Part shown: positions 1 to 64,000 of the stretch, piece after piece
Numbering within the stretch: position 1 is the stretch's first letter
How the letters are laid out: every line of letters begins with the position of its first letter
DNA from: an uncultured Bacteroidia bacterium
GTDB taxonomy: Bacteria; Bacteroidota; Bacteroidia; Bacteroidales; F082
Length of the DNA: 64,000 nt
Reading direction: 5' to 3'
Assembly: GCA_902799345.1 (NCBI GenBank)
Contig: CADBZW010000003.1
Location: forward strand, 88,300 to 152,299
Made by a program: the position numbers and the translations under genes
Notes under the pieces: generated by a model
Told to the model about the DNA's origin: nothing
Databases searched by the model: none
The model's input: the letters and a program-made list of their open reading frames with translations, nothing else

Positions 1-1163
1 TTGAAGCGCAAGGTGTTTTCCAAGGGGTTGCTGCCGTAAACATGTCCCACAGGAATCAAGTAGGAGACATCGAGGCCAAACACATTGTACTTCAATGCGG
101 CGCCTACGGTAACATATCTACGGCCACCCTTCAAATTAGGCTCGTTGAAGAAGCCCGCACGCACGGCAAAGATGTTGTTGTACCAATACTCGATACCGAG
201 ACCGACATTGATCTCGCAAATTTCTTCGTAGAACTTTCCAATAGGTTTATAAGGTGCAGTTTCACCTTGATAGGCCTCATTATACGAATAGCCAGGAGCG
301 TCATAGAAGGATTGGATGATACCCGTCACGACGGCCACGTCGTTATCCATACCATATAGAATCGAGTCTGTTCCAGGGTATCTAATAGGCGGTGTAGGCA
401 CCAAAAGCTTGGTGAGGTCGAACGTGAAGCCCAAAGTGTTGTACTCGTCCAATTCAAAGTTCATTCCTGCTCCAACACGCAGCGTCGTCGGGATGAAATC
501 GCGGCGGACAGAACCCGTATTATAGTTGACCTTACTACCAATGTTGGTGATAGACACGCCCCACATGACATCGGCATCCACAGTCTTGAGTTCTACCGGA
601 CGCTTATAGTACAAACCGATGTCGGCAGCCACAGAAATACCCGCACGAGCGTTGTCGGCCTGGTTTTGGATCAGGTTGGAATAGATGAAACGACCTGCCA
701 CGGCACCAGAGAGATAGTCGCCCAACATACGAGAATAGGTGGCGTCGATGGCCCATTCATTCGGGTTATACACACCCAACTCCTGGTTGTTTTGGTCTCT
801 AAAATCCACTTTACCGGCACTGAAATAGCGTAAAGACATGGCCACTGCAGAGCGGTCGTTGATCTTATAGGCGGCGGTGAGATAGGCCAGGTTCATGTCG
901 GGAACGAGGTTTCTCAACCACGGGCTGTAGCCCAAACCGACCGCCAGTCTATTTTCCAAAAACACATATTTGGCGGGGTTGTAGTGCATGGAATACACAT
1001 CGGGCGTCGTGGCAACGCCACAATCTCCCATAGAGCCTCCCCTAGAGTCAGGGTTGATGGAGACGAACGGGACCGCCGTAGTAATCACGTTGGGGGAATT
1101 CTGTGCATACGATGTAGCCGCAACCAACATCAGCGCGGCAAAAAGAAGCTTCTTGATTTTCAT
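1..1163 (-). CDS. porV: PorV (LptO) T9SS outer-membrane protein, partial at left edge
   Basis: PorV is an outer-membrane beta-barrel of the type IX secretion system; it shuttles cargo from the translocon to the PorU sortase. The frame starts at the ATG whose complement is 1161-1163, opens with a signal peptide (MKIKKLLFAALMLVAATSYA, then Q) and stays open to the window edge, about 387 codons. After the signal come NSPNVITTAVPFVSINPDSR and GGSMGDCGVA, followed by NPAKY, typical of PorV/PorQ-type FadL-like barrels. It lies 114 bp downstream of the second porU-like gene on the same strand and has its own TAnnTTTG element at 1188-1195. The C-terminus is outside the window. PorV rather than PorQ is inferred from length and the porU/gldJ neighbourhood. 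Confidence 0.88.
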   Translation of the reverse strand, partial: MKIKKLLFAALMLVAATSYAQNSPNVITTAVPFVSINPDSRGGSMGDCGVATTPDVYSMHYNPAKYVFLENRLAVGLGYSPWLRNLVPDMNLAYLTAAYKINDRSAVAMSLRYFSAGKVDFRDQNNQELGVYNPNEWAIDATYSRMLGDYLSGAVAGRFIYSNLIQNQADNARAGISVAADIGLYYKRPVELKTVDADVMWGVSITNIGSKVNYNTGSVRRDFIPTTLRVGAGMNFELDEYNTLGFTFDLTKLLVPTPPIRYPGTDSILYGMDNDVAVVTGIIQSFYDAPGYSYNEAYQGETAPYKPIGKFYEEICEINVGLGIEYWYNNIFAVRAGFFNEPNLKGGRRYVTVGAALKYNVFGLDVSYLIPVGHVYGSNPLENTLRF

Positions 1164-1187
1164 ATCCAGTTCTTGTGTTAGAAATTG

Positions 1188-1195
1188 CAAAAATA
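1188..1195 (-). promoter_or_regulatory. -7 promoter element of porV
   Basis: On the minus strand this reads TATTTTTG, matching the Bacteroidota -7 consensus TAnnTTTG, 24 nt before the porV ATG. No clear TTTG -33 element is visible. Confidence 0.55.
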
Positions 1196-1242
1196 ACGAT
1201 AATTGAAATAGCTTATTGTATAGGCTTAAAAATTTATTTTTT

Positions 1243-1270
1243 GCGGCGCTTCGACAGGCTCAGCGACCGC
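1243..1270. repeat. dispersed CTTCGACAGGCTCAG-type repeat
   Basis: Short imperfectly palindromic element, GCGGCGCTTCGACAGG followed by CTCAGCGACCGC, lying between the second porU-like gene and porV. Related copies are inside wecB (36401-36450), inside tilS (60527-60554) and beside korB (63321-63372). Confidence 0.6.
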
Positions 1271-1277
1271 CATCCAT

Positions 1278-4200
1278 TCAGCGCGAGATGACCAGGCGTT
1301 GGCAGACGGTACGGAAGAAGCCATTCCCATCAGTCAGCGTGAGTCGATAGATATATATACCTGATAACAAAGGACTTCCGCCGGAATTACAGCCATTCCA
1401 AACGATGGGTTCGATGACGCCATTGGTGGAGCTTACTCTCTTCTGCAGCTCTTGCACCTTACGTCCCATGATGTCGAAAATCTCGATGTTCACGTCGAAA
1501 TCACCATCCTCGCCAACATGGGTCAAGGTGATGCGTGTTTCATCGGCGAAGGGATTGGGATAGTTATACACCTGCGAGAGGAACAAGTCGTCGTCGACGA
1601 CAAACCACAGCATGGCTTCGGAGGCGTTGTTTTGCGTGTCCCAGGCCTTGAGTTTGAACTCGTATGTGCCGGGTTCGAGGTCAGCAACGGGGATGGTGAT
1701 GCGGCCACGTCGGAAGTCGTTGAGTGCAGGCTCGAAGCGGTCGTTCAAGACGAGGCTGTTGTATGCCTGTAGGTTGCTGCTCATGACGATGTCGCGGCCC
1801 AGGCTGTAGTCGTAGTGATAGATGCCTTGTGCGTCATAGAGGTCAGCATACAGCATGCCGCCTTGGCGGTCAACGTGCTCACCGTTCCCGAAGTCGGGCG
1901 TGTTCCAATAGAAATCGATGTTAGGCCCTTGGTTGTCGGCCACGGCAGCCGGGTCGGTTCCGCCCAAGTTCAGCAGGTCGTATTTGCCCATGGCATCGAC
2001 GTTTCTAATAGAGTCGTAGGCATAGAAGCTGAAGCGTGGCCTACCGACTTCCATCTTGATGTCCTTCGGTACCTGGAATGCGGCATTAAATCTACCGTTT
2101 TTCACCTCTACCCTTCCGTGATACAGCACATCCTTATGATAGTAGACATCGGTGGTATTGGTGGAATACTTCACTCTCATCTTGGTCTTCTTGTCGAAGA
2201 ACTTCAGCCACAACTCACCGTTGAAATGGATGTCGGGTTCTCCGCTTGGCGTCAAGACCTCGCCCTCCAAGGACACCATGCTCATGGAATGGAGCTCCAC
2301 CGTGCCGTCCTCAGCATCTACTCCGTTGATCCTTGACACGCTGATGTGGTTGGTGGGAAGAGCAAAACGCAGGGCAGGGTCGCCCAAGAACAAAAACGAG
2401 ATGTTCTTGCTTTCCATAGGTGTGACTACCGTGTAGTTTCCCGGATCGATTTTGGCCATTCTCACTATGTCGCCAAAGCGCATCGGGAGGCCGTCTCTTT
2501 CCCTTTGGTAGAGCACACGCACCAATGCCTTGCCTAACTTCTCATTATTATAGCCTTGCGTCGGACGGCAAGCCGTAAGCAGGGCCACCGTGCCGCCTTC
2601 GGGATTGAGGAACAACTGCTCACCTGCCGATACCAGCAATGGATTGTCATATTTGGTGAACTCACAAGTCGCCGTAAAGACAAATGGCACCTTGTCGTAG
2701 TTTCTCAGCGCGTTGATGTCGGAAACGGTGAAGACATTTTCGCCCGTCAGGCCCTTCACGCCGCCATGACCCGTGTAGAGTATCGCCAAGGCACCATCGG
2801 CGAAGGTCCGCATCACATCATCGTGCGCGCCAGGGTTCTCCACACCCGAGCTGGTGTTGACCACAGGATAAGCACCGCAATACACCTTCTCCGTCGTCAA
2901 TCCGGGGCACAGTGTATCCGTCATCCTGAAATACTCCTCGCTGTTCTTGATATAAGACCACTGTTCGTCATCGGCAAACAACAGAAGATTGGTCTTCCAG
3001 TCGCCATGGACGGTTGCGAGGTCGTTATAATGCTTGATTTTACCCAATATTGTCTCGGCTTCTTCCACTGTCGACACAGAGATTCTACCGATGCCCAAAT
3101 CCACCATGCCTTCGCTGTTGGTGCCTTCGTTGTCGTCCATCAGACCGAAGTAGTCGTCGGTGCAAAAGCTCAGTTCATATTCAGGTTTGTCCAAGGTCTC
3201 ATAGCAAGGCACGAAGTTATGTCCTACGCCTTTGATGTTTCGGAAATCGAACGAGGCCCTGCCAAACAAGGTAAGATATTTGAGGTTACCCCCACTACGA
3301 AGATACACCATACGCACGAAGTCTCGGATGCCAGTGGGGTCGGGCACGCCCGTCGAGAACTCATTGTAAATCTCGTTGACGTCAACGACGACACTATGCA
3401 ATCCGTCCAACGCGGCATGATAATCGGCCAAAGCCTGAGCCTGCTCCCTGAAGACCGAAGAGGTCAGTATCAGCATGTCAGCCTCAGCAATGGCATGGAC
3501 ATTCTGGTTGGCGATACGTTGCCAATGCTCCACTTCGAGGGCTGCCGACGGATGGAATAGCATATAGCGTTTCTCCACGATTTCGTCGATGGCAAACATC
3601 ATGTTGCTGCCTGTCACGACCACTTCCTGTCTTATTGGGTTCATGGGTTCTGTTACATCCCACAATATGTAGTCGGCACTGGAGTTTTGAATCCAGATGG
3701 TACTCGCTCCATATCCAAACTGGCTCATCATCAACCTGAACGGAAACAAATGGCCCACGCGCTTCAACTGGCGCCAGCCATAAAGTTCCACATAATCAAG
3801 GAACAGCATTGCCGAGGTGTTGTTGCGGATGCTCAAGTTGAACGTCAAGTTATCAGACTCGACCGCCACCTGCGTGTCGATGACAGAGGCTTTAGCATAG
3901 TTGTTTTCGCCCGGTTTCGCAATGGTAACGCCATTGGCGATGTGGGCATCATTAATCCATGCGTCATATTTCATGGCCTCGGTGTGACGGCCATAAACAC
4001 GGGATTTCACTTTCACCGGTTCGGTCTTCACTAGATTGGGCATATAAAACTGCAACGACAGCAAGGAATCCTCCTTCGAGACCGTCTCTCCAAACCAGTT
4101 CTGGCCTATGTTATAGGGCGAGAACAGCTCCTCTTCGTGCCATACGCAGTCAAGGTATTCTGAGATCACCGTAGTGGTGCTTTCCACATCGAGCGTGGCC

Positions 4201-4682
4201 TTCTCTCCCACCCTTAAGCCATCCTGTCCGCTGTCGACACAAAGATAATAATAGGTGGTGTCGGTGTAATAGTTACGTTCGCGGATGTAAGTGTTCAAGT
4301 TGTTGGCCGCCTTCCAGCGCGTAGGTTCCTGGCCATAAAACAGCACCACATCTTGACGATCAAAGATTCCGTCCTCAGCACCTTCCACAACGATAGCCAT
4401 CTCGGTCAAGTCGTCGGGACGGGCTTTTGAGTTCTTTTCTGGCAAGGCGCCCGAAGGGTTACCAAAAACCCTGATCTGATTGGGGTTCAATGCACCCATG
4501 TTGACGCCCATGGCCTGCAAGGTGGAATAGTCCAACTTGTAGATGCCTTCTTCAGTGACCGACAGGCGATACCAAGTGTGGTCGCTCAACACGGAATGAT
4601 AGGTGTTGTCCTGGGCCGTGCCTGCCTTGAACGACAAGACAAGCGCTACAGCGAGGATGATTTTCGATATGCTATTTTTCAT
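1278..4682 (-). CDS. PorU-like C25 (gingipain-family) peptidase, second tandem copy
   Basis: A 1134-residue exported protein (MKNSISKIILAVALVLSFKA then GTAQ) homologous in layout to the gene immediately upstream. PorU is the T9SS C-terminal signal peptidase/sortase on the cell surface. The C25 catalytic pair is present: His639 in YTGHGG and Cys673 in TATCEF. The C-terminus is a FlgD/T9SS-sorting-like beta domain (NYPNPFADETRI ... IFDIMGRKV ... LLSGIYIYRL). It lacks the roughly 130-residue N-terminal prodomain-like segment of its neighbour; its first recognisable block (TWYRLSVTEEGIYKLDY) aligns with WYKVGLPETGIYKLTY of the larger protein. Only 7 bp separate the two genes, so they are probably co-transcribed. 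It may be a second sortase with other specificity, or a PorU-derived surface peptidase; the sequence does not decide. Confidence 0.82.
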   Translation of the reverse strand: MKNSISKIILAVALVLSFKAGTAQDNTYHSVLSDHTWYRLSVTEEGIYKLDYSTLQAMGVNMGALNPNQIRVFGNPSGALPEKNSKARPDDLTEMAIVVEGAEDGIFDRQDVVLFYGQEPTRWKAANNLNTYIRERNYYTDTTYYYLCVDSGQDGLRVGEKATLDVESTTTVISEYLDCVWHEEELFSPYNIGQNWFGETVSKEDSLLSLQFYMPNLVKTEPVKVKSRVYGRHTEAMKYDAWINDAHIANGVTIAKPGENNYAKASVIDTQVAVESDNLTFNLSIRNNTSAMLFLDYVELYGWRQLKRVGHLFPFRLMMSQFGYGASTIWIQNSSADYILWDVTEPMNPIRQEVVVTGSNMMFAIDEIVEKRYMLFHPSAALEVEHWQRIANQNVHAIAEADMLILTSSVFREQAQALADYHAALDGLHSVVVDVNEIYNEFSTGVPDPTGIRDFVRMVYLRSGGNLKYLTLFGRASFDFRNIKGVGHNFVPCYETLDKPEYELSFCTDDYFGLMDDNEGTNSEGMVDLGIGRISVSTVEEAETILGKIKHYNDLATVHGDWKTNLLLFADDEQWSYIKNSEEYFRMTDTLCPGLTTEKVYCGAYPVVNTSSGVENPGAHDDVMRTFADGALAILYTGHGGVKGLTGENVFTVSDINALRNYDKVPFVFTATCEFTKYDNPLLVSAGEQLFLNPEGGTVALLTACRPTQGYNNEKLGKALVRVLYQRERDGLPMRFGDIVRMAKIDPGNYTVVTPMESKNISFLFLGDPALRFALPTNHISVSRINGVDAEDGTVELHSMSMVSLEGEVLTPSGEPDIHFNGELWLKFFDKKTKMRVKYSTNTTDVYYHKDVLYHGRVEVKNGRFNAAFQVPKDIKMEVGRPRFSFYAYDSIRNVDAMGKYDLLNLGGTDPAAVADNQGPNIDFYWNTPDFGNGEHVDRQGGMLYADLYDAQGIYHYDYSLGRDIVMSSNLQAYNSLVLNDRFEPALNDFRRGRITIPVADLEPGTYEFKLKAWDTQNNASEAMLWFVVDDDLFLSQVYNYPNPFADETRITLTHVGEDGDFDVNIEIFDIMGRKVQELQKRVSSTNGVIEPIVWNGCNSGGSPLLSGIYIYRLTLTDGNGFFRTVCQRLVISR

Positions 4683-4689
4683 ACTTCCT

Positions 4690-7600
4690 TCATTTACTTA
4701 ATACCAATTTCGACACCATCGTGGCCGTCTCACCTTGGTCGTTGGTGGCCACCACACGATACACATAGACACCATTGCGTAAGACTGAGCCTTGGGCGCT
4801 ACGACCATCCCATCTGATGGGGTCGACGCGCGTTGAAGAGCCTGAGACCACTTGTGAAAGCGTGGTCACCCAGCGTCCCATGATATCGAAGATGTAGATG
4901 TCGACTTTCATATTGTTGCCGCCCTGGTTGTGATCGAAGACGAAATGCGTCTCGTCGGTCACAGGGTTGGGGGCGTTAAACAAGTTCTCAATGAGTATGC
5001 CCGAGTTGTTGACCACGGTGAAGTCAATCGTCGCTGTACCCGAGTTATTGTAGATGTCCCATACTTTCAGCGTCAAGGTATAGTCGCCGTCAGGAAGGTC
5101 CTGCATCCTATAGGTGATGACGCCCTTGCCGGGTTCGTCGATTTGTGAGACGAAATACGAGTTAAGGCAATACGAGTTTCGTGTCGGCCCTGTCAAGGTG
5201 GCGATGATGTCGTGACCGATGCCAGCCCCGGTCGTGTTGATGCCACTTTCGTCTTCCACGTAAGCCAGCAGCAACGGGTTTTGTCCCGTCAGACCTCCGT
5301 TCACAAACAAGGTGTCATCGATAAAAAGTCGTACTTCGGGTGGTTCATGGTCTTCGAAGGCTTCATCATAAAAGCCTCCGATGATGAAGCTGTCGCAGTT
5401 GCCGTTGGCATCGATATCGTAATCCGTTGCGTAATAGTTGATTAATCCTCTTCCAAAACGATAGGAAATGTCGCGCGGCACGATGAAGTTCATCGTAAAC
5501 CTGCCGTCCTTGACATCGGTCTTACCATTGAAAATCACGCTGTTGCGTAACTTAAAGTTAATAACACCAGTTGCTGTACCACGGGTAGAGAGGTCGGCTT
5601 CCTTGTCGTAAACAATCACGCTCACAACACCGTTGAAATTCGTCGCCACATTGCCAGCGAAGTCCTTGACCACGCCCTCGATGGAGACGGGCTGCAAAGC
5701 GCTGATGGTGTCAAGGTAGACGGGGTTGACCTGCCAAGTCGAGTCGTTGATTTGGATGGAATCCATGACATAACCAGGGTATTGTCCGTTGATGCTCAGC
5801 GTCTCCACTTTCCATTTCGGGTAGTTCAGACGCAGGGCTGGGTCGCCGAAGAAGACATAGCGTTTCTCCACCACGCTGCCATTGGTCTTGGCCATGCGGT
5901 AGACGTCGCCCAAACGATAGTGCTCGCCGCCATAGATGCGGAACAGGTTTTTGTAGACACCCTTGTTGAATTCCAGGTTATGGTTGCCATGCGTCACCCT
6001 CGAAGTGGTGAACATGGCGATCATGCCACCGTATTGGTTGAGGAAAGCATACTCGCCCAAGGAGGTACGCAAGTGGTCGTCGAAGCGGCTGAACTCACAG
6101 GTACCTGTAATCATCAGCGGATACATCGGGGCGTTACGCCACGAGTCGACGTCTTTCCTTTGCAGGATTTTCTCCTCCGCCAGCTGCACCTCGCCGCCAT
6201 GACCCGTATAGTTGAGCACCAGCGTGCCTTTCTCCATGCGGCTGTTGATGGCGGCATTCACTTCGGGGCAGACCTCGCCACCAGGTGCACTGACTTGCTC
6301 GTAGGCATCCAGATAAATCTTGTCGACCACCACGCCTTCGCCGCCCACGCTAGGCAGCATGGCAGCCATTTCCTCTGCTGAATTCACGAAGCCCGCTTCG
6401 TCGTCGGTGAAGAAAGTCACCGCGTTGCGCCAAGGCTGCATCGTGGTTTCGTCTTTCACGATGTAACGTTCGATCTTATCCACCATCTGTGTGGCTTGTT
6501 CCAAGGTCTGCACTGGGAATCGACCGATGCCAATGTCAGCCAATGAACTACCGATGGAGCCTTCTGCCTCGTCCATGAAGCCAAAATAATCGTCGGTGAC
6601 AAAAGTCTCCGTCATGCAAAGCGAACTCACAGACTCGTACGTAGGCACAAAGTCAACCACGGCGGTGCGGTTCTTGTAATCGTATGAGCAGTCGCCGAGC
6701 AGCAGGAGGTACTTGATTTTGCGGCCGGGATTGCTGTCGAGATAAAGCATACGGCAGAAGTCACGGATGGCGGAAATGTCTTTGGCGCCACAGGAAAACT
6801 CGTTATAAATCATTTCCGGCGTGGTGATAAATACGTCCAAGTCGGGGTCGAGGCTGTTGTGAATGGCTTTCAAACGCTCGGCCTGGGTCATGAATCCGTC
6901 GTAGGTCACAATGACAAAGTCGACATCGCGGATGCCATGCAGGTTCTGGTTATCGACCTGACCAAACATCTTAGCCGTGCAATAAGAGCTGCCATTGAAG
7001 GCAACAAATTCGTTGTCAACATCTCCATTCACCTTAAAACTGAATGTGTTACCACTCAGCTGTCCTTTCATGACAGAAGGAGCGACAGGGTCAGTGACGT
7101 TCCACACTTGCACCTGCTGCGAGGCGTTGGACAATTGGTATTGGTACACCTTGTTATTAATAGAGGCTTCAGGATTGCGGAACATCATCTGGCTGCCCGT
7201 GAACTTGAGGTTGCGCCAAGCGTTGACCGTGATATAATCCACATAGCCTTCGGATGTGCCTGCGCCATAGGCATTGTGTTTGAGCGTGACACGCAACGTC
7301 TCCGACGTTGGATTTGCCGACACCCAGCCGCCCACGTCGTAGCCATAGTAATAATCCGAGGTATAGACCGGAATGCTATAAGTCGCTTTCTTGACATTGT
7401 CGAGCAAGACGTCGAAGGAAGCATTTTGTATGTTTCTGCCAGCCAAAGCCGTGTTAACCTTGCAGGGTTTCGTCGTCACCACATTGGGGAAATTGAAATC
7501 AAAATTCTTCGACGAGGTCGAGTCCATCTTGTCGCCATAATAGGTACGTCCCACGTGGAACAAGCTGAATTCATCCAACTCATGCACCTGATGGTCAATG

Positions 7601-8523
7601 AATTGTGAAACTGTTTCATTGGCAGTCAGTGACTGGTTGTTGGTCTCGCTGATACGTTTGCCTTGTCCCTTCCCAGTGACCACAAAAGCGTAGGCATAAT
7701 CATCGTATGGGTTCTGGCCATGGACATATGCTGTCTTAGAGGCATCATACTTCCAACACACTGGGCCTCGACCATAGAACAGGATATAGTCACCATTGTC
7801 GAACTTGCCGTCCGACTCGCCATAGACATAGATAGGAAGCTCCACCAAGTCGTCATGGCGTGCCTCACTATTCATCTCGGGCAGCACTCCTCCACCGTTG
7901 TGATAGATGCGAATTTGACGAGGGTCGACATGGGCGACATCGACACCCAAATTCGACAAATCGGCATAGGTCAACTTGTAAATGCCCGTTTCGGGAAGAC
8001 CGACTTTGTACCAATCTCCCGAGGCCATCGCAGAGCGGTCCGCAAACGATGGATTAGATTTTTGTGCCTCAAAATCAGCGGCTAACGTCACGGAAAGTGT
8101 GGCTGAAACCAATTTCTCAACCTTACCCCCTTGCTGACGGAAAGGCACGATGCGCACACTTAAAAACGACTCGTCGCGTGAGCGAATCGGAATAGCGGTC
8201 ACCTCAAAATCCTGTGCAACAGAAAACGCCTTCGCCAATTGCATTTCCTCAGGTGCCAGCGGAGCCGTCACCATCTTGTCCAACACCACTTTAGCGTCGA
8301 CATGGTGGTCAAAGATGGGGAAAGACTGGTAGAACACAGGCATAGCTCCCACATATTCCGCCGACTGCAAAGAAATATAAAACGAGGTGTCATAGTCGTT
8401 TCTTTCTTCCATCAGGCCATTCCATTGCAGGCGAATGGGATACGAGCTGGTAATCTGAGCCATCGAGATGCAGGCCATTCCCAGTACAAAAACGACTAAT
8501 AACAAGAATTTATTTATGCGCAT
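4690..8523 (-). CDS. porU: PorU T9SS C-terminal signal peptidase / sortase
   Basis: A 1277-residue exported C25-family protein (signal MRINKFLLLVVFVLGMACIS followed by MAQ). PorU removes the C-terminal sorting domain of T9SS cargo and attaches cargo to anionic LPS in Porphyromonas. Residues about 20-160 form a prodomain-like N-terminal region, followed by a WYKVGLPETGIYKLTY block, the caspase-like C25 domain with His775 (YTGHGG) and Cys809 (TGTCEF), then beta domains and a C-terminal FlgD-like module (NAPNPVTDETHFVFD ... NGVYVYRVV). It is the more complete of the two tandem copies and heads the operon, so it is the likelier PorU orthologue. Neighbours porV and gldJ match the conserved Bacteroidota cluster. 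Confidence 0.87.
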   Translation of the reverse strand: MRINKFLLLVVFVLGMACISMAQITSSYPIRLQWNGLMEERNDYDTSFYISLQSAEYVGAMPVFYQSFPIFDHHVDAKVVLDKMVTAPLAPEEMQLAKAFSVAQDFEVTAIPIRSRDESFLSVRIVPFRQQGGKVEKLVSATLSVTLAADFEAQKSNPSFADRSAMASGDWYKVGLPETGIYKLTYADLSNLGVDVAHVDPRQIRIYHNGGGVLPEMNSEARHDDLVELPIYVYGESDGKFDNGDYILFYGRGPVCWKYDASKTAYVHGQNPYDDYAYAFVVTGKGQGKRISETNNQSLTANETVSQFIDHQVHELDEFSLFHVGRTYYGDKMDSTSSKNFDFNFPNVVTTKPCKVNTALAGRNIQNASFDVLLDNVKKATYSIPVYTSDYYYGYDVGGWVSANPTSETLRVTLKHNAYGAGTSEGYVDYITVNAWRNLKFTGSQMMFRNPEASINNKVYQYQLSNASQQVQVWNVTDPVAPSVMKGQLSGNTFSFKVNGDVDNEFVAFNGSSYCTAKMFGQVDNQNLHGIRDVDFVIVTYDGFMTQAERLKAIHNSLDPDLDVFITTPEMIYNEFSCGAKDISAIRDFCRMLYLDSNPGRKIKYLLLLGDCSYDYKNRTAVVDFVPTYESVSSLCMTETFVTDDYFGFMDEAEGSIGSSLADIGIGRFPVQTLEQATQMVDKIERYIVKDETTMQPWRNAVTFFTDDEAGFVNSAEEMAAMLPSVGGEGVVVDKIYLDAYEQVSAPGGEVCPEVNAAINSRMEKGTLVLNYTGHGGEVQLAEEKILQRKDVDSWRNAPMYPLMITGTCEFSRFDDHLRTSLGEYAFLNQYGGMIAMFTTSRVTHGNHNLEFNKGVYKNLFRIYGGEHYRLGDVYRMAKTNGSVVEKRYVFFGDPALRLNYPKWKVETLSINGQYPGYVMDSIQINDSTWQVNPVYLDTISALQPVSIEGVVKDFAGNVATNFNGVVSVIVYDKEADLSTRGTATGVINFKLRNSVIFNGKTDVKDGRFTMNFIVPRDISYRFGRGLINYYATDYDIDANGNCDSFIIGGFYDEAFEDHEPPEVRLFIDDTLFVNGGLTGQNPLLLAYVEDESGINTTGAGIGHDIIATLTGPTRNSYCLNSYFVSQIDEPGKGVITYRMQDLPDGDYTLTLKVWDIYNNSGTATIDFTVVNNSGILIENLFNAPNPVTDETHFVFDHNQGGNNMKVDIYIFDIMGRWVTTLSQVVSGSSTRVDPIRWDGRSAQGSVLRNGVYVYRVVATNDQGETATMVSKLVLSK

Positions 8524-8774
8524 AAAATTGTTATTCTTTAATTATCAATACATTATAACAAACACACCTATTAATAATATGGGTGTCTAAAAGAAAACGA
8601 AAATACAACTTTTTTATTGTCGCCAGAATTTTTTCCCAACAAAAAAGTTTTTTTTCAAAAAATGGTGGATGATTCAAAAAAAGACACTATATTTGCCCGG
8701 TTTTTTGATAAAAATATCGATTGCGGCACAATAAACGCAAAACAACCGAGTTATAGATACAAACTTTTATTGAC
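8524..8774. promoter_or_regulatory. divergent control region between porU and gldJ
   Basis: 251 bp of AT-rich DNA separating the minus-strand porU genes from plus-strand gldJ. A short inverted repeat (ACACC at 8561-8565 with GGTGT near 8583-8587) lies toward porU. A -7 element for gldJ is at 8688-8695. No convincing minus-strand -7 was found. Confidence 0.45.
8688..8695 (+). promoter_or_regulatory. -7 promoter element of gldJ
   Basis: TATATTTG matches TAnnTTTG; it implies a leader of roughly 75 nt before the gldJ ATG at 8775. Confidence 0.55.
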
Positions 8775-10265
8775 ATGTATAGAAAACAAGGATTTAAGAC
8801 ATTAGCCATCATCGTCTTGGCAGGATTGCTTACCGTTTCGTGCTCCCAAAAGTCCTCTCGTACAACGGGTTGGGCCTACAATGACGCCAACAACGGAGGC
8901 TTTGAAGTCACAGAAATCAACGACCAACAGATTGGTCCCGGTTTGATTGCCATCGAAGGCGGCACCTTCGTCATGGGTGCTACCAACGACAACATCACCT
9001 ATTCTTGGGACAATGCACCTCGTAAGGTGACCGTGCCTACTTTCTTGATTGACCGCACGGAGGTCAGCAACGTGGACTACCGCGAGTACATTTACTGGCT
9101 GAATCGCGTTTATGGCCAGAACTATCCTCAGGTGGTGCGCAATGCCGCTCCCGACACCTTGGTTTGGCGTGACCGTTTGTCCTACAACGAGCCCATGGTG
9201 GAGATTTACTTCCGTCATCCTTCATACAATGACTATCCGGTGGTTGGCGTGACATGGGTGCAAGCCCAAGACTATTGCGCTTGGCGTACCGACCGTGTCA
9301 ATGAGTTGATGCTTATCGAAGCCGGCATCCTTGATTGGGATCCTTCACAGCAGGACGAAGAGAACTTCAACACCGACGCTTATCTGGCTGGTCAGTACAC
9401 TGGCAAGGTGAAGAATGGCAAGAAAGACCTCTCGAAAGGTGGCGATGGCATGCGTAACGTCAGAATGGACGATGGCATCCTCCTTCCCTCCTATCGTCTT
9501 CCCACGGAAGCTGAATGGGAATATGCCGCTGTTGGCCTGGTGGGTAACACCAGCAACGAACTCGTCAGCGAGCGTAAGGTGTATCCTTGGAGCGGTGAAG
9601 GCTTGCGTACCGACAGCAAGAGATACATGGGTAGCTTCATGGGCAACTTCAAGAAAGGTCCTGGTGACTACATGGGTGTCGCCGGTCACTTGAACGATGG
9701 TGCCGCTCTGCCCGCCCCCGTTGGTTCTTACTGGCCCAACGACTACGGCCTGTATAACATGGCTGGTAACGTTGCCGAATGGTGCCAAGATGTCTATCGT
9801 CCCTTGTCACATGAAGATGTTGCCGACTACAGCCCCTTCCGTGGTAACGTGTTTACCCGCAAGGCCGTCGACGACGAAGGCTTCCTGTTGCAGAAAGACT
9901 CCCTCGGTCGTATCCGCAGAGAACTCATCCCTCAAGAAGAAGCTTCCAAGCGTCAGAACTACCGCACTGCCTTTAACTCCAACTATGGCGACGGTGACTA
10001 CATGTCAGCCATCCGTAACCGCTGGAACGACCCGCAAGAAGACCAAAGCACCTTCACAAGAGAGATGTACGACTATGCCACCAACGACACCCCTGGTACC
10101 ACTCTCATCAACGACGAATCGAGAGTGTACAAAGGCGGCTCATGGGCAGACCTTCCTTACTACCTGAGCCCTGGCACACGCCGTTACCTCAACCAGAACC
10201 AGTCCGCCTCCACAATCGGCTTCCGCTGCGCGATGAACAAGGTTGGAAGCTCCTTTGCAAAGTAA
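8775..10265 (+). CDS. gldJ: GldJ T9SS lipoprotein (FGE-sulfatase fold)
   Basis: GldJ is an outer-membrane-associated lipoprotein of the T9SS/gliding machinery related to GldK/PorK. The 496-residue protein has a lipobox (LLTVSC, Cys23) and a formylglycine-generating-enzyme-like domain: IEGGTFVMGATNDN near 59-72, FLIDRTEVSNVDYREYIYW, LPTEAEWEYAAVG, YNMAGNVAEWCQDVY, and a C-terminal SRVYKGGSWADLPYYL ... GFRCAMN. Start ATG 8775 gives a proper lipoprotein signal. GldK is the main alternative; proximity to porU, porV and murF favours GldJ, because gldJ sits in that cluster in flavobacteria. A strong terminator follows at 10291-10323. Confidence 0.85.
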   Translation: MYRKQGFKTLAIIVLAGLLTVSCSQKSSRTTGWAYNDANNGGFEVTEINDQQIGPGLIAIEGGTFVMGATNDNITYSWDNAPRKVTVPTFLIDRTEVSNVDYREYIYWLNRVYGQNYPQVVRNAAPDTLVWRDRLSYNEPMVEIYFRHPSYNDYPVVGVTWVQAQDYCAWRTDRVNELMLIEAGILDWDPSQQDEENFNTDAYLAGQYTGKVKNGKKDLSKGGDGMRNVRMDDGILLPSYRLPTEAEWEYAAVGLVGNTSNELVSERKVYPWSGEGLRTDSKRYMGSFMGNFKKGPGDYMGVAGHLNDGAALPAPVGSYWPNDYGLYNMAGNVAEWCQDVYRPLSHEDVADYSPFRGNVFTRKAVDDEGFLLQKDSLGRIRRELIPQEEASKRQNYRTAFNSNYGDGDYMSAIRNRWNDPQEDQSTFTREMYDYATNDTPGTTLINDESRVYKGGSWADLPYYLSPGTRRYLNQNQSASTIGFRCAMNKVGSSFAK

Positions 10266-10290
10266 ATTAGATTCTTTTTCATGATAGTAT

Positions 10291-10323
10291 AGAAGCCGTT
10301 TGACTCGTCAGGCGGCTTCTTTC
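10291..10323 (+). terminator. intrinsic terminator after gldJ
   Basis: Perfect 8-bp stem AGAAGCCG (10291-10298) with CGGCTTCT (10313-10320) followed by TTT. A possible TTG start for murF at 10300 lies in the loop and is therefore rejected. Confidence 0.75.
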
Positions 10324-10341
10324 ATTGATAGATACAACAAT

Positions 10342-11619
10342 ATGATAGAGAAAATATATCAACAATTCCAGAAGGCATACAAAGTCTCCACCGACAGCCG
10401 TAAGATCGAAAAAGACGCAGTTTTCTTCGCCCTCAAAGGCGAGAACTTCGACGCCAACGACTTCGCCCTGCAGGTGGCCGAGCAAGGTGTAGCCAGCCTC
10501 GTCGTCGCCGACCGCAAAGACCTGCCCAAGCATGAGCGCATCATCATTGTGGAAAACGCTTTAAAGGCTTTACAGGATTTGGCTGCCTATCACCGCTCGC
10601 AGAGCAAGGCGACCATCCTTTCCATCACCGGCACCAACGGCAAGACGACCACCAAGGAACTCGTCTCAGCGGTTTTGGCGAAGAAATATCGCATCATCCA
10701 CACCATGGGCAACCTCAACAACCACATCGGCGTGCCGCTCACCCTGCTGAGCATCAAGCCCGACACCGAGATGGCCGTCGTGGAGATGGGCGCCAACCAC
10801 CCTGGCGAGATTGACTTCCTCTGCAAAATCGCCGACCCCGACTATGGCTTAATTACCAACATTGGAAAAGCGCATCTGGAAGGCTTCGGCAGCTTCGAGG
10901 GCGTCATTAAAACCAAGACGGAATTGTATCGGCACATCAAGGCCCATGGGAAGGCTGTGTTCGTCAACCAGGGCAACCCGCTGCTATGGGAGCAATCCGA
11001 AGGACAAGAACGCATCTCCTACGGAAAACAATGTGATGCCTTCTGCCCTGTGGTTCCTGCAGCCTGCAATCCGTATTTGAGCGTTGGCTGGAGGGAACAC
11101 CTCATCCAGACCCATCTTGTGGGCAGCTACAACTTCGAGAATGTGGCAGCCGCCATCGGCGTAGGACAGTATTTCGGTGTGGATGAAAACGCCATCGTCG
11201 AGGCCTTGGAAGCCTACACGCCCACCAACAGCCGCTCGCAGGTGGTTGAGACTCAAAAGAACCGCGTCATCATGGATGCCTACAACGCCAACCCCACCTC
11301 CATGCGCGCCGCATTGATCAACTTCGCCAGCATCTGCGGAGAGCAACACCTATTAATACTTGGCGACATGCGCGAGTTGGGCACGGCCTCCGAAGAAGAG
11401 CACCGCAACATCCTTGGCTTGATGAAGGAATTGAAATTCAAGGAGGCTTTGTTGGTCGGTTCGAACTTCAGTGCTTACAATGAGAATCCTGACTGGAAGA
11501 CCTTTGCAAAAGTGGAAGACTTGTGCGAGTATCTTGAAAGCAATCCCGTCAGCGGGAAGACGATACTCGTTAAAGGATCTCATAGTGTGCAACTTGAGAA
11601 AGTATTACCATTATTATGA
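10342..11619 (+). CDS. murF: UDP-N-acetylmuramoyl-tripeptide--D-alanyl-D-alanine ligase
   Basis: MurF adds D-Ala-D-Ala to UDP-MurNAc-tripeptide, the last cytoplasmic step of the peptidoglycan precursor. With ATG 10342 the protein has 425 residues and begins MIEKIYQQF like other Bacteroidota MurF proteins. Landmarks: VSTDSRKIEKDAVFFALKGE substrate-binding block (15-34), P-loop GTNGKTTT (97-104), MGNLNNHIGVPLTLL, EMGANHPGEI, the MurF pattern DAYNANPTSM, and GDMRELG. The upstream in-frame TTG falls in the gldJ terminator. Its position beside gldJ/porU/porV is conserved in the phylum. Confidence 0.95.
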   Translation: MIEKIYQQFQKAYKVSTDSRKIEKDAVFFALKGENFDANDFALQVAEQGVASLVVADRKDLPKHERIIIVENALKALQDLAAYHRSQSKATILSITGTNGKTTTKELVSAVLAKKYRIIHTMGNLNNHIGVPLTLLSIKPDTEMAVVEMGANHPGEIDFLCKIADPDYGLITNIGKAHLEGFGSFEGVIKTKTELYRHIKAHGKAVFVNQGNPLLWEQSEGQERISYGKQCDAFCPVVPAACNPYLSVGWREHLIQTHLVGSYNFENVAAAIGVGQYFGVDENAIVEALEAYTPTNSRSQVVETQKNRVIMDAYNANPTSMRAALINFASICGEQHLLILGDMRELGTASEEEHRNILGLMKELKFKEALLVGSNFSAYNENPDWKTFAKVEDLCEYLESNPVSGKTILVKGSHSVQLEKVLPLL

Positions 11620-11637
11620 CGAATACCTACCCTCAAG

Positions 11638-11727
11638 CCGTCATTGCGGGCTTGACCCGCCATCTCCTTAGCGGAAAGGATACGTCTTCGCGCTCAGGAG
11701 ATGGCGGATGTTCCTCCGCCATGACGG
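11638..11727. repeat. cloverleaf-forming intergenic repeat, copy 1
   Basis: A 90-bp element with nested inverted repeats: outer stem CCGTCAT/ATGACGG, two lateral hairpins (GCGGGCTTGACCCGC and GGCGGATGTTCCTCCGCC), inner stem ATCTCCT/AGGAGAT. Its reverse complement matches 40477-40567 closely. It begins 18 bp after the murF stop and lies in the murF-anmK gap. Confidence 0.75.
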
Positions 11728-11765
11728 TTTAAGTTCAAGGATTATACCCCGTTATAACACCGCCA

Positions 11766-12821
11766 ATGAAAGAAACCACCGCCATAGGCATGATGTCGGG
11801 CAGCTCGCTGGACGGGCTGGACATCGCACTTGTACGCTTTCAGGAAGAGGGAGACAACTACCGCTTCCACATCCTTGAAGCCGAGACCCTACCCTATCCT
11901 GAGCATTGGAAAGCGATGCTCTCCGAGGCCTTCCACAAACAGCCTGAAGACTTGGTGCAGTTGGACAAGGACTACGGCAGATACTTAGGCGAGCAGGTGT
12001 TGGATTTCGCGAAGAAGCATAATGTTACGCCCGACTTCGTCGCTTCGCACGGTCACACCATCTTTCATCGCCCCGAGGAGCATTACACCCTGCAAATCGG
12101 CGACGGGCAGGAACTGGCCAAGGCTTGCGGCTTCACGGTCATCAACGACTTCCGCAGCGAAGATGTCAGCAAGGGCGGACAGGGAGCGCCGCTGGTACCC
12201 ATTGGTGACAAGCTACTCTTCGGCGACTATGAGATTTGTCTCAACATCGGCGGCATCGCCAACCTCTCCTACGACGAGGAGGGCAAGCGCATTGCATACG
12301 ACCTATGCATCGCTAACCAAGCCCTGAACTATCTCGCAAATATGAACGGCCGCGACTACGACCGCGACGGCGAAATGGCTCGCAGCGGCGAAGTCGACAT
12401 CACCTTGTTGAAACAGCTGAACAGGCATCCTTTCTATGGACAGTTTCCGCCCAAGTCGTTGGGACGTGAGTTCTTCGAGGCCAACCAGAAACAGCTCTTG
12501 CAAGGTCTCTCCGTTCCTGATATGCTGGCCACCTTTGTAGAGCACATCGCATTGCAAATTGCATTGCCCATCAGCTTCCTGCCTAAAGGCAAGATACTCT
12601 GCACCGGCGGCGGCGCGAGGAATAAATTCCTCATCGAGCGCCTGCAAGCCCGCACCAAACACGAGGTGGTCGTCCCAGAAAAGCAAATCATCGACTACAA
12701 GGAGGCTTTGGTCTTTGCATTCCTCGGATTATTAAGAATGGAGGGAAAGACCAATGTATTGGCTTCAGTGACTGGTGCCGAGAGTGACAGTTGCAGCGGA
12801 AAGATCTGGAAGTCTTGCTAA
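11766..12821 (+). CDS. anmK: anhydro-N-acetylmuramic acid kinase
   Basis: AnmK phosphorylates 1,6-anhydro-MurNAc released from cell wall turnover, giving MurNAc-6-phosphate for recycling. The 351-residue length is normal. Family signatures visible: GMMSGSSLDGLDIALV at 8-23, SHGHTIFHRPEEHYTLQIGD, VINDFRSEDVSKGGQGAPLV, LNIGGIANLSY, and GKILCTGGGARNKFLIERL near the C-terminus. It follows murF by 146 bp with the cloverleaf repeat between them, so both cell-wall genes may or may not share a transcript. Confidence 0.95.
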   Translation: MKETTAIGMMSGSSLDGLDIALVRFQEEGDNYRFHILEAETLPYPEHWKAMLSEAFHKQPEDLVQLDKDYGRYLGEQVLDFAKKHNVTPDFVASHGHTIFHRPEEHYTLQIGDGQELAKACGFTVINDFRSEDVSKGGQGAPLVPIGDKLLFGDYEICLNIGGIANLSYDEEGKRIAYDLCIANQALNYLANMNGRDYDRDGEMARSGEVDITLLKQLNRHPFYGQFPPKSLGREFFEANQKQLLQGLSVPDMLATFVEHIALQIALPISFLPKGKILCTGGGARNKFLIERLQARTKHEVVVPEKQIIDYKEALVFAFLGLLRMEGKTNVLASVTGAESDSCSGKIWKSC

Positions 12822-12860
12822 AGCATTCTTTTTTATCGTTCATTTACAGCAACATACCCG

Positions 12861-12906
12861 ACAGCAAACGACAACAAACGACTACTGTCGACAACAAACG
12901 TTTGTT
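12861..12906. promoter_or_regulatory. repeated CAAACG motif upstream of ORF6N gene, possible operator
   Basis: Direct copies ACAGCAAACG (12861), ACAACAAACG (12871) and ACAACAAACG (12891); the last runs into the perfect 14-bp palindrome AACAAACGTTTGTT (12893-12906), 62 bp before the ORF6N start. The pattern resembles a repressor site; no regulator is identified. Confidence 0.45.
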
Positions 12907-12968
12907 CAACGGCTTGGTCTTGACAAAAGGTATTTCTTTGCAGTGAAAACAAGTAATACAACTAGAAA

Positions 12969-13886
12969 ATGGCAAAGAAAGAAACCAACACAGAACTTGA
13001 AATCACAATTTGTGACATCAAAAGTAACGACAGTATCAATATAGAATCTTTGATACGCATAATTAGAGGCCAACAGGTAATGCTTGACTCGGATTTGGCA
13101 ATGCTGTATGGCGTTGAAACTAAAAGATTGAACGAACAGGTTAAACGAAATCTCAATCGTTTTCCAGAAGATTTCATGTTTCAACTAACTCAGGATGAGG
13201 CAGTTCGTTCAAGGTCGCAAATTGCGACCTTGAACACCCAAAGAGGTCAAAATATAAAATATCTTCCCTATGCCTTCACCCGCAATGGCATCGCTATGCT
13301 CAGCAGCGTGTTAAAGTCTGATACTGCTGTGGCGGTCAACATTCGCATCATGCGGGCTTTCACCATGATACCGCAACTCGTTAATCACAACACGCAGATT
13401 ATTGAGCGCATCTTCAACATTGAGCAGCATCAACAAGAGACAGACAAAACGATCAAGGTCATTCTTGACAGAATCGAGGACTTTAACCCCAAGCTCCTCT
13501 CCGAGCAAGTCTTCCCTACCGGCTGCGTCTGGGATGCATGGACTTATATTTCAGATCTCGTTAGAAGCGCCCAACAAAGAATCGCCCTTATCGACAATTA
13601 CGTTGACGACCGAGTGCTTTCCATGTTCACAAAGAGAGCCGACGGCGTTTCAGCGACCATTCACACCCGATATAACGAACAATTTCTCACTGACCTGAAG
13701 AAACACAACACCCAATATCCAGAGATTGAATTCATCCAACTGACACACCGAAATCATGATCGTTTCCTCATCATCGATGACAAAGTCTTCCTGTTGGGAG
13801 CAAGCTTGAAGGATATGGGAATGGGGCTTTGCGCGGTAACTGAAATGGCCATTGAGCCAGAGACCATTCTGGAGTTGCTGAAATGA
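12969..13886 (+). CDS. ORF6N-domain protein with PLD-like C-terminal domain
   Basis: A 305-residue protein. Residues about 24-110 are an ORF6N (KilA-N-related) DNA-binding domain: IRGQQVMLDSDLAMLYGVET, NEQVKRNLNRFPEDFMFQL, and a polymorphic RSQIATLNTQRGQNIKYLPY segment. The C-terminal half resembles a phospholipase D-like nuclease half-site: RIALIDNYVDDRVLSMF, then HDRFLIIDDKVFLLGASLKD, where His263 is followed by Arg265 in place of the usual Lys, with Asp270. ORF6N proteins occur in phages and widely in Bacteroidota; their function is unclear. It stands alone between anmK and a T9SS cargo gene, has no visible partner, and its sequence looks more AT-rich than neighbouring core genes, hinting at acquisition (composition was not computed). 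Confidence 0.82.
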   Translation: MAKKETNTELEITICDIKSNDSINIESLIRIIRGQQVMLDSDLAMLYGVETKRLNEQVKRNLNRFPEDFMFQLTQDEAVRSRSQIATLNTQRGQNIKYLPYAFTRNGIAMLSSVLKSDTAVAVNIRIMRAFTMIPQLVNHNTQIIERIFNIEQHQQETDKTIKVILDRIEDFNPKLLSEQVFPTGCVWDAWTYISDLVRSAQQRIALIDNYVDDRVLSMFTKRADGVSATIHTRYNEQFLTDLKKHNTQYPEIEFIQLTHRNHDRFLIIDDKVFLLGASLKDMGMGLCAVTEMAIEPETILELLK

Positions 13887-13927
13887 AAAAAAACTTCAAA
13901 ACCATCTATATAAACCAAATTCTTCTT

Positions 13928-13935
13928 ACCTTTGC
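13928..13935 (+). promoter_or_regulatory. -7 promoter element of the InlB-repeat cargo gene
   Basis: TACCTTTG, a TAnnTTTG match, predicts a leader of about 115 nt before the ATG at 14056. Confidence 0.5.
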
Positions 13936-13937
13936 CT

Positions 13938-13965
13938 TGTCATCCTCTCCGATTAGGATGGCAAA
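13938..13965 (+). other. hairpin in the 5' leader of the 951-residue cargo gene
   Basis: TTGTCATCCT and AGGATGGCAA form a 10-bp stem with one G-T pair and an 8-nt loop, just after the predicted transcription start. Role unknown; it could stabilise the mRNA. Confidence 0.4.
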
Positions 13966-14055
13966 CAAAATGGGAACATGTTGAACTGGCATTTATTCTG
14001 CGGCTTTTTGAGCGTCCCAAACTCAAGTCCCCGCACAGAGATAGTCGATTAAAAA

Positions 14056-16911
14056 ATGAAACTAAAAAAGTTATTGATTCTTTCATTGGGCTTTGCTTTA
14101 AGCCTTGACGCATTCGCGCAACAACGAGTTGCAAAAAATGACATCAAGCCTTTAATTGTGGAAATAAAAAAAGGCATAGCCATAGGCAATGAGGGTTCAG
14201 TCCCAACAGCCTCAAATTTTGCTCCGCAAACCGCCGAGAGTGTTGTCATCAACAGATACCAAGATCTGGAAGACGCTGAAACCATGATGACCTATTACGA
14301 TCTCCAGTCGAACAGATGGTGCTCCAACCGTATGTATCAACTGCCTAACGGCAATGTCGGTGTTGTCGGTACCATGTCACACGAAGCTAATCTAGCATGC
14401 AGTGACCGCGGCACGGGATACAACTTCTACAACGGTGATTGGATGGAAGAGCCTGAAACTCGTGTCGAGCCCTACCGTGCTGGTTGGCCCACCATCGCTC
14501 AGTATGGTGAGACTGGTGAAGTCATGGTTTCACACGCTCCCATCCACTGCTATGTCAGAGAAGTCGCCGGTGAAGGCGAATGGATAGACATGGGTCTGCT
14601 CCCGGCTTCCCCAGAAGGTTATCCTTATGACCACGAACTCTCTTGGCCGAGAATCGCCACTTCTGGTGAAAACCACAACATCATCCATTTGATTGCCTGC
14701 ATCCAACACGCCATCTCAAGCGATGAGATTGCTCTCCATCAGGTATACTACCGTTCGGAAGACGGCGGCCAAACCTGGATTACCGCTTACTCACCCCTCG
14801 TACAAGACAACGAAGAGACGGGGCATTACGACGCTGAATCCTACAACATCTCCGCTTACGGTCACACTGTTGCCATGGTCTATGGTGACGACGTTCATAG
14901 CCATGTCGTTATGTACAAATCCACTAACGACGGTCAAACATGGAACAGAACTGTTATTTGGGAGAACCCTTATTACGGACTTGATTTCGAAACAGATCCT
15001 GCATCAGTGTTCACTGACACCGTGTTTGGTCCTGCTAACCTTGCTTTAGCCGTTGGTCCCGACGGCATTGCTCATGTGGCTATGACCACTTACGAGTATC
15101 TCCACGATGAACTCGGCAACAACTACACATCCTTCCATGGTCGTGCTGTTGACGGTGTCTACTACTGGAATGACACCCAACCGGCTCCCATCCAATCCCC
15201 GGACGGCAATCCGCACTATGCTTTGAGACTATGGTGGCCTGCTGGTGATGGTCATTTCCAAATGCACAATGACTCCACCAAATGGATTGGATACATGCCG
15301 ATGTACACAGACATGGATGGTAACATCATCGAATACGACAGCGACATGTTCTACATTGGCGATGACTATCTTAAGAAAATGCATAGTGGCCAATCGGCCA
15401 TGCCTGCTCTCTCCATTGACCCGATGGGCAACATCGCTTGCGCTTTCTCCGCTCCTTGTACCAAACAATCAGACGAGAATGCCCACTACCACAGACACAT
15501 CTATGTGAGCTATCGTAACGTCAACAATGGTTATTGGGAACAAGTGGTTGACGAACTCACGGACCCAGATGTTGACTCTAATTACACGGGCAGCGAAAAC
15601 ATCTTCACATTTAGCGTCGACAACACCGCCAACGTAAACGAGTTCTGGTTTGGCTACCAAACCGACGATCAAATCGGTCTCTACTGGAGCAGCAACGCCT
15701 CTCAAACCTCGGCTTCCGAAAACGGCATCCGCGTCGTCAAAGTCAATCACGACACAAGTAATTCGGTTTATGAAATCACCGCCACCTCCAGCCCCACCAA
15801 TGGCGGGACCATATCAGGTACTGGCACATACACTTCAGGAAGTACTTGTACACTTCACGCAACGCCAAACAACGGTTATTCGTTTGTGAAGTGGACAAAG
15901 AACGGGACTCAAGTTTCCACCAATGCCAATTACAGTTTTACGGTTACGAGAGACGCTTCTTTTGTGGCACATTTCCAACAAGACACCCCCAACTACACTA
16001 TTACCGCCACAGCTAACCCCACCAATGGTGGCACAATAACAGGTGCAGGCACATACCCATCAGGAAGCACATGTACTTTACGAGCCATGGCCAACGAGGG
16101 ATTTACGTTTGTTAAATGGACATGGAATGGGAGTTTGGTCTCGACCAATCAGAATTACAGCTTTATAGTTACGACTAATGCCTCATACTTAGCCCACTTT
16201 ACTCAAAGCGCCAACCAATATACCGTTTCTGCAACAGCCATCCCCGCCAATGGAGGTTCGGTTTCGGGCGGGGGCACCTACGAGCAAGGTTCCATTTGCA
16301 CTTTGACAGCTACTGCCAACAATGGTTTCTCATTCATGAATTGGATTGAAAACGGTATAGTTGTCTCAACAGAAGCCAGCTACTCATTTACGGTAGATCG
16401 AGAGCGCAGTCTCATGGCTGTGTTCTCGCAAGAGCTTTACTACACTATTTCCGCCATCGCGGGAGCTAACGGTTCCATTTCTCCCGAAGGAGATGTGATG
16501 GTTTTTCCAGGTGAAGACAAAACTTTCACCATGATACCCAACAGCGGTTGCCGGGTAAGCAATGTTTTGGTTGATGGCTTGGATGTCGGTCCTGTGGAGT
16601 CCTATACTTTCCGAAACGTGAACGGGAACCATTCCATCAGAGTCCAATTCAGCGGCCTCGGCGTGGACGATAATACGACATTCGATTTGAAAGTTTATCC
16701 GAATCCTGCCAATGACAAAATCAATATCCAGTGCCAGAATATGAAACAGGTTTCTATTTTCAATCTGTTTGGAGTTCAGATAGAAAGAAAGGATGTAAAT
16801 GATGATCATGCCGTTTTAAGCACCGACAATCTTCCACAAGGAACCTACATCCTGAAAGTGGAAAACAACGATGGAAGAATCGGCTATACACGATTTATTC
16901 TCATGAAATAA
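14056..16911 (+). CDS. T9SS-secreted protein with Asp-box region and InlB-type repeats
   Basis: A 951-residue exported protein (MKLKKLLILSLGFALSLDAF then AQQ). Residues about 70-560 look like a beta-propeller with Asp-box motifs SEDGGQTW and STNDGQTW. From about residue 572 there are three 75-residue divergent InlB B-repeat-like units (TNGGTISGTGTY ... SFVKWTKNG ... VAHF), a fourth related unit (YYTISAIAGANGSISPEGD), then a type A T9SS sorting domain (LKVYPNPANDKINIQ ... LPQGTYILKV). It is probably a cell-surface or released adhesive or carbohydrate-interacting protein. I see no FRIP motif, so sialidase activity is not claimed. Ligand unknown. Confidence 0.8.
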   Translation: MKLKKLLILSLGFALSLDAFAQQRVAKNDIKPLIVEIKKGIAIGNEGSVPTASNFAPQTAESVVINRYQDLEDAETMMTYYDLQSNRWCSNRMYQLPNGNVGVVGTMSHEANLACSDRGTGYNFYNGDWMEEPETRVEPYRAGWPTIAQYGETGEVMVSHAPIHCYVREVAGEGEWIDMGLLPASPEGYPYDHELSWPRIATSGENHNIIHLIACIQHAISSDEIALHQVYYRSEDGGQTWITAYSPLVQDNEETGHYDAESYNISAYGHTVAMVYGDDVHSHVVMYKSTNDGQTWNRTVIWENPYYGLDFETDPASVFTDTVFGPANLALAVGPDGIAHVAMTTYEYLHDELGNNYTSFHGRAVDGVYYWNDTQPAPIQSPDGNPHYALRLWWPAGDGHFQMHNDSTKWIGYMPMYTDMDGNIIEYDSDMFYIGDDYLKKMHSGQSAMPALSIDPMGNIACAFSAPCTKQSDENAHYHRHIYVSYRNVNNGYWEQVVDELTDPDVDSNYTGSENIFTFSVDNTANVNEFWFGYQTDDQIGLYWSSNASQTSASENGIRVVKVNHDTSNSVYEITATSSPTNGGTISGTGTYTSGSTCTLHATPNNGYSFVKWTKNGTQVSTNANYSFTVTRDASFVAHFQQDTPNYTITATANPTNGGTITGAGTYPSGSTCTLRAMANEGFTFVKWTWNGSLVSTNQNYSFIVTTNASYLAHFTQSANQYTVSATAIPANGGSVSGGGTYEQGSICTLTATANNGFSFMNWIENGIVVSTEASYSFTVDRERSLMAVFSQELYYTISAIAGANGSISPEGDVMVFPGEDKTFTMIPNSGCRVSNVLVDGLDVGPVESYTFRNVNGNHSIRVQFSGLGVDDNTTFDLKVYPNPANDKINIQCQNMKQVSIFNLFGVQIERKDVNDDHAVLSTDNLPQGTYILKVENNDGRIGYTRFILMK

Positions 16912-16915
16912 CTTT

Positions 16916-16943
16916 GTAGAGACGAGCCATGGCACATCTCTAC
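16916..16943. repeat. palindromic GTAGAGAC element
   Basis: Imperfect palindrome GTAGAGACGAGCC followed by ATGGCACATCTCTAC, starting 5 bp after the stop of the T9SS cargo gene. It may help terminate transcription, though no T-run follows. Confidence 0.5.
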
Positions 16944-16955
16944 AGACTATCGGCT

Positions 16956-16986
16956 GCCCTCTGTCTCAAAATGGAGTACAGAGGGC
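16956..16986. repeat. 9-bp inverted repeat downstream of T9SS cargo
   Basis: GCCCTCTGT (16956-16964) and ACAGAGGGC (16978-16986) form a perfect stem with a 13-nt loop. There is no U-tract, so it is an mRNA 3'-end hairpin or weak terminator at best. Confidence 0.5.
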
Positions 16987-17078
16987 GGTTGGGTATTTGC
17001 CGTGACCAGCGGAATCCATCAAAACTACTTCGGTCCCACCATATCGTTTACCCAACCAACCGAAAAACACAAGAAATA

Positions 17079-17127
17079 GGTTGTTCGATTAACCGATTTT
17101 TTGATAAAAACGGTTATCGTATTAACC
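17079..17127. promoter_or_regulatory. pair of GGTT-N8-AACC sites upstream of the ATPase gene
   Basis: GGTTGTTCGATTAACC (17079-17094) and GGTTATCGTATTAACC (17112-17127) are two similar interrupted palindromes, 33 bp apart start to start. The second lies just upstream of the -7 element at 17135, where a repressor would block initiation. Confidence 0.5.
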
Positions 17128-17134
17128 TTTTTTG

Positions 17135-17142
17135 TATCTTTG
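17135..17142 (+). promoter_or_regulatory. -7 promoter element of the AAA ATPase gene
   Basis: TATCTTTG fits TAnnTTTG and is followed by GCAGCC, as at several promoters in this window. The ATG follows at 17166. Confidence 0.6.
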
Positions 17143-17165
17143 CAGCCTAAAGACGAACAGAAAAG

Positions 17166-18362
17166 ATGGAAACGTTATTCAAAAAACACCAGATTCTGAT
17201 TTCACAGGTGAGCATGGACATCGTCCGAGAGACAATCAATACCATTTCGTGGGAGAAGCAATTGGTGGGCATTCGAGGTTCGCGAGGCGTAGGAAAAACT
17301 ACACTGATGCGACAGTATATCAAGAAAAACTATGGCATCAAACCTGGCGAGGCGCTTTATTGCGTATTGGACAGCCTCTATTTCAGCAACCACAGCCTGA
17401 TTCAGTTGGCCGAAACTTTCCACTTGATGGGCGGCAAGCACCTTTTCCTCGACGAGGTACACAAATATCCCACATGGAGCAAGGAAATCAAGGAAATCAT
17501 CGACCTCTATCCCGACATGAAAATCACCTTTTCGGGATCATCCCTTTTGCAGATTCTCAATGCCGATGCCGACCTCTCGCGCCGTGTGCTGAGTTACGAC
17601 ATGGCAGGACTGTCGTTTCGCGAGTTCCTCCATTTCTACAAAGGCATTCAATTCCCCGTGAAGAGTCTTGACGAGATTCTTTTTGACACCGACAACATCT
17701 GCATGGAAATCAACAAACTATGCCGACCACAACAGCTTTTTGAGCAATATCTTCGTGCGGGATACTATCCTTTTTATGACGGCAACGAGGAGGAATATTA
17801 CAGCCGAATTGAGAATGTCATCAATTTCATTATTGAGCAGGAAATGACACAATTTTGCGGGGTAGAATTTTCCAACACACGTAAAATCAAGGCTTTGTTG
17901 GTTTTCTTGGCAGAGAATGTTCCCTACGAAGTGAACATTGCCAAGCTGTCAACTTATTTGGAACTTAATAAGCAGACGGTGTTGTCCTACCTCGCGAATA
18001 TGGAACGCGCCGAACTTTTACATCTGCTTTATTCCGACAACAAGTCGGTGACGCGCCTACAAAAGCCCGACAAGATTTACCTGCACAACCCCAACATGTT
18101 CTATGCCCTCGGGCAACGCAATGAGATTGGAACCATCCGCGAATGTTTTGCAGTCAACCAACTCTCTGTGAAGCATACGGTGGAATACGGCAAGACCCAA
18201 GGCGATTTCCGTATTGACGGGCGCATTACGATGGAAGTGGGCGGACAAGACAAGACCTTCGACCAAATCGCGGACATCCCTGATTCCTACATTCTTGCCG
18301 ACATGTTGGAGCACCCTGTAGGAAAGAAATTGCCCTTGTGGATTGTAGGACTAACCTATTAA
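17166..18362 (+). CDS. AAA-family ATPase with DUF4143 domain
   Basis: A 398-residue protein. Walker A is GSRGVGKTT (38-46) and Walker B is LFLDE (93-97), followed by HKYPTWSKEIKEI and the sensor-like TFSGSSLLQI. The C-terminal half (AKLSTYLELNKQTVLSYLAN ... YLHNPNMFYALG ... DFRIDGRITMEVGGQDKTF) is DUF4143, a fold with nuclease-like features and a winged-helix segment. Such ATPases are abundant as single genes in Bacteroidota and other anaerobes; their role is not established. It has its own promoter with two palindromic sites, which suggests autoregulation. It is not obviously linked to the next genes. Confidence 0.88.
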   Translation: METLFKKHQILISQVSMDIVRETINTISWEKQLVGIRGSRGVGKTTLMRQYIKKNYGIKPGEALYCVLDSLYFSNHSLIQLAETFHLMGGKHLFLDEVHKYPTWSKEIKEIIDLYPDMKITFSGSSLLQILNADADLSRRVLSYDMAGLSFREFLHFYKGIQFPVKSLDEILFDTDNICMEINKLCRPQQLFEQYLRAGYYPFYDGNEEEYYSRIENVINFIIEQEMTQFCGVEFSNTRKIKALLVFLAENVPYEVNIAKLSTYLELNKQTVLSYLANMERAELLHLLYSDNKSVTRLQKPDKIYLHNPNMFYALGQRNEIGTIRECFAVNQLSVKHTVEYGKTQGDFRIDGRITMEVGGQDKTFDQIADIPDSYILADMLEHPVGKKLPLWIVGLTY

Positions 18363-18374
18363 GGTGCCCTAAAG

Positions 18375-18407
18375 TTTGTAGGTATTACACTGAATTTTGT
18401 ATTTTTG
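18375..18407 (+). promoter_or_regulatory. promoter of the flippase gene cluster
   Basis: TTTG (18375-18378), 21-nt spacer, TATTTTTG (18400-18407): a full Bacteroidota promoter. It lies over an in-frame TTG at 18405 and so rules that out as the flippase start. Confidence 0.7.
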
Positions 18408-18434
18408 CGTTCAATAAGAGTCAATGGAAGTCCC

Positions 18435-19730
18435 GTGTTCAAGAAAATCCTAAATACCTTTGGAACCAAGATACTGGCGGCAGTCCTCAACTTCGCCATT
18501 GCTATTATCATCTCCCAGACCTTGGGCGACACGGGTTCGGGAACGCAGTCGTTAGTGGTGGCCACCATCGCCTTCATCCTCATCTTCTCCGAAATCGTGT
18601 GCGGCGCCAGCATCATTTACCTTGCTCCTCGCCATTCGTTCAAGAAGATATTGGTCGCATCGGTGGTGTGGGCCGCATTGATTGCCGTGGTCATGGGCTT
18701 CGGTATCAGGCTGTTCTACCCCAAATTGGAGCCTGATTTGGTCGTCCACGTCGCCATTCTGTCGTTCATTTCCTCGCTCTCCAACATCAACTTCCGTTTC
18801 TTGGTCGGCAAGGAGGAAATACAAAAGGCCAACTATAACACGCTGCTTCAACCGGTTCTGCTAACCATCACTTTAGTAGTGTATTACATCGCGCTGAAAA
18901 AGACCGACATCTATGGTTATATCATCGGTCTCTATGCCGCCTACGGAGGGACGTTCCTGTTGGGAGTGTGGATGTTGCGAGAAGAATACGCCAATCTGCC
19001 CAACGACAAAGACAAAGAATACAAGCCCGTATTGAAAGACTTGTTCAAATACGGTTTCCTCAACCAGACAGGACATTTTGTGCAGTTCTTCAACCTTCGT
19101 CTAAGCTACTATTTATTAGATAATTACATCGGAAGAGGTCAAGTTGGGGTCTTTTCGCGCTCGGTCTCGTTGGCCGAAGCCATCTGGATTATCAGCAACA
19201 GCATTGCACTGGTGCAGTATGCCCGCATCGCCAATGCCGACGACCGTGAATACTCACAGAAACTCACCCTGGACTTGAGCAAAATCTGCCTCCTTATATC
19301 GGCAGTGGCTGTGGTGGTGCTATGCCTGCTGCCACCTCAGTTCTATGTCTTCGTCTTCGGCAAGGACTTCGGCGAGATGGCAAGACTTATCCGCATCCTG
19401 GCTCCAGGCATCCTGCTCTACTGCATTTTCCTCATCCTCGGACACTATTACTCGGGCATCGGACGTTATCAGATGAACACCTTCGCGGCGCTCTGCGGGC
19501 TGGTCGTCACCTTCGTCTGCGGCTTCACGCTGATACCCAAATATGGCGTCACAGGCGCAGCCATCACGTCGGCAGTGTCCTATGCGGTCAATGCGGTGTT
19601 CCTGTTTGTGTTCTTCGTCAAGGAGTCACACTTCAAGGGGAAAGACTTCATACTGACCAAGGGCGAGATACAGAACTACATCGCTGGTTTGAAACAACAA
19701 TTCTTGAAACAACCTACAGACAATGAATAA
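18435..19730 (+). CDS. polysaccharide flippase (Wzx/MATE-like oligosaccharide exporter)
   Basis: A polytopic membrane protein of about 431 residues with around 12 hydrophobic segments (for example ILAAVLNFAIAIIISQTLG, FILIFSEIVCGASIIYLA, VTFVCGFTLIPKYGVTGAAI). It matches the polysaccharide-biosynthesis (RfbX/Wzx) family, which flips lipid-linked oligosaccharides across the inner membrane. GTG 18435 (reading VFKKILNTFGTK) is preferred because the promoter covers the earlier TTG. The gene overlaps the following methyltransferase by 8 bp, and a GT4 glycosyltransferase is next, so the three look like a small surface-glycan cluster. Confidence 0.85.
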   Translation: MFKKILNTFGTKILAAVLNFAIAIIISQTLGDTGSGTQSLVVATIAFILIFSEIVCGASIIYLAPRHSFKKILVASVVWAALIAVVMGFGIRLFYPKLEPDLVVHVAILSFISSLSNINFRFLVGKEEIQKANYNTLLQPVLLTITLVVYYIALKKTDIYGYIIGLYAAYGGTFLLGVWMLREEYANLPNDKDKEYKPVLKDLFKYGFLNQTGHFVQFFNLRLSYYLLDNYIGRGQVGVFSRSVSLAEAIWIISNSIALVQYARIANADDREYSQKLTLDLSKICLLISAVAVVVLCLLPPQFYVFVFGKDFGEMARLIRILAPGILLYCIFLILGHYYSGIGRYQMNTFAALCGLVVTFVCGFTLIPKYGVTGAAITSAVSYAVNAVFLFVFFVKESHFKGKDFILTKGEIQNYIAGLKQQFLKQPTDNE

Positions 19731-20532
19731 ACTCCATAAACTCACCAAGGCCCTCGGGCGCGTCATTCGTCATCCTTATTTGCTCAACCTCGTCCTTCAA
19801 GACGAAGGCAGCAACAAGGAAGACGTCATCCGCAAATATGGCCTCGCCAACGGTCTGCCCGTCATCGAAATCAACGAACTGTTCCCCGACTTCCATGAAA
19901 TCGCGAAGCCATACGCCTATCTCTCGGGTGCCACCATGCCCATCGACATTGCCTTGCTGCGCGCCTTGGCGAAACGCTATGCAGTGAAGGACTACTTCGA
20001 AATCGGCACTTGGCGCGGAGAGAGCGTGGCCAATTTGGCTGATGTAGCCGAGCATTGCGTCACCTTCAACCTACCAAAAGAAGACATCGTCAAGCTGACC
20101 GACAACCAACTTTACGCCGATTTGCACAGCTTCTTCAGCAAGGATTTGGGCAATGTGGAACAACTCTACGGCGACTCCCAGACCTTCGACTTCGGTCCTC
20201 ACTTTGGCAAGTACGATATGGTCTTCGTCGATGGCGACCACCATTACGAGAGCGTGAAGAAGGACACCGAGACTGCCTTCAAACTATTGAAAGGCGAGCG
20301 CAGCATCATCGTGTGGCACGACTATGGTCTCGACCCCGAGACCATCCGTTGGGATGTGATGGGGGCTATCTTGGATGGTGCTCCTGCAGAGAAACGCAAG
20401 CATATCTATCATGTCTCCAACACGTTGTGCGCCGTCTACCTGCCTGAGGACTTCCCAACCCACAAACTTGTGCCTTATGAGACGCCTAAGAAATACTTTG
20501 AAATTGATATCAAAGCCCATACTATCAAGTGA
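19723..20532 (+). CDS. class I SAM-dependent methyltransferase
   Basis: A 269-residue protein of the Methyltransf_24-like group. Motif I is FEIGTWRGESVANLAD (near 91-106); a later acidic motif is YDMVFVDGDHHYESVKKDTE, and WHDYGLDPETIRW follows. Its ATG overlaps the flippase stop by 8 bp, showing translational coupling, so it may methylate a sugar of the glycan handled by that flippase. The actual substrate cannot be read from sequence. Length and motifs are normal. Confidence 0.8.
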   Translation: MNKLHKLTKALGRVIRHPYLLNLVLQDEGSNKEDVIRKYGLANGLPVIEINELFPDFHEIAKPYAYLSGATMPIDIALLRALAKRYAVKDYFEIGTWRGESVANLADVAEHCVTFNLPKEDIVKLTDNQLYADLHSFFSKDLGNVEQLYGDSQTFDFGPHFGKYDMVFVDGDHHYESVKKDTETAFKLLKGERSIIVWHDYGLDPETIRWDVMGAILDGAPAEKRKHIYHVSNTLCAVYLPEDFPTHKLVPYETPKKYFEIDIKAHTIK

Positions 20533-20544
20533 CGCTCTAGATTG

Positions 20545-20646
20545 CTTCGTCGTTCCTCCTCGCAAATCTCCGATTCGACGATGCGAAGCGAGTCAATGAC
20601 GCGAAGCGGCAACTGAACAACTGACAACTGAATAACTGAACAACTG
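20545..20646. repeat. intergenic repeats before GT4 gene
   Basis: 20545-20605 holds an AGATTGCTTCGTCGTTCC-type dispersed repeat. 20608-20646 is a run of CAACTGA-like units (CAACTGAACAACTGACAAC and onward) that abuts the GT4 start codon. The same unit in reverse complement (CAGTTGTTCAGTTG) occurs near 44325. Confidence 0.6.
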
Positions 20647-21786
20647 ATGAACATACTGCACCTGCTAAGTTGGTTTCCTCGCCCCGACGACCCCACCCTG
20701 GGCAACTTCTGCGTCCGCATGATCGACGCATTGCCCGAGGATTGCCATTCCGTCATTCTCTCCGTTTGTGACGGCAAGGACATGACGCAATCGTTCGAGG
20801 TCAAAGAGATTCCCGGGGCGCACCACACCCATGTGCAGATCTACATACGTCCACCAAAGGTCAACGCCATCCGCAAACTCAAGATGCTGCGGATGTACCA
20901 ATATGGCCTCAACTACATCAAAAAACACTTCTTCGAGCCTGACCTCATCCACTTGCATGTCACCTACCCATTAGGGCAAGTGGCCTTGCTTTGGAAGAAG
21001 CTTTTCGGCTACAAATACGTCCTTACTGAACACTGGACCATCTATCAGCCGCAAAACAAAGACGTTTTGGTCGGAAAGTTGAAGAAAAAGATCGTCAAGA
21101 TTGCCAATAATGCCGAACTTATCATGCCCGTCAGCCTGGATTTGCAGCGGTGCATGGAGGGACATGGGGTGAAGAACCGTTTCAAGGTGATTTACAATTT
21201 GGTGAATACGGATGTTTTCCGTTTGGGCGAAGCCCAAACGGAAAATAAAAAACACATTCTTCACATTTCCACCCTTCGCGACGAGGCCAAGAACTTCAGC
21301 GGCATTTTACGCACCATCGAAAGGCTTCGCCAACAACGAAACGACTTTGAACTGCACGTCATCCATGACTATGATGCGCCTGAATTCAAGGCTTTTGTCA
21401 AGGAACACAACCTTTCTGACTGCGTCATTTTCCATGGCAAAAAGACCTCTGCCGAGGTGGCACAAGCCTATCAAGACGCCGACTTCTTCGTCCTCTTCTC
21501 CAACTTCGAGAACCTGCCCTGCGTCATCGTGGAGGCCTTTGCCTCTGGTGTTCCCGTGCTTTCTACTGCCGTGGGTGGCATCGCTGAGATTGTCAACAAC
21601 GAGAGAGGCATCCTTATCCCACAGGGAGATGAAGATGCATTATTGAATGGCATGAATGCCATGCTCGACCACTGTCACGAATACGACCGCCCGGCGATTC
21701 GCGACTATGCCATCAAAACCTTCGCCGCCCAAAACATCGGACGGCAGATTTTCGAGGAATACAACAAAGTATTGGGGAAAGCTTAG
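20647..21786 (+). CDS. glycosyltransferase family 4
   Basis: A 379-residue GT-B enzyme, probably retaining and nucleotide-sugar dependent. The N-terminal domain holds LLSWFPRPDDPTLGNFC and HLHVTYPLGQVALLWKKLFG; the C-terminal domain holds HISTLRDEAKNFSGILRTI, a donor-binding ADFFVLFSNFENLPCVIVEA and ASGVPVLSTAVGGIAEIV with the GT4 glutamate region. With the upstream flippase and methyltransferase it suggests glycan assembly. Its 3' end overlaps convergent lpxA by 4 bp. Acceptor and donor sugar are unknown. Confidence 0.88.
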   Translation: MNILHLLSWFPRPDDPTLGNFCVRMIDALPEDCHSVILSVCDGKDMTQSFEVKEIPGAHHTHVQIYIRPPKVNAIRKLKMLRMYQYGLNYIKKHFFEPDLIHLHVTYPLGQVALLWKKLFGYKYVLTEHWTIYQPQNKDVLVGKLKKKIVKIANNAELIMPVSLDLQRCMEGHGVKNRFKVIYNLVNTDVFRLGEAQTENKKHILHISTLRDEAKNFSGILRTIERLRQQRNDFELHVIHDYDAPEFKAFVKEHNLSDCVIFHGKKTSAEVAQAYQDADFFVLFSNFENLPCVIVEAFASGVPVLSTAVGGIAEIVNNERGILIPQGDEDALLNGMNAMLDHCHEYDRPAIRDYAIKTFAAQNIGRQIFEEYNKVLGKA

Positions 21787-22574
21787 TCTTCGTTCCCGAC
21801 GGCGTTCTTCATGATGCCGATCTTGGAACTTTCAATGAATTCAAGGATGAAATCACGGTCTTCCGACTCGGGAAGATGCTCACGGATGTATTGCACCGAC
21901 TGGCTGACGTTCATGCCCACGCTATAGATCACACGATACACATCCTGGATGGCATTGATACGCTCGCGCGAGAAGCCACGACGCATCAGGCCGATGGAAT
22001 TAACGCCAGCATAACACACCGGATGACCCGTGCCCGTCTTGACAAACGGAGGGATGTCCTTGTTCACCATAGCACCACCGCAAATCATCACGTGTGCACC
22101 GATGCGGCAAAACTGACTCACCGCAGCCAGACCGCCAAAGATAGCCCAGTCGTCGACGGTGATATGACCGGCCAACGTGGCAGCATTGGCCATGATGACA
22201 TGGTCGCCGAGGTAGCAGTCGTGGGCCACATGAGTGAACGCCATCAGCAGGCAGTCCTTACCCACCACGGTCTTGCCCGAAGCCACCGTGCCTTTGTTGA
22301 CCGTCGCCGACTCGCGCACCACGGTGCCGTCGCCGATATAGCAATAGGTGGTCTCACCTTTGTATTTCAGGTCTTGCGGGATGGCCGAAATGACCGCACC
22401 TGGGAAAATCTTGCAGTTTTTGCCGATGCGGGCACCATCCATAATGACAGCATTGGGGCCAATCCAAGTGCCGCTACCAATCTCCACGTCTTCGCCAATC
22501 CAAGCGAACGCCTCAATCTTCACGTCTTCCGCGATGCGGGCGTTAGGGTGGATATAGGCTAAAGGCTGGTTCAT
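21783..22574 (-). CDS. lpxA: UDP-N-acetylglucosamine acyltransferase
   Basis: LpxA transfers a 3-hydroxyacyl chain from acyl-ACP to the 3-OH of UDP-GlcNAc, the first step of lipid A synthesis. The 263-residue protein is a left-handed beta-helix: hexapeptide repeats run from IHPNARIAEDVKIEAFAWIG to about residue 190. Diagnostic blocks include MAFTHVAHDCYLGDHVIMAN (catalytic His region), AATLAGHITVDDWAIFGGLA and GVNSIGLMRRGFSRERI. It follows lpxC by 2 bp in one operon, the usual Bacteroidota order except that no fabZ module lies between. Confidence 0.95.
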   Translation of the reverse strand: MNQPLAYIHPNARIAEDVKIEAFAWIGEDVEIGSGTWIGPNAVIMDGARIGKNCKIFPGAVISAIPQDLKYKGETTYCYIGDGTVVRESATVNKGTVASGKTVVGKDCLLMAFTHVAHDCYLGDHVIMANAATLAGHITVDDWAIFGGLAAVSQFCRIGAHVMICGGAMVNKDIPPFVKTGTGHPVCYAGVNSIGLMRRGFSRERINAIQDVYRVIYSVGMNVSQSVQYIREHLPESEDRDFILEFIESSKIGIMKNAVGNED

Positions 22575-22576
22575 AA

Positions 22577-23491
22577 TTAGTATAATAAGGTGTGCTTAAT
22601 CTTTCTTGCGAAAGCCGTGTTGGAGAAATGACCGGGCTTCACAGCCGTCACCTTGCCCTTGATGGGACGGCCGACCAAGGTGAGGTCGCCGATGACGTCC
22701 AGCAGCTTGTGACGGGCGGGCTCGTTGTCGAAATACAGTTCCACGTTGTTGAGGATACCACATTCCTTCACCGTGACTTTCGGCTTCTTGAAGAATGCGG
22801 CGATGTGGTCAAGCTCCTCGGCGGAGACGTTGCGGTTGACGAACACGATGGCGTTGGTCAAGTCGCCGCCTTTGATGAGGTTACGGCTGATGAGGGTCTC
22901 CAACTCATGCAGGAAAACGAAGGTACGACAAGGAGCAATCTCGTTTTCAAAGTCCTTGATATCATGCAACGAGGCATGTTGCTCGTCAAGCACGCGGGTG
23001 TTGTACTTCACCTTGACATCGATTTCAAACTTGTCGCAAGGCTCAATGCTCAGCTCAATGCCCAGAACCTCGTTCTTGTAGGAAATCGGCTCTTCGATGA
23101 CGAGATAGTTGCGAGGGGCGTTCTGCTCGACGATGCCAGCCTTGTGGATGGCCTCGACGAAAAACTTACCGCTGCCGTCCATGATGGGCGTTTCTTCCAC
23201 GTCGATGTCGATGAGCACATTGTCGATGCCCATGCCGCGCAACGAGGCCAAAACATGTTCAACAGTGTAAATCTTCACGCCACCCTTGCCGAGCGTCGTA
23301 CCACGAGCGGTGTCGATCACATTGTCGACATCGGCTTCGATGATAGGTTGGTTTTCAAGGTCAATTCTACGAAAACGAATTCCGGAATTTATGGGAGCCG
23401 GGTTGAAGGTAAGGGTGCCGCACTGACGCGTGTGGAGCCCTGCTCCTTTGACACTGACTCTATTTTTGAGCGTACGCTGTTTCTCTTGCAT
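22577..23491 (-). CDS. lpxC: UDP-3-O-acyl-N-acetylglucosamine deacetylase, unfused
   Basis: LpxC is the zinc deacetylase that commits UDP-3-O-acyl-GlcNAc to lipid A. From ATG 23491 the protein has 304 residues: QRTLKNRVSVKGAGLHT, FRRIDLENQP, metal-site TVEHVLASLRGMGIDN, PIMDGSGKFF, TFVFLHELE, IKGGDLTNAIVFV and ARHKLLDVIGDLTLVGRPIK with His and Asp ligands. In most Bacteroidota LpxC is fused to FabZ (about 460 residues); here it stops at KHTLLY with no dehydratase domain. The earlier in-frame TTG (23533) lies in the -7 element and is rejected. Confidence 0.95.
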   Translation of the reverse strand: MQEKQRTLKNRVSVKGAGLHTRQCGTLTFNPAPINSGIRFRRIDLENQPIIEADVDNVIDTARGTTLGKGGVKIYTVEHVLASLRGMGIDNVLIDIDVEETPIMDGSGKFFVEAIHKAGIVEQNAPRNYLVIEEPISYKNEVLGIELSIEPCDKFEIDVKVKYNTRVLDEQHASLHDIKDFENEIAPCRTFVFLHELETLISRNLIKGGDLTNAIVFVNRNVSAEELDHIAAFFKKPKVTVKECGILNNVELYFDNEPARHKLLDVIGDLTLVGRPIKGKVTAVKPGHFSNTAFARKIKHTLLY

Positions 23492-23530
23492 AGATAATAA
23501 GTTATGTGGAACCTGCCCACAAAAAACGGG

Positions 23531-23538
23531 CAAAAATA
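23531..23538 (-). promoter_or_regulatory. -7 promoter element of lpxC-lpxA
   Basis: TATTTTTG on the minus strand, 39 nt before the lpxC ATG. It is back to back with the plus-strand element at 23571-23578. Confidence 0.6.
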
Positions 23539-23570
23539 GGAAAATATTCTACATAAGCCAAAAAAAACCG

Positions 23571-23578
23571 TACCTTTG
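23571..23578 (+). promoter_or_regulatory. -7 promoter element of the DUF218 gene
   Basis: TACCTTTG fits TAnnTTTG. It overlaps the in-frame TTG at 23576, so the gene must start downstream, at ATG 23618. Confidence 0.6.
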
Positions 23579-23617
23579 AGAGCTTTTACGATAAGTTTTC
23601 AACATAAAGCACACAAA

Positions 23618-24304
23618 ATGAAGCGCTTAACAAAATCCATAATCATCACTTTTTTTGCCTTCGGCATCTTGTTTTTTACGATGCTGGTCTTGGCTTTCAC
23701 CTCCGCTCCGTTTTATATGCACTACCGCCTTGGTCAGGACCCCAATGACGATGTTGAGGTATCAAATCCCCAACTGGTGATGATGTTCGGCGGGGCCGGG
23801 ATGCCTTCCGAGGACAATCTGATGAGGCTTTACCACACTGCGGCTTTGGCACGGCATTTTGACGTTCCCGTCCTGTTGGTACACCCCGAAGACTCGCTCT
23901 GTCAAGCCGAGATGACTCGTCTATTGCGCCAGGGCGGCATCGACAGCATCCTCTACATGACCGAAGGCGCCAACACGCGCTCACAGGCGGTGGAGCTGAT
24001 GAACGCCTACCCAGAGCTATCCGAGAAAGAACTCATTGTCGTCACTTCGCCCGAGCATGTCAGACGAACGGTGAAATGTCTCAACAAAGTGGGATTCCAA
24101 AACGCCATCGGCAAAGCGGCCTACCCCGCCACCGTTGACTTCGACCTTTCGCTGAAAAAACAGAAACTCGGCGGAAACGAAGCCATTCCTTCCGTGGAAA
24201 GCGTCAAGATGCGGTACACCTTCTTCAATTACTTGAAATTGGAGATCACTTGTTTGAGGGAATACTGCGCTCTTGCGTATTATAAAATCAAAGGTTGGAT
24301 TTAA
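23618..24304 (+). CDS. DUF218 (SanA/YdcF-like) membrane-anchored protein
   Basis: A 228-residue protein with one N-terminal hydrophobic anchor (SIIITFFAFGILFFTMLVLA) followed by a DUF218 domain facing the periplasm: QLVMMFGGAGMPSEDNLMRL, VPVLLVHPED, TEGANTRSQAVELM and ELIVVTSPEHVRRTVKCLNK. SanA/YdcF relatives are linked to envelope integrity in Enterobacteria; the biochemical role is not settled. Start ATG 23618 is chosen because the longer frame begins inside the promoter. Flanking lpxC and lpxD fit an envelope role. Confidence 0.82.
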   Translation: MKRLTKSIIITFFAFGILFFTMLVLAFTSAPFYMHYRLGQDPNDDVEVSNPQLVMMFGGAGMPSEDNLMRLYHTAALARHFDVPVLLVHPEDSLCQAEMTRLLRQGGIDSILYMTEGANTRSQAVELMNAYPELSEKELIVVTSPEHVRRTVKCLNKVGFQNAIGKAAYPATVDFDLSLKKQKLGGNEAIPSVESVKMRYTFFNYLKLEITCLREYCALAYYKIKGWI

Positions 24305-24366
24305 TTCAATTGATAATTGATAATTGACAATTGACAATTGATTGTTAGGAGTCGGCTATTGTTCGG

Positions 24367-25407
24367 TTAGGAGTTTGATTTAAGGGCTTCTATCTCCTTT
24401 TTCAATTCCTCAATGGTGCGGGCCATTTCGTCGATATGGCGGAAACGGGCGTTGGCGACCAGATACTTACGCAAAGGCTGTATCGGCGTGCCCATAAAGG
24501 CTTGGTTTTCTTCCTTGATGCTGCCCATGATGCCACTCTGACCGCCAAACTGGGAGCCGTCGGCGATGGTGATATGCCCGACGAAGCCGGACTGTCCGCC
24601 CACCACGCAGTTCTTGCCGAGATGCGTCGAGCCGCTCACGCCCACTTGTGCCGCCAAAGCGGAGTTCTCGCCTATCTCCACATTGTGGGCCAGATGGATA
24701 AGATTATCCAGTTTCACGCCCTTGTGGACATGCGTCGAGCCCATCGTGGAGCGGTCGATGGTGGTATTGGCCCCGATTTCCACGTTGTCGTCGATGACCA
24801 CATTACCCACCTGGGGGATCTTCTCGTAATGGCCGTCGGGCTGAGGGGCGAAGCCAAAGCCGTCGGCACCGAGCACTGCTCCCGCATGGAGGATGCAGTT
24901 CTTGCCCACCACCGTGTTGCGATACAGCTTCACGCCCGGATACAGCACCGTGTTGTCGCCGATGACGCAGCCGTCGCCGACATACACCTGAGGATAGAGC
25001 TTCACGTTGTTGCCGATTTTAGCGTTCTCGCCGACAAAAACAAACTCTCCAAGATACAGATTCTCACCGCATTGTGCCGTGGAAGATACGAAAGCCAACG
25101 ACGAGACGCCCTGCTTGTTCTGCGTCATCTGGTCATAGAAAGCCAGCAGCTTAGCGAAACAAGCGTAGGCATCGGGCACACGAATCAAAGTGGCTTGGAT
25201 GGGTGCCGTCGCCACGAAGTCGTCGTTCACGATGACGATGCTCGACTGGGTTTCGTAGATATAATGTGTGTATTTCGGGTTTGCCAGGAAGCTAATCATG
25301 CCGGGGGCGCCTTCTTCGATTTTGGCCACGTTCCACACCTCGGCATTGGGGTTGCCTTCCACCTTGCCTTCAAGGATGGCGGCGATTTGGGTAGCGGTGA
25401 ATTTCAT
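24367..25407 (-). CDS. lpxD: UDP-3-O-acylglucosamine N-acyltransferase
   Basis: LpxD adds the second hydroxyacyl chain to UDP-3-O-acylglucosamine, the third step of lipid A synthesis. At 346 residues it has the usual N-terminal uridine-binding domain ([20 protein letters not shown]), a left-handed beta-helix of hexapeptide repeats ([20 protein letters not shown] and onward), the catalytic segment [20 protein letters not shown], and a C-terminal helix [16 protein letters not shown]. It stands alone on the minus strand, separated from lpxC by the DUF218 gene. Confidence 0.95.
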
Positions 25408-25454
25408 TCGTTCAAGTTTTACTAGATAACGGCTAATAGTGCAGTTTATTTTTG

Positions 25455-25527
25455 ACTTCGAGACACGGGACTGCGGGACTTCGAGACGCCGTGTCCTTCA
25501 GTCTCGTAGTCTCGCGTCCCGTAGTCC
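25455..25527. repeat. CGGGACT/AGTCTCG intergenic repeat, copy 1
   Basis: Units such as CGAGACACGGGACTGCGGGA and AGTCTCGTAGTCTCGCGTCC form a degenerate inverted repeat between lpxD and the next minus-strand gene. Related copies are at 27440-27510 and 52797-52880. Confidence 0.55.
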
Positions 25528-26049
25528 TTACAGTAATCTTTCAAAATCGCGTTTCAAGACGGCGATGGATTGGTCGACCATTGGGTTGGGCAAGGCCACA
25601 AGACTCTGGGCGATGATGGAGGCGTCCTCTTCGTCTTTCAATTGTTCGAAAGTCTCGTTGATTTGGTTGACAAGTTCCTCCTTGGCGTTCATCACAGCGC
25701 TCCATGTAGTGCCTGCCACATACATCTGCTGCGCCAGGTTGTGTTCGAACTCCTCTCGGACGTTTTGGAGCAAGAGCAGATGCAAAGTACCTTTCTCCAT
25801 GCCAGGCGTATAGATGCGCTTCACCAATTGGGGCAGCTGCACGCGCTCGAGGTAAAGCAGGAAACGCTCGTAGGCCTGAATCCTCAGCGGCAGCACAATC
25901 TTCATGGCCTGCACCTTCAGCTCCCTTCTGCCGTTGTTACGGAGTTCGGTGTCCTTCATCTTTGTCAGGCGAAGCAAAATAATCAAGGCCGCGACCATCA
26001 GCAAAAGGCCCGCCGCCATCAATGCGATAATGATAATCGAGTTATTCAT
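25528..26049 (-). CDS. conserved-looking small membrane protein, function unknown
   Basis: A protein of 173 residues from ATG 26049 (MNNSIIIIALMAAG); the longer frame begins upstream of the predicted transcription start. One N-terminal transmembrane segment (IIIIALMAAGLLLMVAALII) precedes a helical cytoplasmic domain with QAYERFLLYLERVQLPQL, RIYTPGM and QNVREEFEHNLAQQMYV. It resembles an unnamed single-TM family seen in Bacteroidota, but I do not recognise a function. It has a full promoter directly upstream, on the minus strand, back to back with the aminotransferase promoter. Confidence 0.7.
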   Translation of the reverse strand: MNNSIIIIALMAAGLLLMVAALIILLRLTKMKDTELRNNGRRELKVQAMKIVLPLRIQAYERFLLYLERVQLPQLVKRIYTPGMEKGTLHLLLLQNVREEFEHNLAQQMYVAGTTWSAVMNAKEELVNQINETFEQLKDEEDASIIAQSLVALPNPMVDQSIAVLKRDFERLL

Positions 26050-26066
26050 TGTTGTGAATTTTGGCG

Positions 26067-26097
26067 CAAAGGTACGGTTTTTCATCAAATCATCAAA
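26067..26097 (-). promoter_or_regulatory. full promoter of the single-TM protein gene
   Basis: On the minus strand TTTG (26094-26097), a 19-nt spacer and TACCTTTG (26067-26074) form a consensus Bacteroidota promoter, 17 nt before ATG 26049. Confidence 0.75.
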
Positions 26098-26126
26098 TTT
26101 TCGGCCTCACCTATCGAAAAAAGGCC

Positions 26127-26134
26127 TACCTTTG
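26127..26134 (+). promoter_or_regulatory. -7 promoter element of the aminotransferase gene
   Basis: TACCTTTG, followed by a leader of about 90 nt that contains a GCAATGACG-type dispersed repeat (about 26140-26190). Confidence 0.5.
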
Positions 26135-26229
26135 TAGCCGCTGTCAGAGATTGCATGGCTTCGCACGCAATGACGCTGCCAGCGGAATCCAACGATTAAA
26201 CAATTAAACATTCAACATTTCAACATATC

Positions 26230-27438
26230 ATGAGCGAAATCATCCTTTCCAACAGAGTTTTGAACATGGCTGAGTCGGCAACGCTCGCCATGACCAACAA
26301 GAGCCGCGAACTGAAGTCCCAAGGTATCGACGTCATCAGCCTGAGCATCGGCGAACCCGACTTCAACACACCCGAATCCGCCAAACAAGCCGGCGTGGAC
26401 GCCATCAACAACAACGATACGCACTACCCGCCCGTGCCCGGCACTCCCGTACTGCGCAAGGCCATCGCCAACAAGCTGAAACGCGACAACGGCCTCGACT
26501 ACAAAGAGACCGACATCCTCGTCTCGAACGGCGCCAAGCAAGCCATCAACAACGCCCTTTTGGCCGTCGTCAACGATGGCGACGAGGTCATCATCCCTGC
26601 CCCGTTCTGGGTGTCCTACCCCGAAATGGTGAAGCTGGCAGGCGGCGTGCCCGTCATCGTGAAGAGCGACATCGCCCACGACTTCAAGATTACCGCGGAG
26701 CAACTCGAAAAGGCCATCACGCCCAAGACCAAGGTCTTCATGATCAACACACCTTGCAACCCCAGCGGTAGCGTGTTCACCAAGGCCGAGCTGACCGCCA
26801 TCGCCGAGGTGCTGAAGAAATACCCGAACATCATCATCATCTCCGACGAGATCTACGAGTTCATCCAATACGAGCAGAAGCATGAGAGCATGGGGCAGTT
26901 CGAGTTCCTGAAGGACCGCCTCGTCCTCGTCAACGGCGTGGCCAAGGGCTATGCCATGACGGGCTGGCGTATCGGCTACATCGCCGCTCCGCAAGCCATC
27001 ATCAAGGCCACCAACAAGATCCAAGGCCAAATCACCTCCGGCATCTGCACCATCGCCCAAGCCGCTGCTGCCAAGGCCATGGAACTTAGCCCAGAGAACT
27101 CAACCGAAATCCAAGACATGCTGAAAGCCTTCCGTCACCGCCGCGACACCTTCGTGAAGCTGCTGAACGAAATCCCTGGCGTGAAGTGCAACACCCCCGC
27201 CGGTGCCTTCTATGTGTTCCCCGAAGTGAAGTCGTACTACGGCAAGACCGACGGCGAGACCGTCATCAAGGGCAGCGACGACCTCTGCATGTGGCTGCTC
27301 TACAATGCCCATGTGGCCTGCGTGGCCGGCAACGCTTTCGGTAACGACGACTGCATCCGCCTTTCGTATGCCACGAACGAAGACAAGCTCATCGAGGCCG
27401 TGAAGCGCATCAAGGCTGCTTTGGCGAAACTGCATTAA
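26230..27438 (+). CDS. aspartate-type aminotransferase (class I, PLP)
   Basis: A 402-residue fold-type I PLP enzyme of the aspartate aminotransferase Ib group. It probably interconverts aspartate/2-oxoglutarate and oxaloacetate/glutamate in the cytoplasm. Visible landmarks: SIGEPDFNTP (39-48), HYPPVPGTPVLRKAIA, NTPCNPSGSVFTK (Asn177), ISDEIYE (Asp206), and the Schiff-base Lys239 in NGVAKGYAMTGWRIGY; a C-terminal arginine in CIRLSYA binds the carboxylate. Prephenate or aromatic specificity cannot be excluded. Codon use is strongly biased to C-ending codons, consistent with high expression. Confidence 0.9.
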   Translation: MSEIILSNRVLNMAESATLAMTNKSRELKSQGIDVISLSIGEPDFNTPESAKQAGVDAINNNDTHYPPVPGTPVLRKAIANKLKRDNGLDYKETDILVSNGAKQAINNALLAVVNDGDEVIIPAPFWVSYPEMVKLAGGVPVIVKSDIAHDFKITAEQLEKAITPKTKVFMINTPCNPSGSVFTKAELTAIAEVLKKYPNIIIISDEIYEFIQYEQKHESMGQFEFLKDRLVLVNGVAKGYAMTGWRIGYIAAPQAIIKATNKIQGQITSGICTIAQAAAAKAMELSPENSTEIQDMLKAFRHRRDTFVKLLNEIPGVKCNTPAGAFYVFPEVKSYYGKTDGETVIKGSDDLCMWLLYNAHVACVAGNAFGNDDCIRLSYATNEDKLIEAVKRIKAALAKLH

Positions 27439-27439
27439 G

Positions 27440-27510
27440 ACACGAGACTACGTGACGCGAGACGCGAGACGGGGATAGTCCCGCGTCCCGAAGTCCCGCG
27501 TCCCGTGTCA
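27440..27510. repeat. CGGGACT/AGTCTCG intergenic repeat, copy 2
   Basis: Begins GACACGAGACTACGTGACGC and ends CCCGCGTCCCGTGTC; the ends form an inverted repeat (GACACGAGAC against GTCCCGTGTC, one mismatch). It fills the gap between the aminotransferase and DUF4254 genes. Confidence 0.6.
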
Positions 27511-27526
27511 AAAAATCGCAATCACC

Positions 27527-28138
27527 ATGATCATCCTCTCCACCGCCCCTATCCTCCCTATCTTCAACCAAGCCATCGCCGACTACCACAAGCACGACGA
27601 TGTGGACCATCCTTGTGAAAACCCTTACGAAAGGCTGACCATCGAATGGTACCTTTATAATAAGGCATGGATTGACACGGTGCAGTGGCACTTGGAAGAC
27701 CTCATCCGCGACCCGAACATCGACCCCGTGGAGGCCTTGGCCTTGAAGCGCCGCATCGACAAGTCGAACCAAGACCGCACGGACCTCGTGGAGATGATTG
27801 ATGGGTATTACTTGATGCTCTTCCAAAAAGTGGAGCCGCTACCCAATGCCACCCTCAACACGGAGAGTCCCGCTTGGGCCATCGACAGGCTTTCCATCCT
27901 GCAGCTGAAAATCTACCACATGAAGGCCGAGGTGGAACGCGCCGATGTCAGCGAGGAGCACAAAGCGAAATGCCAAGGTAAATTAGACGTGCTTTTGGAG
28001 CAGAACAAAGACCTCTGCACCGCCATCGACCAGCTGATGGAGTGCTACAAGACGGGCGAGAAGGTCATGAAGGTCTACAAGCAGATGAAGATGTACAACG
28101 ACCCGAGCCTCAACCCCGTGCTTTACGGGCAAAAATGA
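27527..28138 (+). CDS. DUF4254 protein
   Basis: A 203-residue, mostly helical cytoplasmic protein matching DUF4254, a Bacteroidota-enriched family: DHPCENPYERLTIEWYLYNK, TVQWHLEDLIRDP, LKRRIDKSNQDRTDLVEMID and ESPAWAIDRLSILQLKIYHM. Its function is unknown, but it is typically next to glycosyltransferase family 9 genes, as here: its stop overlaps the GT9 ATG by 4 bp. A role alongside LPS core assembly is inferred only from that coupling. Confidence 0.88.
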   Translation: MIILSTAPILPIFNQAIADYHKHDDVDHPCENPYERLTIEWYLYNKAWIDTVQWHLEDLIRDPNIDPVEALALKRRIDKSNQDRTDLVEMIDGYYLMLFQKVEPLPNATLNTESPAWAIDRLSILQLKIYHMKAEVERADVSEEHKAKCQGKLDVLLEQNKDLCTAIDQLMECYKTGEKVMKVYKQMKMYNDPSLNPVLYGQK

Positions 28139-29142
28139 AAAAACTTCTTATCATACGGTTTTCCGCCCTAGGTGACGTGGCCATGACAGTGCCTATCATC
28201 CACGACTTGGCTGTGCAATACCCTGATTTGGACATCACTATGCTCAGTCGCGAGATGGCAAGGCCGTTGTTTGAGCGTATGCCAAGCAACGTGCATTTCT
28301 TTGCCGCTGACCTGAAAGGACGGCACAAAGGCTTGCTCGGACTGTGTCGGCTTTGGCGCGATGCCCACCTAAACGACTTCGAATACATCGCCGATTTCCA
28401 CGACGTGCTGCGTACTTGGTGGCTGCGCGCCGAAGGGTGTCTGCACTGTAAAAAAGTCGCGAAAATCGACAAGGGACGCAAAGGAAAAAAGGCGTTAACT
28501 CGACAGAAAGACAAGATCCTTGTCCAGCAGGCCACCTCTTTTGAGCGCTATGCCAAAGCGCTGAAACAGCTGGGCTTCCCGATAAAGCCACAATTCACAA
28601 GACTCGATTATTCAGCTTTTTGCGAGAGGCAAAAAGCGGGCAATGAGACCTGGGTCGGCATTGCGCCCTTCGCCAAACATCCCGCCAAAGTCTATCCTTT
28701 GGAGAAGATGGAGCAAGTCATCAAAACCCTGAGCGAGAGGAAAAACACTACCGTTTTCCTTTTCGGCGGTGGCGACAAGGAAAAACGACAAATTGCGGAA
28801 CTTTGCGCAAAATATCCAAACGTGAAAGCCGCCCAAAGCCAGCAGGGCTTGAAAGGCGAATTGGCTTTAATGGGCCAATTGGACGTGATGCTCAGCATGG
28901 ACTCCGCCAATATGCACTTGGCTTCGCTGGTCGGCACGCGGGTGGTCTCCATTTGGGGCGGCACGCATCCTTACGCGGGTTTCTTGGGCTGGAACCAAAA
29001 GGAAAGCGACTGCGTGCAATTGGATTTGCCCTGTCGTCCGTGTTCCGTTTACGGCAACAAGCCCTGTCATAGAGGCGATTATGCCTGCATGAATGGCATC
29101 ACCCCCAGTCAAATCACCGAAAAACTGGTCGGTCATGAGTGA
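28135..29142 (+). CDS. glycosyltransferase family 9 (heptosyltransferase-like)
   Basis: A 335-residue GT-B enzyme of the ADP-heptose:LPS heptosyltransferase family, expected to add core sugars to lipid A-core at the inner membrane. It begins MKKLLIIRFSALGDVAMTVP, the family hallmark; the C-terminal half has APFAKHPAKVYPLEKMEQVI, FLFGGGDKEK and LMGQLDVMLSMDSANMHLAS then SIWGGTHPYAGF. Start 28135 gives a 4-bp overlap with DUF4254 and removes a spurious 31-residue extension. The sugar donor is unproven. Confidence 0.9.
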   Translation: MKKLLIIRFSALGDVAMTVPIIHDLAVQYPDLDITMLSREMARPLFERMPSNVHFFAADLKGRHKGLLGLCRLWRDAHLNDFEYIADFHDVLRTWWLRAEGCLHCKKVAKIDKGRKGKKALTRQKDKILVQQATSFERYAKALKQLGFPIKPQFTRLDYSAFCERQKAGNETWVGIAPFAKHPAKVYPLEKMEQVIKTLSERKNTTVFLFGGGDKEKRQIAELCAKYPNVKAAQSQQGLKGELALMGQLDVMLSMDSANMHLASLVGTRVVSIWGGTHPYAGFLGWNQKESDCVQLDLPCRPCSVYGNKPCHRGDYACMNGITPSQITEKLVGHE

Positions 29143-29830
29143 TTCCCCCATCGCCGCCATGTTCGACCGCATCTCGCCCAAGTACGATGCGCTCAATCAC
29201 TTGTTCTCGCTGAATATAGACAAGGTGTGGCGCAGGAAAACCGCTAAAACCGTTTCCAAAAGCCACCCCAAAGCCATTTTAGACCTGGCCACAGGCACGG
29301 CCGACCTGGCTATCGCCATGGCGAAACGCAATCCTCAGGCACACATCATCGGCATGGACATCTCTGAAAGCATGTTGGAAATCGGCAAAGCGAAAGTGAA
29401 GCAACAAAACCTTGAAAACCAGATAGAACTCCGTCTCGGCGACGCTGCATCACTGCCATTCGAAGAGGGCACTTTCGATGCCGTCACAGTGGCGTTTGGC
29501 GTGCGTAACTTTGAAAACCTAAGCAAGGGCCTGGCAGAAATCAGTCGTGTGTTGAAAACCAACGGACAAATCTGCATCTTAGAGTTCTCGATGCCGGAGA
29601 AGTTTCCCGTGAAGCAGCTCTATCGCTTCTATTTCAAACGTGTCATGCCCAAAATCGGGAAATGGCTTTCGAAAGACGATGGCGCCTATTCCTATCTGCC
29701 CGCTTCCGTGGAAAAGTTCCCCAAACCTGCTGTTTTCAGCGACATGTTGACTTCGTTCGGCCTTAAAACCCAGCACATCCAACGGCTCTCTTTGGGCATC
29801 GCAACACTTTATGTCGCCATCAAGGCATAA
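29135..29830 (+). CDS. menG: demethylmenaquinone methyltransferase
   Basis: MenG (UbiE family) methylates demethylmenaquinone, the final step of menaquinone synthesis. From ATG 29135 it has 231 residues: MFDRISPKYDALNHLFSLNI, motif I ILDLATGTADLAIAMA, MDISESMLEIGKAKV, DAVTVAFGVRNFENLSKGL and the UbiE signature EFSMPEKFPVKQLYRFYF. It overlaps the GT9 gene by 8 bp and precedes porT; menG/ubiE next to porT (sprT) is a known Bacteroidota arrangement. Menaquinone rather than ubiquinone is inferred from the phylum. Confidence 0.93.
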   Translation: MSDSPIAAMFDRISPKYDALNHLFSLNIDKVWRRKTAKTVSKSHPKAILDLATGTADLAIAMAKRNPQAHIIGMDISESMLEIGKAKVKQQNLENQIELRLGDAASLPFEEGTFDAVTVAFGVRNFENLSKGLAEISRVLKTNGQICILEFSMPEKFPVKQLYRFYFKRVMPKIGKWLSKDDGAYSYLPASVEKFPKPAVFSDMLTSFGLKTQHIQRLSLGIATLYVAIKA

Positions 29831-29848
29831 TCGTAACCTATTTTTTCC

Positions 29849-29856
29849 TAATTTTG
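29849..29856 (+). promoter_or_regulatory. -7 promoter element of porT
   Basis: TAATTTTG followed by CCGCCG, 64 nt before the porT start. Confidence 0.5.
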
Positions 29857-29920
29857 CCGCCGCATTTGCGCAATAAAACCCAACCAGTTGCGTTACAAGT
29901 CATATTAAAAGCCATCTACC

Positions 29921-30721
29921 TTGAAAAAAGCACTGAAAATAATGTTTGTCGCCCTTCTCATCGTGGCTGCCGTGGCACCGGTACAAGCCCAGAGAAGGAC
30001 CATCAGATACCTGCCCAACTACGAAAACGAGCCCTATCATTTCGGTTTCTTGTTGGCCTACAATCAGATGATGTACACCATCAAGACCGTGGAGAATTAT
30101 CAGAACATCCCGCAGCCCAACGACTCGTGGCCCAACGGCACCTATAGCATCCCCAACACGGAATGCATGTATGTCTACAACGTGGAGACCCGACAGACAC
30201 CCGGCTTCACCGTGGGCATCCTCGGCACCAAACGCCTCGGCAGGTATTTCGACCTGCGTTTCATCCCCTCGCTGAGTTTCAGTGAGCGAAAGATGGTCTA
30301 CGACATCGCCATCAAAGGCACAGACGGCAGCATTGCCATGCAGACCATCACCAAATCCATCGGCACCACCTTCGTGGAGTTCCCGCTGAACATCAAGTAC
30401 CGCTCGAAGCGCTATAACAACATCGGAGCCTACATCTTTAGCGGTATCAACCCGAAACTTGACCTCGCCTCGCAGAAGGACAACAAGGAAACCGACATCA
30501 ACGGCAACGAATTCATCAACAATCTGGTCACCAAACGCTTTGACTGCGCTGCTGAGGTGGGTGTCGGCTTCGACATCTACAACCAGTGGTTCAAGATGGG
30601 CATCGAGGTCAAGATGAGCTACGGGATCCTCGACATCATCAAGCAACCCGCTTTCATTTACACCGCTCCCATCGACAAATTGCGCAACAAATTGTTCCAG
30701 GTCTCACTCATCGTGGAATAA
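29921..30721 (+). CDS. porT: PorT T9SS outer-membrane beta-barrel
   Basis: PorT (SprT) is an outer-membrane barrel needed for type IX secretion. The 266-residue protein has a signal peptide (MKKALKIMFVALLIVAAVAP then VQAQ) and alternating beta-strands: YENEPYHFGFLLAYNQMMYT, GFTVGILGTKRLGRYFDLRF, EFPLNIKYRSKRYNNIGAYI and FDCAAEVGVGFDIYNQWFKM. The start is TTG 29921; the next ATG (29942) would remove the basic n-region of the signal peptide. Position directly after menG supports the call. It may have its own promoter at 29849. Confidence 0.88.
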   Translation: MKKALKIMFVALLIVAAVAPVQAQRRTIRYLPNYENEPYHFGFLLAYNQMMYTIKTVENYQNIPQPNDSWPNGTYSIPNTECMYVYNVETRQTPGFTVGILGTKRLGRYFDLRFIPSLSFSERKMVYDIAIKGTDGSIAMQTITKSIGTTFVEFPLNIKYRSKRYNNIGAYIFSGINPKLDLASQKDNKETDINGNEFINNLVTKRFDCAAEVGVGFDIYNQWFKMGIEVKMSYGILDIIKQPAFIYTAPIDKLRNKLFQVSLIVE

Positions 30722-30789
30722 TTAATGCCAATACAAACAATTAAATATCAATGATTTACAAAATTGTTGATATTTTTTTCATTGAAATC

Positions 30790-30820
30790 CTTGTAGGTAA
30801 CGAAATTTTATCTACTTTTG
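30790..30820 (+). promoter_or_regulatory. promoter of tRNA-Glu
   Basis: CTTG (30790-30793), 19-nt spacer, TACTTTTG (30813-30820), then GCAGCG; a near-consensus promoter 23 nt before the mature tRNA. Confidence 0.65.
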
Positions 30821-30843
30821 CAGCGTCAAAAACGACACGAAGT

Positions 30844-30920
30844 GGTCTCTTCGTCTAGTCTGGTCAGGACGTCAGGTTTTCATCCTGGTAACTCGGGTTC
30901 AAATCCCGGAGAGACTACCA
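30844..30920 (+). tRNA. tRNA-Glu (UUC anticodon)
   Basis: Cloverleaf readable by eye: acceptor GGTCTCT (30844-30850) pairs with AGAGACT (30910-30916), first pair G-U; anticodon stem CAGG/CCTG encloses loop TTTTCAT with anticodon TTC; the T arm has GGTTCAAATCC; the 3' CCA is encoded (30918-30920). Transcribed alone and followed by its own terminator. Confidence 0.95.
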
Positions 30921-30923
30921 ACC

Positions 30924-30950
30924 AAGCCCGCCAAAACAGCGGGCTTTTTT
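30924..30950 (+). terminator. terminator of tRNA-Glu
   Basis: AAGCCCGC and GCGGGCTT stem with a CAAAACA loop, followed by a T-run. Confidence 0.8.
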
Positions 30951-30969
30951 ATTGTCAACTCTTTGCGCT

Positions 30970-31935
30970 ATGAACAAACTACAAGTCGTCGTCAGCAACC
31001 AATACGATCCCTTCCTCAACCGTGCCGTGGAGCAGCACCTCACCGACAACCAGGAGGAAGGCATGGTCACCATGTACCTTTGGAAAAACCAGCGGACTGT
31101 CGTCATCGGATACAACCAGAACCCCTATTCGGAATGCAACGTGCAGTTGCTGCTCGATGAAGGCGGTCACCTCATGAGGCGGGGCACCGGCGGTGGGGCG
31201 GTCTATCACGACTTGGGCAACATCAACTTCTCTTTCATCGCCGACAAGAAATTGTATGATGTCCGGAAGCAACTCTCCGTGATTCAGGACACGCTCCTCT
31301 CCTACGGTTTACAAACCGAGATCTCAGGCCGCAACGACCTCACCTGCGAGGGACGCAAGTTCAGCGGCAATGCCTTTGCCAAAGGGCAACGCAACAACCT
31401 GCACCATGGCACCATCCTCATCAAGACCGACGGCGCTATGATGCAACGCTACCTCATCGTCGACAAGGCCAAGCTGATGAAAAACGGCGTGAAGAGCGTG
31501 GCCTCGCGTGTCATCAATCTCAGCGAACTCGTCCCAGAGCTGACCTCAGAGAACATCAAGCAACCTTTGATTGCCTCGTTTGAGAAGGTTTATGGTGGCA
31601 AGGCCAACTGGCTGGATTTCGACACCTTAATTAATAAGCCCGAAGTGCAAGCCATCAAAGACCAAATCTCCGGACACGACTTCCTCTTTGGTCGCTGGGA
31701 GCACTTCAAGACCACGAAAAAAGCCCGATTTCCTTGGGGTGGCGTGGAGATCGCCTTGCAAGTTGACGAAGCGAATGCCATCATCAAAGACATCCAGATC
31801 GCATCGGACTGTCTTGAACCTGAGACCATCCTTGAAGCCGAACAATTGCTGCAAGGTGCTAGCACGAAAACGATGCCGACGTTCGACACCGACAATGAAA
31901 TCACCCGTGACATCGTCAACTTGATTTACGGCTGA
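30970..31935 (+). CDS. lplA: lipoate--protein ligase
   Basis: LplA activates lipoate with ATP and attaches it to the lysine of lipoyl domains in 2-oxoacid dehydrogenase or glycine cleavage complexes. From ATG 30970 it has 321 residues: FLNRAVEQHLTDNQEEGMVT, LWKNQRTVVIGYNQNPYSEC, the lipoate-site LMRRGTGGGAVYHDLGNINF, SGRNDLTCEGRKFSGNAFAK, LHHGTILI and the catalytic-lysine region NGVKSVASRVINL. The start is 20 bp past the tRNA terminator, so an unseen promoter or read-through must drive it. Confidence 0.93.
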   Translation: MNKLQVVVSNQYDPFLNRAVEQHLTDNQEEGMVTMYLWKNQRTVVIGYNQNPYSECNVQLLLDEGGHLMRRGTGGGAVYHDLGNINFSFIADKKLYDVRKQLSVIQDTLLSYGLQTEISGRNDLTCEGRKFSGNAFAKGQRNNLHHGTILIKTDGAMMQRYLIVDKAKLMKNGVKSVASRVINLSELVPELTSENIKQPLIASFEKVYGGKANWLDFDTLINKPEVQAIKDQISGHDFLFGRWEHFKTTKKARFPWGGVEIALQVDEANAIIKDIQIASDCLEPETILEAEQLLQGASTKTMPTFDTDNEITRDIVNLIYG

Positions 31936-31946
31936 ACAAAAAAGCG

Positions 31947-31954
31947 TATTTTTG
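31947..31954 (+). promoter_or_regulatory. -7 promoter element of miaB
   Basis: TATTTTTG followed by GCATCC, 40 nt before the miaB ATG. The leader (31960-31994) is composed of short AATTATCAATT-like repeats. Confidence 0.6.
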
Positions 31955-31994
31955 CATCCCAATTTTCAATTATCAATTGTAAATTATCAATTCA

Positions 31995-33377
31995 ATGAAA
32001 TACTACCTCTTACCTCTCGGCTGCCAGATGAACCTCAGCGACACGGAGCGTGTGCGCACGGTGCTCAACGGCATGGGATTCGTGCAAACCGAAAACGAAG
32101 ACGAGGCCACCATCCTCGGCATCATCGCCTGCTCGGTGCGTCAGAAAGGCATCGACAAGGTGTATGGCCGCATCGAGAAATGGAACGCCATGAAGAACCG
32201 ACAGAGCGTCATAACCTTCGTGTCGGGCTGCATCCTGCCCGCCGACCGCCTGCGTTTCCTCAAGCTCTTCGACCTGGTCTTCGCCATGAACGAGCTGCCC
32301 AACCTGCCTGAGATGATTCGCCAATACGGCATCGTCACGCCGGCTTCATTGCGCTACGGAGAAGAGATTGAATTTCAACCTGTGGTCAAGCCGTTGGCGC
32401 CGCTGTTCCACAAGGACGACAAAATCAACCCGTCGGCCAACATGGACAAGTTCTGGGCCATCACGCCCACACAGACCTCCAGTTTTGAGGCCTTCATCCC
32501 GATCCAGAACGGCTGCAACAAGTTCTGCACCTATTGTGCCGTGCCTTATACCCGTGGCCGCGAGGTGTCAAGACCTTCGGAAGAGATTTTGGCCGAGCTG
32601 AAAGATTTGGTAGAAAAAGGCTACAAGAGCATCACTTTATTGGGACAAAACGTCAACTCATACGGCCTCGACAAGAAAGGCGAAGAGATTGACTTTGCGG
32701 AGCTGTTGCGCCGCGTGGGTGAGTTCGGCAAGGCTTCGGGAAAGGAGTTTTGGGTGTATTACACCGCTCCACATCCCCGCGACATGAAAGACGACGTCAT
32801 CGAGGTGATGGCGCAATACGACTGCCTCGGCAAGCAGATCCACATCCCCATCCAGAGTGGCGACGAGAACATGCTGCAACGCATGAACCGCCACCACGAC
32901 CTCGCCACTTATCGCCATATCATCCAGACCATCCGCGAGAAACTACCGACGGCCACCATCTTCACTGACATCATAGTGGGCTTCACGCACGAGACCGAAG
33001 AGGAGTTTGAGAACACACGCAAGGCCATGGAGGAGTTCAAGTACAACATGGCGTTCATCGCCCAGTATAGCGTGCGTCCAGGCGCCGTGGCTTCGGAGTG
33101 GGACGACGACGTGCCCAAGGAAGTGAAACGCGAGCGTTACCACCGTCTCACCGAGGAACTGATGAAGCACAGCCTCGTCTACAACCAAGGCCTCATCGGC
33201 AAGACCGTCAAAATGCTGGTGGAGAGCCACGACCGCAAAAACGGCTACCTCACCGGCCACACGGAGGGCAAGATCGTCATCCGCTTTGCGTCAAAAGACA
33301 CAAGTCTTATTGGACAAATTTTGAATGTTAGGGTGACTTCGGCTTCGCCGTTGTCGATTGAAGGGGAGTTAGTTTAG
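31995..33377 (+). CDS. miaB: MiaB-type tRNA methylthiotransferase
   Basis: A 460-residue radical-SAM methylthiotransferase; MiaB converts i6A37 to ms2i6A37 in tRNAs reading UNN codons. The auxiliary-cluster cysteines are Cys10 (PLGCQMN), Cys46 and Cys79; the radical-SAM motif is CNKFCTYC (Cys174, 178, 181) followed by AVPYTRGREVSRP. Later blocks are LGQNVNSYG, HIPIQSGDENMLQRMNRHHD and FTDIIVGFTHETEEEF, with a C-terminal TRAM-like region. The usual NTCSVR is replaced by IIACSVRQK, so it is somewhat divergent. Its TAG stop (33375-33377) lies inside a heptamer repeat; mtaB follows. Confidence 0.82.
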   Translation: MKYYLLPLGCQMNLSDTERVRTVLNGMGFVQTENEDEATILGIIACSVRQKGIDKVYGRIEKWNAMKNRQSVITFVSGCILPADRLRFLKLFDLVFAMNELPNLPEMIRQYGIVTPASLRYGEEIEFQPVVKPLAPLFHKDDKINPSANMDKFWAITPTQTSSFEAFIPIQNGCNKFCTYCAVPYTRGREVSRPSEEILAELKDLVEKGYKSITLLGQNVNSYGLDKKGEEIDFAELLRRVGEFGKASGKEFWVYYTAPHPRDMKDDVIEVMAQYDCLGKQIHIPIQSGDENMLQRMNRHHDLATYRHIIQTIREKLPTATIFTDIIVGFTHETEEEFENTRKAMEEFKYNMAFIAQYSVRPGAVASEWDDDVPKEVKRERYHRLTEELMKHSLVYNQGLIGKTVKMLVESHDRKNGYLTGHTEGKIVIRFASKDTSLIGQILNVRVTSASPLSIEGELV

Positions 33378-33412
33378 AGTTTAGAGTTTAGAGTTTAGAG
33401 TTTAGAGTTTAG
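33371..33412. repeat. heptamer tandem repeat (AGTTTAG, six copies)
   Basis: Six perfect AGTTTAG units bridge the miaB stop and the mtaB start, ending 5 nt before ATG 33418. The first unit supplies the miaB stop codon. A related run is at 44271-44295. Confidence 0.85.
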
Positions 33413-33417
33413 AGTCG

Positions 33418-34713
33418 ATGAAGAAAGTTGCGTTCAAGACTTTGGGTTGTCGCGTCAACCTCTATGAGACCGATGCCTTGGCTTCGCGGTTCAAGGCGGC
33501 GGGGTATGAGATTGCGGATAGCGATAGCGGTGCCGACGTCTTCGTCGTCAACACCTGCACCGTCACTAACACCAGCGACCAGAAATGTCGGCAGGCCATC
33601 CACCAGATACGGCGGAAACACCCCGAGGCCTTGATCGCCGTCACCGGCTGCATGGTCAACCACAGGAAAGAGGAGCTGCTGCAATCGGGCATCGCCGACT
33701 ATGTCATCGACAACGAACGCAAGGCCGCCCTGTTCGACATCATCGACGAGCATTTCAAGACCGGCCACAGCGACCCCGAAGGCTACGACCGCGACCTGTT
33801 CAGCTACCAGCCCGCCTTCGACACCTTCCACACCCGCAGCCTCATCAAAATACACGACGGCTGCAACAACTTCTGCTCCTACTGCATCATCCCGATGGTG
33901 AGAGGACGTTCGACAAGCCGTCCCGCCGAATACATCTATAACAACGTGCGCGAGGTCGTCACCCACGGCTTCAAGGAAGTCGTGCTGACGGGCGTCAACA
34001 TGGGTCGTTACCAATATGAGGGCACCAACTTCGAGCAACTTGTGGAAAACATTCTCAACATCGACGGTGACTTCCGTGTGCGCGTCTCCTCCATCGAGCC
34101 GGACCAGTTCAGCGATAGGTTTCTTGCTCTCTTCCAGCACGAAAAACTCGCGCCCCACATGCACATCTGCCTGCAAAGCGGCTCCGACGACACCTTGAAA
34201 CGGATGCACCGATTCTACACCGTGGCACAGTTCCGCGACATGTGCCAGCGCATCAAGGCCTTCCGCCCCGACTTCAACCTCACCACCGACATCATCGTGG
34301 GCTTCCCGGGCGAGACCGAGCAGACCTTCAACGAAAGCTGCGACTTCGCCAAGGAGATCGGCTTCAGCCACATCCACACTTTCAAATACTCGAAGCGCAC
34401 AGGCACCAAAGCGGCCGCCATGCCCGACCAAGTGCCGGAACCTATCAAGACAGAACGCAGCGAGGTGATGCGACGGATTTCGTTGGAAAACAAAACCAAG
34501 TATTTCGAGATGATGCAAGGCCAAACGCAAAGGATGCTTGTAGAGCGCATCGACAGCAAGGGTACGGCGAGAGGCTATGGTGAGAACTACATCCCCGTCC
34601 TGCTCAGCAGCTGCAACGCCGAAAAGAACACCTTTATTAATATAAAGCTCGAAGAAATCGTCAATCGTGGCAACGAAGAAAAACTTTCATTTATCGGAAA
34701 ACCAACAACTTAA
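33418..34713 (+). CDS. mtaB: tRNA (t6A37) methylthiotransferase
   Basis: MtaB converts t6A37 to ms2t6A37 in tRNAs reading ANN codons. The 431-residue protein has the class hallmark KTLGCRVNLYET (Cys11), NTCTVTN (Cys47), VTGCMVN (Cys78), the radical-SAM triad CNNFCSYC (Cys149, 153, 156) with IIPMVRGRSTSRP, then LTGVNMGRY, HMHICLQSGSDDTLKRMHR and TTDIIVGFPGETEQTF. It is separated from miaB only by the heptamer repeat, pairing two related wobble-adjacent modifications in one transcription unit. Confidence 0.9.
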   Translation: MKKVAFKTLGCRVNLYETDALASRFKAAGYEIADSDSGADVFVVNTCTVTNTSDQKCRQAIHQIRRKHPEALIAVTGCMVNHRKEELLQSGIADYVIDNERKAALFDIIDEHFKTGHSDPEGYDRDLFSYQPAFDTFHTRSLIKIHDGCNNFCSYCIIPMVRGRSTSRPAEYIYNNVREVVTHGFKEVVLTGVNMGRYQYEGTNFEQLVENILNIDGDFRVRVSSIEPDQFSDRFLALFQHEKLAPHMHICLQSGSDDTLKRMHRFYTVAQFRDMCQRIKAFRPDFNLTTDIIVGFPGETEQTFNESCDFAKEIGFSHIHTFKYSKRTGTKAAAMPDQVPEPIKTERSEVMRRISLENKTKYFEMMQGQTQRMLVERIDSKGTARGYGENYIPVLLSSCNAEKNTFINIKLEEIVNRGNEEKLSFIGKPTT

Positions 34714-34766
34714 AGAACAAAAATAAAATTTTTCAAGTTTTTGAGTGTCAATTCGGAGAAAAGTTG

Positions 34767-34774
34767 TAATTTTG
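34767..34774 (+). promoter_or_regulatory. -7 promoter element of rpsT
   Basis: TAATTTTG followed by GCAGCCC; a TTTG lies upstream at 34740 with a longer than usual 23-nt spacer. Confidence 0.6.
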
Positions 34775-34819
34775 CAGCCCAAAATAAAAGGAATTAAACA
34801 AGCATAAGGAATAAGAGAT

Positions 34820-35074
34820 ATGGCAAATCACAAATCGTCAATCAAGAGAATCCGTCAGACAGAAAAGAGACGTTTGCACAACCGTTACTACGCCAAGAAC
34901 ATGCGTAACGAAGTGAAGAAGTTCAGAGCTTTGACCAACAAGTCGGAAGCCGAAGGTCAACTCTCGAAGTTGTATTCCATCATCGACAAGGTCGCCAAGC
35001 GCGGTATCATCCACAAGAACAAGGCCGCCAACCTGAAGTCGAAGCTGACGAAGTACACGGCTAAATTGGCATAA
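34820..35074 (+). CDS. rpsT: 30S ribosomal protein S20
   Basis: S20 binds 16S rRNA early in 30S assembly. The 84-residue basic helical protein ([20 protein letters not shown] ... [10 protein letters not shown] ... [17 protein letters not shown]) matches the family in length and pattern. It is monocistronic, with its own promoter and a strong terminator. Confidence 0.97.
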
Positions 35075-35101
35075 TTGGAAGTTTTATTCATACATGTTGG
35101 T

Positions 35102-35132
35102 GCCTCTTCTACCTAGTGGAAGAGGCTTTTTT
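35102..35132 (+). terminator. terminator of rpsT
   Basis: GCCTCTTC (35102-35109) pairs with GAAGAGGC (35119-35126), followed by TTTTTT. Confidence 0.85.
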
Positions 35133-35156
35133 GGTTGTAGATAAGCCAAAAATGCC

Positions 35157-35178
35157 TATCTTTACCGCCCAATAGCAA
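35157..35178 (+). promoter_or_regulatory. probable -7 element and initial transcribed sequence of radC
   Basis: TATCTTTA (one mismatch to TAnnTTTG) followed directly by CCGCCCAATAGCAA, the same 14 nt in the same register as at 49448-49469. Confidence 0.45.
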
Positions 35179-35187
35179 CCCACCGTC

Positions 35188-35883
35188 ATGACGAACAAGA
35201 AATCCATCAAGGAATGGGCGCCCGACGACCAGCCGCGTGAAAAGATGATGTCGAAAGGCAAGACTGCTCTCAGCAATGCCGAATTGCTAGCCATACTTTT
35301 GCGCACAGGCAAGGAGGGTATGTCGGCAGTGGATGTGGCACGCGCCCTCCTCGACAGTGTCGACAACGACCTCATCAAGCTTTCCAACCTCAGCATCAGC
35401 GACCTGACCCAACACGACGGCATCGGAGAGGCCAAGGCCATCGCCATCATGGCGGCCCTCGAGCTCGGCAAACGTCGTCGCGCCGCTGAGGCCAACCTGC
35501 CCACCGAAGTGAAAGACTCGAAGGACTCCTTTGAGCGGTTCCTTCCCTATATCGAAAACCCAAGGCAGGAACATTTCCTGGTCATGTACCTCAACCAAGG
35601 CAACCACATGCTGAAGGTGGAATGCATCAGCAACGGCGGCACCACCAACGTCATCGCCGATCCCAAAGTCATCTTCAAAAACGCGCTAGCCCTTAATGCC
35701 ACCTGCATCGTTTTGGGTCACAACCACCCTTCGGGCAACCCGCGCCCCAGCGAAGAAGACCGTCAGCTGACGAAAAAACTAGTCGCCGCCGGCAAACTCT
35801 TAGACATCAACGTCATAGACCATATCATCATCGGGAACGAACGCTACTACAGCTTCCGCGACCACGGAGAAATGACTTTTTAA
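35188..35883 (+). CDS. radC: RadC-family JAB-domain protein
   Basis: A 231-residue protein with a helix-hairpin-helix region (NLSISDLTQHDGIGEAKAIA, about 67-86) and a C-terminal MPN/JAB metalloprotease-like domain with the zinc motif HNHPSGNPRPSEED (His178, His180, Asp191). RadC was named from a repair phenotype later shown to be due to another gene; its real role is unclear. It is a full-length chromosomal copy, not a shortened mobile-element type. wecB follows after 15 bp. Confidence 0.92.
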   Translation: MTNKKSIKEWAPDDQPREKMMSKGKTALSNAELLAILLRTGKEGMSAVDVARALLDSVDNDLIKLSNLSISDLTQHDGIGEAKAIAIMAALELGKRRRAAEANLPTEVKDSKDSFERFLPYIENPRQEHFLVMYLNQGNHMLKVECISNGGTTNVIADPKVIFKNALALNATCIVLGHNHPSGNPRPSEEDRQLTKKLVAAGKLLDINVIDHIIIGNERYYSFRDHGEMTF

Positions 35884-35898
35884 AACATCCTTCCGCCC

Positions 35899-37092
35899 AT
35901 GAAACTCGTCACCATCATAGGGGCACGGCCCCAGATCATCAAAGCCGCTGCACTGAGTCGCGCCATCCGCAACAACTATGCCGACCAGATACAGGAAGTC
36001 ATCGTCCACACGGGACAGCACTACGACGACAACATGTCGCAGGTGTTCTTCGACGAACTACACATCCCACGTCCCGACTACAACCTCCATGTCGGGTCGG
36101 CCTCCCACGGCGTGCAGACCGCCCGCATGACGGAAGGCATCGAAGACATCTTATTCAAGGAGCAGCCCGACTATATCGTGCTCTATGGCGACACCAACTC
36201 CACCCTCGCCGGTGCAGTGGCCGCCGCCAAGATCCACGTCCCTATCGTCCACATCGAAGCGGGGCTACGCTCGTTCAACAAGGCCATGCCCGAGGAGATC
36301 AACCGCATCGTGTGCGACCACTGCTCCACGCTGCTCTTCACGCCTACCAAGGCGGGACTAAAGAACCTTAAACGAGAAGGATTTACCATTGACGAGTGCG
36401 GCCCTTCGACTCCTTCGACAAGCTCAGGAACCGAGGGCTCAGGGACCGCTAAACCAACCATCGACAACCCGAAGGTCTACCACTGCGGTGACATCATGTA
36501 CGACAACAGCCTGCATTTTGCCGCCATCGCAGAAGAGAAAACCGATATCATACAGCGCTTGGAACTGACTGCCAAGCCTTACATCCTGGCCACCATCCAT
36601 CGCGACACCAACACCGACCATCCCGAAAGGCTCAGTGCCATCTTCAGAAGCATCATAAAGCTTTCCGAGGAATGTCAAGTTGTGTTGCCTTTACACCCCA
36701 GGACGGCCAAACTCCTGAAGACTAACCTCGATGAAACATTGCAGAAACACATTTTCAGCTGTCAGAACATCAAACTCATCCCGCCTGTTTCGTTTTTGGA
36801 GATGATTACCTTGGAGCGTCACGCCCTGTTGGTGATGACCGACTCGGGCGGCGTGCAAAAAGAGGCCTATTTCTTCAAGAAGCCTTGTATCATCCTCAGA
36901 CCCGAAACAGAATGGGTGGAGATTGTGGAGACGGGTAACGCCGTCCTCGCTGATGCCGACCAGGGCCGCATCATGCAGGCTTGGCAACACTTCAAGGTCA
37001 ACCCGCCTACCGTGTTCCCCGAGATCTTCGGCGACGGCCATGCGGCGGAGTTCATGCTGGAGAAGATGCTACTCGCCAACACAAACTGCTAA
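35899..37092 (+). CDS. wecB: UDP-N-acetylglucosamine 2-epimerase
   Basis: WecB interconverts UDP-GlcNAc and UDP-ManNAc for surface glycans. Landmarks: TIIGARPQIIKAAALSRAI (4-22), HTGQHYDDNMSQVFFDEL, YGDTNSTLAGAVAAAKI, VHIEAGLRSFNKAMPEEINR, HRDTNTDHPERL, and TDSGGVQKEAYFFKKPCIIL. The 397 residues include an extra segment about 168-184 (STPSTSSGTEGSGTA) encoded by a dispersed CTTCGACAAGCTCAG repeat; removing it leaves a normal 380-residue family length. The frame is kept, so the enzyme is probably active, with the insert in a surface loop (inference). Confidence 0.92.
   Translation: MKLVTIIGARPQIIKAAALSRAIRNNYADQIQEVIVHTGQHYDDNMSQVFFDELHIPRPDYNLHVGSASHGVQTARMTEGIEDILFKEQPDYIVLYGDTNSTLAGAVAAAKIHVPIVHIEAGLRSFNKAMPEEINRIVCDHCSTLLFTPTKAGLKNLKREGFTIDECGPSTPSTSSGTEGSGTAKPTIDNPKVYHCGDIMYDNSLHFAAIAEEKTDIIQRLELTAKPYILATIHRDTNTDHPERLSAIFRSIIKLSEECQVVLPLHPRTAKLLKTNLDETLQKHIFSCQNIKLIPPVSFLEMITLERHALLVMTDSGGVQKEAYFFKKPCIILRPETEWVEIVETGNAVLADADQGRIMQAWQHFKVNPPTVFPEIFGDGHAAEFMLEKMLLANTNC
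36401..36450 (+). repeat. dispersed repeat inserted in frame within wecB
   Basis: Contains CCTTCGACAAGCTCAGGA then ACCGAGGGCTCAGGGACC, the same family as 1243-1270, 60527-60554 and 63321-63372. It encodes the low-complexity segment of WecB. Confidence 0.75.
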
Positions 37093-37095
37093 ACC

Positions 37096-39117
37096 ATGAA
37101 ACGCGCTACCCTATCTCTTGTCATAGCGCTCACCCTACTCTTCAGCGGGGCGAAAGCGCAATGGCACTCCATGGACGGCCCGCAGGGGCGTTACGTCAGG
37201 AGCATCCTCTGCACCGACAGCCTGTACTATGCCGCCACAGGTGGTGGCGTTTTGGTCAGCAGCGACCAGGGCCTCAACTGGGAGTTTCGCAACGACGGCC
37301 TCACCTCGTGCGACACCAAATGCCTCGTCACCTATAACGACACCGTCTTCCTCGCCACCGACGAAAACATCTTCCGCTCGACAGACGGTGGTCTCCATTG
37401 GACACCCGACCCATACCTGCACAACCATTACATCAAGCACCTCCTGGTTCACAACGGCTCGCTCCTCGCCTCGACCTACATCCAAGGCGTTTACCAATCC
37501 ACGCAAGGCACCCAAGGCGAATACACCTCGGACGCTTTTCCCAGCGACGTGCGCTACCCCTATTTCATGGTCGACAACGACGACGCCATGTTCATCGCCA
37601 CCTATAAGCGCGGCGTCTATCGTTCCTTCGACAACGGAGCCTCGTGGGAGCCGTGCAGCAACGGTCTGAACAGCGACGTCCTCGGCATCTACTGCCACAA
37701 CGGGAAGGTTTTCGCCACCGTCCTCGGCCAAGGCGTCATGGCGAGCAGCAACAACGGTGACACCTGGACGAGCGCCAACCTCAACAAGCAAGCCAAAGGC
37801 TATGCCCACCTCGGCGACACGCTTTATGCAGCCTGCATCGGACAAGGTGTCTTCGCATCCTTTGATAACGGCATTACTTGGCACGACTTCAACACTAACC
37901 TGGCGTCGAAGAACCTTTGGTGCATGGACGCGCACGACGGCCATCTCTTCGTCGGCGACACCGAAGGCCGCATCTACCGTGGCAACAGCGACGGCACCGG
38001 CTGGATTCGCACCGACACGCCTTCATTCCTCGCCACCGTGGGCAACATCGGCGTCAGCGGCGGGAGAGTGCTGGCCGCCACCCACGGCTCCGACATGTTC
38101 TACACCGACGATGGCAGCACCTGGACACAGAGCACCAACATCGGGACGGTAGAGATACGCGGCATGATGGTGGAAGGCAACAACGTCTTCATCGGCACCG
38201 ACATGTTGGGCAGTTTCCTCTCCACCAACCGAGGCGCTTCGTTCAACTCGGCAGGAAGCGGACTGCCCGAGGCCCAATGGCTCCAAAGCCTAGTGCGCTG
38301 CGATTCACGAATCGTTGCGGGAAGCAAGGACCGGATGTACGTCTCCTTCGGTCTGGGCGAACAATGGTACGTGCCCACCTGCCTGCCATACGAAATCGAC
38401 GTCGTCGACCTCACCTGGGACGGCAGCCTCATGTATCATGTCTCCTACGATGGCGTGTTGCGCTACAGCAGCGAGCTAGGCTCCAACTGGCAGGTTCTCA
38501 ACTCCCCCTTCGAGGGTGTCAACTACACCGCCTTGCGTCACCATGGCAACGGATTATATCTAGGCACGCGCAAGCACGGCCTTCACTTCTCCGACGATAT
38601 GGGCGCGACCTGGCAAAGCATCGACGCCTTGCCCGACGACGCCACCATCCGACGCATCACCACCACTGATACCATCGTCGCCGTGGGCTGCGAAGACGGC
38701 TCCATCTACGTGAAATACGACCATAGCGACGAATGGCAACGGATGGACGACATCCCCGTCGCCGGTCCCATCCTCGACATCTGCATCGACGGGGAGCGCC
38801 TCTACGTCTCGCCGATGGCTGGTGGCATTTGGTACACCGAGTTGCCTGCGATGCCGGATGATGTCGCGGAATCCAACGAGGTCGCGCTGAGCATAGCGCC
38901 GAATCCAGCCACAACACACATCACCATTACCGTCAACGAGGCTTTAGACGATGCCGGACTGACCTTGTATGACCTTCAAGGAAGGGAATGCTACAACAGC
39001 AAGATGCATGGCTGTCGCCATGAGATACCGACCAATGATTTACCATCGGGAATCTATTTCGTGAAGGTCGCAGGGAGCCATGGCATCGCCGTCAAGAAAG
39101 TGGCGATTGGGCATTAG
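37096..39117 (+). CDS. T9SS-secreted beta-propeller (sortilin/Ycf48-like) protein
   Basis: A 673-residue exported protein (MKRATLSLVIALTLLFSGAK then AQ). Repeated blade motifs of the BNR/photosynthesis-stability-factor type run through most of it: VSSDQGLNWEF, STDGGLHW, SFDNGASWEP, SSNNGDTW, TDDGSTW, STNRGASF, SDDMGATW. It ends in a type A T9SS sorting domain (LSIAPNPATTHITITV ... LPSGIYFVKV). It starts 3 bp after wecB, so it is in the radC-wecB transcription unit. Ligand and function are unknown; an adhesin or scaffolding role is likely for such propellers. Confidence 0.83.
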   Translation: MKRATLSLVIALTLLFSGAKAQWHSMDGPQGRYVRSILCTDSLYYAATGGGVLVSSDQGLNWEFRNDGLTSCDTKCLVTYNDTVFLATDENIFRSTDGGLHWTPDPYLHNHYIKHLLVHNGSLLASTYIQGVYQSTQGTQGEYTSDAFPSDVRYPYFMVDNDDAMFIATYKRGVYRSFDNGASWEPCSNGLNSDVLGIYCHNGKVFATVLGQGVMASSNNGDTWTSANLNKQAKGYAHLGDTLYAACIGQGVFASFDNGITWHDFNTNLASKNLWCMDAHDGHLFVGDTEGRIYRGNSDGTGWIRTDTPSFLATVGNIGVSGGRVLAATHGSDMFYTDDGSTWTQSTNIGTVEIRGMMVEGNNVFIGTDMLGSFLSTNRGASFNSAGSGLPEAQWLQSLVRCDSRIVAGSKDRMYVSFGLGEQWYVPTCLPYEIDVVDLTWDGSLMYHVSYDGVLRYSSELGSNWQVLNSPFEGVNYTALRHHGNGLYLGTRKHGLHFSDDMGATWQSIDALPDDATIRRITTTDTIVAVGCEDGSIYVKYDHSDEWQRMDDIPVAGPILDICIDGERLYVSPMAGGIWYTELPAMPDDVAESNEVALSIAPNPATTHITITVNEALDDAGLTLYDLQGRECYNSKMHGCRHEIPTNDLPSGIYFVKVAGSHGIAVKKVAIGH

Positions 39118-39140
39118 AAGACTTTTTTTTCGTGTAAAGT

Positions 39141-39171
39141 GTTGTAGATTAAGAAAAAAGTCGTACTTTTG
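39141..39171 (+). promoter_or_regulatory. promoter of the rpsF-rpsR-rplI operon
   Basis: GTTG (39141-39144), 19-nt spacer, TACTTTTG (39164-39171), then a leader of about 50 nt before rpsF. Confidence 0.65.
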
Positions 39172-39228
39172 CACCCGCTAAACAAGCAAAGACTAATTAC
39201 AATTTAATCATTTAACAATCAAACAGTT

Positions 39229-39582
39229 ATGAATCAGTACGAAACCGTTTTCATTTTAACTCCCGTTTTGTCTGACGAACAGATGAAGGAAGCGGTAAAG
39301 AAGTATGAAGATCAGCTGACCAAAAATGGTGCAGAGATCGTTCATGAAGAGAACTGGGGCATGAAGAAACTTGCCTATCCTATCCAAAAGAAGTCCACGG
39401 GCTTTTACCAACTCATTGAGTACAAGGCCGAGGGCAATGTGATCGCCGATGTCGAAACCGAACTGAAGCGCGACGAACGCGTCATGCGCTTCCTCACCGT
39501 GAAGCTTGACAAGCACGCCATCGCCTACAACGAAAAGAAACGCAGCAAGAAAGCCGAAGCAGCCGCTGAAGCCCAAGCCTAA
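39229..39582 (+). CDS. rpsF: 30S ribosomal protein S6
   Basis: S6 binds S18 and the central domain of 16S rRNA. The 117-residue protein opens [20 protein letters not shown], with [20 protein letters not shown], then [11 protein letters not shown] and [20 protein letters not shown]; the basic/Ala-rich tail [14 protein letters not shown] is typical of Bacteroidota. First gene of the conserved S6-S18-L9 operon. Confidence 0.97.
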
Positions 39583-39608
39583 TGTTGAACTATTAAAAAG
39601 GAAGAAAA

Positions 39609-39884
39609 ATGGCACAAGTGAACAACAACAACGACATCAAATATCTGACTCCCATCGCAGTCGATACCAAGAGAAAGAAATACTGCCGCTTCAAGAAGAA
39701 CCGCATCAAGTACATCGACTACAAGGATGCCGACTTCTTGCTGAAGTTTGTCAACGAGCAGGGTAAGATCCTGCCCCGCCGCATCACCGGCACTTCAACG
39801 AAATACCAGCGCAAGGTTGCCCAGGCCGTCAAGCGTGCCCGTCACCTCGCCCTGATGCCATTCGTAGCAGATTGTTTGAAATAA
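39609..39884 (+). CDS. rpsR: 30S ribosomal protein S18
   Basis: S18 heterodimerises with S6 on the 30S platform. The 91-residue basic protein contains [38 protein letters not shown] and [20 protein letters not shown], the family signature. It lies 26 bp after rpsF and 18 bp before rplI. Confidence 0.97.
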
Positions 39885-39902
39885 TTTGAAGGAGGACACA
39901 TC

Positions 39903-40352
39903 ATGGATATCATTCTGAAACAAGACGTCACCAACTTAGGATATAAGAACGACATCGTCACCGTGAAGCCCGGCTACGGCCGCAACTACCTCATCCCGCA
40001 GGGTCTCGCCATCCTGGCCACCGAGCGCAACCGCAAGATCTTGGCCGAAGAGATGCGCCAGCAGGCTCATAAGGAACAAAAGATCAAGGACGAAGCCACC
40101 GAGAAAGCCAAGGCTCTGGAAGGCCTGAAGCTGCAAATCCCCGCCAAGGCTGCTGCCACGGGTAAGATTTTCGGCTCGGTCAACACCATCATGATCGCCA
40201 ACGCCATCAAGGAAGCCACTGGCATCGAAGTGGACCGCAAGCACATCGTCCTCAACGAAGACGCCATCAAGGAAGTGGGCGACTACACCGCCAAGATCAG
40301 ACTCCACAAGGAAGTGGCTGTCGACATCGACTTCAACGTTTTCGCTGAATAA
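39903..40352 (+). CDS. rplI: 50S ribosomal protein L9
   Basis: L9 binds 23S rRNA at the base of the L1 stalk. The 149-residue protein has the N-terminal domain MDIILKQDVTNLGYKNDIVT and VKPGYGRNYLIPQGLA, the long connecting helix (EEMRQQAHKEQKIKDEATEK), and the C-terminal domain (GKIFGSVNTIMIANAIKEAT). It is last in the operon and ends before a strong terminator. Confidence 0.97.
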   Translation: MDIILKQDVTNLGYKNDIVTVKPGYGRNYLIPQGLAILATERNRKILAEEMRQQAHKEQKIKDEATEKAKALEGLKLQIPAKAAATGKIFGSVNTIMIANAIKEATGIEVDRKHIVLNEDAIKEVGDYTAKIRLHKEVAVDIDFNVFAE

Positions 40353-40378
40353 TCAATTGAACTTTTTCAAAGTTTATG

Positions 40379-40410
40379 GGCTGTCTCTTTTTTGGGACAG
40401 CCTTTTTTTG
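40379..40410 (+). terminator. terminator of the S6-S18-L9 operon
   Basis: GGCTGTC (40379-40385) with GACAGCC (40396-40402), followed by seven T residues. Confidence 0.85.
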
Positions 40411-40476
40411 TATTTTTGACGCGGACTCTTGAATGGGATTCATTCCCTTTACTCCTTTTGCTTCATGGCGGAGGCA

Positions 40477-40567
40477 CCGTCATTCCGCGAAAGCGGAACG
40501 CCATCTCCTGTGCGCGAAGATGTATCCCTTGCGTTCAGGAGATCGCGGGTCAAGCCCGCGATGACGG
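40477..40567. repeat. cloverleaf-forming intergenic repeat, copy 2
   Basis: A 91-bp element with the same nested stems as 11638-11727 in reverse orientation: outer CCGTCAT/ATGACGG, lateral hairpins TTCCGCGAAAGCGGAA and CGCGGGTCAAGCCCGCG, inner ATCTCCT/AGGAGAT. The first lateral hairpin differs from copy 1 in sequence but not in pairing. Confidence 0.75.
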
Positions 40568-40606
40568 CTAAGGGGGAAGGAGTTTATAAAGAAAACAAGT
40601 ATTACA

Positions 40607-41344
40607 ATGCTTACAAAGAATACAATAAAACAAATCGCTTCTTTACGACAGCAAAAATTCAGGAAAGAACTCGGCCTCTTCGTCGTCGAAGGCCGCAAGA
40701 TGGTGGAAGAGCTGCTTCACTCCCAGTTCGAGACGGTGGGGCTTTACGCCACCGAGGCTTTCCTTGCCGATTATCCGTCTTTTGCCAACGCCGAAATCGC
40801 TAGCGAGGTGCAGATGCAGCAGATGAGCGGACAAGACACGCCGCCCGGCATCCTGGCCGTGGTCAGGATTCCCGTTCAAGGCGACATCAAGACCTCATCG
40901 CATTTTGTGTTGGCGTTGGACGGCATCGCCAACCCTGGCAACATGGGCACGCTCATCCGCACGGCGGAATGGTTCGGCATCAATGACGTGGTATGCAGCA
41001 ACGACTGCGTGGAGCTTTGGAACCCCAAAACGGTGCAGGCCACCATGGGGTCGCTGCTTAGGGTGAAGGTATGGAAGACCGACTTGCCCGTTTTCCTGCA
41101 AAAGGCAAAAGACGAGGGAAAAGCCGTCTATGGCGCTTTGCTGAATGGAGAGGATCTGTTCCAGATGCCGACCAAGCTCGAGGGCGTCATCGTCATCGGG
41201 AGCGAGTCGCATGGCATACGCCCCGAGGTCTTGCCTTGCATCACGCATCCTGTCACCATCCCACGCGTAGGATGCAGCGCGACCGAGTCGCTGAACGCGG
41301 CTGTAGCAGGGGGGATAATTATTGCTGAGATGACAAAGCCATGA
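40607..41344 (+). CDS. TrmH/SpoU-family RNA 2'-O-methyltransferase
   Basis: A 245-residue SPOUT enzyme that methylates a ribose 2'-OH in rRNA or tRNA. The N-terminal substrate-binding region is IKQIASLRQQKFRKELGLFV then VEGRKMVEELL; the SPOUT knot has LALDGIANPGNMGTLIRTAE (motif 1), VIVIGSESHGIRPEVL (motif 2) and VTIPRVGCSATESLNAAVAG (motif 3). The target nucleotide is not readable from sequence. It overlaps the DUF559 gene by 4 bp. Confidence 0.9.
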   Translation: MLTKNTIKQIASLRQQKFRKELGLFVVEGRKMVEELLHSQFETVGLYATEAFLADYPSFANAEIASEVQMQQMSGQDTPPGILAVVRIPVQGDIKTSSHFVLALDGIANPGNMGTLIRTAEWFGINDVVCSNDCVELWNPKTVQATMGSLLRVKVWKTDLPVFLQKAKDEGKAVYGALLNGEDLFQMPTKLEGVIVIGSESHGIRPEVLPCITHPVTIPRVGCSATESLNAAVAGGIIIAEMTKP

Positions 41345-41793
41345 ACATCAAAGATATCACACCTGATTTCTTATGTGAAAACGGCATTAACCCTGAGGGC
41401 ATGCGGTTTGGACCAAATTTCTATCCCTACAATCCGAAATTGAAACAGTTTAGCAGAGATTTGAGAAATCACGGACAATTGTCGGAGGCATTGCTTTGGA
41501 AATGCTTGAAAGGGAGAAAGACCGGATATCTCTTTCTTCGCCAGAGGCCCATTTTAAACTACATCGCCGACTTTTTTTGCTACGAGCTTAAACTGGTAAT
41601 CGAAATTGACGGCGCATCGCATTTTTCAGCAGAAGCACAAAAACGAGACGCCGAAAGAGACAGACAGATGCAAGCCATCGGGCTTAGGATTGTCAGGGTT
41701 TGGGACAGCGATGTGCGCAAGGACCCTGAAGGTGTGGTTCAGGGAATTATGGAACAATTACCTCCAAAAGGAGGAAAAGAAGTTTTTATTTGA
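41341..41793 (+). CDS. DUF559 (Vsr/restriction-endonuclease-like) protein
   Basis: A 150-residue protein with the DUF559 endonuclease-like fold: LSEALLWKCLKGRKTGYLFL, RQRPILNYIADFFCYELKLV, IEIDGASHFSAEAQKRDAER and GLRIVRVWDSDV. The acidic IADF...IEIDG residues and conserved glutamate suggest a PD-(D/E)XK nuclease core related to Vsr. Cellular role unknown; such genes are scattered singly in Bacteroidota. Its ATG overlaps the upstream methyltransferase stop, so they are co-translated. It could have been brought in together with the repeat-rich DNA that follows (inference). Confidence 0.85.
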   Translation: MNIKDITPDFLCENGINPEGMRFGPNFYPYNPKLKQFSRDLRNHGQLSEALLWKCLKGRKTGYLFLRQRPILNYIADFFCYELKLVIEIDGASHFSAEAQKRDAERDRQMQAIGLRIVRVWDSDVRKDPEGVVQGIMEQLPPKGGKEVFI

Positions 41794-41847
41794 TTTGGTG
41801 GAGTGGATTTGTTGCCCCCCCCCCAAGACCTACCGGATGTGACGCAA

Positions 41848-42110
41848 AGCGGGTCTTCAAATCCCCCCTGCCCCCCTTTGCAAATGGGGATGACGCGAAG
41901 CGACGCGGGGGCAAAGCCGTGCAAAGACCAGTAAACTTGTGGCTGGTAGTTCCCCTTTGCAAAGGGGATGGCGCACAGCGGGTCTTCAAATCTCCCCTGC
42001 CCCCCTTTACAAAGGGGGAAGCGCGAAGCGACGCGGGGGCAAAGCCGTGCAAAGAACGTAACTTGTGGCTGGTAGGCTTCCCTTTGCAAATGGGGATGCA
42101 CGAAGCGGCA
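41848..42110. repeat. tandem repeat, period about 129 bp, two copies
   Basis: GGGTCTTCAAATC begins at 41851 and again at 41980. Shared internal blocks are CGAAGCGACGCGGGGGCAAA, GCCGTGCAAAGA and ACTTGTGGCTGGTAG. Each unit carries CCCCTTTGCAAA-type palindromes. Confidence 0.8.
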
Positions 42111-42244
42111 GCAAAAACTGAAACCATATTCAAATCTAATGCAAGCCTGAAGAAAAAACAATTATCCCAACGCCTCGGAACCAACCAGTTCCCCCTTTGC
42201 AAAGGGGGTTAGGGGGATTCAACGAACCCCGGCAGGCAAAACAC

Positions 42245-42276
42245 AAAAAAACCGCCCCAAACGGAGCGGTTTTTTC
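42245..42276 (-). terminator. terminator of the 620-residue T9SS cargo gene
   Basis: ACCGC (42251-42255) and GCGGT (42266-42270) are flanked by A- and T-runs, so the hairpin can act in either direction. It lies 20 bp past the minus-strand stop. Confidence 0.7.
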
Positions 42277-42295
42277 ATTCAATCCAGTGGATTGA

Positions 42296-44158
42296 TTACT
42301 TGGCGATGACAACGCGTTGGACGCTGTTGTTGCCATTGTTGTCGTAGATGCTGAAGAAGTAGACACCTGATTCAACATTCATGTCGATGTTGTTGACCAT
42401 GTTGTCGAGCTTCACGATGCGGACGAGTTGACCAGCCACATTGTAGATAGCCACGCTATTCAGGTTCTCGCCTTCGAGGGTGACCTGTGACTTGGCGGGG
42501 TTAGGATAGATGCTAGCCAATTGAGTTTCGCTTTCGGAAACACCAACTTCGCCAACATGCAGTGAAATCGGGATAATCACACTTTCAGCTTCAGGATCAT
42601 TGGTGATGAACATGATAGAAGCTTCATAGGTATGATCTTCTTCAAGACCGATCGAGTTCAAAGTGATGCTTACCACATCAGATTGGCCAATCAAAATTGA
42701 GCCATCAGGTCTGCTCATAGTAGCCCATGTGGTATTCTGCATAGGAGTGCCTTGCACATTGGCACGCAGATGCAAGCAGCCATAATCCTCGCTCAAATTT
42801 TCGGGAGAGAGGGGCTCGAAAGCGCCACCGCCACCCGTGCGGATGAAACCACTATTCTCGGCATAGGAAGCGCCGTCAAACACGATGCCATGACCACCGA
42901 CGGCTTGAGTGAACTCACAAGAAATCCACACATTGAAACCAGTCAGTTCAACGGGCGTATCGAAAGTAGCGACGGTCCAATCTTCATGGTTGATCTCAGA
43001 ATAAGGTATGGTCTTCTCGGCCAACAATTCACCAGGTTGGCCAAACAAACCTTGAGAATAAACGCGGAACACAAGAGGCGTATTCTCTTCCAGTCCGAAG
43101 CCAGAGGACGATTCAACCATGTAATACTGAGCGCTAATAATGCTTGTACCCATGGCAGCGCCTGCATAACTAGAGCCGGGGAACAGCGTAGCCACTTCAA
43201 CCAAAGTGGGAGTTTCCCAGTTGTAGCCAACCAAGCTAGTTTCAGTATTGGGTTCTGCGTCGTAATTGATTTGAGAAACAGCGGTGCCGCCTTCGCCTGA
43301 ACCGAAATCAATCCAGCCAGTCCATTCACCGATCGTGGTGCCTTCAGCATTGGAGATGGTCAGATCGACCGAAGAGAAGTCGTCCACTTCGATATCTGCC
43401 TCAATGGCTTCGGGATCGAAAGTGAGATGAGCAATGGATTCGCCGCTGAGCTTAGTATAGCTGAAATTGTCGAGATAATACATGGAGTTAGCAGCATTCT
43501 GAGGCGGGAAGAAGTCCATGGCAGCCAACTTACGGCCAACTGTAGCAGTACCTGCGCTGTTCAAGCTCCAAGTCCATGAGTGGATCAATTGTTCTTCCTC
43601 ACCGGGAGCGGTATAGTAATACTCGGCGACATCGTTGTCGGTATCAACATGCAAACGGAAGTGCATCCAGGCGTCATAAACGGGCGTAATGGAGGCTGCG
43701 TTTGAGCCACCAGCACTGATGGTACCTTGACCGGGAGCGTGAGTGCCGCTACCCGTCATGTGAAGATAGCATTCCAAAGCCCAAGTGCTACCACTGCCAT
43801 TGAAATCGTGCAGAATGTTGAAGTAAGCATTCTTTCCATTGGGGACCAAGATGTCGAATTCAAGGTCGTAAATACCACTTTGTTCATCGCCAAGCAGCAA
43901 CACTTGGTCGACGCCATAGGTAAGATAACCGCATTTCGTGCCATCGAAGTCAGCGACGACGCCGTCTTCGCTGCCACCAGGAGCGTTGCTCCAAGTGGTC
44001 CACCAGTCGTTACCGGCAGCCACAGCTTCAGCAGCAATCTTGTTGCCCACAGTGTAGCTCTCAAAGCCATCACTGATCAAGACTTGAGGCTCTTGAGCCA
44101 TCAGGTTACCACCCAAAAGAAGGGCAGCAGCCAATGAAAGTAAAGATACTTTTTTCAT
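42296..44158 (-). CDS. T9SS-secreted protein with lectin-like N-terminal domain
   Basis: A 620-residue exported protein (MKKVSLLSLAAALLLGGNLM then AQ). Residues about 28-240 look like a concanavalin/laminin-G-type beta-sandwich (DGFESYTVGNKIAAEAV, DLEFDILVPNGKNAYFNILH, WMHFRLHVDTDNDVAEYYY). The middle (about 330-480) has segments such as VFRVYSQGLFGQPGELLAEK seen in secreted multidomain Bacteroidota proteins. The C-terminus is a type A T9SS sorting domain (ASIYPNPAKSQVTLEGENL ... ESGVYFFSIYD). It is monocistronic, with its own promoter and terminator. Probably a surface or matrix protein; ligand unknown. Confidence 0.83.
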   Translation of the reverse strand: MKKVSLLSLAAALLLGGNLMAQEPQVLISDGFESYTVGNKIAAEAVAAGNDWWTTWSNAPGGSEDGVVADFDGTKCGYLTYGVDQVLLLGDEQSGIYDLEFDILVPNGKNAYFNILHDFNGSGSTWALECYLHMTGSGTHAPGQGTISAGGSNAASITPVYDAWMHFRLHVDTDNDVAEYYYTAPGEEEQLIHSWTWSLNSAGTATVGRKLAAMDFFPPQNAANSMYYLDNFSYTKLSGESIAHLTFDPEAIEADIEVDDFSSVDLTISNAEGTTIGEWTGWIDFGSGEGGTAVSQINYDAEPNTETSLVGYNWETPTLVEVATLFPGSSYAGAAMGTSIISAQYYMVESSSGFGLEENTPLVFRVYSQGLFGQPGELLAEKTIPYSEINHEDWTVATFDTPVELTGFNVWISCEFTQAVGGHGIVFDGASYAENSGFIRTGGGGAFEPLSPENLSEDYGCLHLRANVQGTPMQNTTWATMSRPDGSILIGQSDVVSITLNSIGLEEDHTYEASIMFITNDPEAESVIIPISLHVGEVGVSESETQLASIYPNPAKSQVTLEGENLNSVAIYNVAGQLVRIVKLDNMVNNIDMNVESGVYFFSIYDNNGNNSVQRVVIAK

Positions 44159-44223
44159 TTTGTTGTAATTTTAGTTAGTTATTGGATTAAGTGTTCGTTC
44201 AAAATTGTGCAAAAAACACGGTG

Positions 44224-44231
44224 CAAATATA
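44224..44231 (-). promoter_or_regulatory. -7 promoter element of the 620-residue cargo gene
   Basis: TATATTTG on the minus strand; CTTG lies about 18 nt upstream of it. Confidence 0.6.
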
Positions 44232-44270
44232 ACTATTTTTTGTTTGGCGCAAGTGATTGGGGGGATTTTT

Positions 44271-44390
44271 TTAGTTTAGAGTTTAGAGTTTAGAGGCAGT
44301 GGGGAGTTTAGAGTTGGGAGTTGTTCAGTTGTTCAGTTGGGAGTTGTTCAGTTGGGAGGTTTGAGGTAGGAGGTTTGAGATGGGAGGTTT
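44271..44390. repeat. mixed short tandem repeats
   Basis: Three AGTTTAG units (about 44273-44295), then GGGAGTTGTTCAGTT repeats and GGAGGTTTGAG repeats. It fills the gap between two minus-strand genes; no gene is seen here. Confidence 0.7.
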
Positions 44391-44458
44391 CATTCGATGC
44401 AATCAGAAATGGGAGACGCCTTAGTTAAGGAAAAAGACGTTCGTATCTATGAAAACTC

Positions 44459-44719
44459 TCATGACTCTTGGTTTGAATATTTCTCAGTAAGATATTCTTC
44501 CTTAGCTTTCTTCCAGTCATCAGTATCGCTCTCCTCGAACACGCCAATCATTGCCCTGATTTTAGCCTTCTGTTCAGCGCGTTTCTTAGCCTGCAAGGTT
44601 TCCTCGTCCCGGTAAATAGCGGATATGGCATCAAGGATTCTTTTCCACAAAGAAGTATCAGTCTTGTCGAACCGCTGAAGCAATTCCATCGTGTCGGATT
44701 GTAAGTCTATTGCTGTCAT
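44459..44719 (-). CDS. small acidic helical protein, unknown
   Basis: An 86-residue protein (MTAIDLQSDTMELLQRFDKT ... WKRILDAISAIYRDEETLQA). The C-terminal half is charged and helical. Its size and opening resemble chromosomal antitoxins of Bacteroidota, but no toxin-like gene is adjacent, so that is speculation. A clear promoter lies 21 nt upstream, supporting that it is expressed. Confidence 0.55.
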   Translation of the reverse strand: MTAIDLQSDTMELLQRFDKTDTSLWKRILDAISAIYRDEETLQAKKRAEQKAKIRAMIGVFEESDTDDWKKAKEEYLTEKYSNQES

Positions 44720-44739
44720 AATTGTTATCTATTTTGTTG

Positions 44740-44747
44740 CAAAAATA
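44740..44747 (-). promoter_or_regulatory. -7 promoter element of the 86-residue protein gene
   Basis: TATTTTTG on the minus strand, followed by GCAACA. Confidence 0.55.
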
Positions 44748-44784
44748 AACAAAAAGCGAAAAACCAAGTGTATTTGATTGAAAT

Positions 44785-45579
44785 TTACTTCTTTTCTGCG
44801 GATTCTGCGTGAGGCAATTTGGCTTCTTTCCAAAATGCTATCATCTCGTCAAGGGTGAGGTGCTGCACGCCTTTGCCTTGCTCACGGGCCTTTTGTTCAA
44901 TGTAGGCGAAACGCTCACGGAATTTCTTGTTGGTCTTCTCCAAGGCATCGTCGGGGTTCACGCCGATGTAGTTGCCGTAGGCAGCCAAGGCGAAAAGCAG
45001 GTCGCCGAATTCAGCTTCGATATTTTCTTGGTTATCAGGTTTTTGCAATTCTTCAAAGAGTTCTTTTTTCTCCTCCTCCACCTTCTGCCAAGCCTGTTCG
45101 GCATCGGGCCAGCGGAAGCCCACGCCTGCGGTCTTCTGCGCCATGCGGTAGGCTTTCAGCACCGACGGCAACCCTTCGGGCACGCCTCCCAGCACGCTTC
45201 GGTTGTGCTCACGCTCCAACTTGATTTTCTCCCAGTTCTGCTCCACCTGCTCGGCGTTCTCAACATGCTCGTTGCCGAAGATATGCGGATGGCGCACGAT
45301 CATCTTCTCGCAGATGCCGTTGAGCACATCGGCGATGTCGAAGGCACCCTGCTCCTGCCCTATCTTGGCATAGAAAACGAGATGCAACATGAGGTCGCCG
45401 AGTTCTTTCTTCACCTCGTTGAGGTCATCGTTGAGGATGGCTTGGCTGAGTTCGTAGGTTTCCTCGATGGTAAGGTGGCGGAGGCTGTGGATGGTTTGGG
45501 TGCTGTCCCAAGGGCAGCCCGCACGCACCGCGTCCATGATATTCAAAAGCCGCTTGAAGGCTTGTAGTCTTTCGTCCAT
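44785..45579 (-). CDS. mazG: nucleoside triphosphate pyrophosphohydrolase MazG
   Basis: MazG hydrolyses NTPs/dNTPs to NMP and PPi for house-cleaning and stress control. The 264-residue two-domain form is normal. First domain: GCPWDSTQTIHSLRHLTIEE, ETYELSQAI, ELGDLMLHLVFYAKI (EEXXE-12-EXXD metal site), IVRHPHIFG. Second domain: GFRWPDAEQAWQKVEEEKKE and IEAEFGDLLFALAAYGNYIG. Promoter at 45596-45603. Confidence 0.94.
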   Translation of the reverse strand: MDERLQAFKRLLNIMDAVRAGCPWDSTQTIHSLRHLTIEETYELSQAILNDDLNEVKKELGDLMLHLVFYAKIGQEQGAFDIADVLNGICEKMIVRHPHIFGNEHVENAEQVEQNWEKIKLEREHNRSVLGGVPEGLPSVLKAYRMAQKTAGVGFRWPDAEQAWQKVEEEKKELFEELQKPDNQENIEAEFGDLLFALAAYGNYIGVNPDDALEKTNKKFRERFAYIEQKAREQGKGVQHLTLDEMIAFWKEAKLPHAESAEKK

Positions 45580-45595
45580 AATGTATGTAACTTTC

Positions 45596-45603
45596 CAAAA
45601 TTA
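45596..45603 (-). promoter_or_regulatory. -7 promoter element of mazG
   Basis: TAATTTTG on the minus strand, 16 nt before the mazG ATG. Confidence 0.6.
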
Positions 45604-45843
45604 AACTGCATTAATATAAGCTTTTTAGCTGTAAGCAATCAGCCGTCAGCTTTCAGCTTGGTAGGACCATGGCTGACTGCTGACGGCCAAATCTCTTGCC
45701 TTTTATGTAAACTGATTTTGCTCATCTACTTATAGAAATAAAGCGCAAAAATAGGTAATTTTGGGAATACACTTCGTGTAGAAATCGCTCAAAAATCAAA
45801 ACAAAATCCTTCACAATCCCCATCGTACAATTACCCTATCGGA

Positions 45844-45941
45844 CAAGAAATCTTTCAAAAACCAAAATGAAACCCTTCAAAATCAAAACAATAGGCAAAA
45901 CATTTTTGATAGATTTTGAAATGATTTTGACAGATTTCTTG
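45844..45941. repeat. 98-bp long imperfect inverted repeat
   Basis: CAAGAAATCT (45844-45853) pairs with AGATTTCTTG (45932-45941), extended by CAAAA/TTTTG and by TTCAAAATC (45876-45884) with GATTTTGAA (45912-45920); one asymmetric bulge. It could be a miniature mobile element or a regulatory hairpin. Confidence 0.6.
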
Positions 45942-45972
45942 CGAAGCAATCCCATAATAATAGCCATTTTTG

Positions 45973-45980
45973 TACTTTTG
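45973..45980 (+). promoter_or_regulatory. -7 promoter element of the PagL-like gene
   Basis: TACTTTTG ends only 8 nt before ATG 45989, implying a leaderless or near-leaderless mRNA. Confidence 0.55.
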
Positions 45981-45988
45981 CAGGCTCA

Positions 45989-47188
45989 ATGGGAAGACAA
46001 AAAAGCCATATCATCCTTTTTGTTCTGCTTACCTTATTAATAATAAGTACGACAGCGAAAGCCCAAATCAGCCATCGAAACTATGAGATCGAGGCCAAGG
46101 TGCATTATGGCTACATGTATTTCCAGAACGACCAATACCACTCAGCCTTAGGACGTTACAGCCGCCACACACCTTCTTACGAGTTGTCGATTCATCGCAA
46201 CACCTACGGCGAGAACCGTTGGGAGGTGCTGCACAACTACCCGTCTATCGGCCTCACCTTCTATTACTCGGACTTCAACCACGACAGCATCACAGCCGAG
46301 CTGGGCCGTGTGTTTGCCCTCTACCCTTTCATCAACTTCCCCATCACGCCGAGCGAGACGAGCAAGCTGACGTTTAAGTTGGGCGTGGGGTTGTCGTGGC
46401 TCACCAACAAGTTCGACCCAAAAGAAAACTACCACAACTACGCCATAGGCTCGCACCTGAACGCTGCCGTTAACCTGTCGTTTGAATACCGTCAGCGCAT
46501 CGTCGAGCGCCTGCATTGGGTGCTTTCGGCCGGCCTGACCCACTTCTCGAACGGAGCCACGAGGAGTCCCAACATGGGCATCAACATCTTCAGTGTGGCC
46601 ACGGGCCTTTCGTGGTATCTGATGTCGCCTAAGACGCACATCGACAAGCGGTTGCGACCCAAGCATTATCTCTTCGAGTTCGACGGCAAGAAGCATTTCG
46701 TCACCGACTACCAATACACGTTTGGCATCAAGGACATGAGCCAACAATATGGCGCACACCAGTATTTCTTCGTCCACGACTTGGCGGTCAACTTCATGTT
46801 CCAACTCAGCGAGCGCGACCGTCTAGGCATGGGTGTAGAGTTCGTCTACGACAACTCCGACAAGATCACCAAGCCCGACTGGGATTTCTACCTCAAGCCC
46901 GGCTTGTTGATATCCTACGAGATGATGCTCGACCGCCTCAGCTTCATGTTCAACGTGGGGTTGCGCAACAACACGCCGCTCACCTCGAAACAATTCGGCA
47001 TGTTGTTCTACCAAAAGGTGGCCCTCCGCTATTACATCACCGACGGATTGTTTGCCACCCTCGCCTTCACCACCTACGACATCAAGGCCGACTTCATCAG
47101 CGTCGGCGTAGGATACCATATCCAACACAAATATTACCTACCGCAACATGCAAAGAAACGTTATCGCAGTCCTATTTTCCCTCGTTAG
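45989..47188 (+). CDS. PagL-like lipid A deacylase (acyloxyacyl hydrolase family)
   Basis: A 399-residue outer-membrane barrel with a signal peptide (HIILFVLLTLLIISTTAKAQ). The PagL signature GLTHFSNGATRSPNMGINIF holds the catalytic pair His185 and Ser187 and the SPNMGIN motif. PagL removes the 3-O-linked acyl chain from lipid A at the outer membrane. The barrel-forming C-terminal half (DRLGMGVEFVYDNS, LSFMFNVGLRNNTP, DGLFATLAFTTYDIKAD) is longer than in Proteobacterial PagL (about 150-190 residues), as in other Bacteroidota homologues. It overlaps the GIN lipoprotein gene by 41 bp. Confidence 0.8.
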   Translation: MGRQKSHIILFVLLTLLIISTTAKAQISHRNYEIEAKVHYGYMYFQNDQYHSALGRYSRHTPSYELSIHRNTYGENRWEVLHNYPSIGLTFYYSDFNHDSITAELGRVFALYPFINFPITPSETSKLTFKLGVGLSWLTNKFDPKENYHNYAIGSHLNAAVNLSFEYRQRIVERLHWVLSAGLTHFSNGATRSPNMGINIFSVATGLSWYLMSPKTHIDKRLRPKHYLFEFDGKKHFVTDYQYTFGIKDMSQQYGAHQYFFVHDLAVNFMFQLSERDRLGMGVEFVYDNSDKITKPDWDFYLKPGLLISYEMMLDRLSFMFNVGLRNNTPLTSKQFGMLFYQKVALRYYITDGLFATLAFTTYDIKADFISVGVGYHIQHKYYLPQHAKKRYRSPIFPR

Positions 47189-47903
47189 CCTGATGTTCAC
47201 CTCGTGCCAGAAGATGGTCTTCAGCAACGGAGAGCCCATCACTGAAGAACGTAGCGTAGACGAAAGCTTCACCGTGGTCTCGATGTTCAACAACGTGAAC
47301 GTCAAGCTGGTGCATAGCCAACATCCGCGCTTGGAGCTCACCTGCCCGAAAAACCTCATTGAAAAAGTGACCACCGAAGTCATGGGCGACACATTGATAA
47401 TTCGGAACGAGAACGACTTCAACTGGATCCGCAGCTACGACTATAGCATAGACCTGACGGTATATTACGACAGCCTTCGCTCTGTCAACTTCTATTCCAT
47501 CGGCAGGCTTCAATCCCTCGATTCCCTCAAAGGCATGAGGGCCATCGACACTGTCAGTACCCGCACCTTCATACTCAGGATACTGGAAGGTTCGGGCGAC
47601 ATCGACTTGACCTTCGACTGCAACATTCTGAAAACCGTGTTCAACAACGGCACCTCAAAAGTAACCCTCGATGGCTATGCAGGTTATGCCGAGCACTACC
47701 TGAAGAGCTATGGCGTAATCCATGCCGAAAACATGAAATCCAACATTGTCAAAGTAATGTCACATTCGACCAACGACATTTATGTTTGGCCCAATTCATC
47801 GCTATTTGCCTATCTTCATAATATTGGAAATGCTTACTATAGAGGATACCCTTGGATAGACGAACACTGCTACAGCGAGGGAAGAGTCATCAAATTGGAA
47901 TAA
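47148..47903 (+). CDS. GIN-domain (DUF2807) lipoprotein
   Basis: A 251-residue lipoprotein (lipobox LMFTSC, Cys20). The remainder is a right-handed beta-helix-like GIN domain: EERSVDESFTVVSMFNNVNV, KLVHSQHPRLELTCPKNLIE, DTLIIRNENDFNW, RILEGSGDIDLTFDCN. These head-GIN proteins are common in Bacteroidota; role unknown, possibly adhesion or envelope binding. The start lies 41 bp inside the upstream gene in another frame, so the two are coupled; it could still be expressed separately. Confidence 0.78.
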   Translation: MQRNVIAVLFSLVSLMFTSCQKMVFSNGEPITEERSVDESFTVVSMFNNVNVKLVHSQHPRLELTCPKNLIEKVTTEVMGDTLIIRNENDFNWIRSYDYSIDLTVYYDSLRSVNFYSIGRLQSLDSLKGMRAIDTVSTRTFILRILEGSGDIDLTFDCNILKTVFNNGTSKVTLDGYAGYAEHYLKSYGVIHAENMKSNIVKVMSHSTNDIYVWPNSSLFAYLHNIGNAYYRGYPWIDEHCYSEGRVIKLE

Positions 47904-48001
47904 AGTCAAAAACGCAGGTAAAACTTTTGTTTTTGGTACGATATTTGTAAGTTTTCAAGCGGATAAACCTAATCATATCGAACAAGTAAACACTCAATAC
48001 C

Positions 48002-49411
48002 ATGAAAACATTCAGAATCCTTCCGATTATTGCCTTAATGGCCTTCGTCAGCTGCTCGGCGAACCGCCAGACGGCCAAAGACGACACCTATTACTCGCCT
48101 TACGGCAACACCGGCAGTCGGATGGCTACCAGCAACGGCTCCTATGTGAGTCCTAGCATTAGCAGCAACTCGGAATACGACTACCAAACCTACTATTCCG
48201 ACAGCAAGAACTACGTCAACAATGCGGACCCCGTCTACCAGACCACGGAGACGGTGACCGACACGAACGGCGTTGTCTACACCACCACCGAGACCTACTA
48301 TGATGCCGACTTTGCCAGCCGCATCAAGCGCTTCGGCACACAAGCCTCCTCAACGCGCGACTACTATGACGACTACTACACGGGTGGCTATGGCGGCGAC
48401 ACCTACGTCTATGTGAACAGCTATGACCCCTTTTACTGGGACTACTACCCGCGCTTCTACTGGAGCTGGGGCTATCGTCCCTATTGGAGCACCTATTGGA
48501 GCTGGAATTGGTATTGGGGCCCTTCATACAGCTACTGGGGTTGGGATCCCTATTGGAACTGCGGCTACTGCAGCCCGTATTGGCACCACCACCATCACCA
48601 CTACTATAGCCATTACAATGATTGGAACCACAGTGGCGGCGGACACCATACTAGCGGTGGCAGCGGCTTCGGCAACTATGTGGCAAGCGTGCGACATGGC
48701 AACAACACGAACGGTTCGATGAGCTACGGCAATGCGCCGCAAAGCGGTCGTCATAGCAACACCAACGGTAGCATGTCGGGCAGCACGAACTCCAGCGCCA
48801 GAGTCAACAACAGCGGCACCACTACTTCGATACGTCCCACTATCAGCGGCAGCAACTCGGTCCGTCCGAGTGCCAACGGCACCGTCAGCAGACCTACCAC
48901 AAGCAGCCGTCCTACGATAAGCAGCCGTCCTACGACTAGCGGCAGCACCAACGTGCGTCCAAGTAGCGGAACATCAAGCAGCCGTCCTTCCAGCAGCAGC
49001 GCCAGCGCGAGTAGCCGTCCCTCCAGCAGCGCCAGCCAGAGCAACCCGCAGAACTACACCTCGCCCAACAGCAGCCGTCCCTCACGCTCCAGCTCAGAGT
49101 ACGTGCGTCCGCAGAACTCACAAGGCTCCTCCTCTTCGCGTCCGAGTGGCACGCACAGCGGCAGCTACAACAGGCCCAGCTCTTCGAGCGGCAGCTACAG
49201 CAGACCCAGCTCTTCCTCAAGCAGAGGCAGCTCGTCGAGCGGCAGCTACAACCGCAGCAGCTCGCCTTCGAGAAGCTCCTCATCGAGTGTAGGACGCAGT
49301 TCCGGAAGCAGCTACAGTGGCGGCAGCCGTAGCTCAGGCGGTGGCAGCAGCCACAGCAGCTCAAGCAGTCACAGCAGCGGCCGTTCGGGTGGCGGCGGTG
49401 GAAGAAGATAA
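48002..49411 (+). CDS. aromatic- and Ser/Arg-rich lipoprotein, unknown
   Basis: A 469-residue protein with lipobox LMAFVSC (Cys18). Three compositional zones: an Asn/Ser/Tyr/Thr-rich head (20-140); a Trp/Tyr-rich zone about 141-205 ending in a run of six His (PYWSTYWSWNWYWGPSYSYW, then PYWHHHHHH); and a long low-complexity tail of Ser, Arg-Pro-Ser and Gly repeats (SSRPSSSS and RPTTSSRPT patterns). It is not a known enzyme. The aromatic zone could interact with glycan or metal (His run), but this is speculative. It follows the GIN lipoprotein by 98 bp. Confidence 0.72.
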   Translation: MKTFRILPIIALMAFVSCSANRQTAKDDTYYSPYGNTGSRMATSNGSYVSPSISSNSEYDYQTYYSDSKNYVNNADPVYQTTETVTDTNGVVYTTTETYYDADFASRIKRFGTQASSTRDYYDDYYTGGYGGDTYVYVNSYDPFYWDYYPRFYWSWGYRPYWSTYWSWNWYWGPSYSYWGWDPYWNCGYCSPYWHHHHHHYYSHYNDWNHSGGGHHTSGGSGFGNYVASVRHGNNTNGSMSYGNAPQSGRHSNTNGSMSGSTNSSARVNNSGTTTSIRPTISGSNSVRPSANGTVSRPTTSSRPTISSRPTTSGSTNVRPSSGTSSSRPSSSSASASSRPSSSASQSNPQNYTSPNSSRPSRSSSEYVRPQNSQGSSSSRPSGTHSGSYNRPSSSSGSYSRPSSSSSRGSSSSGSYNRSSSPSRSSSSSVGRSSGSSYSGGSRSSGGGSSHSSSSSHSSGRSGGGGGRR

Positions 49412-49441
49412 TTTCCGAACCATGACAATATTTTAATGATA

Positions 49442-49486
49442 AAAGACTACCTTTGCCGCCCAATAGCAAGGTAGTCTTTGTTTTTA
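49442..49486 (+). terminator. hairpin terminator of the aromatic-rich lipoprotein gene, overlapping the next promoter
   Basis: AAAGACTACCTT (49442-49453) and AAGGTAGTCTTT (49468-49479) form a perfect 12-bp stem with a 14-nt loop, followed by GTTTTT. The left arm contains most of the -7 element TACCTTTG of the downstream gene. Confidence 0.7.
49448..49455 (+). promoter_or_regulatory. -7 promoter element of the FadL-like gene
   Basis: TACCTTTG, followed by CCGCCCAATAGCAA (49456-49469); leader about 35 nt to ATG 49498. An in-frame TTG at 49453 is inside this element and is not the start. Confidence 0.6.
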
Positions 49487-49497
49487 TCCTTTTCACG

Positions 49498-50949
49498 ATG
49501 AAGAAAATCCTTACCATAGCCTTTGTGCTCCTCATCCCTGTGGCCATGTTTGCGCAAGGCGTCGACGATGCGAACCTTTTCTCGCAGACCTACTACCAAG
49601 GCACCGCCAAGGCCTTGGGCATGGGCAACGCCATGGGGGCAGTAGGTGGCGACATGACCGCCGTATGCATCAACCCCGCTGGCATGGGCATCTACCGCAG
49701 CAGCGAAATCACCGCTTCGCTCAACCTGCTTGACAACTACAGCACCTCCACCTATTATGGCGACAAGAAGGATGGAAACATATTCCGTTTCTCCATCCCC
49801 AACCTCGGCTTTGTCTTCGCCAAAGAGCGAAGCAACTACAAAGCCTTGCGTTATACGCAACTTGGCTTCGGGCTCACACGCACCAACGACTTCAACATGC
49901 GCACCAACGCTTTGGGCATCAACCCAAGCAGTTCCATGGTCGACAATTACCTTGCCCGAATGGACGGCTGTCCGGAAGACGATTTACAAGACGTCTTCCC
50001 CTATGACATCTATCCCGCGTATAAGACCGAGCTCATCGCTCTTTATGGCCCCCCTGAGGAACCTTACTATGGCAGTCCCGTTCCCCAAGGCAACATCTGG
50101 CAGGGACAGGAATGTGACTTCAAAGGACGTTCCGAATCCTGGACCTTCGCAGGCAGCGCCAACTTCTTCGACAAGCTGTTCATCGGCATCAGCGTCGACT
50201 TGGCCCATACCAAGAGATTCGGCACCAAGGTGTTCAAGGAAAGCCGCGTTGAAGGCACCGAGACCGACTTCAACCAATGGAGCTTCACTGAAGACCTCAG
50301 CTCGACGGGCTGGGGCGGCAACGCCAAGGTCGGCTTCATCTACCATGCCACACCTTGGTTCCGTTTCGGCGCCGCCTTCCACTCCCCCACGCTCTACGCT
50401 TTCTCGGAGAAGTGGCAGACCACGACCGAGACGGAGATAAACTGGGCACCCGATAAAAGCCTCAGTCCGGAGTCGAATTACGAATACACCTTCATCAGCC
50501 CACTGAAATGTTTGGGGAGCCTGGCGTTCGTCGTCGGGCAGCAAGGCATGATCAGTCTCGACGTGGAATACCTCAACTATGGCGCAGCGCGGTTCAGGGC
50601 CAGCGACTTCGACTACAGCCCGACCAACGAAAGCATCAAGGAGAGCCTGGGGCACACCGCCAACTTCCGCCTCGGCACCGAGTGGTATTTAGGCGGCACC
50701 TATCTCAGATTCGGCACGGCCTATTACGGCAGTCCATTTGGCCTAGGCCAGGCGGGAGGCAGCGTCAAGAAAGCGTCATGCGGCATCAGCGTCCCTGTCT
50801 CAGCCAGCACCACTTTCGATTTCGCCTATGAGCTGTCGCACGGAAGAACATTCAACACACTTTACGATGCGGGTGACCTCGGCATCGAATCCGTCACGCA
50901 CAGCCATTACAGGCATCTCCTGCTGACGACGCTGAAGATACGCTTCTAA
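49498..50949 (+). CDS. FadL/OmpP1-family outer-membrane protein
   Basis: A 483-residue beta-barrel with signal peptide MKKILTIAFVLLIPVAMFAQ. The N-terminus has the family block QGTAKALGMGNAMGAVGG then DMTAVCINPAGMGIYRSSEI, shared by FadL-type channels (and by PorV, which is also FadL-like). Strands continue to DFAYELSHGRTF and the terminal HYRHLLLTTLKIRF, a typical outer-membrane C-terminal phenylalanine. It probably imports a hydrophobic substrate; the substrate is unknown. Monocistronic; a palindromic terminator separates it from the convergent zinc-ribbon gene. Confidence 0.83.
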   Translation: MKKILTIAFVLLIPVAMFAQGVDDANLFSQTYYQGTAKALGMGNAMGAVGGDMTAVCINPAGMGIYRSSEITASLNLLDNYSTSTYYGDKKDGNIFRFSIPNLGFVFAKERSNYKALRYTQLGFGLTRTNDFNMRTNALGINPSSSMVDNYLARMDGCPEDDLQDVFPYDIYPAYKTELIALYGPPEEPYYGSPVPQGNIWQGQECDFKGRSESWTFAGSANFFDKLFIGISVDLAHTKRFGTKVFKESRVEGTETDFNQWSFTEDLSSTGWGGNAKVGFIYHATPWFRFGAAFHSPTLYAFSEKWQTTTETEINWAPDKSLSPESNYEYTFISPLKCLGSLAFVVGQQGMISLDVEYLNYGAARFRASDFDYSPTNESIKESLGHTANFRLGTEWYLGGTYLRFGTAYYGSPFGLGQAGGSVKKASCGISVPVSASTTFDFAYELSHGRTFNTLYDAGDLGIESVTHSHYRHLLLTTLKIRF

Positions 50950-50954
50950 ATGAA

Positions 50955-50980
50955 AAAAGGCCGCTCGCGAGCGGCCTTTT
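50955..50980. terminator. bidirectional terminator
   Basis: A perfect 26-bp palindrome centred on CTCGCGAG, with AAAAGGCCG at one end and CGGCCTTTT at the other. It serves both the FadL-like gene and the convergent zinc-ribbon gene. Confidence 0.9.
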
Positions 50981-50987
50981 GTTTGTC

Positions 50988-51980
50988 TTAGGCTTTGTAT
51001 TGATTGATGATGCCCTTGTCGACCAAGATACGTCCGCAATACTCGCACACGATAATCTTCTTGTGCGTGCAGATGTCAAGTTGGTGTTGGGGAGGAATGC
51101 GGTTGAAGCAGCCGCCGCAAGCCTCATCGAAGATGCCGACCACGGCAAGGCCGTTGCGGGCATTCTTACGGATGCGCTTATAGGCGACCAAGAGGCGGTC
51201 TTCGACGTACTTTTCGCACTCGGCCGAGCGTTGAAGCAGTTGCTCTTCCTCTTTCTCGGTGCCTTCCACCAAAGAATGGAGTTCTTCTTTCTTTTCGTTC
51301 AAAGAAGAAGTCAACTCGGCAAGGCGTTGCTGTGAAGCTTCGACCTTAGCGGCCACGTCGTTATCCTTGGCTGTGATTTCCTTGATACGCTTCTCTGAGA
51401 GTTGGATGTCGAGGGTCTGGTACTCGATTTCCTTGGTCAGCGAATCGTATTCACGGTTGTTGCGGACGTTGTTCTGCTGTTCCTCATATTTCTTGATCAA
51501 GGCTTCGGTTTCCTTGATTTTGATTTTATAGTCGGCGATGTCCTTCTGATGCTTCTTGCTCTCTTCCTTGAAGTTGGCGATACGCGTCTCGAGACCGGCG
51601 ATTTCGTCTTCCATGTCCTGGATTTCCAGAGGCAGGTTGCCACGATAGGCACGGATTTCGTCAATCTTAGAGTCGACCTGCTGCAAGGTGTAAAGCGCCA
51701 CCAGCTTCTGCTCCACGCTCACCTCAACCGGGTCTTCGACGACGGGAGCAGCCACGGCTTCCTTCTCGGGCTCCTTCACTTCTTCCACCACCTCAACGGG
51801 GGCTTCCTCAACCTTCTTCGTCGTTTTCTTGACGGCCTTCTTAGGTGTTTCCTCGACGGGAGCTTCTGCAACAGGCTCTTCCGTCACTTTCTTTGTGGAC
51901 TTCTTCGCAGTCTTCTTGACCTCTTTCACCTCGGCATTTTCCTCAGCCTTGGCGACTTCTTGATTCTCTTTCTTAGCCAT
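50988..51980 (-). CDS. coiled-coil protein with C4 zinc ribbon (DUF164-type)
   Basis: A 330-residue cytoplasmic protein. Residues 1-95 are low-complexity Lys/Glu/Val/Pro (KKTAKKSTKK, EEPVAEAPVEETPKKAVKKT), followed by a long coiled coil (DMEDEIAGLETRIANFKEES to about 280) and a C-terminal zinc ribbon with EACGGCFNR and CEYCGRI. The family is about 240 residues, so the N-terminal extension is extra. It follows nif3 by 11 bp; that pairing is widely conserved. The function is unknown. Confidence 0.87.
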   Translation of the reverse strand: MAKKENQEVAKAEENAEVKEVKKTAKKSTKKVTEEPVAEAPVEETPKKAVKKTTKKVEEAPVEVVEEVKEPEKEAVAAPVVEDPVEVSVEQKLVALYTLQQVDSKIDEIRAYRGNLPLEIQDMEDEIAGLETRIANFKEESKKHQKDIADYKIKIKETEALIKKYEEQQNNVRNNREYDSLTKEIEYQTLDIQLSEKRIKEITAKDNDVAAKVEASQQRLAELTSSLNEKKEELHSLVEGTEKEEEQLLQRSAECEKYVEDRLLVAYKRIRKNARNGLAVVGIFDEACGGCFNRIPPQHQLDICTHKKIIVCEYCGRILVDKGIINQYKA

Positions 51981-51991
51981 ATTATTGATTT

Positions 51992-52786
51992 CTAACTTTT
52001 TACAAAATAATAAACCGCATTTGTCCTAGTTTCAGCGATTTCGGCTGCAAAGGTAGGAAATTTTTTCCGAATTAATTCACATATTAATTCTTTCGTGAAT
52101 TGTTCTGTCTCAAAATGTCCGCCGTCGACTAGCAACACATTGCCTTCGGGGACAAAGAAATCGTGGTATTTGATGTCGGCAGTGAGGTAGGCATCCACCT
52201 TCTGACGCAGGGCATCGGGCATGAATGGGCTTCCTGAGCCACCGCAAAGGGCCACTTTCTGGATTTTACGGCCCGTCAACGCGGAATGGCGCAGACAGGG
52301 CGAGCTGATGGTCTCGGCCACACGTTGCAAAAACGCTGTTTCTTCCATAGGTTCGTCAAACTCGCCTACCATCCCGGCGCCACACAGCTCAGGTTCCGAT
52401 TCCGAGGGTTGAAGCAGATTCAGGTTTTTCAGCCCAAGTCGATCGGCCAATACACGACTCACGCCCAAGTAACTGTTATCCAGGTTGGTATGCATGGAAA
52501 TCATGGCGATGTCGTGTTTGACAGCCTTCATCACGGCGCGTTCAATGTAGGTCTCGGGCGTCAGATGCTTCAAGCCACGGAAAATTAGGGGATGATGGCT
52601 GACGATGAGGTCGCATTTTTTGGCTATGGCCTCATCGACAATCGCTTCAGTGATATCCAAGCAAATCAAGGCTTTATGCGCTTCGGCGTTGAGGTCGCCC
52701 ACCTGCAAACCCGCATTGTCGTAGCTCTCCTGCCAATGCAAAGGTGCAATCTCTGTGATGCAGTTCAGAATGTCTTTTACAGTCAT
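51992..52786 (-). CDS. Nif3-like dinuclear metal-centre protein
   Basis: A 264-residue Nif3/YbgI-family protein with two metal ions in a toroidal hexamer. Key blocks: WQESYDNAGLQVGDLNAEAH, CDLIVSHHPLIFRGLKHLTP, ISMHTNLDNSYLGVSRVLAD, LCGGSGSPFMPDALRQKVDA and LLVDGGHFETEQFTKELI. It is the short form without the PII-like insert found in many Bacteroidota Nif3 proteins (about 360 residues). Often labelled GTP cyclohydrolase I type 2, but the role is unsettled. Co-transcribed with the zinc-ribbon gene. Confidence 0.9.
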   Translation of the reverse strand: MTVKDILNCITEIAPLHWQESYDNAGLQVGDLNAEAHKALICLDITEAIVDEAIAKKCDLIVSHHPLIFRGLKHLTPETYIERAVMKAVKHDIAMISMHTNLDNSYLGVSRVLADRLGLKNLNLLQPSESEPELCGAGMVGEFDEPMEETAFLQRVAETISSPCLRHSALTGRKIQKVALCGGSGSPFMPDALRQKVDAYLTADIKYHDFFVPEGNVLLVDGGHFETEQFTKELICELIRKKFPTFAAEIAETRTNAVYYFVKS

Positions 52787-52796
52787 AGTGTTTATT

Positions 52797-52880
52797 GACT
52801 ACGGGACTTCGAGACAAATGGACTTCGGGACTTTGAGGCTATTTCGTCCCGCAGTCTCGCAGTCTCGTAGTCCCGAGGTC
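52797..52880. repeat. CGGGACT/AGTCTCG intergenic repeat, copy 3
   Basis: Contains GACTACGGGACTTCGAGACA at one end and GCAGTCTCGTAGTCCCGAGG at the other, forming an inverted repeat. Separates the divergent nif3 and lpxK genes. Confidence 0.65.
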
Positions 52881-52919
52881 TTTTTTATAAATTTGGCCGT
52901 AAAATTAGAGATTTTTGCG

Positions 52920-52927
52920 TAATTTTG
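52920..52927 (+). promoter_or_regulatory. -7 promoter element of lpxK
   Basis: TAATTTTG ends 9 nt before ATG 52937. An upstream TTG (52925) lies in this element and is rejected as the start. It implies a leaderless or very short leader. Confidence 0.6.
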
Positions 52928-52936
52928 ACCCCTATA

Positions 52937-53995
52937 ATGAGAATTTTGCTTCTGCCCATATCGCTTTTGTACCATATTGTGCTGACAATCAGGCACAAGC
53001 TATACGATTGGCACATCTTGAAAGCGACCGGTTTCGAAAAGTCAGTGATTTGTGTGGGCAACCTCAACCTCGGCGGGACGGGAAAAACGCCCCACACGGA
53101 GTATCTTATTAGATTATTGGAAAACAACTATCGTGTGGCGACTTTGAGTCGGGGCTACGGAAGGAAGACAAAGGGATTCCAACTGGCTGATGAGACTAGC
53201 ACCTACGAGGACTTGGGCGACGAGCCGTTGCAGTATTTCACGAAGTTTCATGACATTCAAGTCGCCGTCGACGAAGACCGTGTGGATGGCGTGCGAAAAC
53301 TGATATGCAGCCCCAACCATGCCGAAGTCATCCTTCTCGACGACGCCTTCCAACACCGGAGCATCAAGGCTGGGTTGAACATCCTGTTGACTGAGTACGG
53401 TCATCTTTACTGCGATGATTTCTTGATTCCGGCAGGCACCTTGCGCGACGTCAGGTCGGCAGCAAAAAGAGCCGACATCATCGTGGTCAGCAAGGCACCG
53501 AGAGACCTTAACGAGAGCGAAAAGCAACGCATCATCGGCAAACTGAAGCCATCAAAAAGCCAAAAGGTGTTTTTCTCCTATTTGGAGTATCATGCGTTGG
53601 AACCTTTGAACGACAAGGCAAAAACCATTGCGGCAGAGATGATTGATTCCGTGTTGGCGTTTTGCGGCATCGCCCATCCGGAGCCGTTTGTCGAAGCCCT
53701 GAAAAAGCAATTCAAGAATGTTGATTTTCTGCGTTTTGCAGACCACCATGCCTTCACCAAAGAAGACATAAGCAGCATCCTTGACCGCTTTGCCAACCTT
53801 GACGACGACAAGAAAATCATCGTCACCACCGAAAAAGATGCCGCGCGATTGACAAAATCTCCCTATCTTTGTCAGTTTGAAGACGCACCGCTATACGATT
53901 TGCCCGTCGGCGTGCGTTTCCATGAAGAAGAAAAGTTTAACGAAGAAATATTGAGTTATGTACGAAAGAATTCTTACGACCGTTGGTTACATTAA
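52937..53995 (+). CDS. lpxK: tetraacyldisaccharide 4'-kinase
   Basis: LpxK phosphorylates the 4' position of the lipid A disaccharide at the inner membrane. From ATG 52937 it has 352 residues: an N-terminal membrane-associated helix (ILLLPISLLYHIVLTIRHKL), the P-loop GNLNLGGTGKTPHTEYLIRL (Walker A 46-52), RGYGRKTKGF, GDEPLQYFTKF and the LpxK signature ILLDDAFQHRSIKAGLNILL. It overlaps pnp by 38 bp. Confidence 0.93.
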   Translation: MRILLLPISLLYHIVLTIRHKLYDWHILKATGFEKSVICVGNLNLGGTGKTPHTEYLIRLLENNYRVATLSRGYGRKTKGFQLADETSTYEDLGDEPLQYFTKFHDIQVAVDEDRVDGVRKLICSPNHAEVILLDDAFQHRSIKAGLNILLTEYGHLYCDDFLIPAGTLRDVRSAAKRADIIVVSKAPRDLNESEKQRIIGKLKPSKSQKVFFSYLEYHALEPLNDKAKTIAAEMIDSVLAFCGIAHPEPFVEALKKQFKNVDFLRFADHHAFTKEDISSILDRFANLDDDKKIIVTTEKDAARLTKSPYLCQFEDAPLYDLPVGVRFHEEEKFNEEILSYVRKNSYDRWLH

Positions 53996-54794
53996 ACTGA
54001 AAACCAATGGTTTTGAGCCCGAAGTCGGCATCGTGTTAGGCTCTGGCTTAGGCGGCCTGGCCAACGGCATCGACATAGAATACGCCATCCCCTACTCTGA
54101 CATCCCTAACTTCCCCGTCTCCACAGTGAAAGGGCATCAGGGACAGCTGCTTTTTGGCACCATCGCCGGCCGAAAGGTCATCGCCATGCAAGGCCGTTTC
54201 CACTATTACGAAGGCTATCCGATGAGTGAAGTCGCCTTCCCCATCCGCATGATGATGCAGTTGGGCATACAATTCCTCATCCTCAGCAATGCCGCTGGCG
54301 GACTCAACCCGACCTTCCACGTGGGCGACATCATGATCATCAACGACCACATCCACGCCATGCCCAACCCGTTGATTGGTCCGCATGATGACCGTTTCGG
54401 CGAACGCTTCCCCGACATGAGCGAGCCTTACGACAAACGCCTCATCAAGTTGGCAGACGAGATTGCCTTGGAGAAGGGCATCTGGGTGCAACACGGCGTG
54501 TATTGCTCCACCTCGGGTCCGACCTATGAGACCCCAGCCGAGTGCCGTTACTTCCGCATCATCGGCGCCGACACCATCGGCATGTCGACGACGCCTGAGG
54601 TCATCGTGGCACGACAAGGCCATCTGCCCGTCTTCGGCCTGTCCATCGTCTCCGACATGGCCAACATCTATGGTCTGGACCATACCGTCACCATCACCCA
54701 CGAGGAAGTCATCAAGGCCGTGAACGCCGTCGAGCCCAAGCTCATCACCCTCATCACCGAACTCATCCGCCGCTCGAAAGAAATCCAGTTCTGA
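53958..54794 (+). CDS. purine nucleoside phosphorylase
   Basis: A 278-residue trimeric-type PNP that cleaves purine nucleosides with phosphate to base and ribose-1-phosphate. Visible: IVLGSGLGGLANGID (26-40), AMQGRFHYYEGYPMSEVAFP, LSNAAGGLNPTFHVGDIMII, NDHIHAMPNPLIGPHDDRFG, GVYCSTSGPTYETPAECRYF, and GMSTTPEVIVARQGHLPVFG. It starts 38 bp inside lpxK, in another frame, and touches lpxH by 1 bp, so a salvage enzyme is embedded in a lipid A operon. Confidence 0.95.
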   Translation: MYERILTTVGYIKLKTNGFEPEVGIVLGSGLGGLANGIDIEYAIPYSDIPNFPVSTVKGHQGQLLFGTIAGRKVIAMQGRFHYYEGYPMSEVAFPIRMMMQLGIQFLILSNAAGGLNPTFHVGDIMIINDHIHAMPNPLIGPHDDRFGERFPDMSEPYDKRLIKLADEIALEKGIWVQHGVYCSTSGPTYETPAECRYFRIIGADTIGMSTTPEVIVARQGHLPVFGLSIVSDMANIYGLDHTVTITHEEVIKAVNAVEPKLITLITELIRRSKEIQF

Positions 54795-55546
54795 TGGCCG
54801 TCTATTTCGTCACCGACTTTCATTTGGGCATCCCCTCGCTCGAAGACAGCCAAAAGCGCGAGCGCAAGCTGTTGCGTTTCCTTGATGGCATCCGTCCCGA
54901 CTGCGAGGAACTGTACCTGATGGGTGACTTGTTCGACTTCTGGTTTGAATACAAGACGGTGATTCCCAGAGGCTTCGTCAGGCTGCAAGGCAAGCTGGCC
55001 GAGTTCACCGACGCAGGCATCCCCGTCCACATGTTCATCGGCAACCACGACCTTTGGGCCTTTGGCTATCTGCATGACGAACTGGGTATTGAGCTTCACC
55101 GCGAGCCTGTCGTCAAGACGATAAAAGGCAAGAAGTTTTTTATGGTTCACGGTGACGGCAGAGGTCCGGGAGACAAAGGCTACAAGTTTCTGAAGAAGGT
55201 CTTTGAATGTAAGTTCAACCAATTCCTATTCAGGTTGATACATCCCGACTTGGGCATCGGCTTGGCCCTGAAATGGTCGCACAACCACCGCCTGAAAAAG
55301 CTCAAGAACGAGGTGGAGCGCGGCTATTACGACGACATCCCAAAAACGCGACTATACCAATACGCTCAAGAGCAAGCCGCCCTTGACCCAACGATTGACT
55401 TCTTCGTCTTCGGCCACCAACACAAACCCATGCAATACAAGACCGGCGACCACGCCTTAACGACCGTCGTGGGGAACTGGATCTATGATTTCAGTTATGC
55501 GGTGTTTGACGGGGAGACGATGGAGTTAAAGAAATATGAATCTTAA
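54794..55546 (+). CDS. lpxH: UDP-2,3-diacylglucosamine diphosphatase
   Basis: LpxH cleaves UDP-2,3-diacylglucosamine to lipid X and UMP. The 250-residue calcineurin-like phosphoesterase has FVTDFHLG (Asp8, His10), MGDLFDFWFEY, MFIGNHDLWAFG, FFMVHGDGRGPGDKGYKFL and FVFGHQHKPMQY, which supply the two-metal site. Bacteroidota LpxH is somewhat diverged; LpxG/LpxI are less likely because of these motifs and the lpxK neighbourhood. Confidence 0.88.
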   Translation: MAVYFVTDFHLGIPSLEDSQKRERKLLRFLDGIRPDCEELYLMGDLFDFWFEYKTVIPRGFVRLQGKLAEFTDAGIPVHMFIGNHDLWAFGYLHDELGIELHREPVVKTIKGKKFFMVHGDGRGPGDKGYKFLKKVFECKFNQFLFRLIHPDLGIGLALKWSHNHRLKKLKNEVERGYYDDIPKTRLYQYAQEQAALDPTIDFFVFGHQHKPMQYKTGDHALTTVVGNWIYDFSYAVFDGETMELKKYES

Positions 55547-55572
55547 ATTTTGAATTTTAAATACTTACAATT

Positions 55573-56949
55573 ATGAAAATCACCAACAACTACATTGAAG
55601 CCAACAAAGACCGTTTCCTCGAGGAACTCTTTGGCTTGATCAGAATCCCTTCCATTAGTTCAGAATCAGCCCACAAGCCGGATATGATTCGCTGTGCCGA
55701 ATACTGGCGCGACGCCATCCTGGCCGCCGGTGCCGACAAGGCCGAGGTGATGCCCACCGAAGGCAACCCCATCGTCTACGGCGAGAAGATCATCGACCCG
55801 AAGCTGCCTACCGTCTTGGTTTATGGCCACTACGACGTGATGCCCGTCGACCCCATCGACCTTTGGCACACCGACCCGTTTGAACCCGTCATCAAGGACG
55901 GCAAGATTTGGGCTCGTGGCGCCGACGACGACAAAGGACAGTCGTTCATGCACGCCAAGGCCTTTGAAACAATGGTCAAGACCAACACCTTGCCCTGCAA
56001 CGTGAAGTTCATGCTCGAAGGCGAAGAGGAAATTGGCTCGGGCAGCCTCTCGAAGTGGGTCGTGGACTACAAAGACCTCGTCAAGGCCGACATCATCCTC
56101 GTGTCCGACACCTCGATGATTGGCCCCGACGTGCCGAGCATCACCACGGGTTTGAGAGGCCTCGCCTATTGGGAGATTGAAGTCACTGGTCCCAACGCCG
56201 ACCTACACTCCGGCATCTTCGGCGGCAGCGTGGCCAACCCGCTCAACACCCTCTGCGAGATGATTGCCAAGTGCATGGACGAGAACAACCACATCACCAT
56301 CCCGCACTTCTACGACGACGTCATCGAGTGCTCCGCTCGTGAGCGCGAGTTGCTCAACATGGCACCTTATAACGAGGAAGACTACAAGAAAAGCGTCGGC
56401 GTGAAAGCCCTTCGTGGCGAAGAAGGCTACACCAAGATTGAGCGTGTCGGCATCCGTCCCACCTTCGACCTCTGCGGCATGTGGGGTGGCTACACCGGCG
56501 AAGGCGCCAAGACCGTGCTGCCTTCGAAGGCATACGCCAAGCTGTCGTGCCGCCTGGTGCCCAACCAAAACAACGAAAAGATTGCCACATTAGTGAAGGA
56601 CTACTTTGAGAAGAACGCACCCGAGTATGTCACCGTGAAGGTCACACCGTTGCATGGCGGTCAGGCCTACGGATGCCCCGTCGACCTGCCGGCCTACAAA
56701 GCCGCCGAAGCGGCCTACATGGAAACCTACGGCAAGCTGCCCATCCCGATGCGTTCGGGCGGCTCCATCCCGATTATCGCCAGATTCGAGGAAGTGCTGG
56801 GCATCAAGTCCATCCTGATGGGCTTCGGTCTCGGCGAAGACGCCATCCACAGCCCCAACGAGAACTATCGCCTCGACCACTTCTACAAAGGCATCGAGAC
56901 GATCATTGCTTTCTATCAGCATTTCGCGAAAGGCGGAGAGATGGCTTAA
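55573..56949 (+). CDS. M20-family dipeptidase/carboxypeptidase
   Basis: A 458-residue zinc metallopeptidase of the M20 CNDP-like group. Metal motifs: VLVYGHYDVMPVDP, WARGADDDKGQSFMHAKAFE, FMLEGEEEIGSGSL and VSDTSMIGPDVPSI; the lid domain has GPNADLHSGIFGGSVANPLN. A late metal-site region is IHSPNENYRLDHFYKGIETI. It probably cleaves dipeptides in the cytoplasm. It follows lpxH by 26 bp and may be read from the same operon. Substrate is inferred from the family. Confidence 0.88.
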   Translation: MKITNNYIEANKDRFLEELFGLIRIPSISSESAHKPDMIRCAEYWRDAILAAGADKAEVMPTEGNPIVYGEKIIDPKLPTVLVYGHYDVMPVDPIDLWHTDPFEPVIKDGKIWARGADDDKGQSFMHAKAFETMVKTNTLPCNVKFMLEGEEEIGSGSLSKWVVDYKDLVKADIILVSDTSMIGPDVPSITTGLRGLAYWEIEVTGPNADLHSGIFGGSVANPLNTLCEMIAKCMDENNHITIPHFYDDVIECSARERELLNMAPYNEEDYKKSVGVKALRGEEGYTKIERVGIRPTFDLCGMWGGYTGEGAKTVLPSKAYAKLSCRLVPNQNNEKIATLVKDYFEKNAPEYVTVKVTPLHGGQAYGCPVDLPAYKAAEAAYMETYGKLPIPMRSGGSIPIIARFEEVLGIKSILMGFGLGEDAIHSPNENYRLDHFYKGIETIIAFYQHFAKGGEMA

Positions 56950-56975
56950 ACATTTGTGATACAATAAAATGAAAA

Positions 56976-57010
56976 AAAACGGAAGAGTCGACTGGCTCTT
57001 CCGTTTTTTC
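56976..57010. terminator. bidirectional terminator
   Basis: AAACGGAAGAG and CTCTTCCGTTTTTT form a strong hairpin between the M20 gene and convergent dsbD. Confidence 0.88.
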
Positions 57011-57027
57011 ATTTATAAAACGCTTTT

Positions 57028-59118
57028 TTATTTTTGATACTTCTCGGGGATATATTTCCTACCGTTCTTGTAGTTGTCGAGGCCCTTCTTCAGGAAGGTG
57101 AGGAAGGCGGCCTTGTCCTTGCTGTAGGAACGCGGAATCATCAGCATGTCACCGTCGTTGTCGAGCAACACGTAGTAAGGTTGGGCGTTGGCGCCAAAGC
57201 GCGTCTCCTGGAAGTCGATGTTCTTGGAGCCGATGGTCTTCTTGACCTTGCCGTTCTTGGTCGACACCGACCAGTCCTCTTCGGGCATCTCGGTCTTGTC
57301 GTCGACATAGAGCGCCACCACCACATATTCGTCACGGAGCATCTTCAGCACCTCGGGGTCGCTCCAGACGCTGTTTTCCATCTCACGGCAGTTGTTGCAG
57401 CCGTGACCGGTGAAGTCGACAAAGACGGGCTTGTCTTGTGCGCGGGCGCAGCTCAAAGCTTGCTCGTAGTCGAAATAGCCACTCAAGTCGAGAGGCAGCT
57501 CAAGCACGTCGCTGTATTTCGGTTCCTCACAGGTCTGGGACTCCTGTTGTGACTCAACGTATTTGATGGTTCTGTCAAGGTTGAAGTCGAGGGTTTGTTG
57601 CGGCGGCAGATAACCAGAAAGGGCCTTCAACGGAGCGCCCCACATGCCCGGAATCATATATATCACGAAGGTGAAGTCGATGATAATCAGCACCAGGCGG
57701 AACACGCTCAGCTCCTTGACTTCCTTCTCGCCCTTGAAACGGATCTTGCCCAAGAGGTAGAAGCCCAACAGGGTGAAGCACACAATCCAGATGCCGAGGT
57801 AGACCTCGCGGTCGAGCAGGCCCCAGCCATAGGCTTGGTCGGCAGTCATGAGGAACTTGAAGCCGAGGGCGACTTCGACGAAGCCCAGGACGACCTTCAC
57901 TGAGTTCATCCAGCCACCGCTCTTCGGCAGTTTCTGAAGCAGGTTCGGGAACATGGCGAAGAGGGCAAACGGCAACGCAAAGGCGATGGAGAACGCCAGC
58001 ATGCAGATGATGGGCGTCCAGATGGCGCCTTGCGTGGACTGAATCAGCACCGTGCCGACGATGGGACCCGTGCAAGAGAACGACACTAATACCAAAGTCA
58101 AAGCCATGAAGAAGATGCCACCGAGGTTTTTGGTATTTTGCTTGCTATCACTCTTGTTCAACATATTGCTGCCTAAGGTGATTTCGAAGGCGCCGAAGAA
58201 CGAAGCCGCGAAGACCATGAACACGAGGAAGAAGATCAGGTTAGGCAGCCAGTTCGTCGCCAGCCAGTTGAAGATGCCTGCCGTCACGCTCTCGCCACCG
58301 ACGAAATAGGTAATGAGGATGAGGATGGCGATGGGCAGGGTATAGAGCAACACGATGAAGAGGAAATACATGAACGCCTTGAAACGGCCTTCCTGCTTGC
58401 TTTCGCCCTCCCCATGCATGAAAAACGACACCGTCATGGGCACCATCGGGAACACGCAAGGCGTGAGCAAGGCGGCGAGGCCCCAAAGGATGGCCGACAG
58501 AATCATGCCCCAGAGGCTGGTGTCGGTGCTCTCGGCACCTTCTGAGGTGAAGTAGTCGTAATCGTCGCCAGCCGATAGGACAGCCTGTTTTTCGTCAGTC
58601 TCGGTTGCAGCATCGTTATTATCGGTAAGAGGAACGGCGGTCTCGACGAGTGTCTCGCCATTGACACCAAGCTTGACAAGTTCGAAATCGCCAGAGACCG
58701 GCACACACATGCCGTCCTTACACGCTTGTCCTGAGACAGTTCCTATCACCTTGAAGGCGCTGTCTGTCAGCCTCTTCAGGCGTTGGGCATAGATCGCCTT
58801 CCCTTTAAATTGCACATATTCGACCTCAAAGATGTCGTCGTAAAACAACTCGCCTTCGGTGACATCGCGAGCCTCACCTACCACTTCAAAGTCATCGGAT
58901 TTCTCAAATTCAAAGATCGTAGGCAGAGGGCCTAATGCGGGCATCTTAGTGGAATAGATGTGATACTCAGGGTCGACGGTGGCCATGGCGACCACGTCAA
59001 ACTCGGTTTCATTGACATCCAGAATGGAGAACTCCCATTCGACAGGGTTGACCATCTGGGCCTGCGTTGGCATGATGGCGGCAAAGGCCATCAACAAGAT
59101 TAAAAATAGTTTTTTCAT
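57028..59118 (-). CDS. dsbD: DsbD-type thiol:disulfide interchange protein
   Basis: DsbD carries reducing power from cytoplasmic thioredoxin to the periplasm. The 696-residue protein has a signal peptide, an N-terminal DsbD-alpha-like domain with a Cys pair (SGQACKDGMCVPVSG), a central block of about 8 TM segments with GLAALLTPCVFPMVPMTVSF, and a C-terminal thioredoxin domain with Cys574 and Cys577 in FTGHGCNNCREMENSV. The domain order is normal for the family. It ends a minus-strand run; the MNT gene is 31 bp upstream. Confidence 0.92.
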   Translation of the reverse strand: MKKLFLILLMAFAAIMPTQAQMVNPVEWEFSILDVNETEFDVVAMATVDPEYHIYSTKMPALGPLPTIFEFEKSDDFEVVGEARDVTEGELFYDDIFEVEYVQFKGKAIYAQRLKRLTDSAFKVIGTVSGQACKDGMCVPVSGDFELVKLGVNGETLVETAVPLTDNNDAATETDEKQAVLSAGDDYDYFTSEGAESTDTSLWGMILSAILWGLAALLTPCVFPMVPMTVSFFMHGEGESKQEGRFKAFMYFLFIVLLYTLPIAILILITYFVGGESVTAGIFNWLATNWLPNLIFFLVFMVFAASFFGAFEITLGSNMLNKSDSKQNTKNLGGIFFMALTLVLVSFSCTGPIVGTVLIQSTQGAIWTPIICMLAFSIAFALPFALFAMFPNLLQKLPKSGGWMNSVKVVLGFVEVALGFKFLMTADQAYGWGLLDREVYLGIWIVCFTLLGFYLLGKIRFKGEKEVKELSVFRLVLIIIDFTFVIYMIPGMWGAPLKALSGYLPPQQTLDFNLDRTIKYVESQQESQTCEEPKYSDVLELPLDLSGYFDYEQALSCARAQDKPVFVDFTGHGCNNCREMENSVWSDPEVLKMLRDEYVVVALYVDDKTEMPEEDWSVSTKNGKVKKTIGSKNIDFQETRFGANAQPYYVLLDNDGDMLMIPRSYSKDKAAFLTFLKKGLDNYKNGRKYIPEKYQK

Positions 59119-59149
59119 ATAAAAATCAATTGATATTCAACTAAATAAG

Positions 59150-59467
59150 CTATGCCATTACTCTATCATTACGATATAGAACCTTACCCTCACGTTCAAT
59201 ACTCTCAATCAAATCGGTGTTCCTAAGCATGGAAAAAAGGCTCAAATCAACAAAATAGGGTAAATACAAATCGTCAATCTTAGCATCAAGAAGAGCAAGT
59301 TGAAGATAGGTTAAGTTACTACCTTTCAATGTAATATCAATATCGGACGATATTTTATTCGTTCCTCTTGCTCTCGAACCGTAGATAATGGCTTCCTCTA
59401 CCTCTGGAATCGAAGCCAAAGTCTCACGCAAAGCGTTAATCTCATTATCTTTCAGTCCAAATTCCAT
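59150..59467 (-). CDS. minimal nucleotidyltransferase (MntA-like, HI0073 type)
   Basis: A 105-residue MNT-domain protein with the catalytic pattern IIYGSRARGTNKISSDIDIT (Gly30-Ser31, Asp42, Asp44). MntA antitoxins inactivate HEPN toxins by AMPylating a tyrosine. It lies 3 bp downstream of its HEPN partner, HEPN first. The HI0073/HI0074 type differs from the second pair at 62.5-63.2 kb. The region looks more AT-rich than its surroundings (not computed), in line with acquisition. Confidence 0.85.
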   Translation of the reverse strand: MEFGLKDNEINALRETLASIPEVEEAIIYGSRARGTNKISSDIDITLKGSNLTYLQLALLDAKIDDLYLPYFVDLSLFSMLRNTDLIESIEREGKVLYRNDRVMA

Positions 59468-59470
59468 TAT

Positions 59471-59923
59471 TTACTCAGATTGGGTGAACAAATCGGCAGA
59501 TTTATAATTAGACAAATTATTCATTCTTTCATAAAAACATACAAACGCTTGAAAATAAGCATCTTTTACACGCATTATCACATCAGCAGCTGTATCTTCA
59601 TCGTAGTTATGTGAAGTATCATTTCTGCGTTTTATCATTTCCATCCAAACATCACTATCCTCTATCAGCTTATTTTCGAAAGACCAACGGACGGCATCTC
59701 TCGATCCCATAATTTCCTTGTCAGTGCCTTGATAATCCGCATAGCTTTTCATCAGTTTCCATGCCAATTCGAAGGTAAATTCAAATCGCTGAATCAATCC
59801 ATCCGCCTCAAAATCATTCAATTGCCTAATTTTCGAGACATTGACTACTTCTGCCAATCGGCTCAATGCCTTTCGGTAGCTATTCAGTTTCTGTTCCCAT
59901 CTCGGCAAAGCGTTTTCTTCCAT
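59471..59923 (-). CDS. HEPN-domain protein (HI0074-type nucleotidyltransferase partner)
   Basis: A 150-residue helical HEPN protein: NDFEADGLIQRFEFTFELAW and KLMKSYADYQG, then the RX4HXY motif in RRNDTSHNYDED (Arg100, His105, Tyr107). HEPN RNases cleave RNA through this motif; in HepT/MntA the tyrosine is the AMPylation site. Whether this HI0074-type protein is an active toxin is not settled. It has its own promoter at 59943-59950. Confidence 0.85.
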   Translation of the reverse strand: MEENALPRWEQKLNSYRKALSRLAEVVNVSKIRQLNDFEADGLIQRFEFTFELAWKLMKSYADYQGTDKEIMGSRDAVRWSFENKLIEDSDVWMEMIKRRNDTSHNYDEDTAADVIMRVKDAYFQAFVCFYERMNNLSNYKSADLFTQSE

Positions 59924-59942
59924 TGCAATACAATTAGTTTTG

Positions 59943-59950
59943 CAAAAATA
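59943..59950 (-). promoter_or_regulatory. -7 promoter element of the HEPN/MNT pair 1
   Basis: TATTTTTG on the minus strand, 19 nt before the HEPN ATG, in the 33-bp gap after tilS. Confidence 0.6.
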
Positions 59951-59956
59951 GAAAAT

Positions 59957-61327
59957 TTATCGTGTTGAACGATTTTGTTTACATAGAAAAATAGAATTTG
60001 TTGTATTTGAAACCTTAAAACGGTCATCAATACGGTACCCAACCACCCAAAGGATGTCGCCACTAGCGGAAACCATGAGCCAGACATTCTGCTTCTGATA
60101 TTCAGTAAATTTCTGATCTACAAAGAAATCGCTTAACAGCTTAGAGCCTTTCATGCCCAAGGGATGGAAGCGGTCGCCATGACGCCAATGGCGCAAGGTC
60201 ATAGGGAACTTCAATGTATCGAAATCCAATTGCGCTACCTCGGGAGACTTGTCGACGACAAAATCGGAGGTTTTCTCCAACTTGGAAAAGCAAAGATGGA
60301 CGGGTGAAAGGATTTCCTGCTCCCCTATTTCGATTTGGATTTCGTCATCTTTTTTCTCCTTTATTTCAGAGAGTTGCAGTTCATCTCTACCGATAACAAG
60401 GCCATGCGTTGGTGAACAGTATTGGTTTCCAATACCCGTTCCGAGGGCATCGTAGATAAAATGGCATTGGTCGGGGTTGAAACCGAATTGTCTCAGCCAT
60501 TCGAAAAGCAATTGAAACGAGAAAGTCGGCCCTTCGACGGGCTCAGGGGCCTCGGTCTTTACCAACTTAGAATAAGGCAACCTTTGAACATCACCCTCTC
60601 GTTCCACAATTTGCGCCAACTTCTCTTTCAATAATGCCCTATAAAGCTCGTTTTCAGCAGCAAGATGCTCCAACGACTTATACAATCCCTGCCTCGCTTC
60701 AGGTTGCAGTTCATCAAAAGTAGGCAGCATTTGATTGCGGATTCTGTTGCGCAGATAAACGGATTCGGCGTTGGTATGGTCTTCTCTCCAAAGGATTTGG
60801 TTCTCAACTGCATACTTTCGGATTTGTTCTCGCGAAGCCCACAACAAAGGGCGAATAATCACTCCATTTTGTGGCTTCATGCCTTTCAGTCCGTTGAGGC
60901 CTGCGCCGCGCAACAGGTTGATGAAAAAAGTCTCAGCTTGGTCATCGGCATGATGCGCCACCGCGATTTTGTCATAGCCCAACTGCTGCCGAAGTTCCTC
61001 AAACCAAGCATAGCGCAACTCCCGAGCGGCCATTTCGATGGATAATCCTTGTTCTTTGGCAAACTTTTCCGTCTCAAAACGCTTCACAAAACATTGAATT
61101 TCATTCTTTTCACAGAAACTACGCACAAACTTTTCATCCCCGTCCGACTCCTCGCCACGCAGATGGAAATTGCAATGTGCCGCGACAAACTGCACTTTGG
61201 TTTTCAGCAGCAAATACGCCAAAACCATGGAGTCGATGCCGCCGCTGAGGGCCAAAATGATCTTTTCACCCTCGGAAATCAAGTGACACCTATTAATATA
61301 TGCCGTGAACTGGTCAAGCATGGTCAT
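59957..61327 (-). CDS. tilS: tRNA(Ile)-lysidine synthase
   Basis: TilS converts C34 of tRNA-Ile(CAU) to lysidine, which is essential for decoding AUA. The 456-residue protein has the PP-loop ILALSGGIDSMVLAYLLLK (24-42), HCNFHLRGEESDGDEKFV, VAHHADDQAETFFINLLRGA, RPLLWASREQIRKYA and a C-terminal TilS domain (LRHWRHGDRFHPLGMKGSKL, then LSDFFVD). Residues about 258-267 (EAPEPVEGP) are encoded by a dispersed CCTTCGACGGGCTCAG repeat inserted in frame between domains. It overlaps the flavin reductase gene by 4 bp. Confidence 0.93.
   Translation of the reverse strand: MTMLDQFTAYINRCHLISEGEKIILALSGGIDSMVLAYLLLKTKVQFVAAHCNFHLRGEESDGDEKFVRSFCEKNEIQCFVKRFETEKFAKEQGLSIEMAARELRYAWFEELRQQLGYDKIAVAHHADDQAETFFINLLRGAGLNGLKGMKPQNGVIIRPLLWASREQIRKYAVENQILWREDHTNAESVYLRNRIRNQMLPTFDELQPEARQGLYKSLEHLAAENELYRALLKEKLAQIVEREGDVQRLPYSKLVKTEAPEPVEGPTFSFQLLFEWLRQFGFNPDQCHFIYDALGTGIGNQYCSPTHGLVIGRDELQLSEIKEKKDDEIQIEIGEQEILSPVHLCFSKLEKTSDFVVDKSPEVAQLDFDTLKFPMTLRHWRHGDRFHPLGMKGSKLLSDFFVDQKFTEYQKQNVWLMVSASGDILWVVGYRIDDRFKVSNTTNSIFLCKQNRSTR
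60527..60554 (-). repeat. dispersed repeat inserted in frame within tilS
   Basis: CGGCCCTTCGACGGGCTCAG then GGGCCTCG on the plus strand; translates as APEPVEGP on the minus strand. Same family as 36401-36450. Confidence 0.75.
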
Positions 61328-61890
61328 TTCTTTTTCTTCACCGAAAAACCAAAGCCGCCGATTTTCTCGCCCAAGCCATAATACTTGCCGTGGGAATAGG
61401 CCAAAGGCTTGGCATGGTTGAGTTGGAAGGCACCCGTGCCTTTGTCGATGAGTTTTTCCTCCGCATTGACGGCCACCACCTCAGCAATGAACATATCGTG
61501 AGAGCCCAATTCCTTCACCTCCACCACCTTGCACTCGATACTCAACGGTGACTCGGCAATCAAAGGAGCCTTCACGATTTGGGCTGGTTCGGTGTGCAAG
61601 TGCATTTGCTTGAACTTGTTGTAGTCGCGGCCCGAGCGCACACCGCACCAATCCGTTGCCGTGGCCAGTTCCTCCGTCGTCAGGTTGATGACGAACTCCT
61701 TGTTTTTCATGATGAGGTCGTGCGAGTGGCGTTCCTTGCGGACGGAGATGTAGCACATGGGCGGGTCGGAGCAGATGGTGCCCGTCCAGCCAATGGTGAT
61801 GATATTGTAGTTCTCCTCGCAGTCGCCGCAGGTGACCATCACGGCGGGCAGGGGATAAATCATTGTTCCGGGTTTGAAGGGGATTTTCAT
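61324..61890 (-). CDS. flavin reductase-family FMN-binding protein
   Basis: A 188-residue split-barrel flavoprotein: YPLPAVMVTCGDCEENYNII, TIGWTGTICSDPPMCYISVR, HDLIMKNKEFVINLTTEELA, and GSHDMFIAEVVAVNAEEKLI. It matches flavin reductase-like proteins of anaerobes that bind FMN; the electron acceptor is unknown. It is coupled to tilS (4-bp overlap) and lies 27 bp after a two-TM protein gene. Confidence 0.87.
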   Translation of the reverse strand: MKIPFKPGTMIYPLPAVMVTCGDCEENYNIITIGWTGTICSDPPMCYISVRKERHSHDLIMKNKEFVINLTTEELATATDWCGVRSGRDYNKFKQMHLHTEPAQIVKAPLIAESPLSIECKVVEVKELGSHDMFIAEVVAVNAEEKLIDKGTGAFQLNHAKPLAYSHGKYYGLGEKIGGFGFSVKKKK

Positions 61891-61917
61891 GATTGAGCTT
61901 TCTATTTACACTTTTAC

Positions 61918-62457
61918 TTAACCATCAAAAAAGTCGCGTTCGACACCATACTTAGAGGCCTTTTCCAAAAAAACTTCCTTGAAATCTTCAAGGTTATCAT
62001 CATTATTCTTTTGTTTCTCAAATATTCTAATAAATGGCATAGAAATCCGAAAACTATTGCCAGAATAAACAAATACTAAAAAATCCATTCCTTGGGTCAA
62101 CCCCCTTGGATTGAGATAATACCTTGACATGTTTTTCCATTCTATCAATCGGTATTTTTGGCAAAACCTCGACCCAGAAAGTCTCGTCTGCTCAAGACCC
62201 TTATCGGTAACTCTAAGGTTCACTTTTACCTCTGTGAATTTGTGCCCAATAAACCAAAAAAACAGGCCTCCGGCCAACAGCACCCCATAGGACAGCAATT
62301 TGTCATCCTTGAACATTTTATAAAGAGGAATTGACAGTAATACGCCGATGATAAAGCAAAAAATAACCACAAACTCTAAATACTTCACAATCGTGTATCC
62401 TTCAGGTCGCGGAACGGTTTTTTCTTCGACATTGTTTTTTTTCTCTTCTTCGCTCAT
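61918..62457 (-). CDS. two-TM membrane protein, unknown
   Basis: A 179-residue protein with two hydrophobic segments (FVVIFCFIIGVLLSIPLY and LLSYGVLLAGGLFFWFIGH) and a C-terminal soluble domain (LRVTDKGLEQTRLSGSRFCQ, RLIEWKNMSRYYLNPRG) reminiscent of bacterial PH-like membrane proteins. No specific family is recognised. It heads the operon with flavin reductase and tilS, from a promoter at 62478-62485. Confidence 0.65.
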   Translation of the reverse strand: MSEEEKKNNVEEKTVPRPEGYTIVKYLEFVVIFCFIIGVLLSIPLYKMFKDDKLLSYGVLLAGGLFFWFIGHKFTEVKVNLRVTDKGLEQTRLSGSRFCQKYRLIEWKNMSRYYLNPRGLTQGMDFLVFVYSGNSFRISMPFIRIFEKQKNNDDNLEDFKEVFLEKASKYGVERDFFDG

Positions 62458-62477
62458 CGCTGATTATTTTATGATTG

Positions 62478-62485
62478 CAAAAATA
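62478..62485 (-). promoter_or_regulatory. -7 promoter element of the two-TM/flavin reductase/tilS operon
   Basis: TATTTTTG on the minus strand, 20 nt before ATG 62457. Confidence 0.6.
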
Positions 62486-62539
62486 ATGATTTTCTTTGTC
62501 ATCTTGCGGAGAATACAACAATGTTGGAGATAGTATTTC

Positions 62540-62923
62540 CTATATCGAATTGATGAAATATCTCACTGCTTCAAGCAACGGGTCAAGGTCTTGACGAATA
62601 GTCAACAGCACAACTTCACCATCAATGTCAAAATAGCCGTGCGCAATATGGTTTCTAATGCCGACGACATCTTCCCAAGGGATTTCAGGACGCTCTGGCA
62701 AAAGTTTTTCTTCGGTCAAACTGTCAATTTGATGAATGCCTTCACCAATTGCTTCAATCAACATACAACTGGCCGCAAGCTTTTGCATCCCATCGGGTGA
62801 CAAATAATAATCCTCAGCCGTCTCGATATTAGCATTCCAATTCTTGAGTTGCTCAATGGCGTTCTCAATTTGTCGAAATATGCCTATTACTCTATCCCGT
62901 TTATTTGATGACGTAAATTCCAT
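62540..62923 (-). CDS. hepT: HepT-like HEPN toxin (DUF86)
   Basis: A 127-residue HEPN protein of the HepT/DUF86 type: DYYLSPDGMQKLAASCMLIE, AIGEGIHQID, PEIPWEDVVGIRNHIAHGYF with RX4HXY (Arg90, His95, Tyr97). HepT is a type VII toxin RNase silenced by MntA, which AMPylates the tyrosine of this motif. It overlaps its antitoxin gene by 23 bp; antitoxin first, in contrast to the pair at 59.2-59.9 kb. Confidence 0.85.
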   Translation of the reverse strand: MEFTSSNKRDRVIGIFRQIENAIEQLKNWNANIETAEDYYLSPDGMQKLAASCMLIEAIGEGIHQIDSLTEEKLLPERPEIPWEDVVGIRNHIAHGYFDIDGEVVLLTIRQDLDPLLEAVRYFINSI

Positions 62924-63197
62924 CTTTATTGATCTCTTGTAATAAATAAGGATTCATGTGTTGGTGCATTCTCACCACATCCACTGGACAACCCAAAAGA
63001 TGTTCAAGAAATCGCTTCAATCTAACTATCAAATAGGCCCGAGGTTCCATTTCCACACACACATCAACATCGCTTCCTTCAACCTGTTCACCTCGCGACA
63101 CAGACCCAAACAGGCGAAGCGAACGGATTCCGAAGTTTTTCCTTAACTCATCCTCTTGATTTTCAATCAATTCAATATATTCTTTTTTTGTCTTCAT
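62901..63197 (-). CDS. mntA: MntA-like nucleotidyltransferase antitoxin
   Basis: A 98-residue MNT-domain protein from ATG 63197 (MKTKKEYIELIENQEDELRK). Catalytic pattern RLFGSVSRGEQVEGSDVDV (Gly31-Ser32, Asp43, Asp45), then VDVVRMHQHMNPYLLQEINK typical of MntA. The longer frame starts upstream of the promoter and is rejected. The -7 element ends 4 nt before the ATG, so the mRNA is probably leaderless. Paired with hepT by overlap. Confidence 0.87.
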   Translation of the reverse strand: MKTKKEYIELIENQEDELRKNFGIRSLRLFGSVSRGEQVEGSDVDVCVEMEPRAYLIVRLKRFLEHLLGCPVDVVRMHQHMNPYLLQEINKDGIYVIK

Positions 63198-63201
63198 ATT
63201 G

Positions 63202-63209
63202 CAAAAGTA
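63202..63209 (-). promoter_or_regulatory. -7 promoter element of mntA-hepT
   Basis: TACTTTTG on the minus strand, ending only 4 nt before the mntA ATG. Confidence 0.6.
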
Positions 63210-63246
63210 ATCAATTTCCTTAAAACGCAACATGTTTGACAATCAG

Positions 63247-63290
63247 AAAATGAAAAAATCCCGCCCAAACGAGCGGGATTTTTTCATTTT
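63247..63290. terminator. bidirectional terminator
   Basis: A perfect 18-bp stem, AAAATGAAAAAATCCCGC against its complement, around an 8-nt loop. It lies between the right-edge korB gene (minus strand) and mntA; a dispersed repeat sits between it and the korB stop. Confidence 0.85.
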
Positions 63291-63320
63291 TAAGGGCGAC
63301 TGGCCGATGCCTTTTATCTG

Positions 63321-63372
63321 TCGGCCCTTCGACCCTTCGAGGGGCCTCAGGGACCGCAGGCTCAAGGACCTT
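63321..63372. repeat. dispersed CCTTCGAGGGGCCTCAGG repeat
   Basis: CGGCCCTTCGACCCTTCGAG, GGGCCTCAGGGACC and GGCTCAAGGACC; same family as 1243-1270. It ends 3 bp before the korB stop. Confidence 0.65.
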
Positions 63373-63375
63373 AGC

Positions 63376-64000
63376 TTAGTCGATCGTCCAGGTCGAACCG
63401 CTGTTCAGCAGGTCGTCCATGCACTTAATCTTCGAGTTGGCCTTCTCGTTTTCAATGACTTGCACAAGGCTGTCGTTGAAGGTCGGGGCTTTCACGTCGC
63501 GGATGACGCCGATGGCGGCGGGGAAATGAGGCGGCATCATGTGAGCCAGCATCATGTGGATGCCCGTGTCCTCCGTGGTCTTGTCGTGGACGAGGATGTC
63601 CTTCTCGGTGATACCGTTTTCGCCAATGGTGACGACTTCGAGATGGTTGTCCTTCAGCATGATACCCTTGTCGCGGTTCTTGCCGAAAATCAAGGGCTGG
63701 CCGTGTACGCACTTCACTTGCATGTCGTCACGAACGTCCTTGCCAGTGATGTTTTCGTGCACGCCGTTCGAGAAAATCATGCAGTTTTGCAGGACTTCGG
63801 TCACGGCGATGCCATCGTGCTTGTACGACTCCATGAAGATTTCGCTCAGTTCCTTCGGGTTGATGTCAACGCCACGGGCGAAGAACGTGGCCTTGGCGCC
63901 GATGGCGAGTTCGCCAGGATTGAACGGGTCTTCGTAGGTGCCTTGCGGCGAAGTCTTGGTCTTCGTGCCACGGAACGTGCAGGGCGAGAACTGACCCTTG
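63376..64000 (-). CDS. korB: 2-oxoacid:ferredoxin oxidoreductase beta subunit, partial at right edge
   Basis: The C-terminal 207 residues of a thiamine-diphosphate beta subunit of the 2-oxoglutarate (or related 2-oxoacid) ferredoxin oxidoreductase, which makes acyl-CoA and reduced ferredoxin. Visible: FSPCTFRGTKTKTSPQGTYE, ATFFARGVDINPKELSEIFM, HDGIAVTEVLQNCMIFSNGV, IMLKDNHLEVVTIGENGITE and PPHFPAAIGVIRDVKAPTFN. The TPP-binding half lies beyond the window. 2-oxoglutarate is favoured by the KorB-like pattern, but pyruvate or isovalerate homologues are not excluded. Confidence 0.85.
   Translation of the reverse strand, partial: KGQFSPCTFRGTKTKTSPQGTYEDPFNPGELAIGAKATFFARGVDINPKELSEIFMESYKHDGIAVTEVLQNCMIFSNGVHENITGKDVRDDMQVKCVHGQPLIFGKNRDKGIMLKDNHLEVVTIGENGITEKDILVHDKTTEDTGIHMMLAHMMPPHFPAAIGVIRDVKAPTFNDSLVQVIENEKANSKIKCMDDLLNSGSTWTID

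Follow-up and report, generated by a model that had tools for sequence, protein, structure and literature searches.

A proposed old tandem pair of PorU-type sortase genes in the Bacteroidales

PorU trims and anchors the proteins that leave the cell through the type IX secretion system (T9SS), of which PorV is the shuttle and PorZ the A-LPS-binding protein. We report that 64,000 nucleotides from an uncultured member of the Bacteroidales, the stretch referred to here as the window, carry two intact genes of the PorU type in tandem. That observation is confirmed below, and we propose, as the best explanation of the locus, that the sortase gene there forms an old tandem pair. We give about an even chance to the further reading that the second gene encodes a specialised sortase, with porU-1 as the core enzyme and porU-2 as an accessory one of differing cargo or acceptor preference.

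The picture given in passages of PMC10202324, PMC5562754 and PMC4936053 is of one PorU sortase per T9SS; the last of these names PorU as a component of the system, and the 'two copies' mentioned in that passage are of another gene. No report of a duplicated or tandem PorU was found in the open-access papers searched, an earlier report in subscription papers or preprints being possible; no paired PorU was found in passages of PMC10202324, PMC11285876, PMC8545088, PMC5562754, PMC11969387 and PMC12618676, and no terms for a PorU paralogue in those of PMC5445135 and PMC5831590. NCBIfam keeps separate 'long form' and 'PorU2' models, and its curators are evidently aware of the variety among these enzymes. 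The two-sortase arrangement is frequent in the Bacteroidales, and in the genus of the window genome it consists of one conserved copy and one that evolves fast and has been lost repeatedly. Paired genomes of this kind offer natural material for the study of cargo choice and of anchoring versus release, and they bring a warning for annotation, namely that 'PorU' can here mean two paralogues.

The features of the locus are collected in Table 1. Two PorU-like reading frames 7 bp apart had been predicted, and both their spacing and their lengths were borne out. The divergent gldJ-like gene lies upstream, followed by porU-1, porU-2 and then porV, so ordered that porU is linked to both porV and the gldJ-like gene, the genomic context by which PorU is recognised; the gldJ-like gene itself scores 447.2 bits with TIGR03524, a little under the cut-off of 458.2. 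All 28 pairs examined in the genus have their two genes on the same strand, 15 of them with a 4-nt overlap, and this layout is consistent with co-expression. Both flanks, gldJ and porV, are present in 27 of the 28, the exception (L091) standing at a contig end.

Table 1. Features of the porU locus, with positions in the window
Feature	Position	Strand	Basis
porV, open at the window edge	3..1190	-	NF033710, 430 bits (cut-off 250)
porU-2, short-form PorU sortase, 1134 aa, porV-side copy	1278..4682	-	
porU-2 active-site stretch, His639 to Cys673, with Val642	2664..2768	-	translation
porU-1, long-form PorU sortase, 1277 aa, gldJ-side copy	4690..8523	-	
porU-1 active-site stretch, His775 to Cys809, with Glu778	6097..6201	-	translation
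porU-1 N-terminal extension, about residues 24-158, all-beta domain and linker	8050..8454	-	
gldJ-like lipoprotein gene, divergent from the porU pair	8775..10265	+	TIGR03524

Both proteins match the T9SS sortase model NF033707 over its full length, porU-1 with 1188.2 bits and porU-2 with 996.1 bits (cut-off 420), and both find the PorU of P. gingivalis (PDB 6za2) by phmmer, with E values of 1.6e-131 and 7.7e-106, respectively. The YTGHGG...TCEF signature and an intact His/Cys dyad had been claimed for each; re-read from the DNA, the two dyads share the same alignment columns and line up with the YAGHGG...TATCDF segment of 6za2, whose aligned cysteine is C690 by offset count. A porU C690A mutant of P. 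gingivalis appears in a passage of PMC5562754. By eye, a signal-peptide-like stretch opens both proteins, and the AlphaFold model of porU-2 has a pLDDT of 91.2 and a pTM of 0.84. The C-terminal FlgD-like domain that had been assigned to both did not stand, FlgD_ig giving a sub-threshold match in porU-1 only (21.6 against 27); what both carry instead is a type A T9SS sorting tail (TIGR04183, 29.3 bits in porU-2 and 25.3 in porU-1, cut-off 23), the Pfam tail models remaining below their gathering thresholds in both. The identity of the window pair is 32.5% over 1092 columns.

A C25 domain joined to a type A sorting tail would also suit a gingipain-like secreted protease, that is, a cargo of the system and no sortase, and we regard this reading of PorU-2 as very improbable. 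Only porU-1 and porU-2 exceed the NF033707 cut-off in the genome, its other C25 proteins reaching at most 46 bits; Propeptide_C25 (PF08126) occurs in all six of the C25 cargos scanned, out of ten non-PorU C25 matches in the genome, and is absent from both PorUs; and PorU-2 clusters with PorUs and adjoins porV. The 1134-residue protein was thus found to group with PorU by model score, synteny and dyad, a grouping for which we rely on the model scores because the tree holds no cargo rows. The PDB search with porU-2 also matched gingipains. Its name notwithstanding, PorU-2 is almost certainly no member of the NCBIfam 'PorU2' family: its match to NF052324 is weak (174 bits, cut-off 450) and porU-1 scores about equally at 166. 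Low-scoring matches to the PorU model found elsewhere, in frames of about 1620-1690 aa, may belong to that NCBIfam family.

The two proteins differ at the N-terminus, where the original prediction saw a prodomain-like segment in the longer one. The extension matches, just short of the cut-off, the profile for 'PorU, long form' (NF052318, 35.2 bits, E 1.2e-8, profile positions 3-140 of 140, cut-off 40), which has no match in porU-2, where the extension is missing. The alignment of porU-1 to 6za2 begins at residue 154, so the extension falls outside the match. An AlphaFold fragment of porU-1 residues 1-545 (mean pLDDT 92) has strands over 24-149 and a low-confidence linker near 151-160, and a fold search with this N-terminal model matched the body to 6za2 and, among the 50 matches listed, offered no convincing relative of the extension. 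Likeness to a C25 propeptide proved faint. A first profile match with a probability of 93.5% came mostly from the signal peptide; once signal peptides were removed the probability was 5% (P 0.0078, negative controls 0.084 and 0.41), and a Propeptide_C25 scan of the isolated extension found none.

To place the two copies, 120 regions were fetched, covering all 36 genus genomes known at that point besides that of the window, a further 28 genomes with two copies, G048 and G055 included, and 48 selected one-copy genomes. Three fragments shorter than 850 aa were left out. A 175-row tree, for which the columns of the N-terminal extension were excluded, was followed by a careful one of 60 rows. Of the 168 rows with a scorable N-terminus, 92 have the extension (seven further rows are without a state, and two whose starts were over-extended were treated as short), and by a Fitch count its state changes 15 times on the 175-row tree. 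Five Flavobacteriia PorUs carry it, as judged by alignment; copy 1 within the genus has it in some species and lacks it in others; and, counted from tree labels, of the 22 tandem loci found beyond the genus 13 carry it on both copies. A duplication with loss of the N-terminal segment had been suggested; the loss, given the extension-less copy 1s of the genus, the loci with two long copies and the 15 changes, is not tied to the duplication.

Within the genus the gldJ-side and the porV-side copies form two separate clades, so that the second copy makes a clade of its own beside porU-1 and porV. The trees of copy 1 and copy 2, taken over 28 genus pairs, have 18 of 25 splits in common (mean 0.17 and maximum 2 with shuffled labels), and this shows that the copies have been co-inherited as two clades. 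The duplication may have arisen once or several times in the order, the AU tests favouring neither: joining genus copies 1 and 2 in one clade gives a likelihood 2.3 above the free tree (p 0.55), and joining all copies of the genus and of family f4 gives one 17 above it (p 0.725), which means that the free 60-row tree is not the best one, while joining the 18 copy-2 rows (five of the genus, two of f4 and eleven of other loci) gives a likelihood 1.0 below (p 0.498). The sister pairs of G125, with copies 65% identical, and of G037 (support 100/100 for both) are clearly separate duplications.

The named relatives are mostly metagenome-assembled genomes of rumen and other ruminant-gut Bacteroidales, the nearest being RUG11958, whose porU-2 is 96% identical. 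Two PorU matches are present in 43 of 60 genus genomes and one in the other 17 (completeness is 90% or more and contamination 5% or less in 27 of the 60); the two lie on one contig in 42 of the 43, and in G016 at two contig ends. The pair, which the original prediction set against organisms with a single PorU, is therefore usual among close relatives, though not universal. Across the order, PorU was found in 106 of 119 genomes and two near-complete copies, defined as at least 800 of 1095 model positions, in 28, the window genome included (on the same contig in 22, by hand count); G041, G055, G065, G081, G083 and G157, with split or partial extra copies only, were not counted as two-copy. A phylum sample of 247 genomes, 164 of them with PorU, contained no pair besides that of the window genome; it speaks for lineages outside the order, since it held two other order members, neither with PorU, and two candidates were scored per genome. 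Three apparent two-PorU genomes of this sample (G206, G357 and G393) were rejected, each consisting of complementary pieces of one PorU.

All 17 one-copy genus genomes retain the copy-1 type, and it is on this ground that we regard the porV-side copy as the accessory one. Eight of them, along with the nearly whole copy from G016, fall in the copy-1 clade of the tree, and the other nine have copy-1-like scores of more than 1150 bits, as against at most 1034 for copy 2. By coordinates, 16 of the 17 have porV immediately after porU, which means that the second copy is truly missing there and not lost in an assembly gap; in G001 porV lies 12.6 kb from porU on the same contig. A hand count on the tree, assuming no regain, gives about six losses of PorU-2 in the genus.

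These losses bear on the possibility of a heteromeric sortase, in which PorU-1 and PorU-2 would pair up within the attachment complex and one would block or modulate its partner, after the manner of the latent P. gingivalis homodimer. PDB 6za2 is entitled as a dimeric latent PorU, a hairpin of one monomer blocks the other according to a passage of the 2023 review (PMC10202324), and a passage of PMC5562754 gives the attachment complex of P. gingivalis at most two of each component; the two porU genes, moreover, are adjacent, and PorV and PorZ are single. Yet PorU-2 is missing and PorU-1 kept in those 17 of 60 genomes, and its repeated loss argues against an obligate heteromer, as PorU-1 does not always need PorU-2. 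We consider the heteromer unlikely, though worth some weight.

Both copies look like working enzymes. None of the 101 tandem-copy rows has lost the dyad; over the whole tree every one of the 175 rows has the histidine and 174 have the cysteine, the exception being a one-copy row. Copy 2 is under purifying selection, its NG86 dN/dS being 0.070-0.154 (computable in 8 of 9 species pairs) and that of copy 1 0.049-0.113 (9 of 10), rough values inasmuch as many dS exceed 1; dN/dS is greater in copy 2 for seven of eight species pairs and smaller in one. With a tree length of 11.89 in the genus against 7.76, copy 2 evolves about 1.5 times faster, which could also reflect relaxed constraint. The two clades also differ in fixed residues. 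Three positions beyond the catalytic histidine, all 28 genus copy-1 rows have Glu and none of the 28 copy-2 rows does, 26 of them having Val; His1104 of the GIGHD motif is Arg or Lys in 28 of 28 copy-2 rows, Pro1083 is Gly in 28 of 28 and Thr1097 is His in 27 of 28. Elsewhere His1104 is kept in 20 of 20 order copy-1, 58 of 60 one-copy and 5 of 5 Flavobacteriia rows, whereas Glu is found in only 34 of the 60 one-copy PorUs of the order, and its change need not alter function. Copy 2 of the other paired families has the ancestral Glu in 18 of 20 rows and the ancestral His in 16 of 20, so the genus pattern is not a general one; two copy-2 rows of family f4 also deviate, with Lys at both positions.

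The same residues weigh on the question of redundancy or dosage, that is, of one activity in both copies, retained because very many CTD cargos are exported. The window genome has at least 80 CTD matches among 135 candidates, and close pairs do exist elsewhere, as in G125. The window pair, however, is far more divergent than that and has residues fixed by clade, and the copies remain distinct throughout the genus; we hold this explanation to be doubtful but not negligible. A link between a second PorU and more CTD cargo was considered and set aside: CTD candidates per Mb are more numerous in two-copy genus members (p 0.005), but the difference is absent within a subclade holding both states (p 0.44), the candidate counts are loose, and clade and genome size confound the comparison.

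As to partners, exactly one PorV exceeds the NF033710 cut-off in each of the 28 two-PorU order genomes, and one PorZ is found in 27 of them, G037 having two in tandem; the window genome has a single one of each. The presence of a single PorV and a single PorZ per genome speaks against two full attachment complexes, and by these counts a pair of sortases usually has just one shuttle and one A-LPS-binding protein at its disposal. A single PorV and a single PorZ are also what most genomes carry irrespective of PorU number, so the counts indicate that there is no second partner and are not proof of sharing. Nor did a second PorV hold up as the general partner of a second PorU, being over the cut-off in only 8 of 60 genus genomes, all with two PorUs; G014, in which the contig ends inside porU-2, has no PorV over the cut-off.

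Taken with these counts, the specialised-sortase reading would have PorU-1 as the core sortase and PorU-2 as an active, faster-evolving accessory sortase, served by the same PorV shuttle and PorZ and either handling only part of the CTD-bearing cargo or using another acceptor; we infer the catalytic activity of both, the sharing of partners and the difference in specificity. A passage of the 2023 review (PMC10202324) treats what decides between anchoring and release as an open question, and the two copies might conceivably divide these roles on one PorV/PorZ platform, one serving covalent anchoring on surface polysaccharide and the other the release of soluble enzyme. PorU-2 would then be tuned to hydrolysis or to another acceptor by the changed loop beside its catalytic histidine. 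Such a division seems to us quite unlikely.

Set beside known systems, both window proteins are homologous to P. gingivalis PorU (6za2) along nearly the whole chain, with the dyad aligned, and share its C25 domain and C-terminal sorting tail. Its short form is that of porU-2; the 6za2 chain has no counterpart of the N-terminal extension, and the window differs from P. gingivalis in having two copies, themselves as dissimilar as noted above. The single long-form PorUs of the Flavobacteriaceae (L072-L075) resemble the window in their gldJ - porU - porV layout and, by alignment, in the N-terminal extension (NF052318 gives 118 bits for the PorU of L072), but each of these loci has one porU. NCBIfam PorU2 (NF052324) shares a PorU-related N-terminal and catalytic region with the window proteins, both of which fall far under its cut-off. 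Tandem pairs of other Bacteroidales families (for example L143, L137 and L134) likewise place two intact PorU genes upstream of porV; unlike the window pair, the copies of these three are both of the long form and 40-51% identical, and, unlike those of the genus, the copy-2 rows of the order mostly retain the ancestral Glu and His.

Over the first 12 kb of the window, identity to RUG11958, the nearest named relative, is 95.9%, and against a background lying mostly at 95-100% per 400 bp two patches diverge, one in porV (82-89% identity) and the other within the 3' part of porU-2, the porV-side copy (88%). These patches in porV and the 3' part of porU-2 form a pattern as might be seen after local recombination or diversifying change.

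The reading frames of porU-1, the gldJ-side sortase gene, and porU-2 overlap by 4 nt in 15 of the 28 genus pairs, where the start of each frame was assigned mechanically as the first start codon; the spacing in the window is 7 nt. Such an overlap is consistent with translational coupling of the two frames.

Part of the genus carries an additional PorV-like gene about 3.5 kb past porV, and a second PorV exceeds the cut-off in 8 of its 60 genomes. Elsewhere, tandem PorZ genes (n = 2) occur in genome G037, which also has two PorUs, each on a different contig.

On the contig of the PorU pair, the C25 peptidase model matches at four places within 8 kb; these are probably clustered genes for C25 cargo. 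Of 135 candidates in the own genome, no fewer than 80 carry a type A CTD tail, so that it is a T9SS genome rich in cargo.

Coordinates of the features described (L, fetched loci; G, genomes; C, contigs)
Feature	Location	Score
Divergent patch, porV	window 1-1200	
Divergent patch, porU-2	window 1601-2400	
porU-1/porU-2 frame overlap, example	L079:8388-8391	
Second PorV-like gene	L048:18248-19459	275 bits (cut-off 250)
Second PorV-like gene, comparable positions	L049, L055, L057, L058, L065, L069	
Tandem PorZ genes	G037:C20:212649-217296	
C25 matches, own genome	G000:C3:25723-33483
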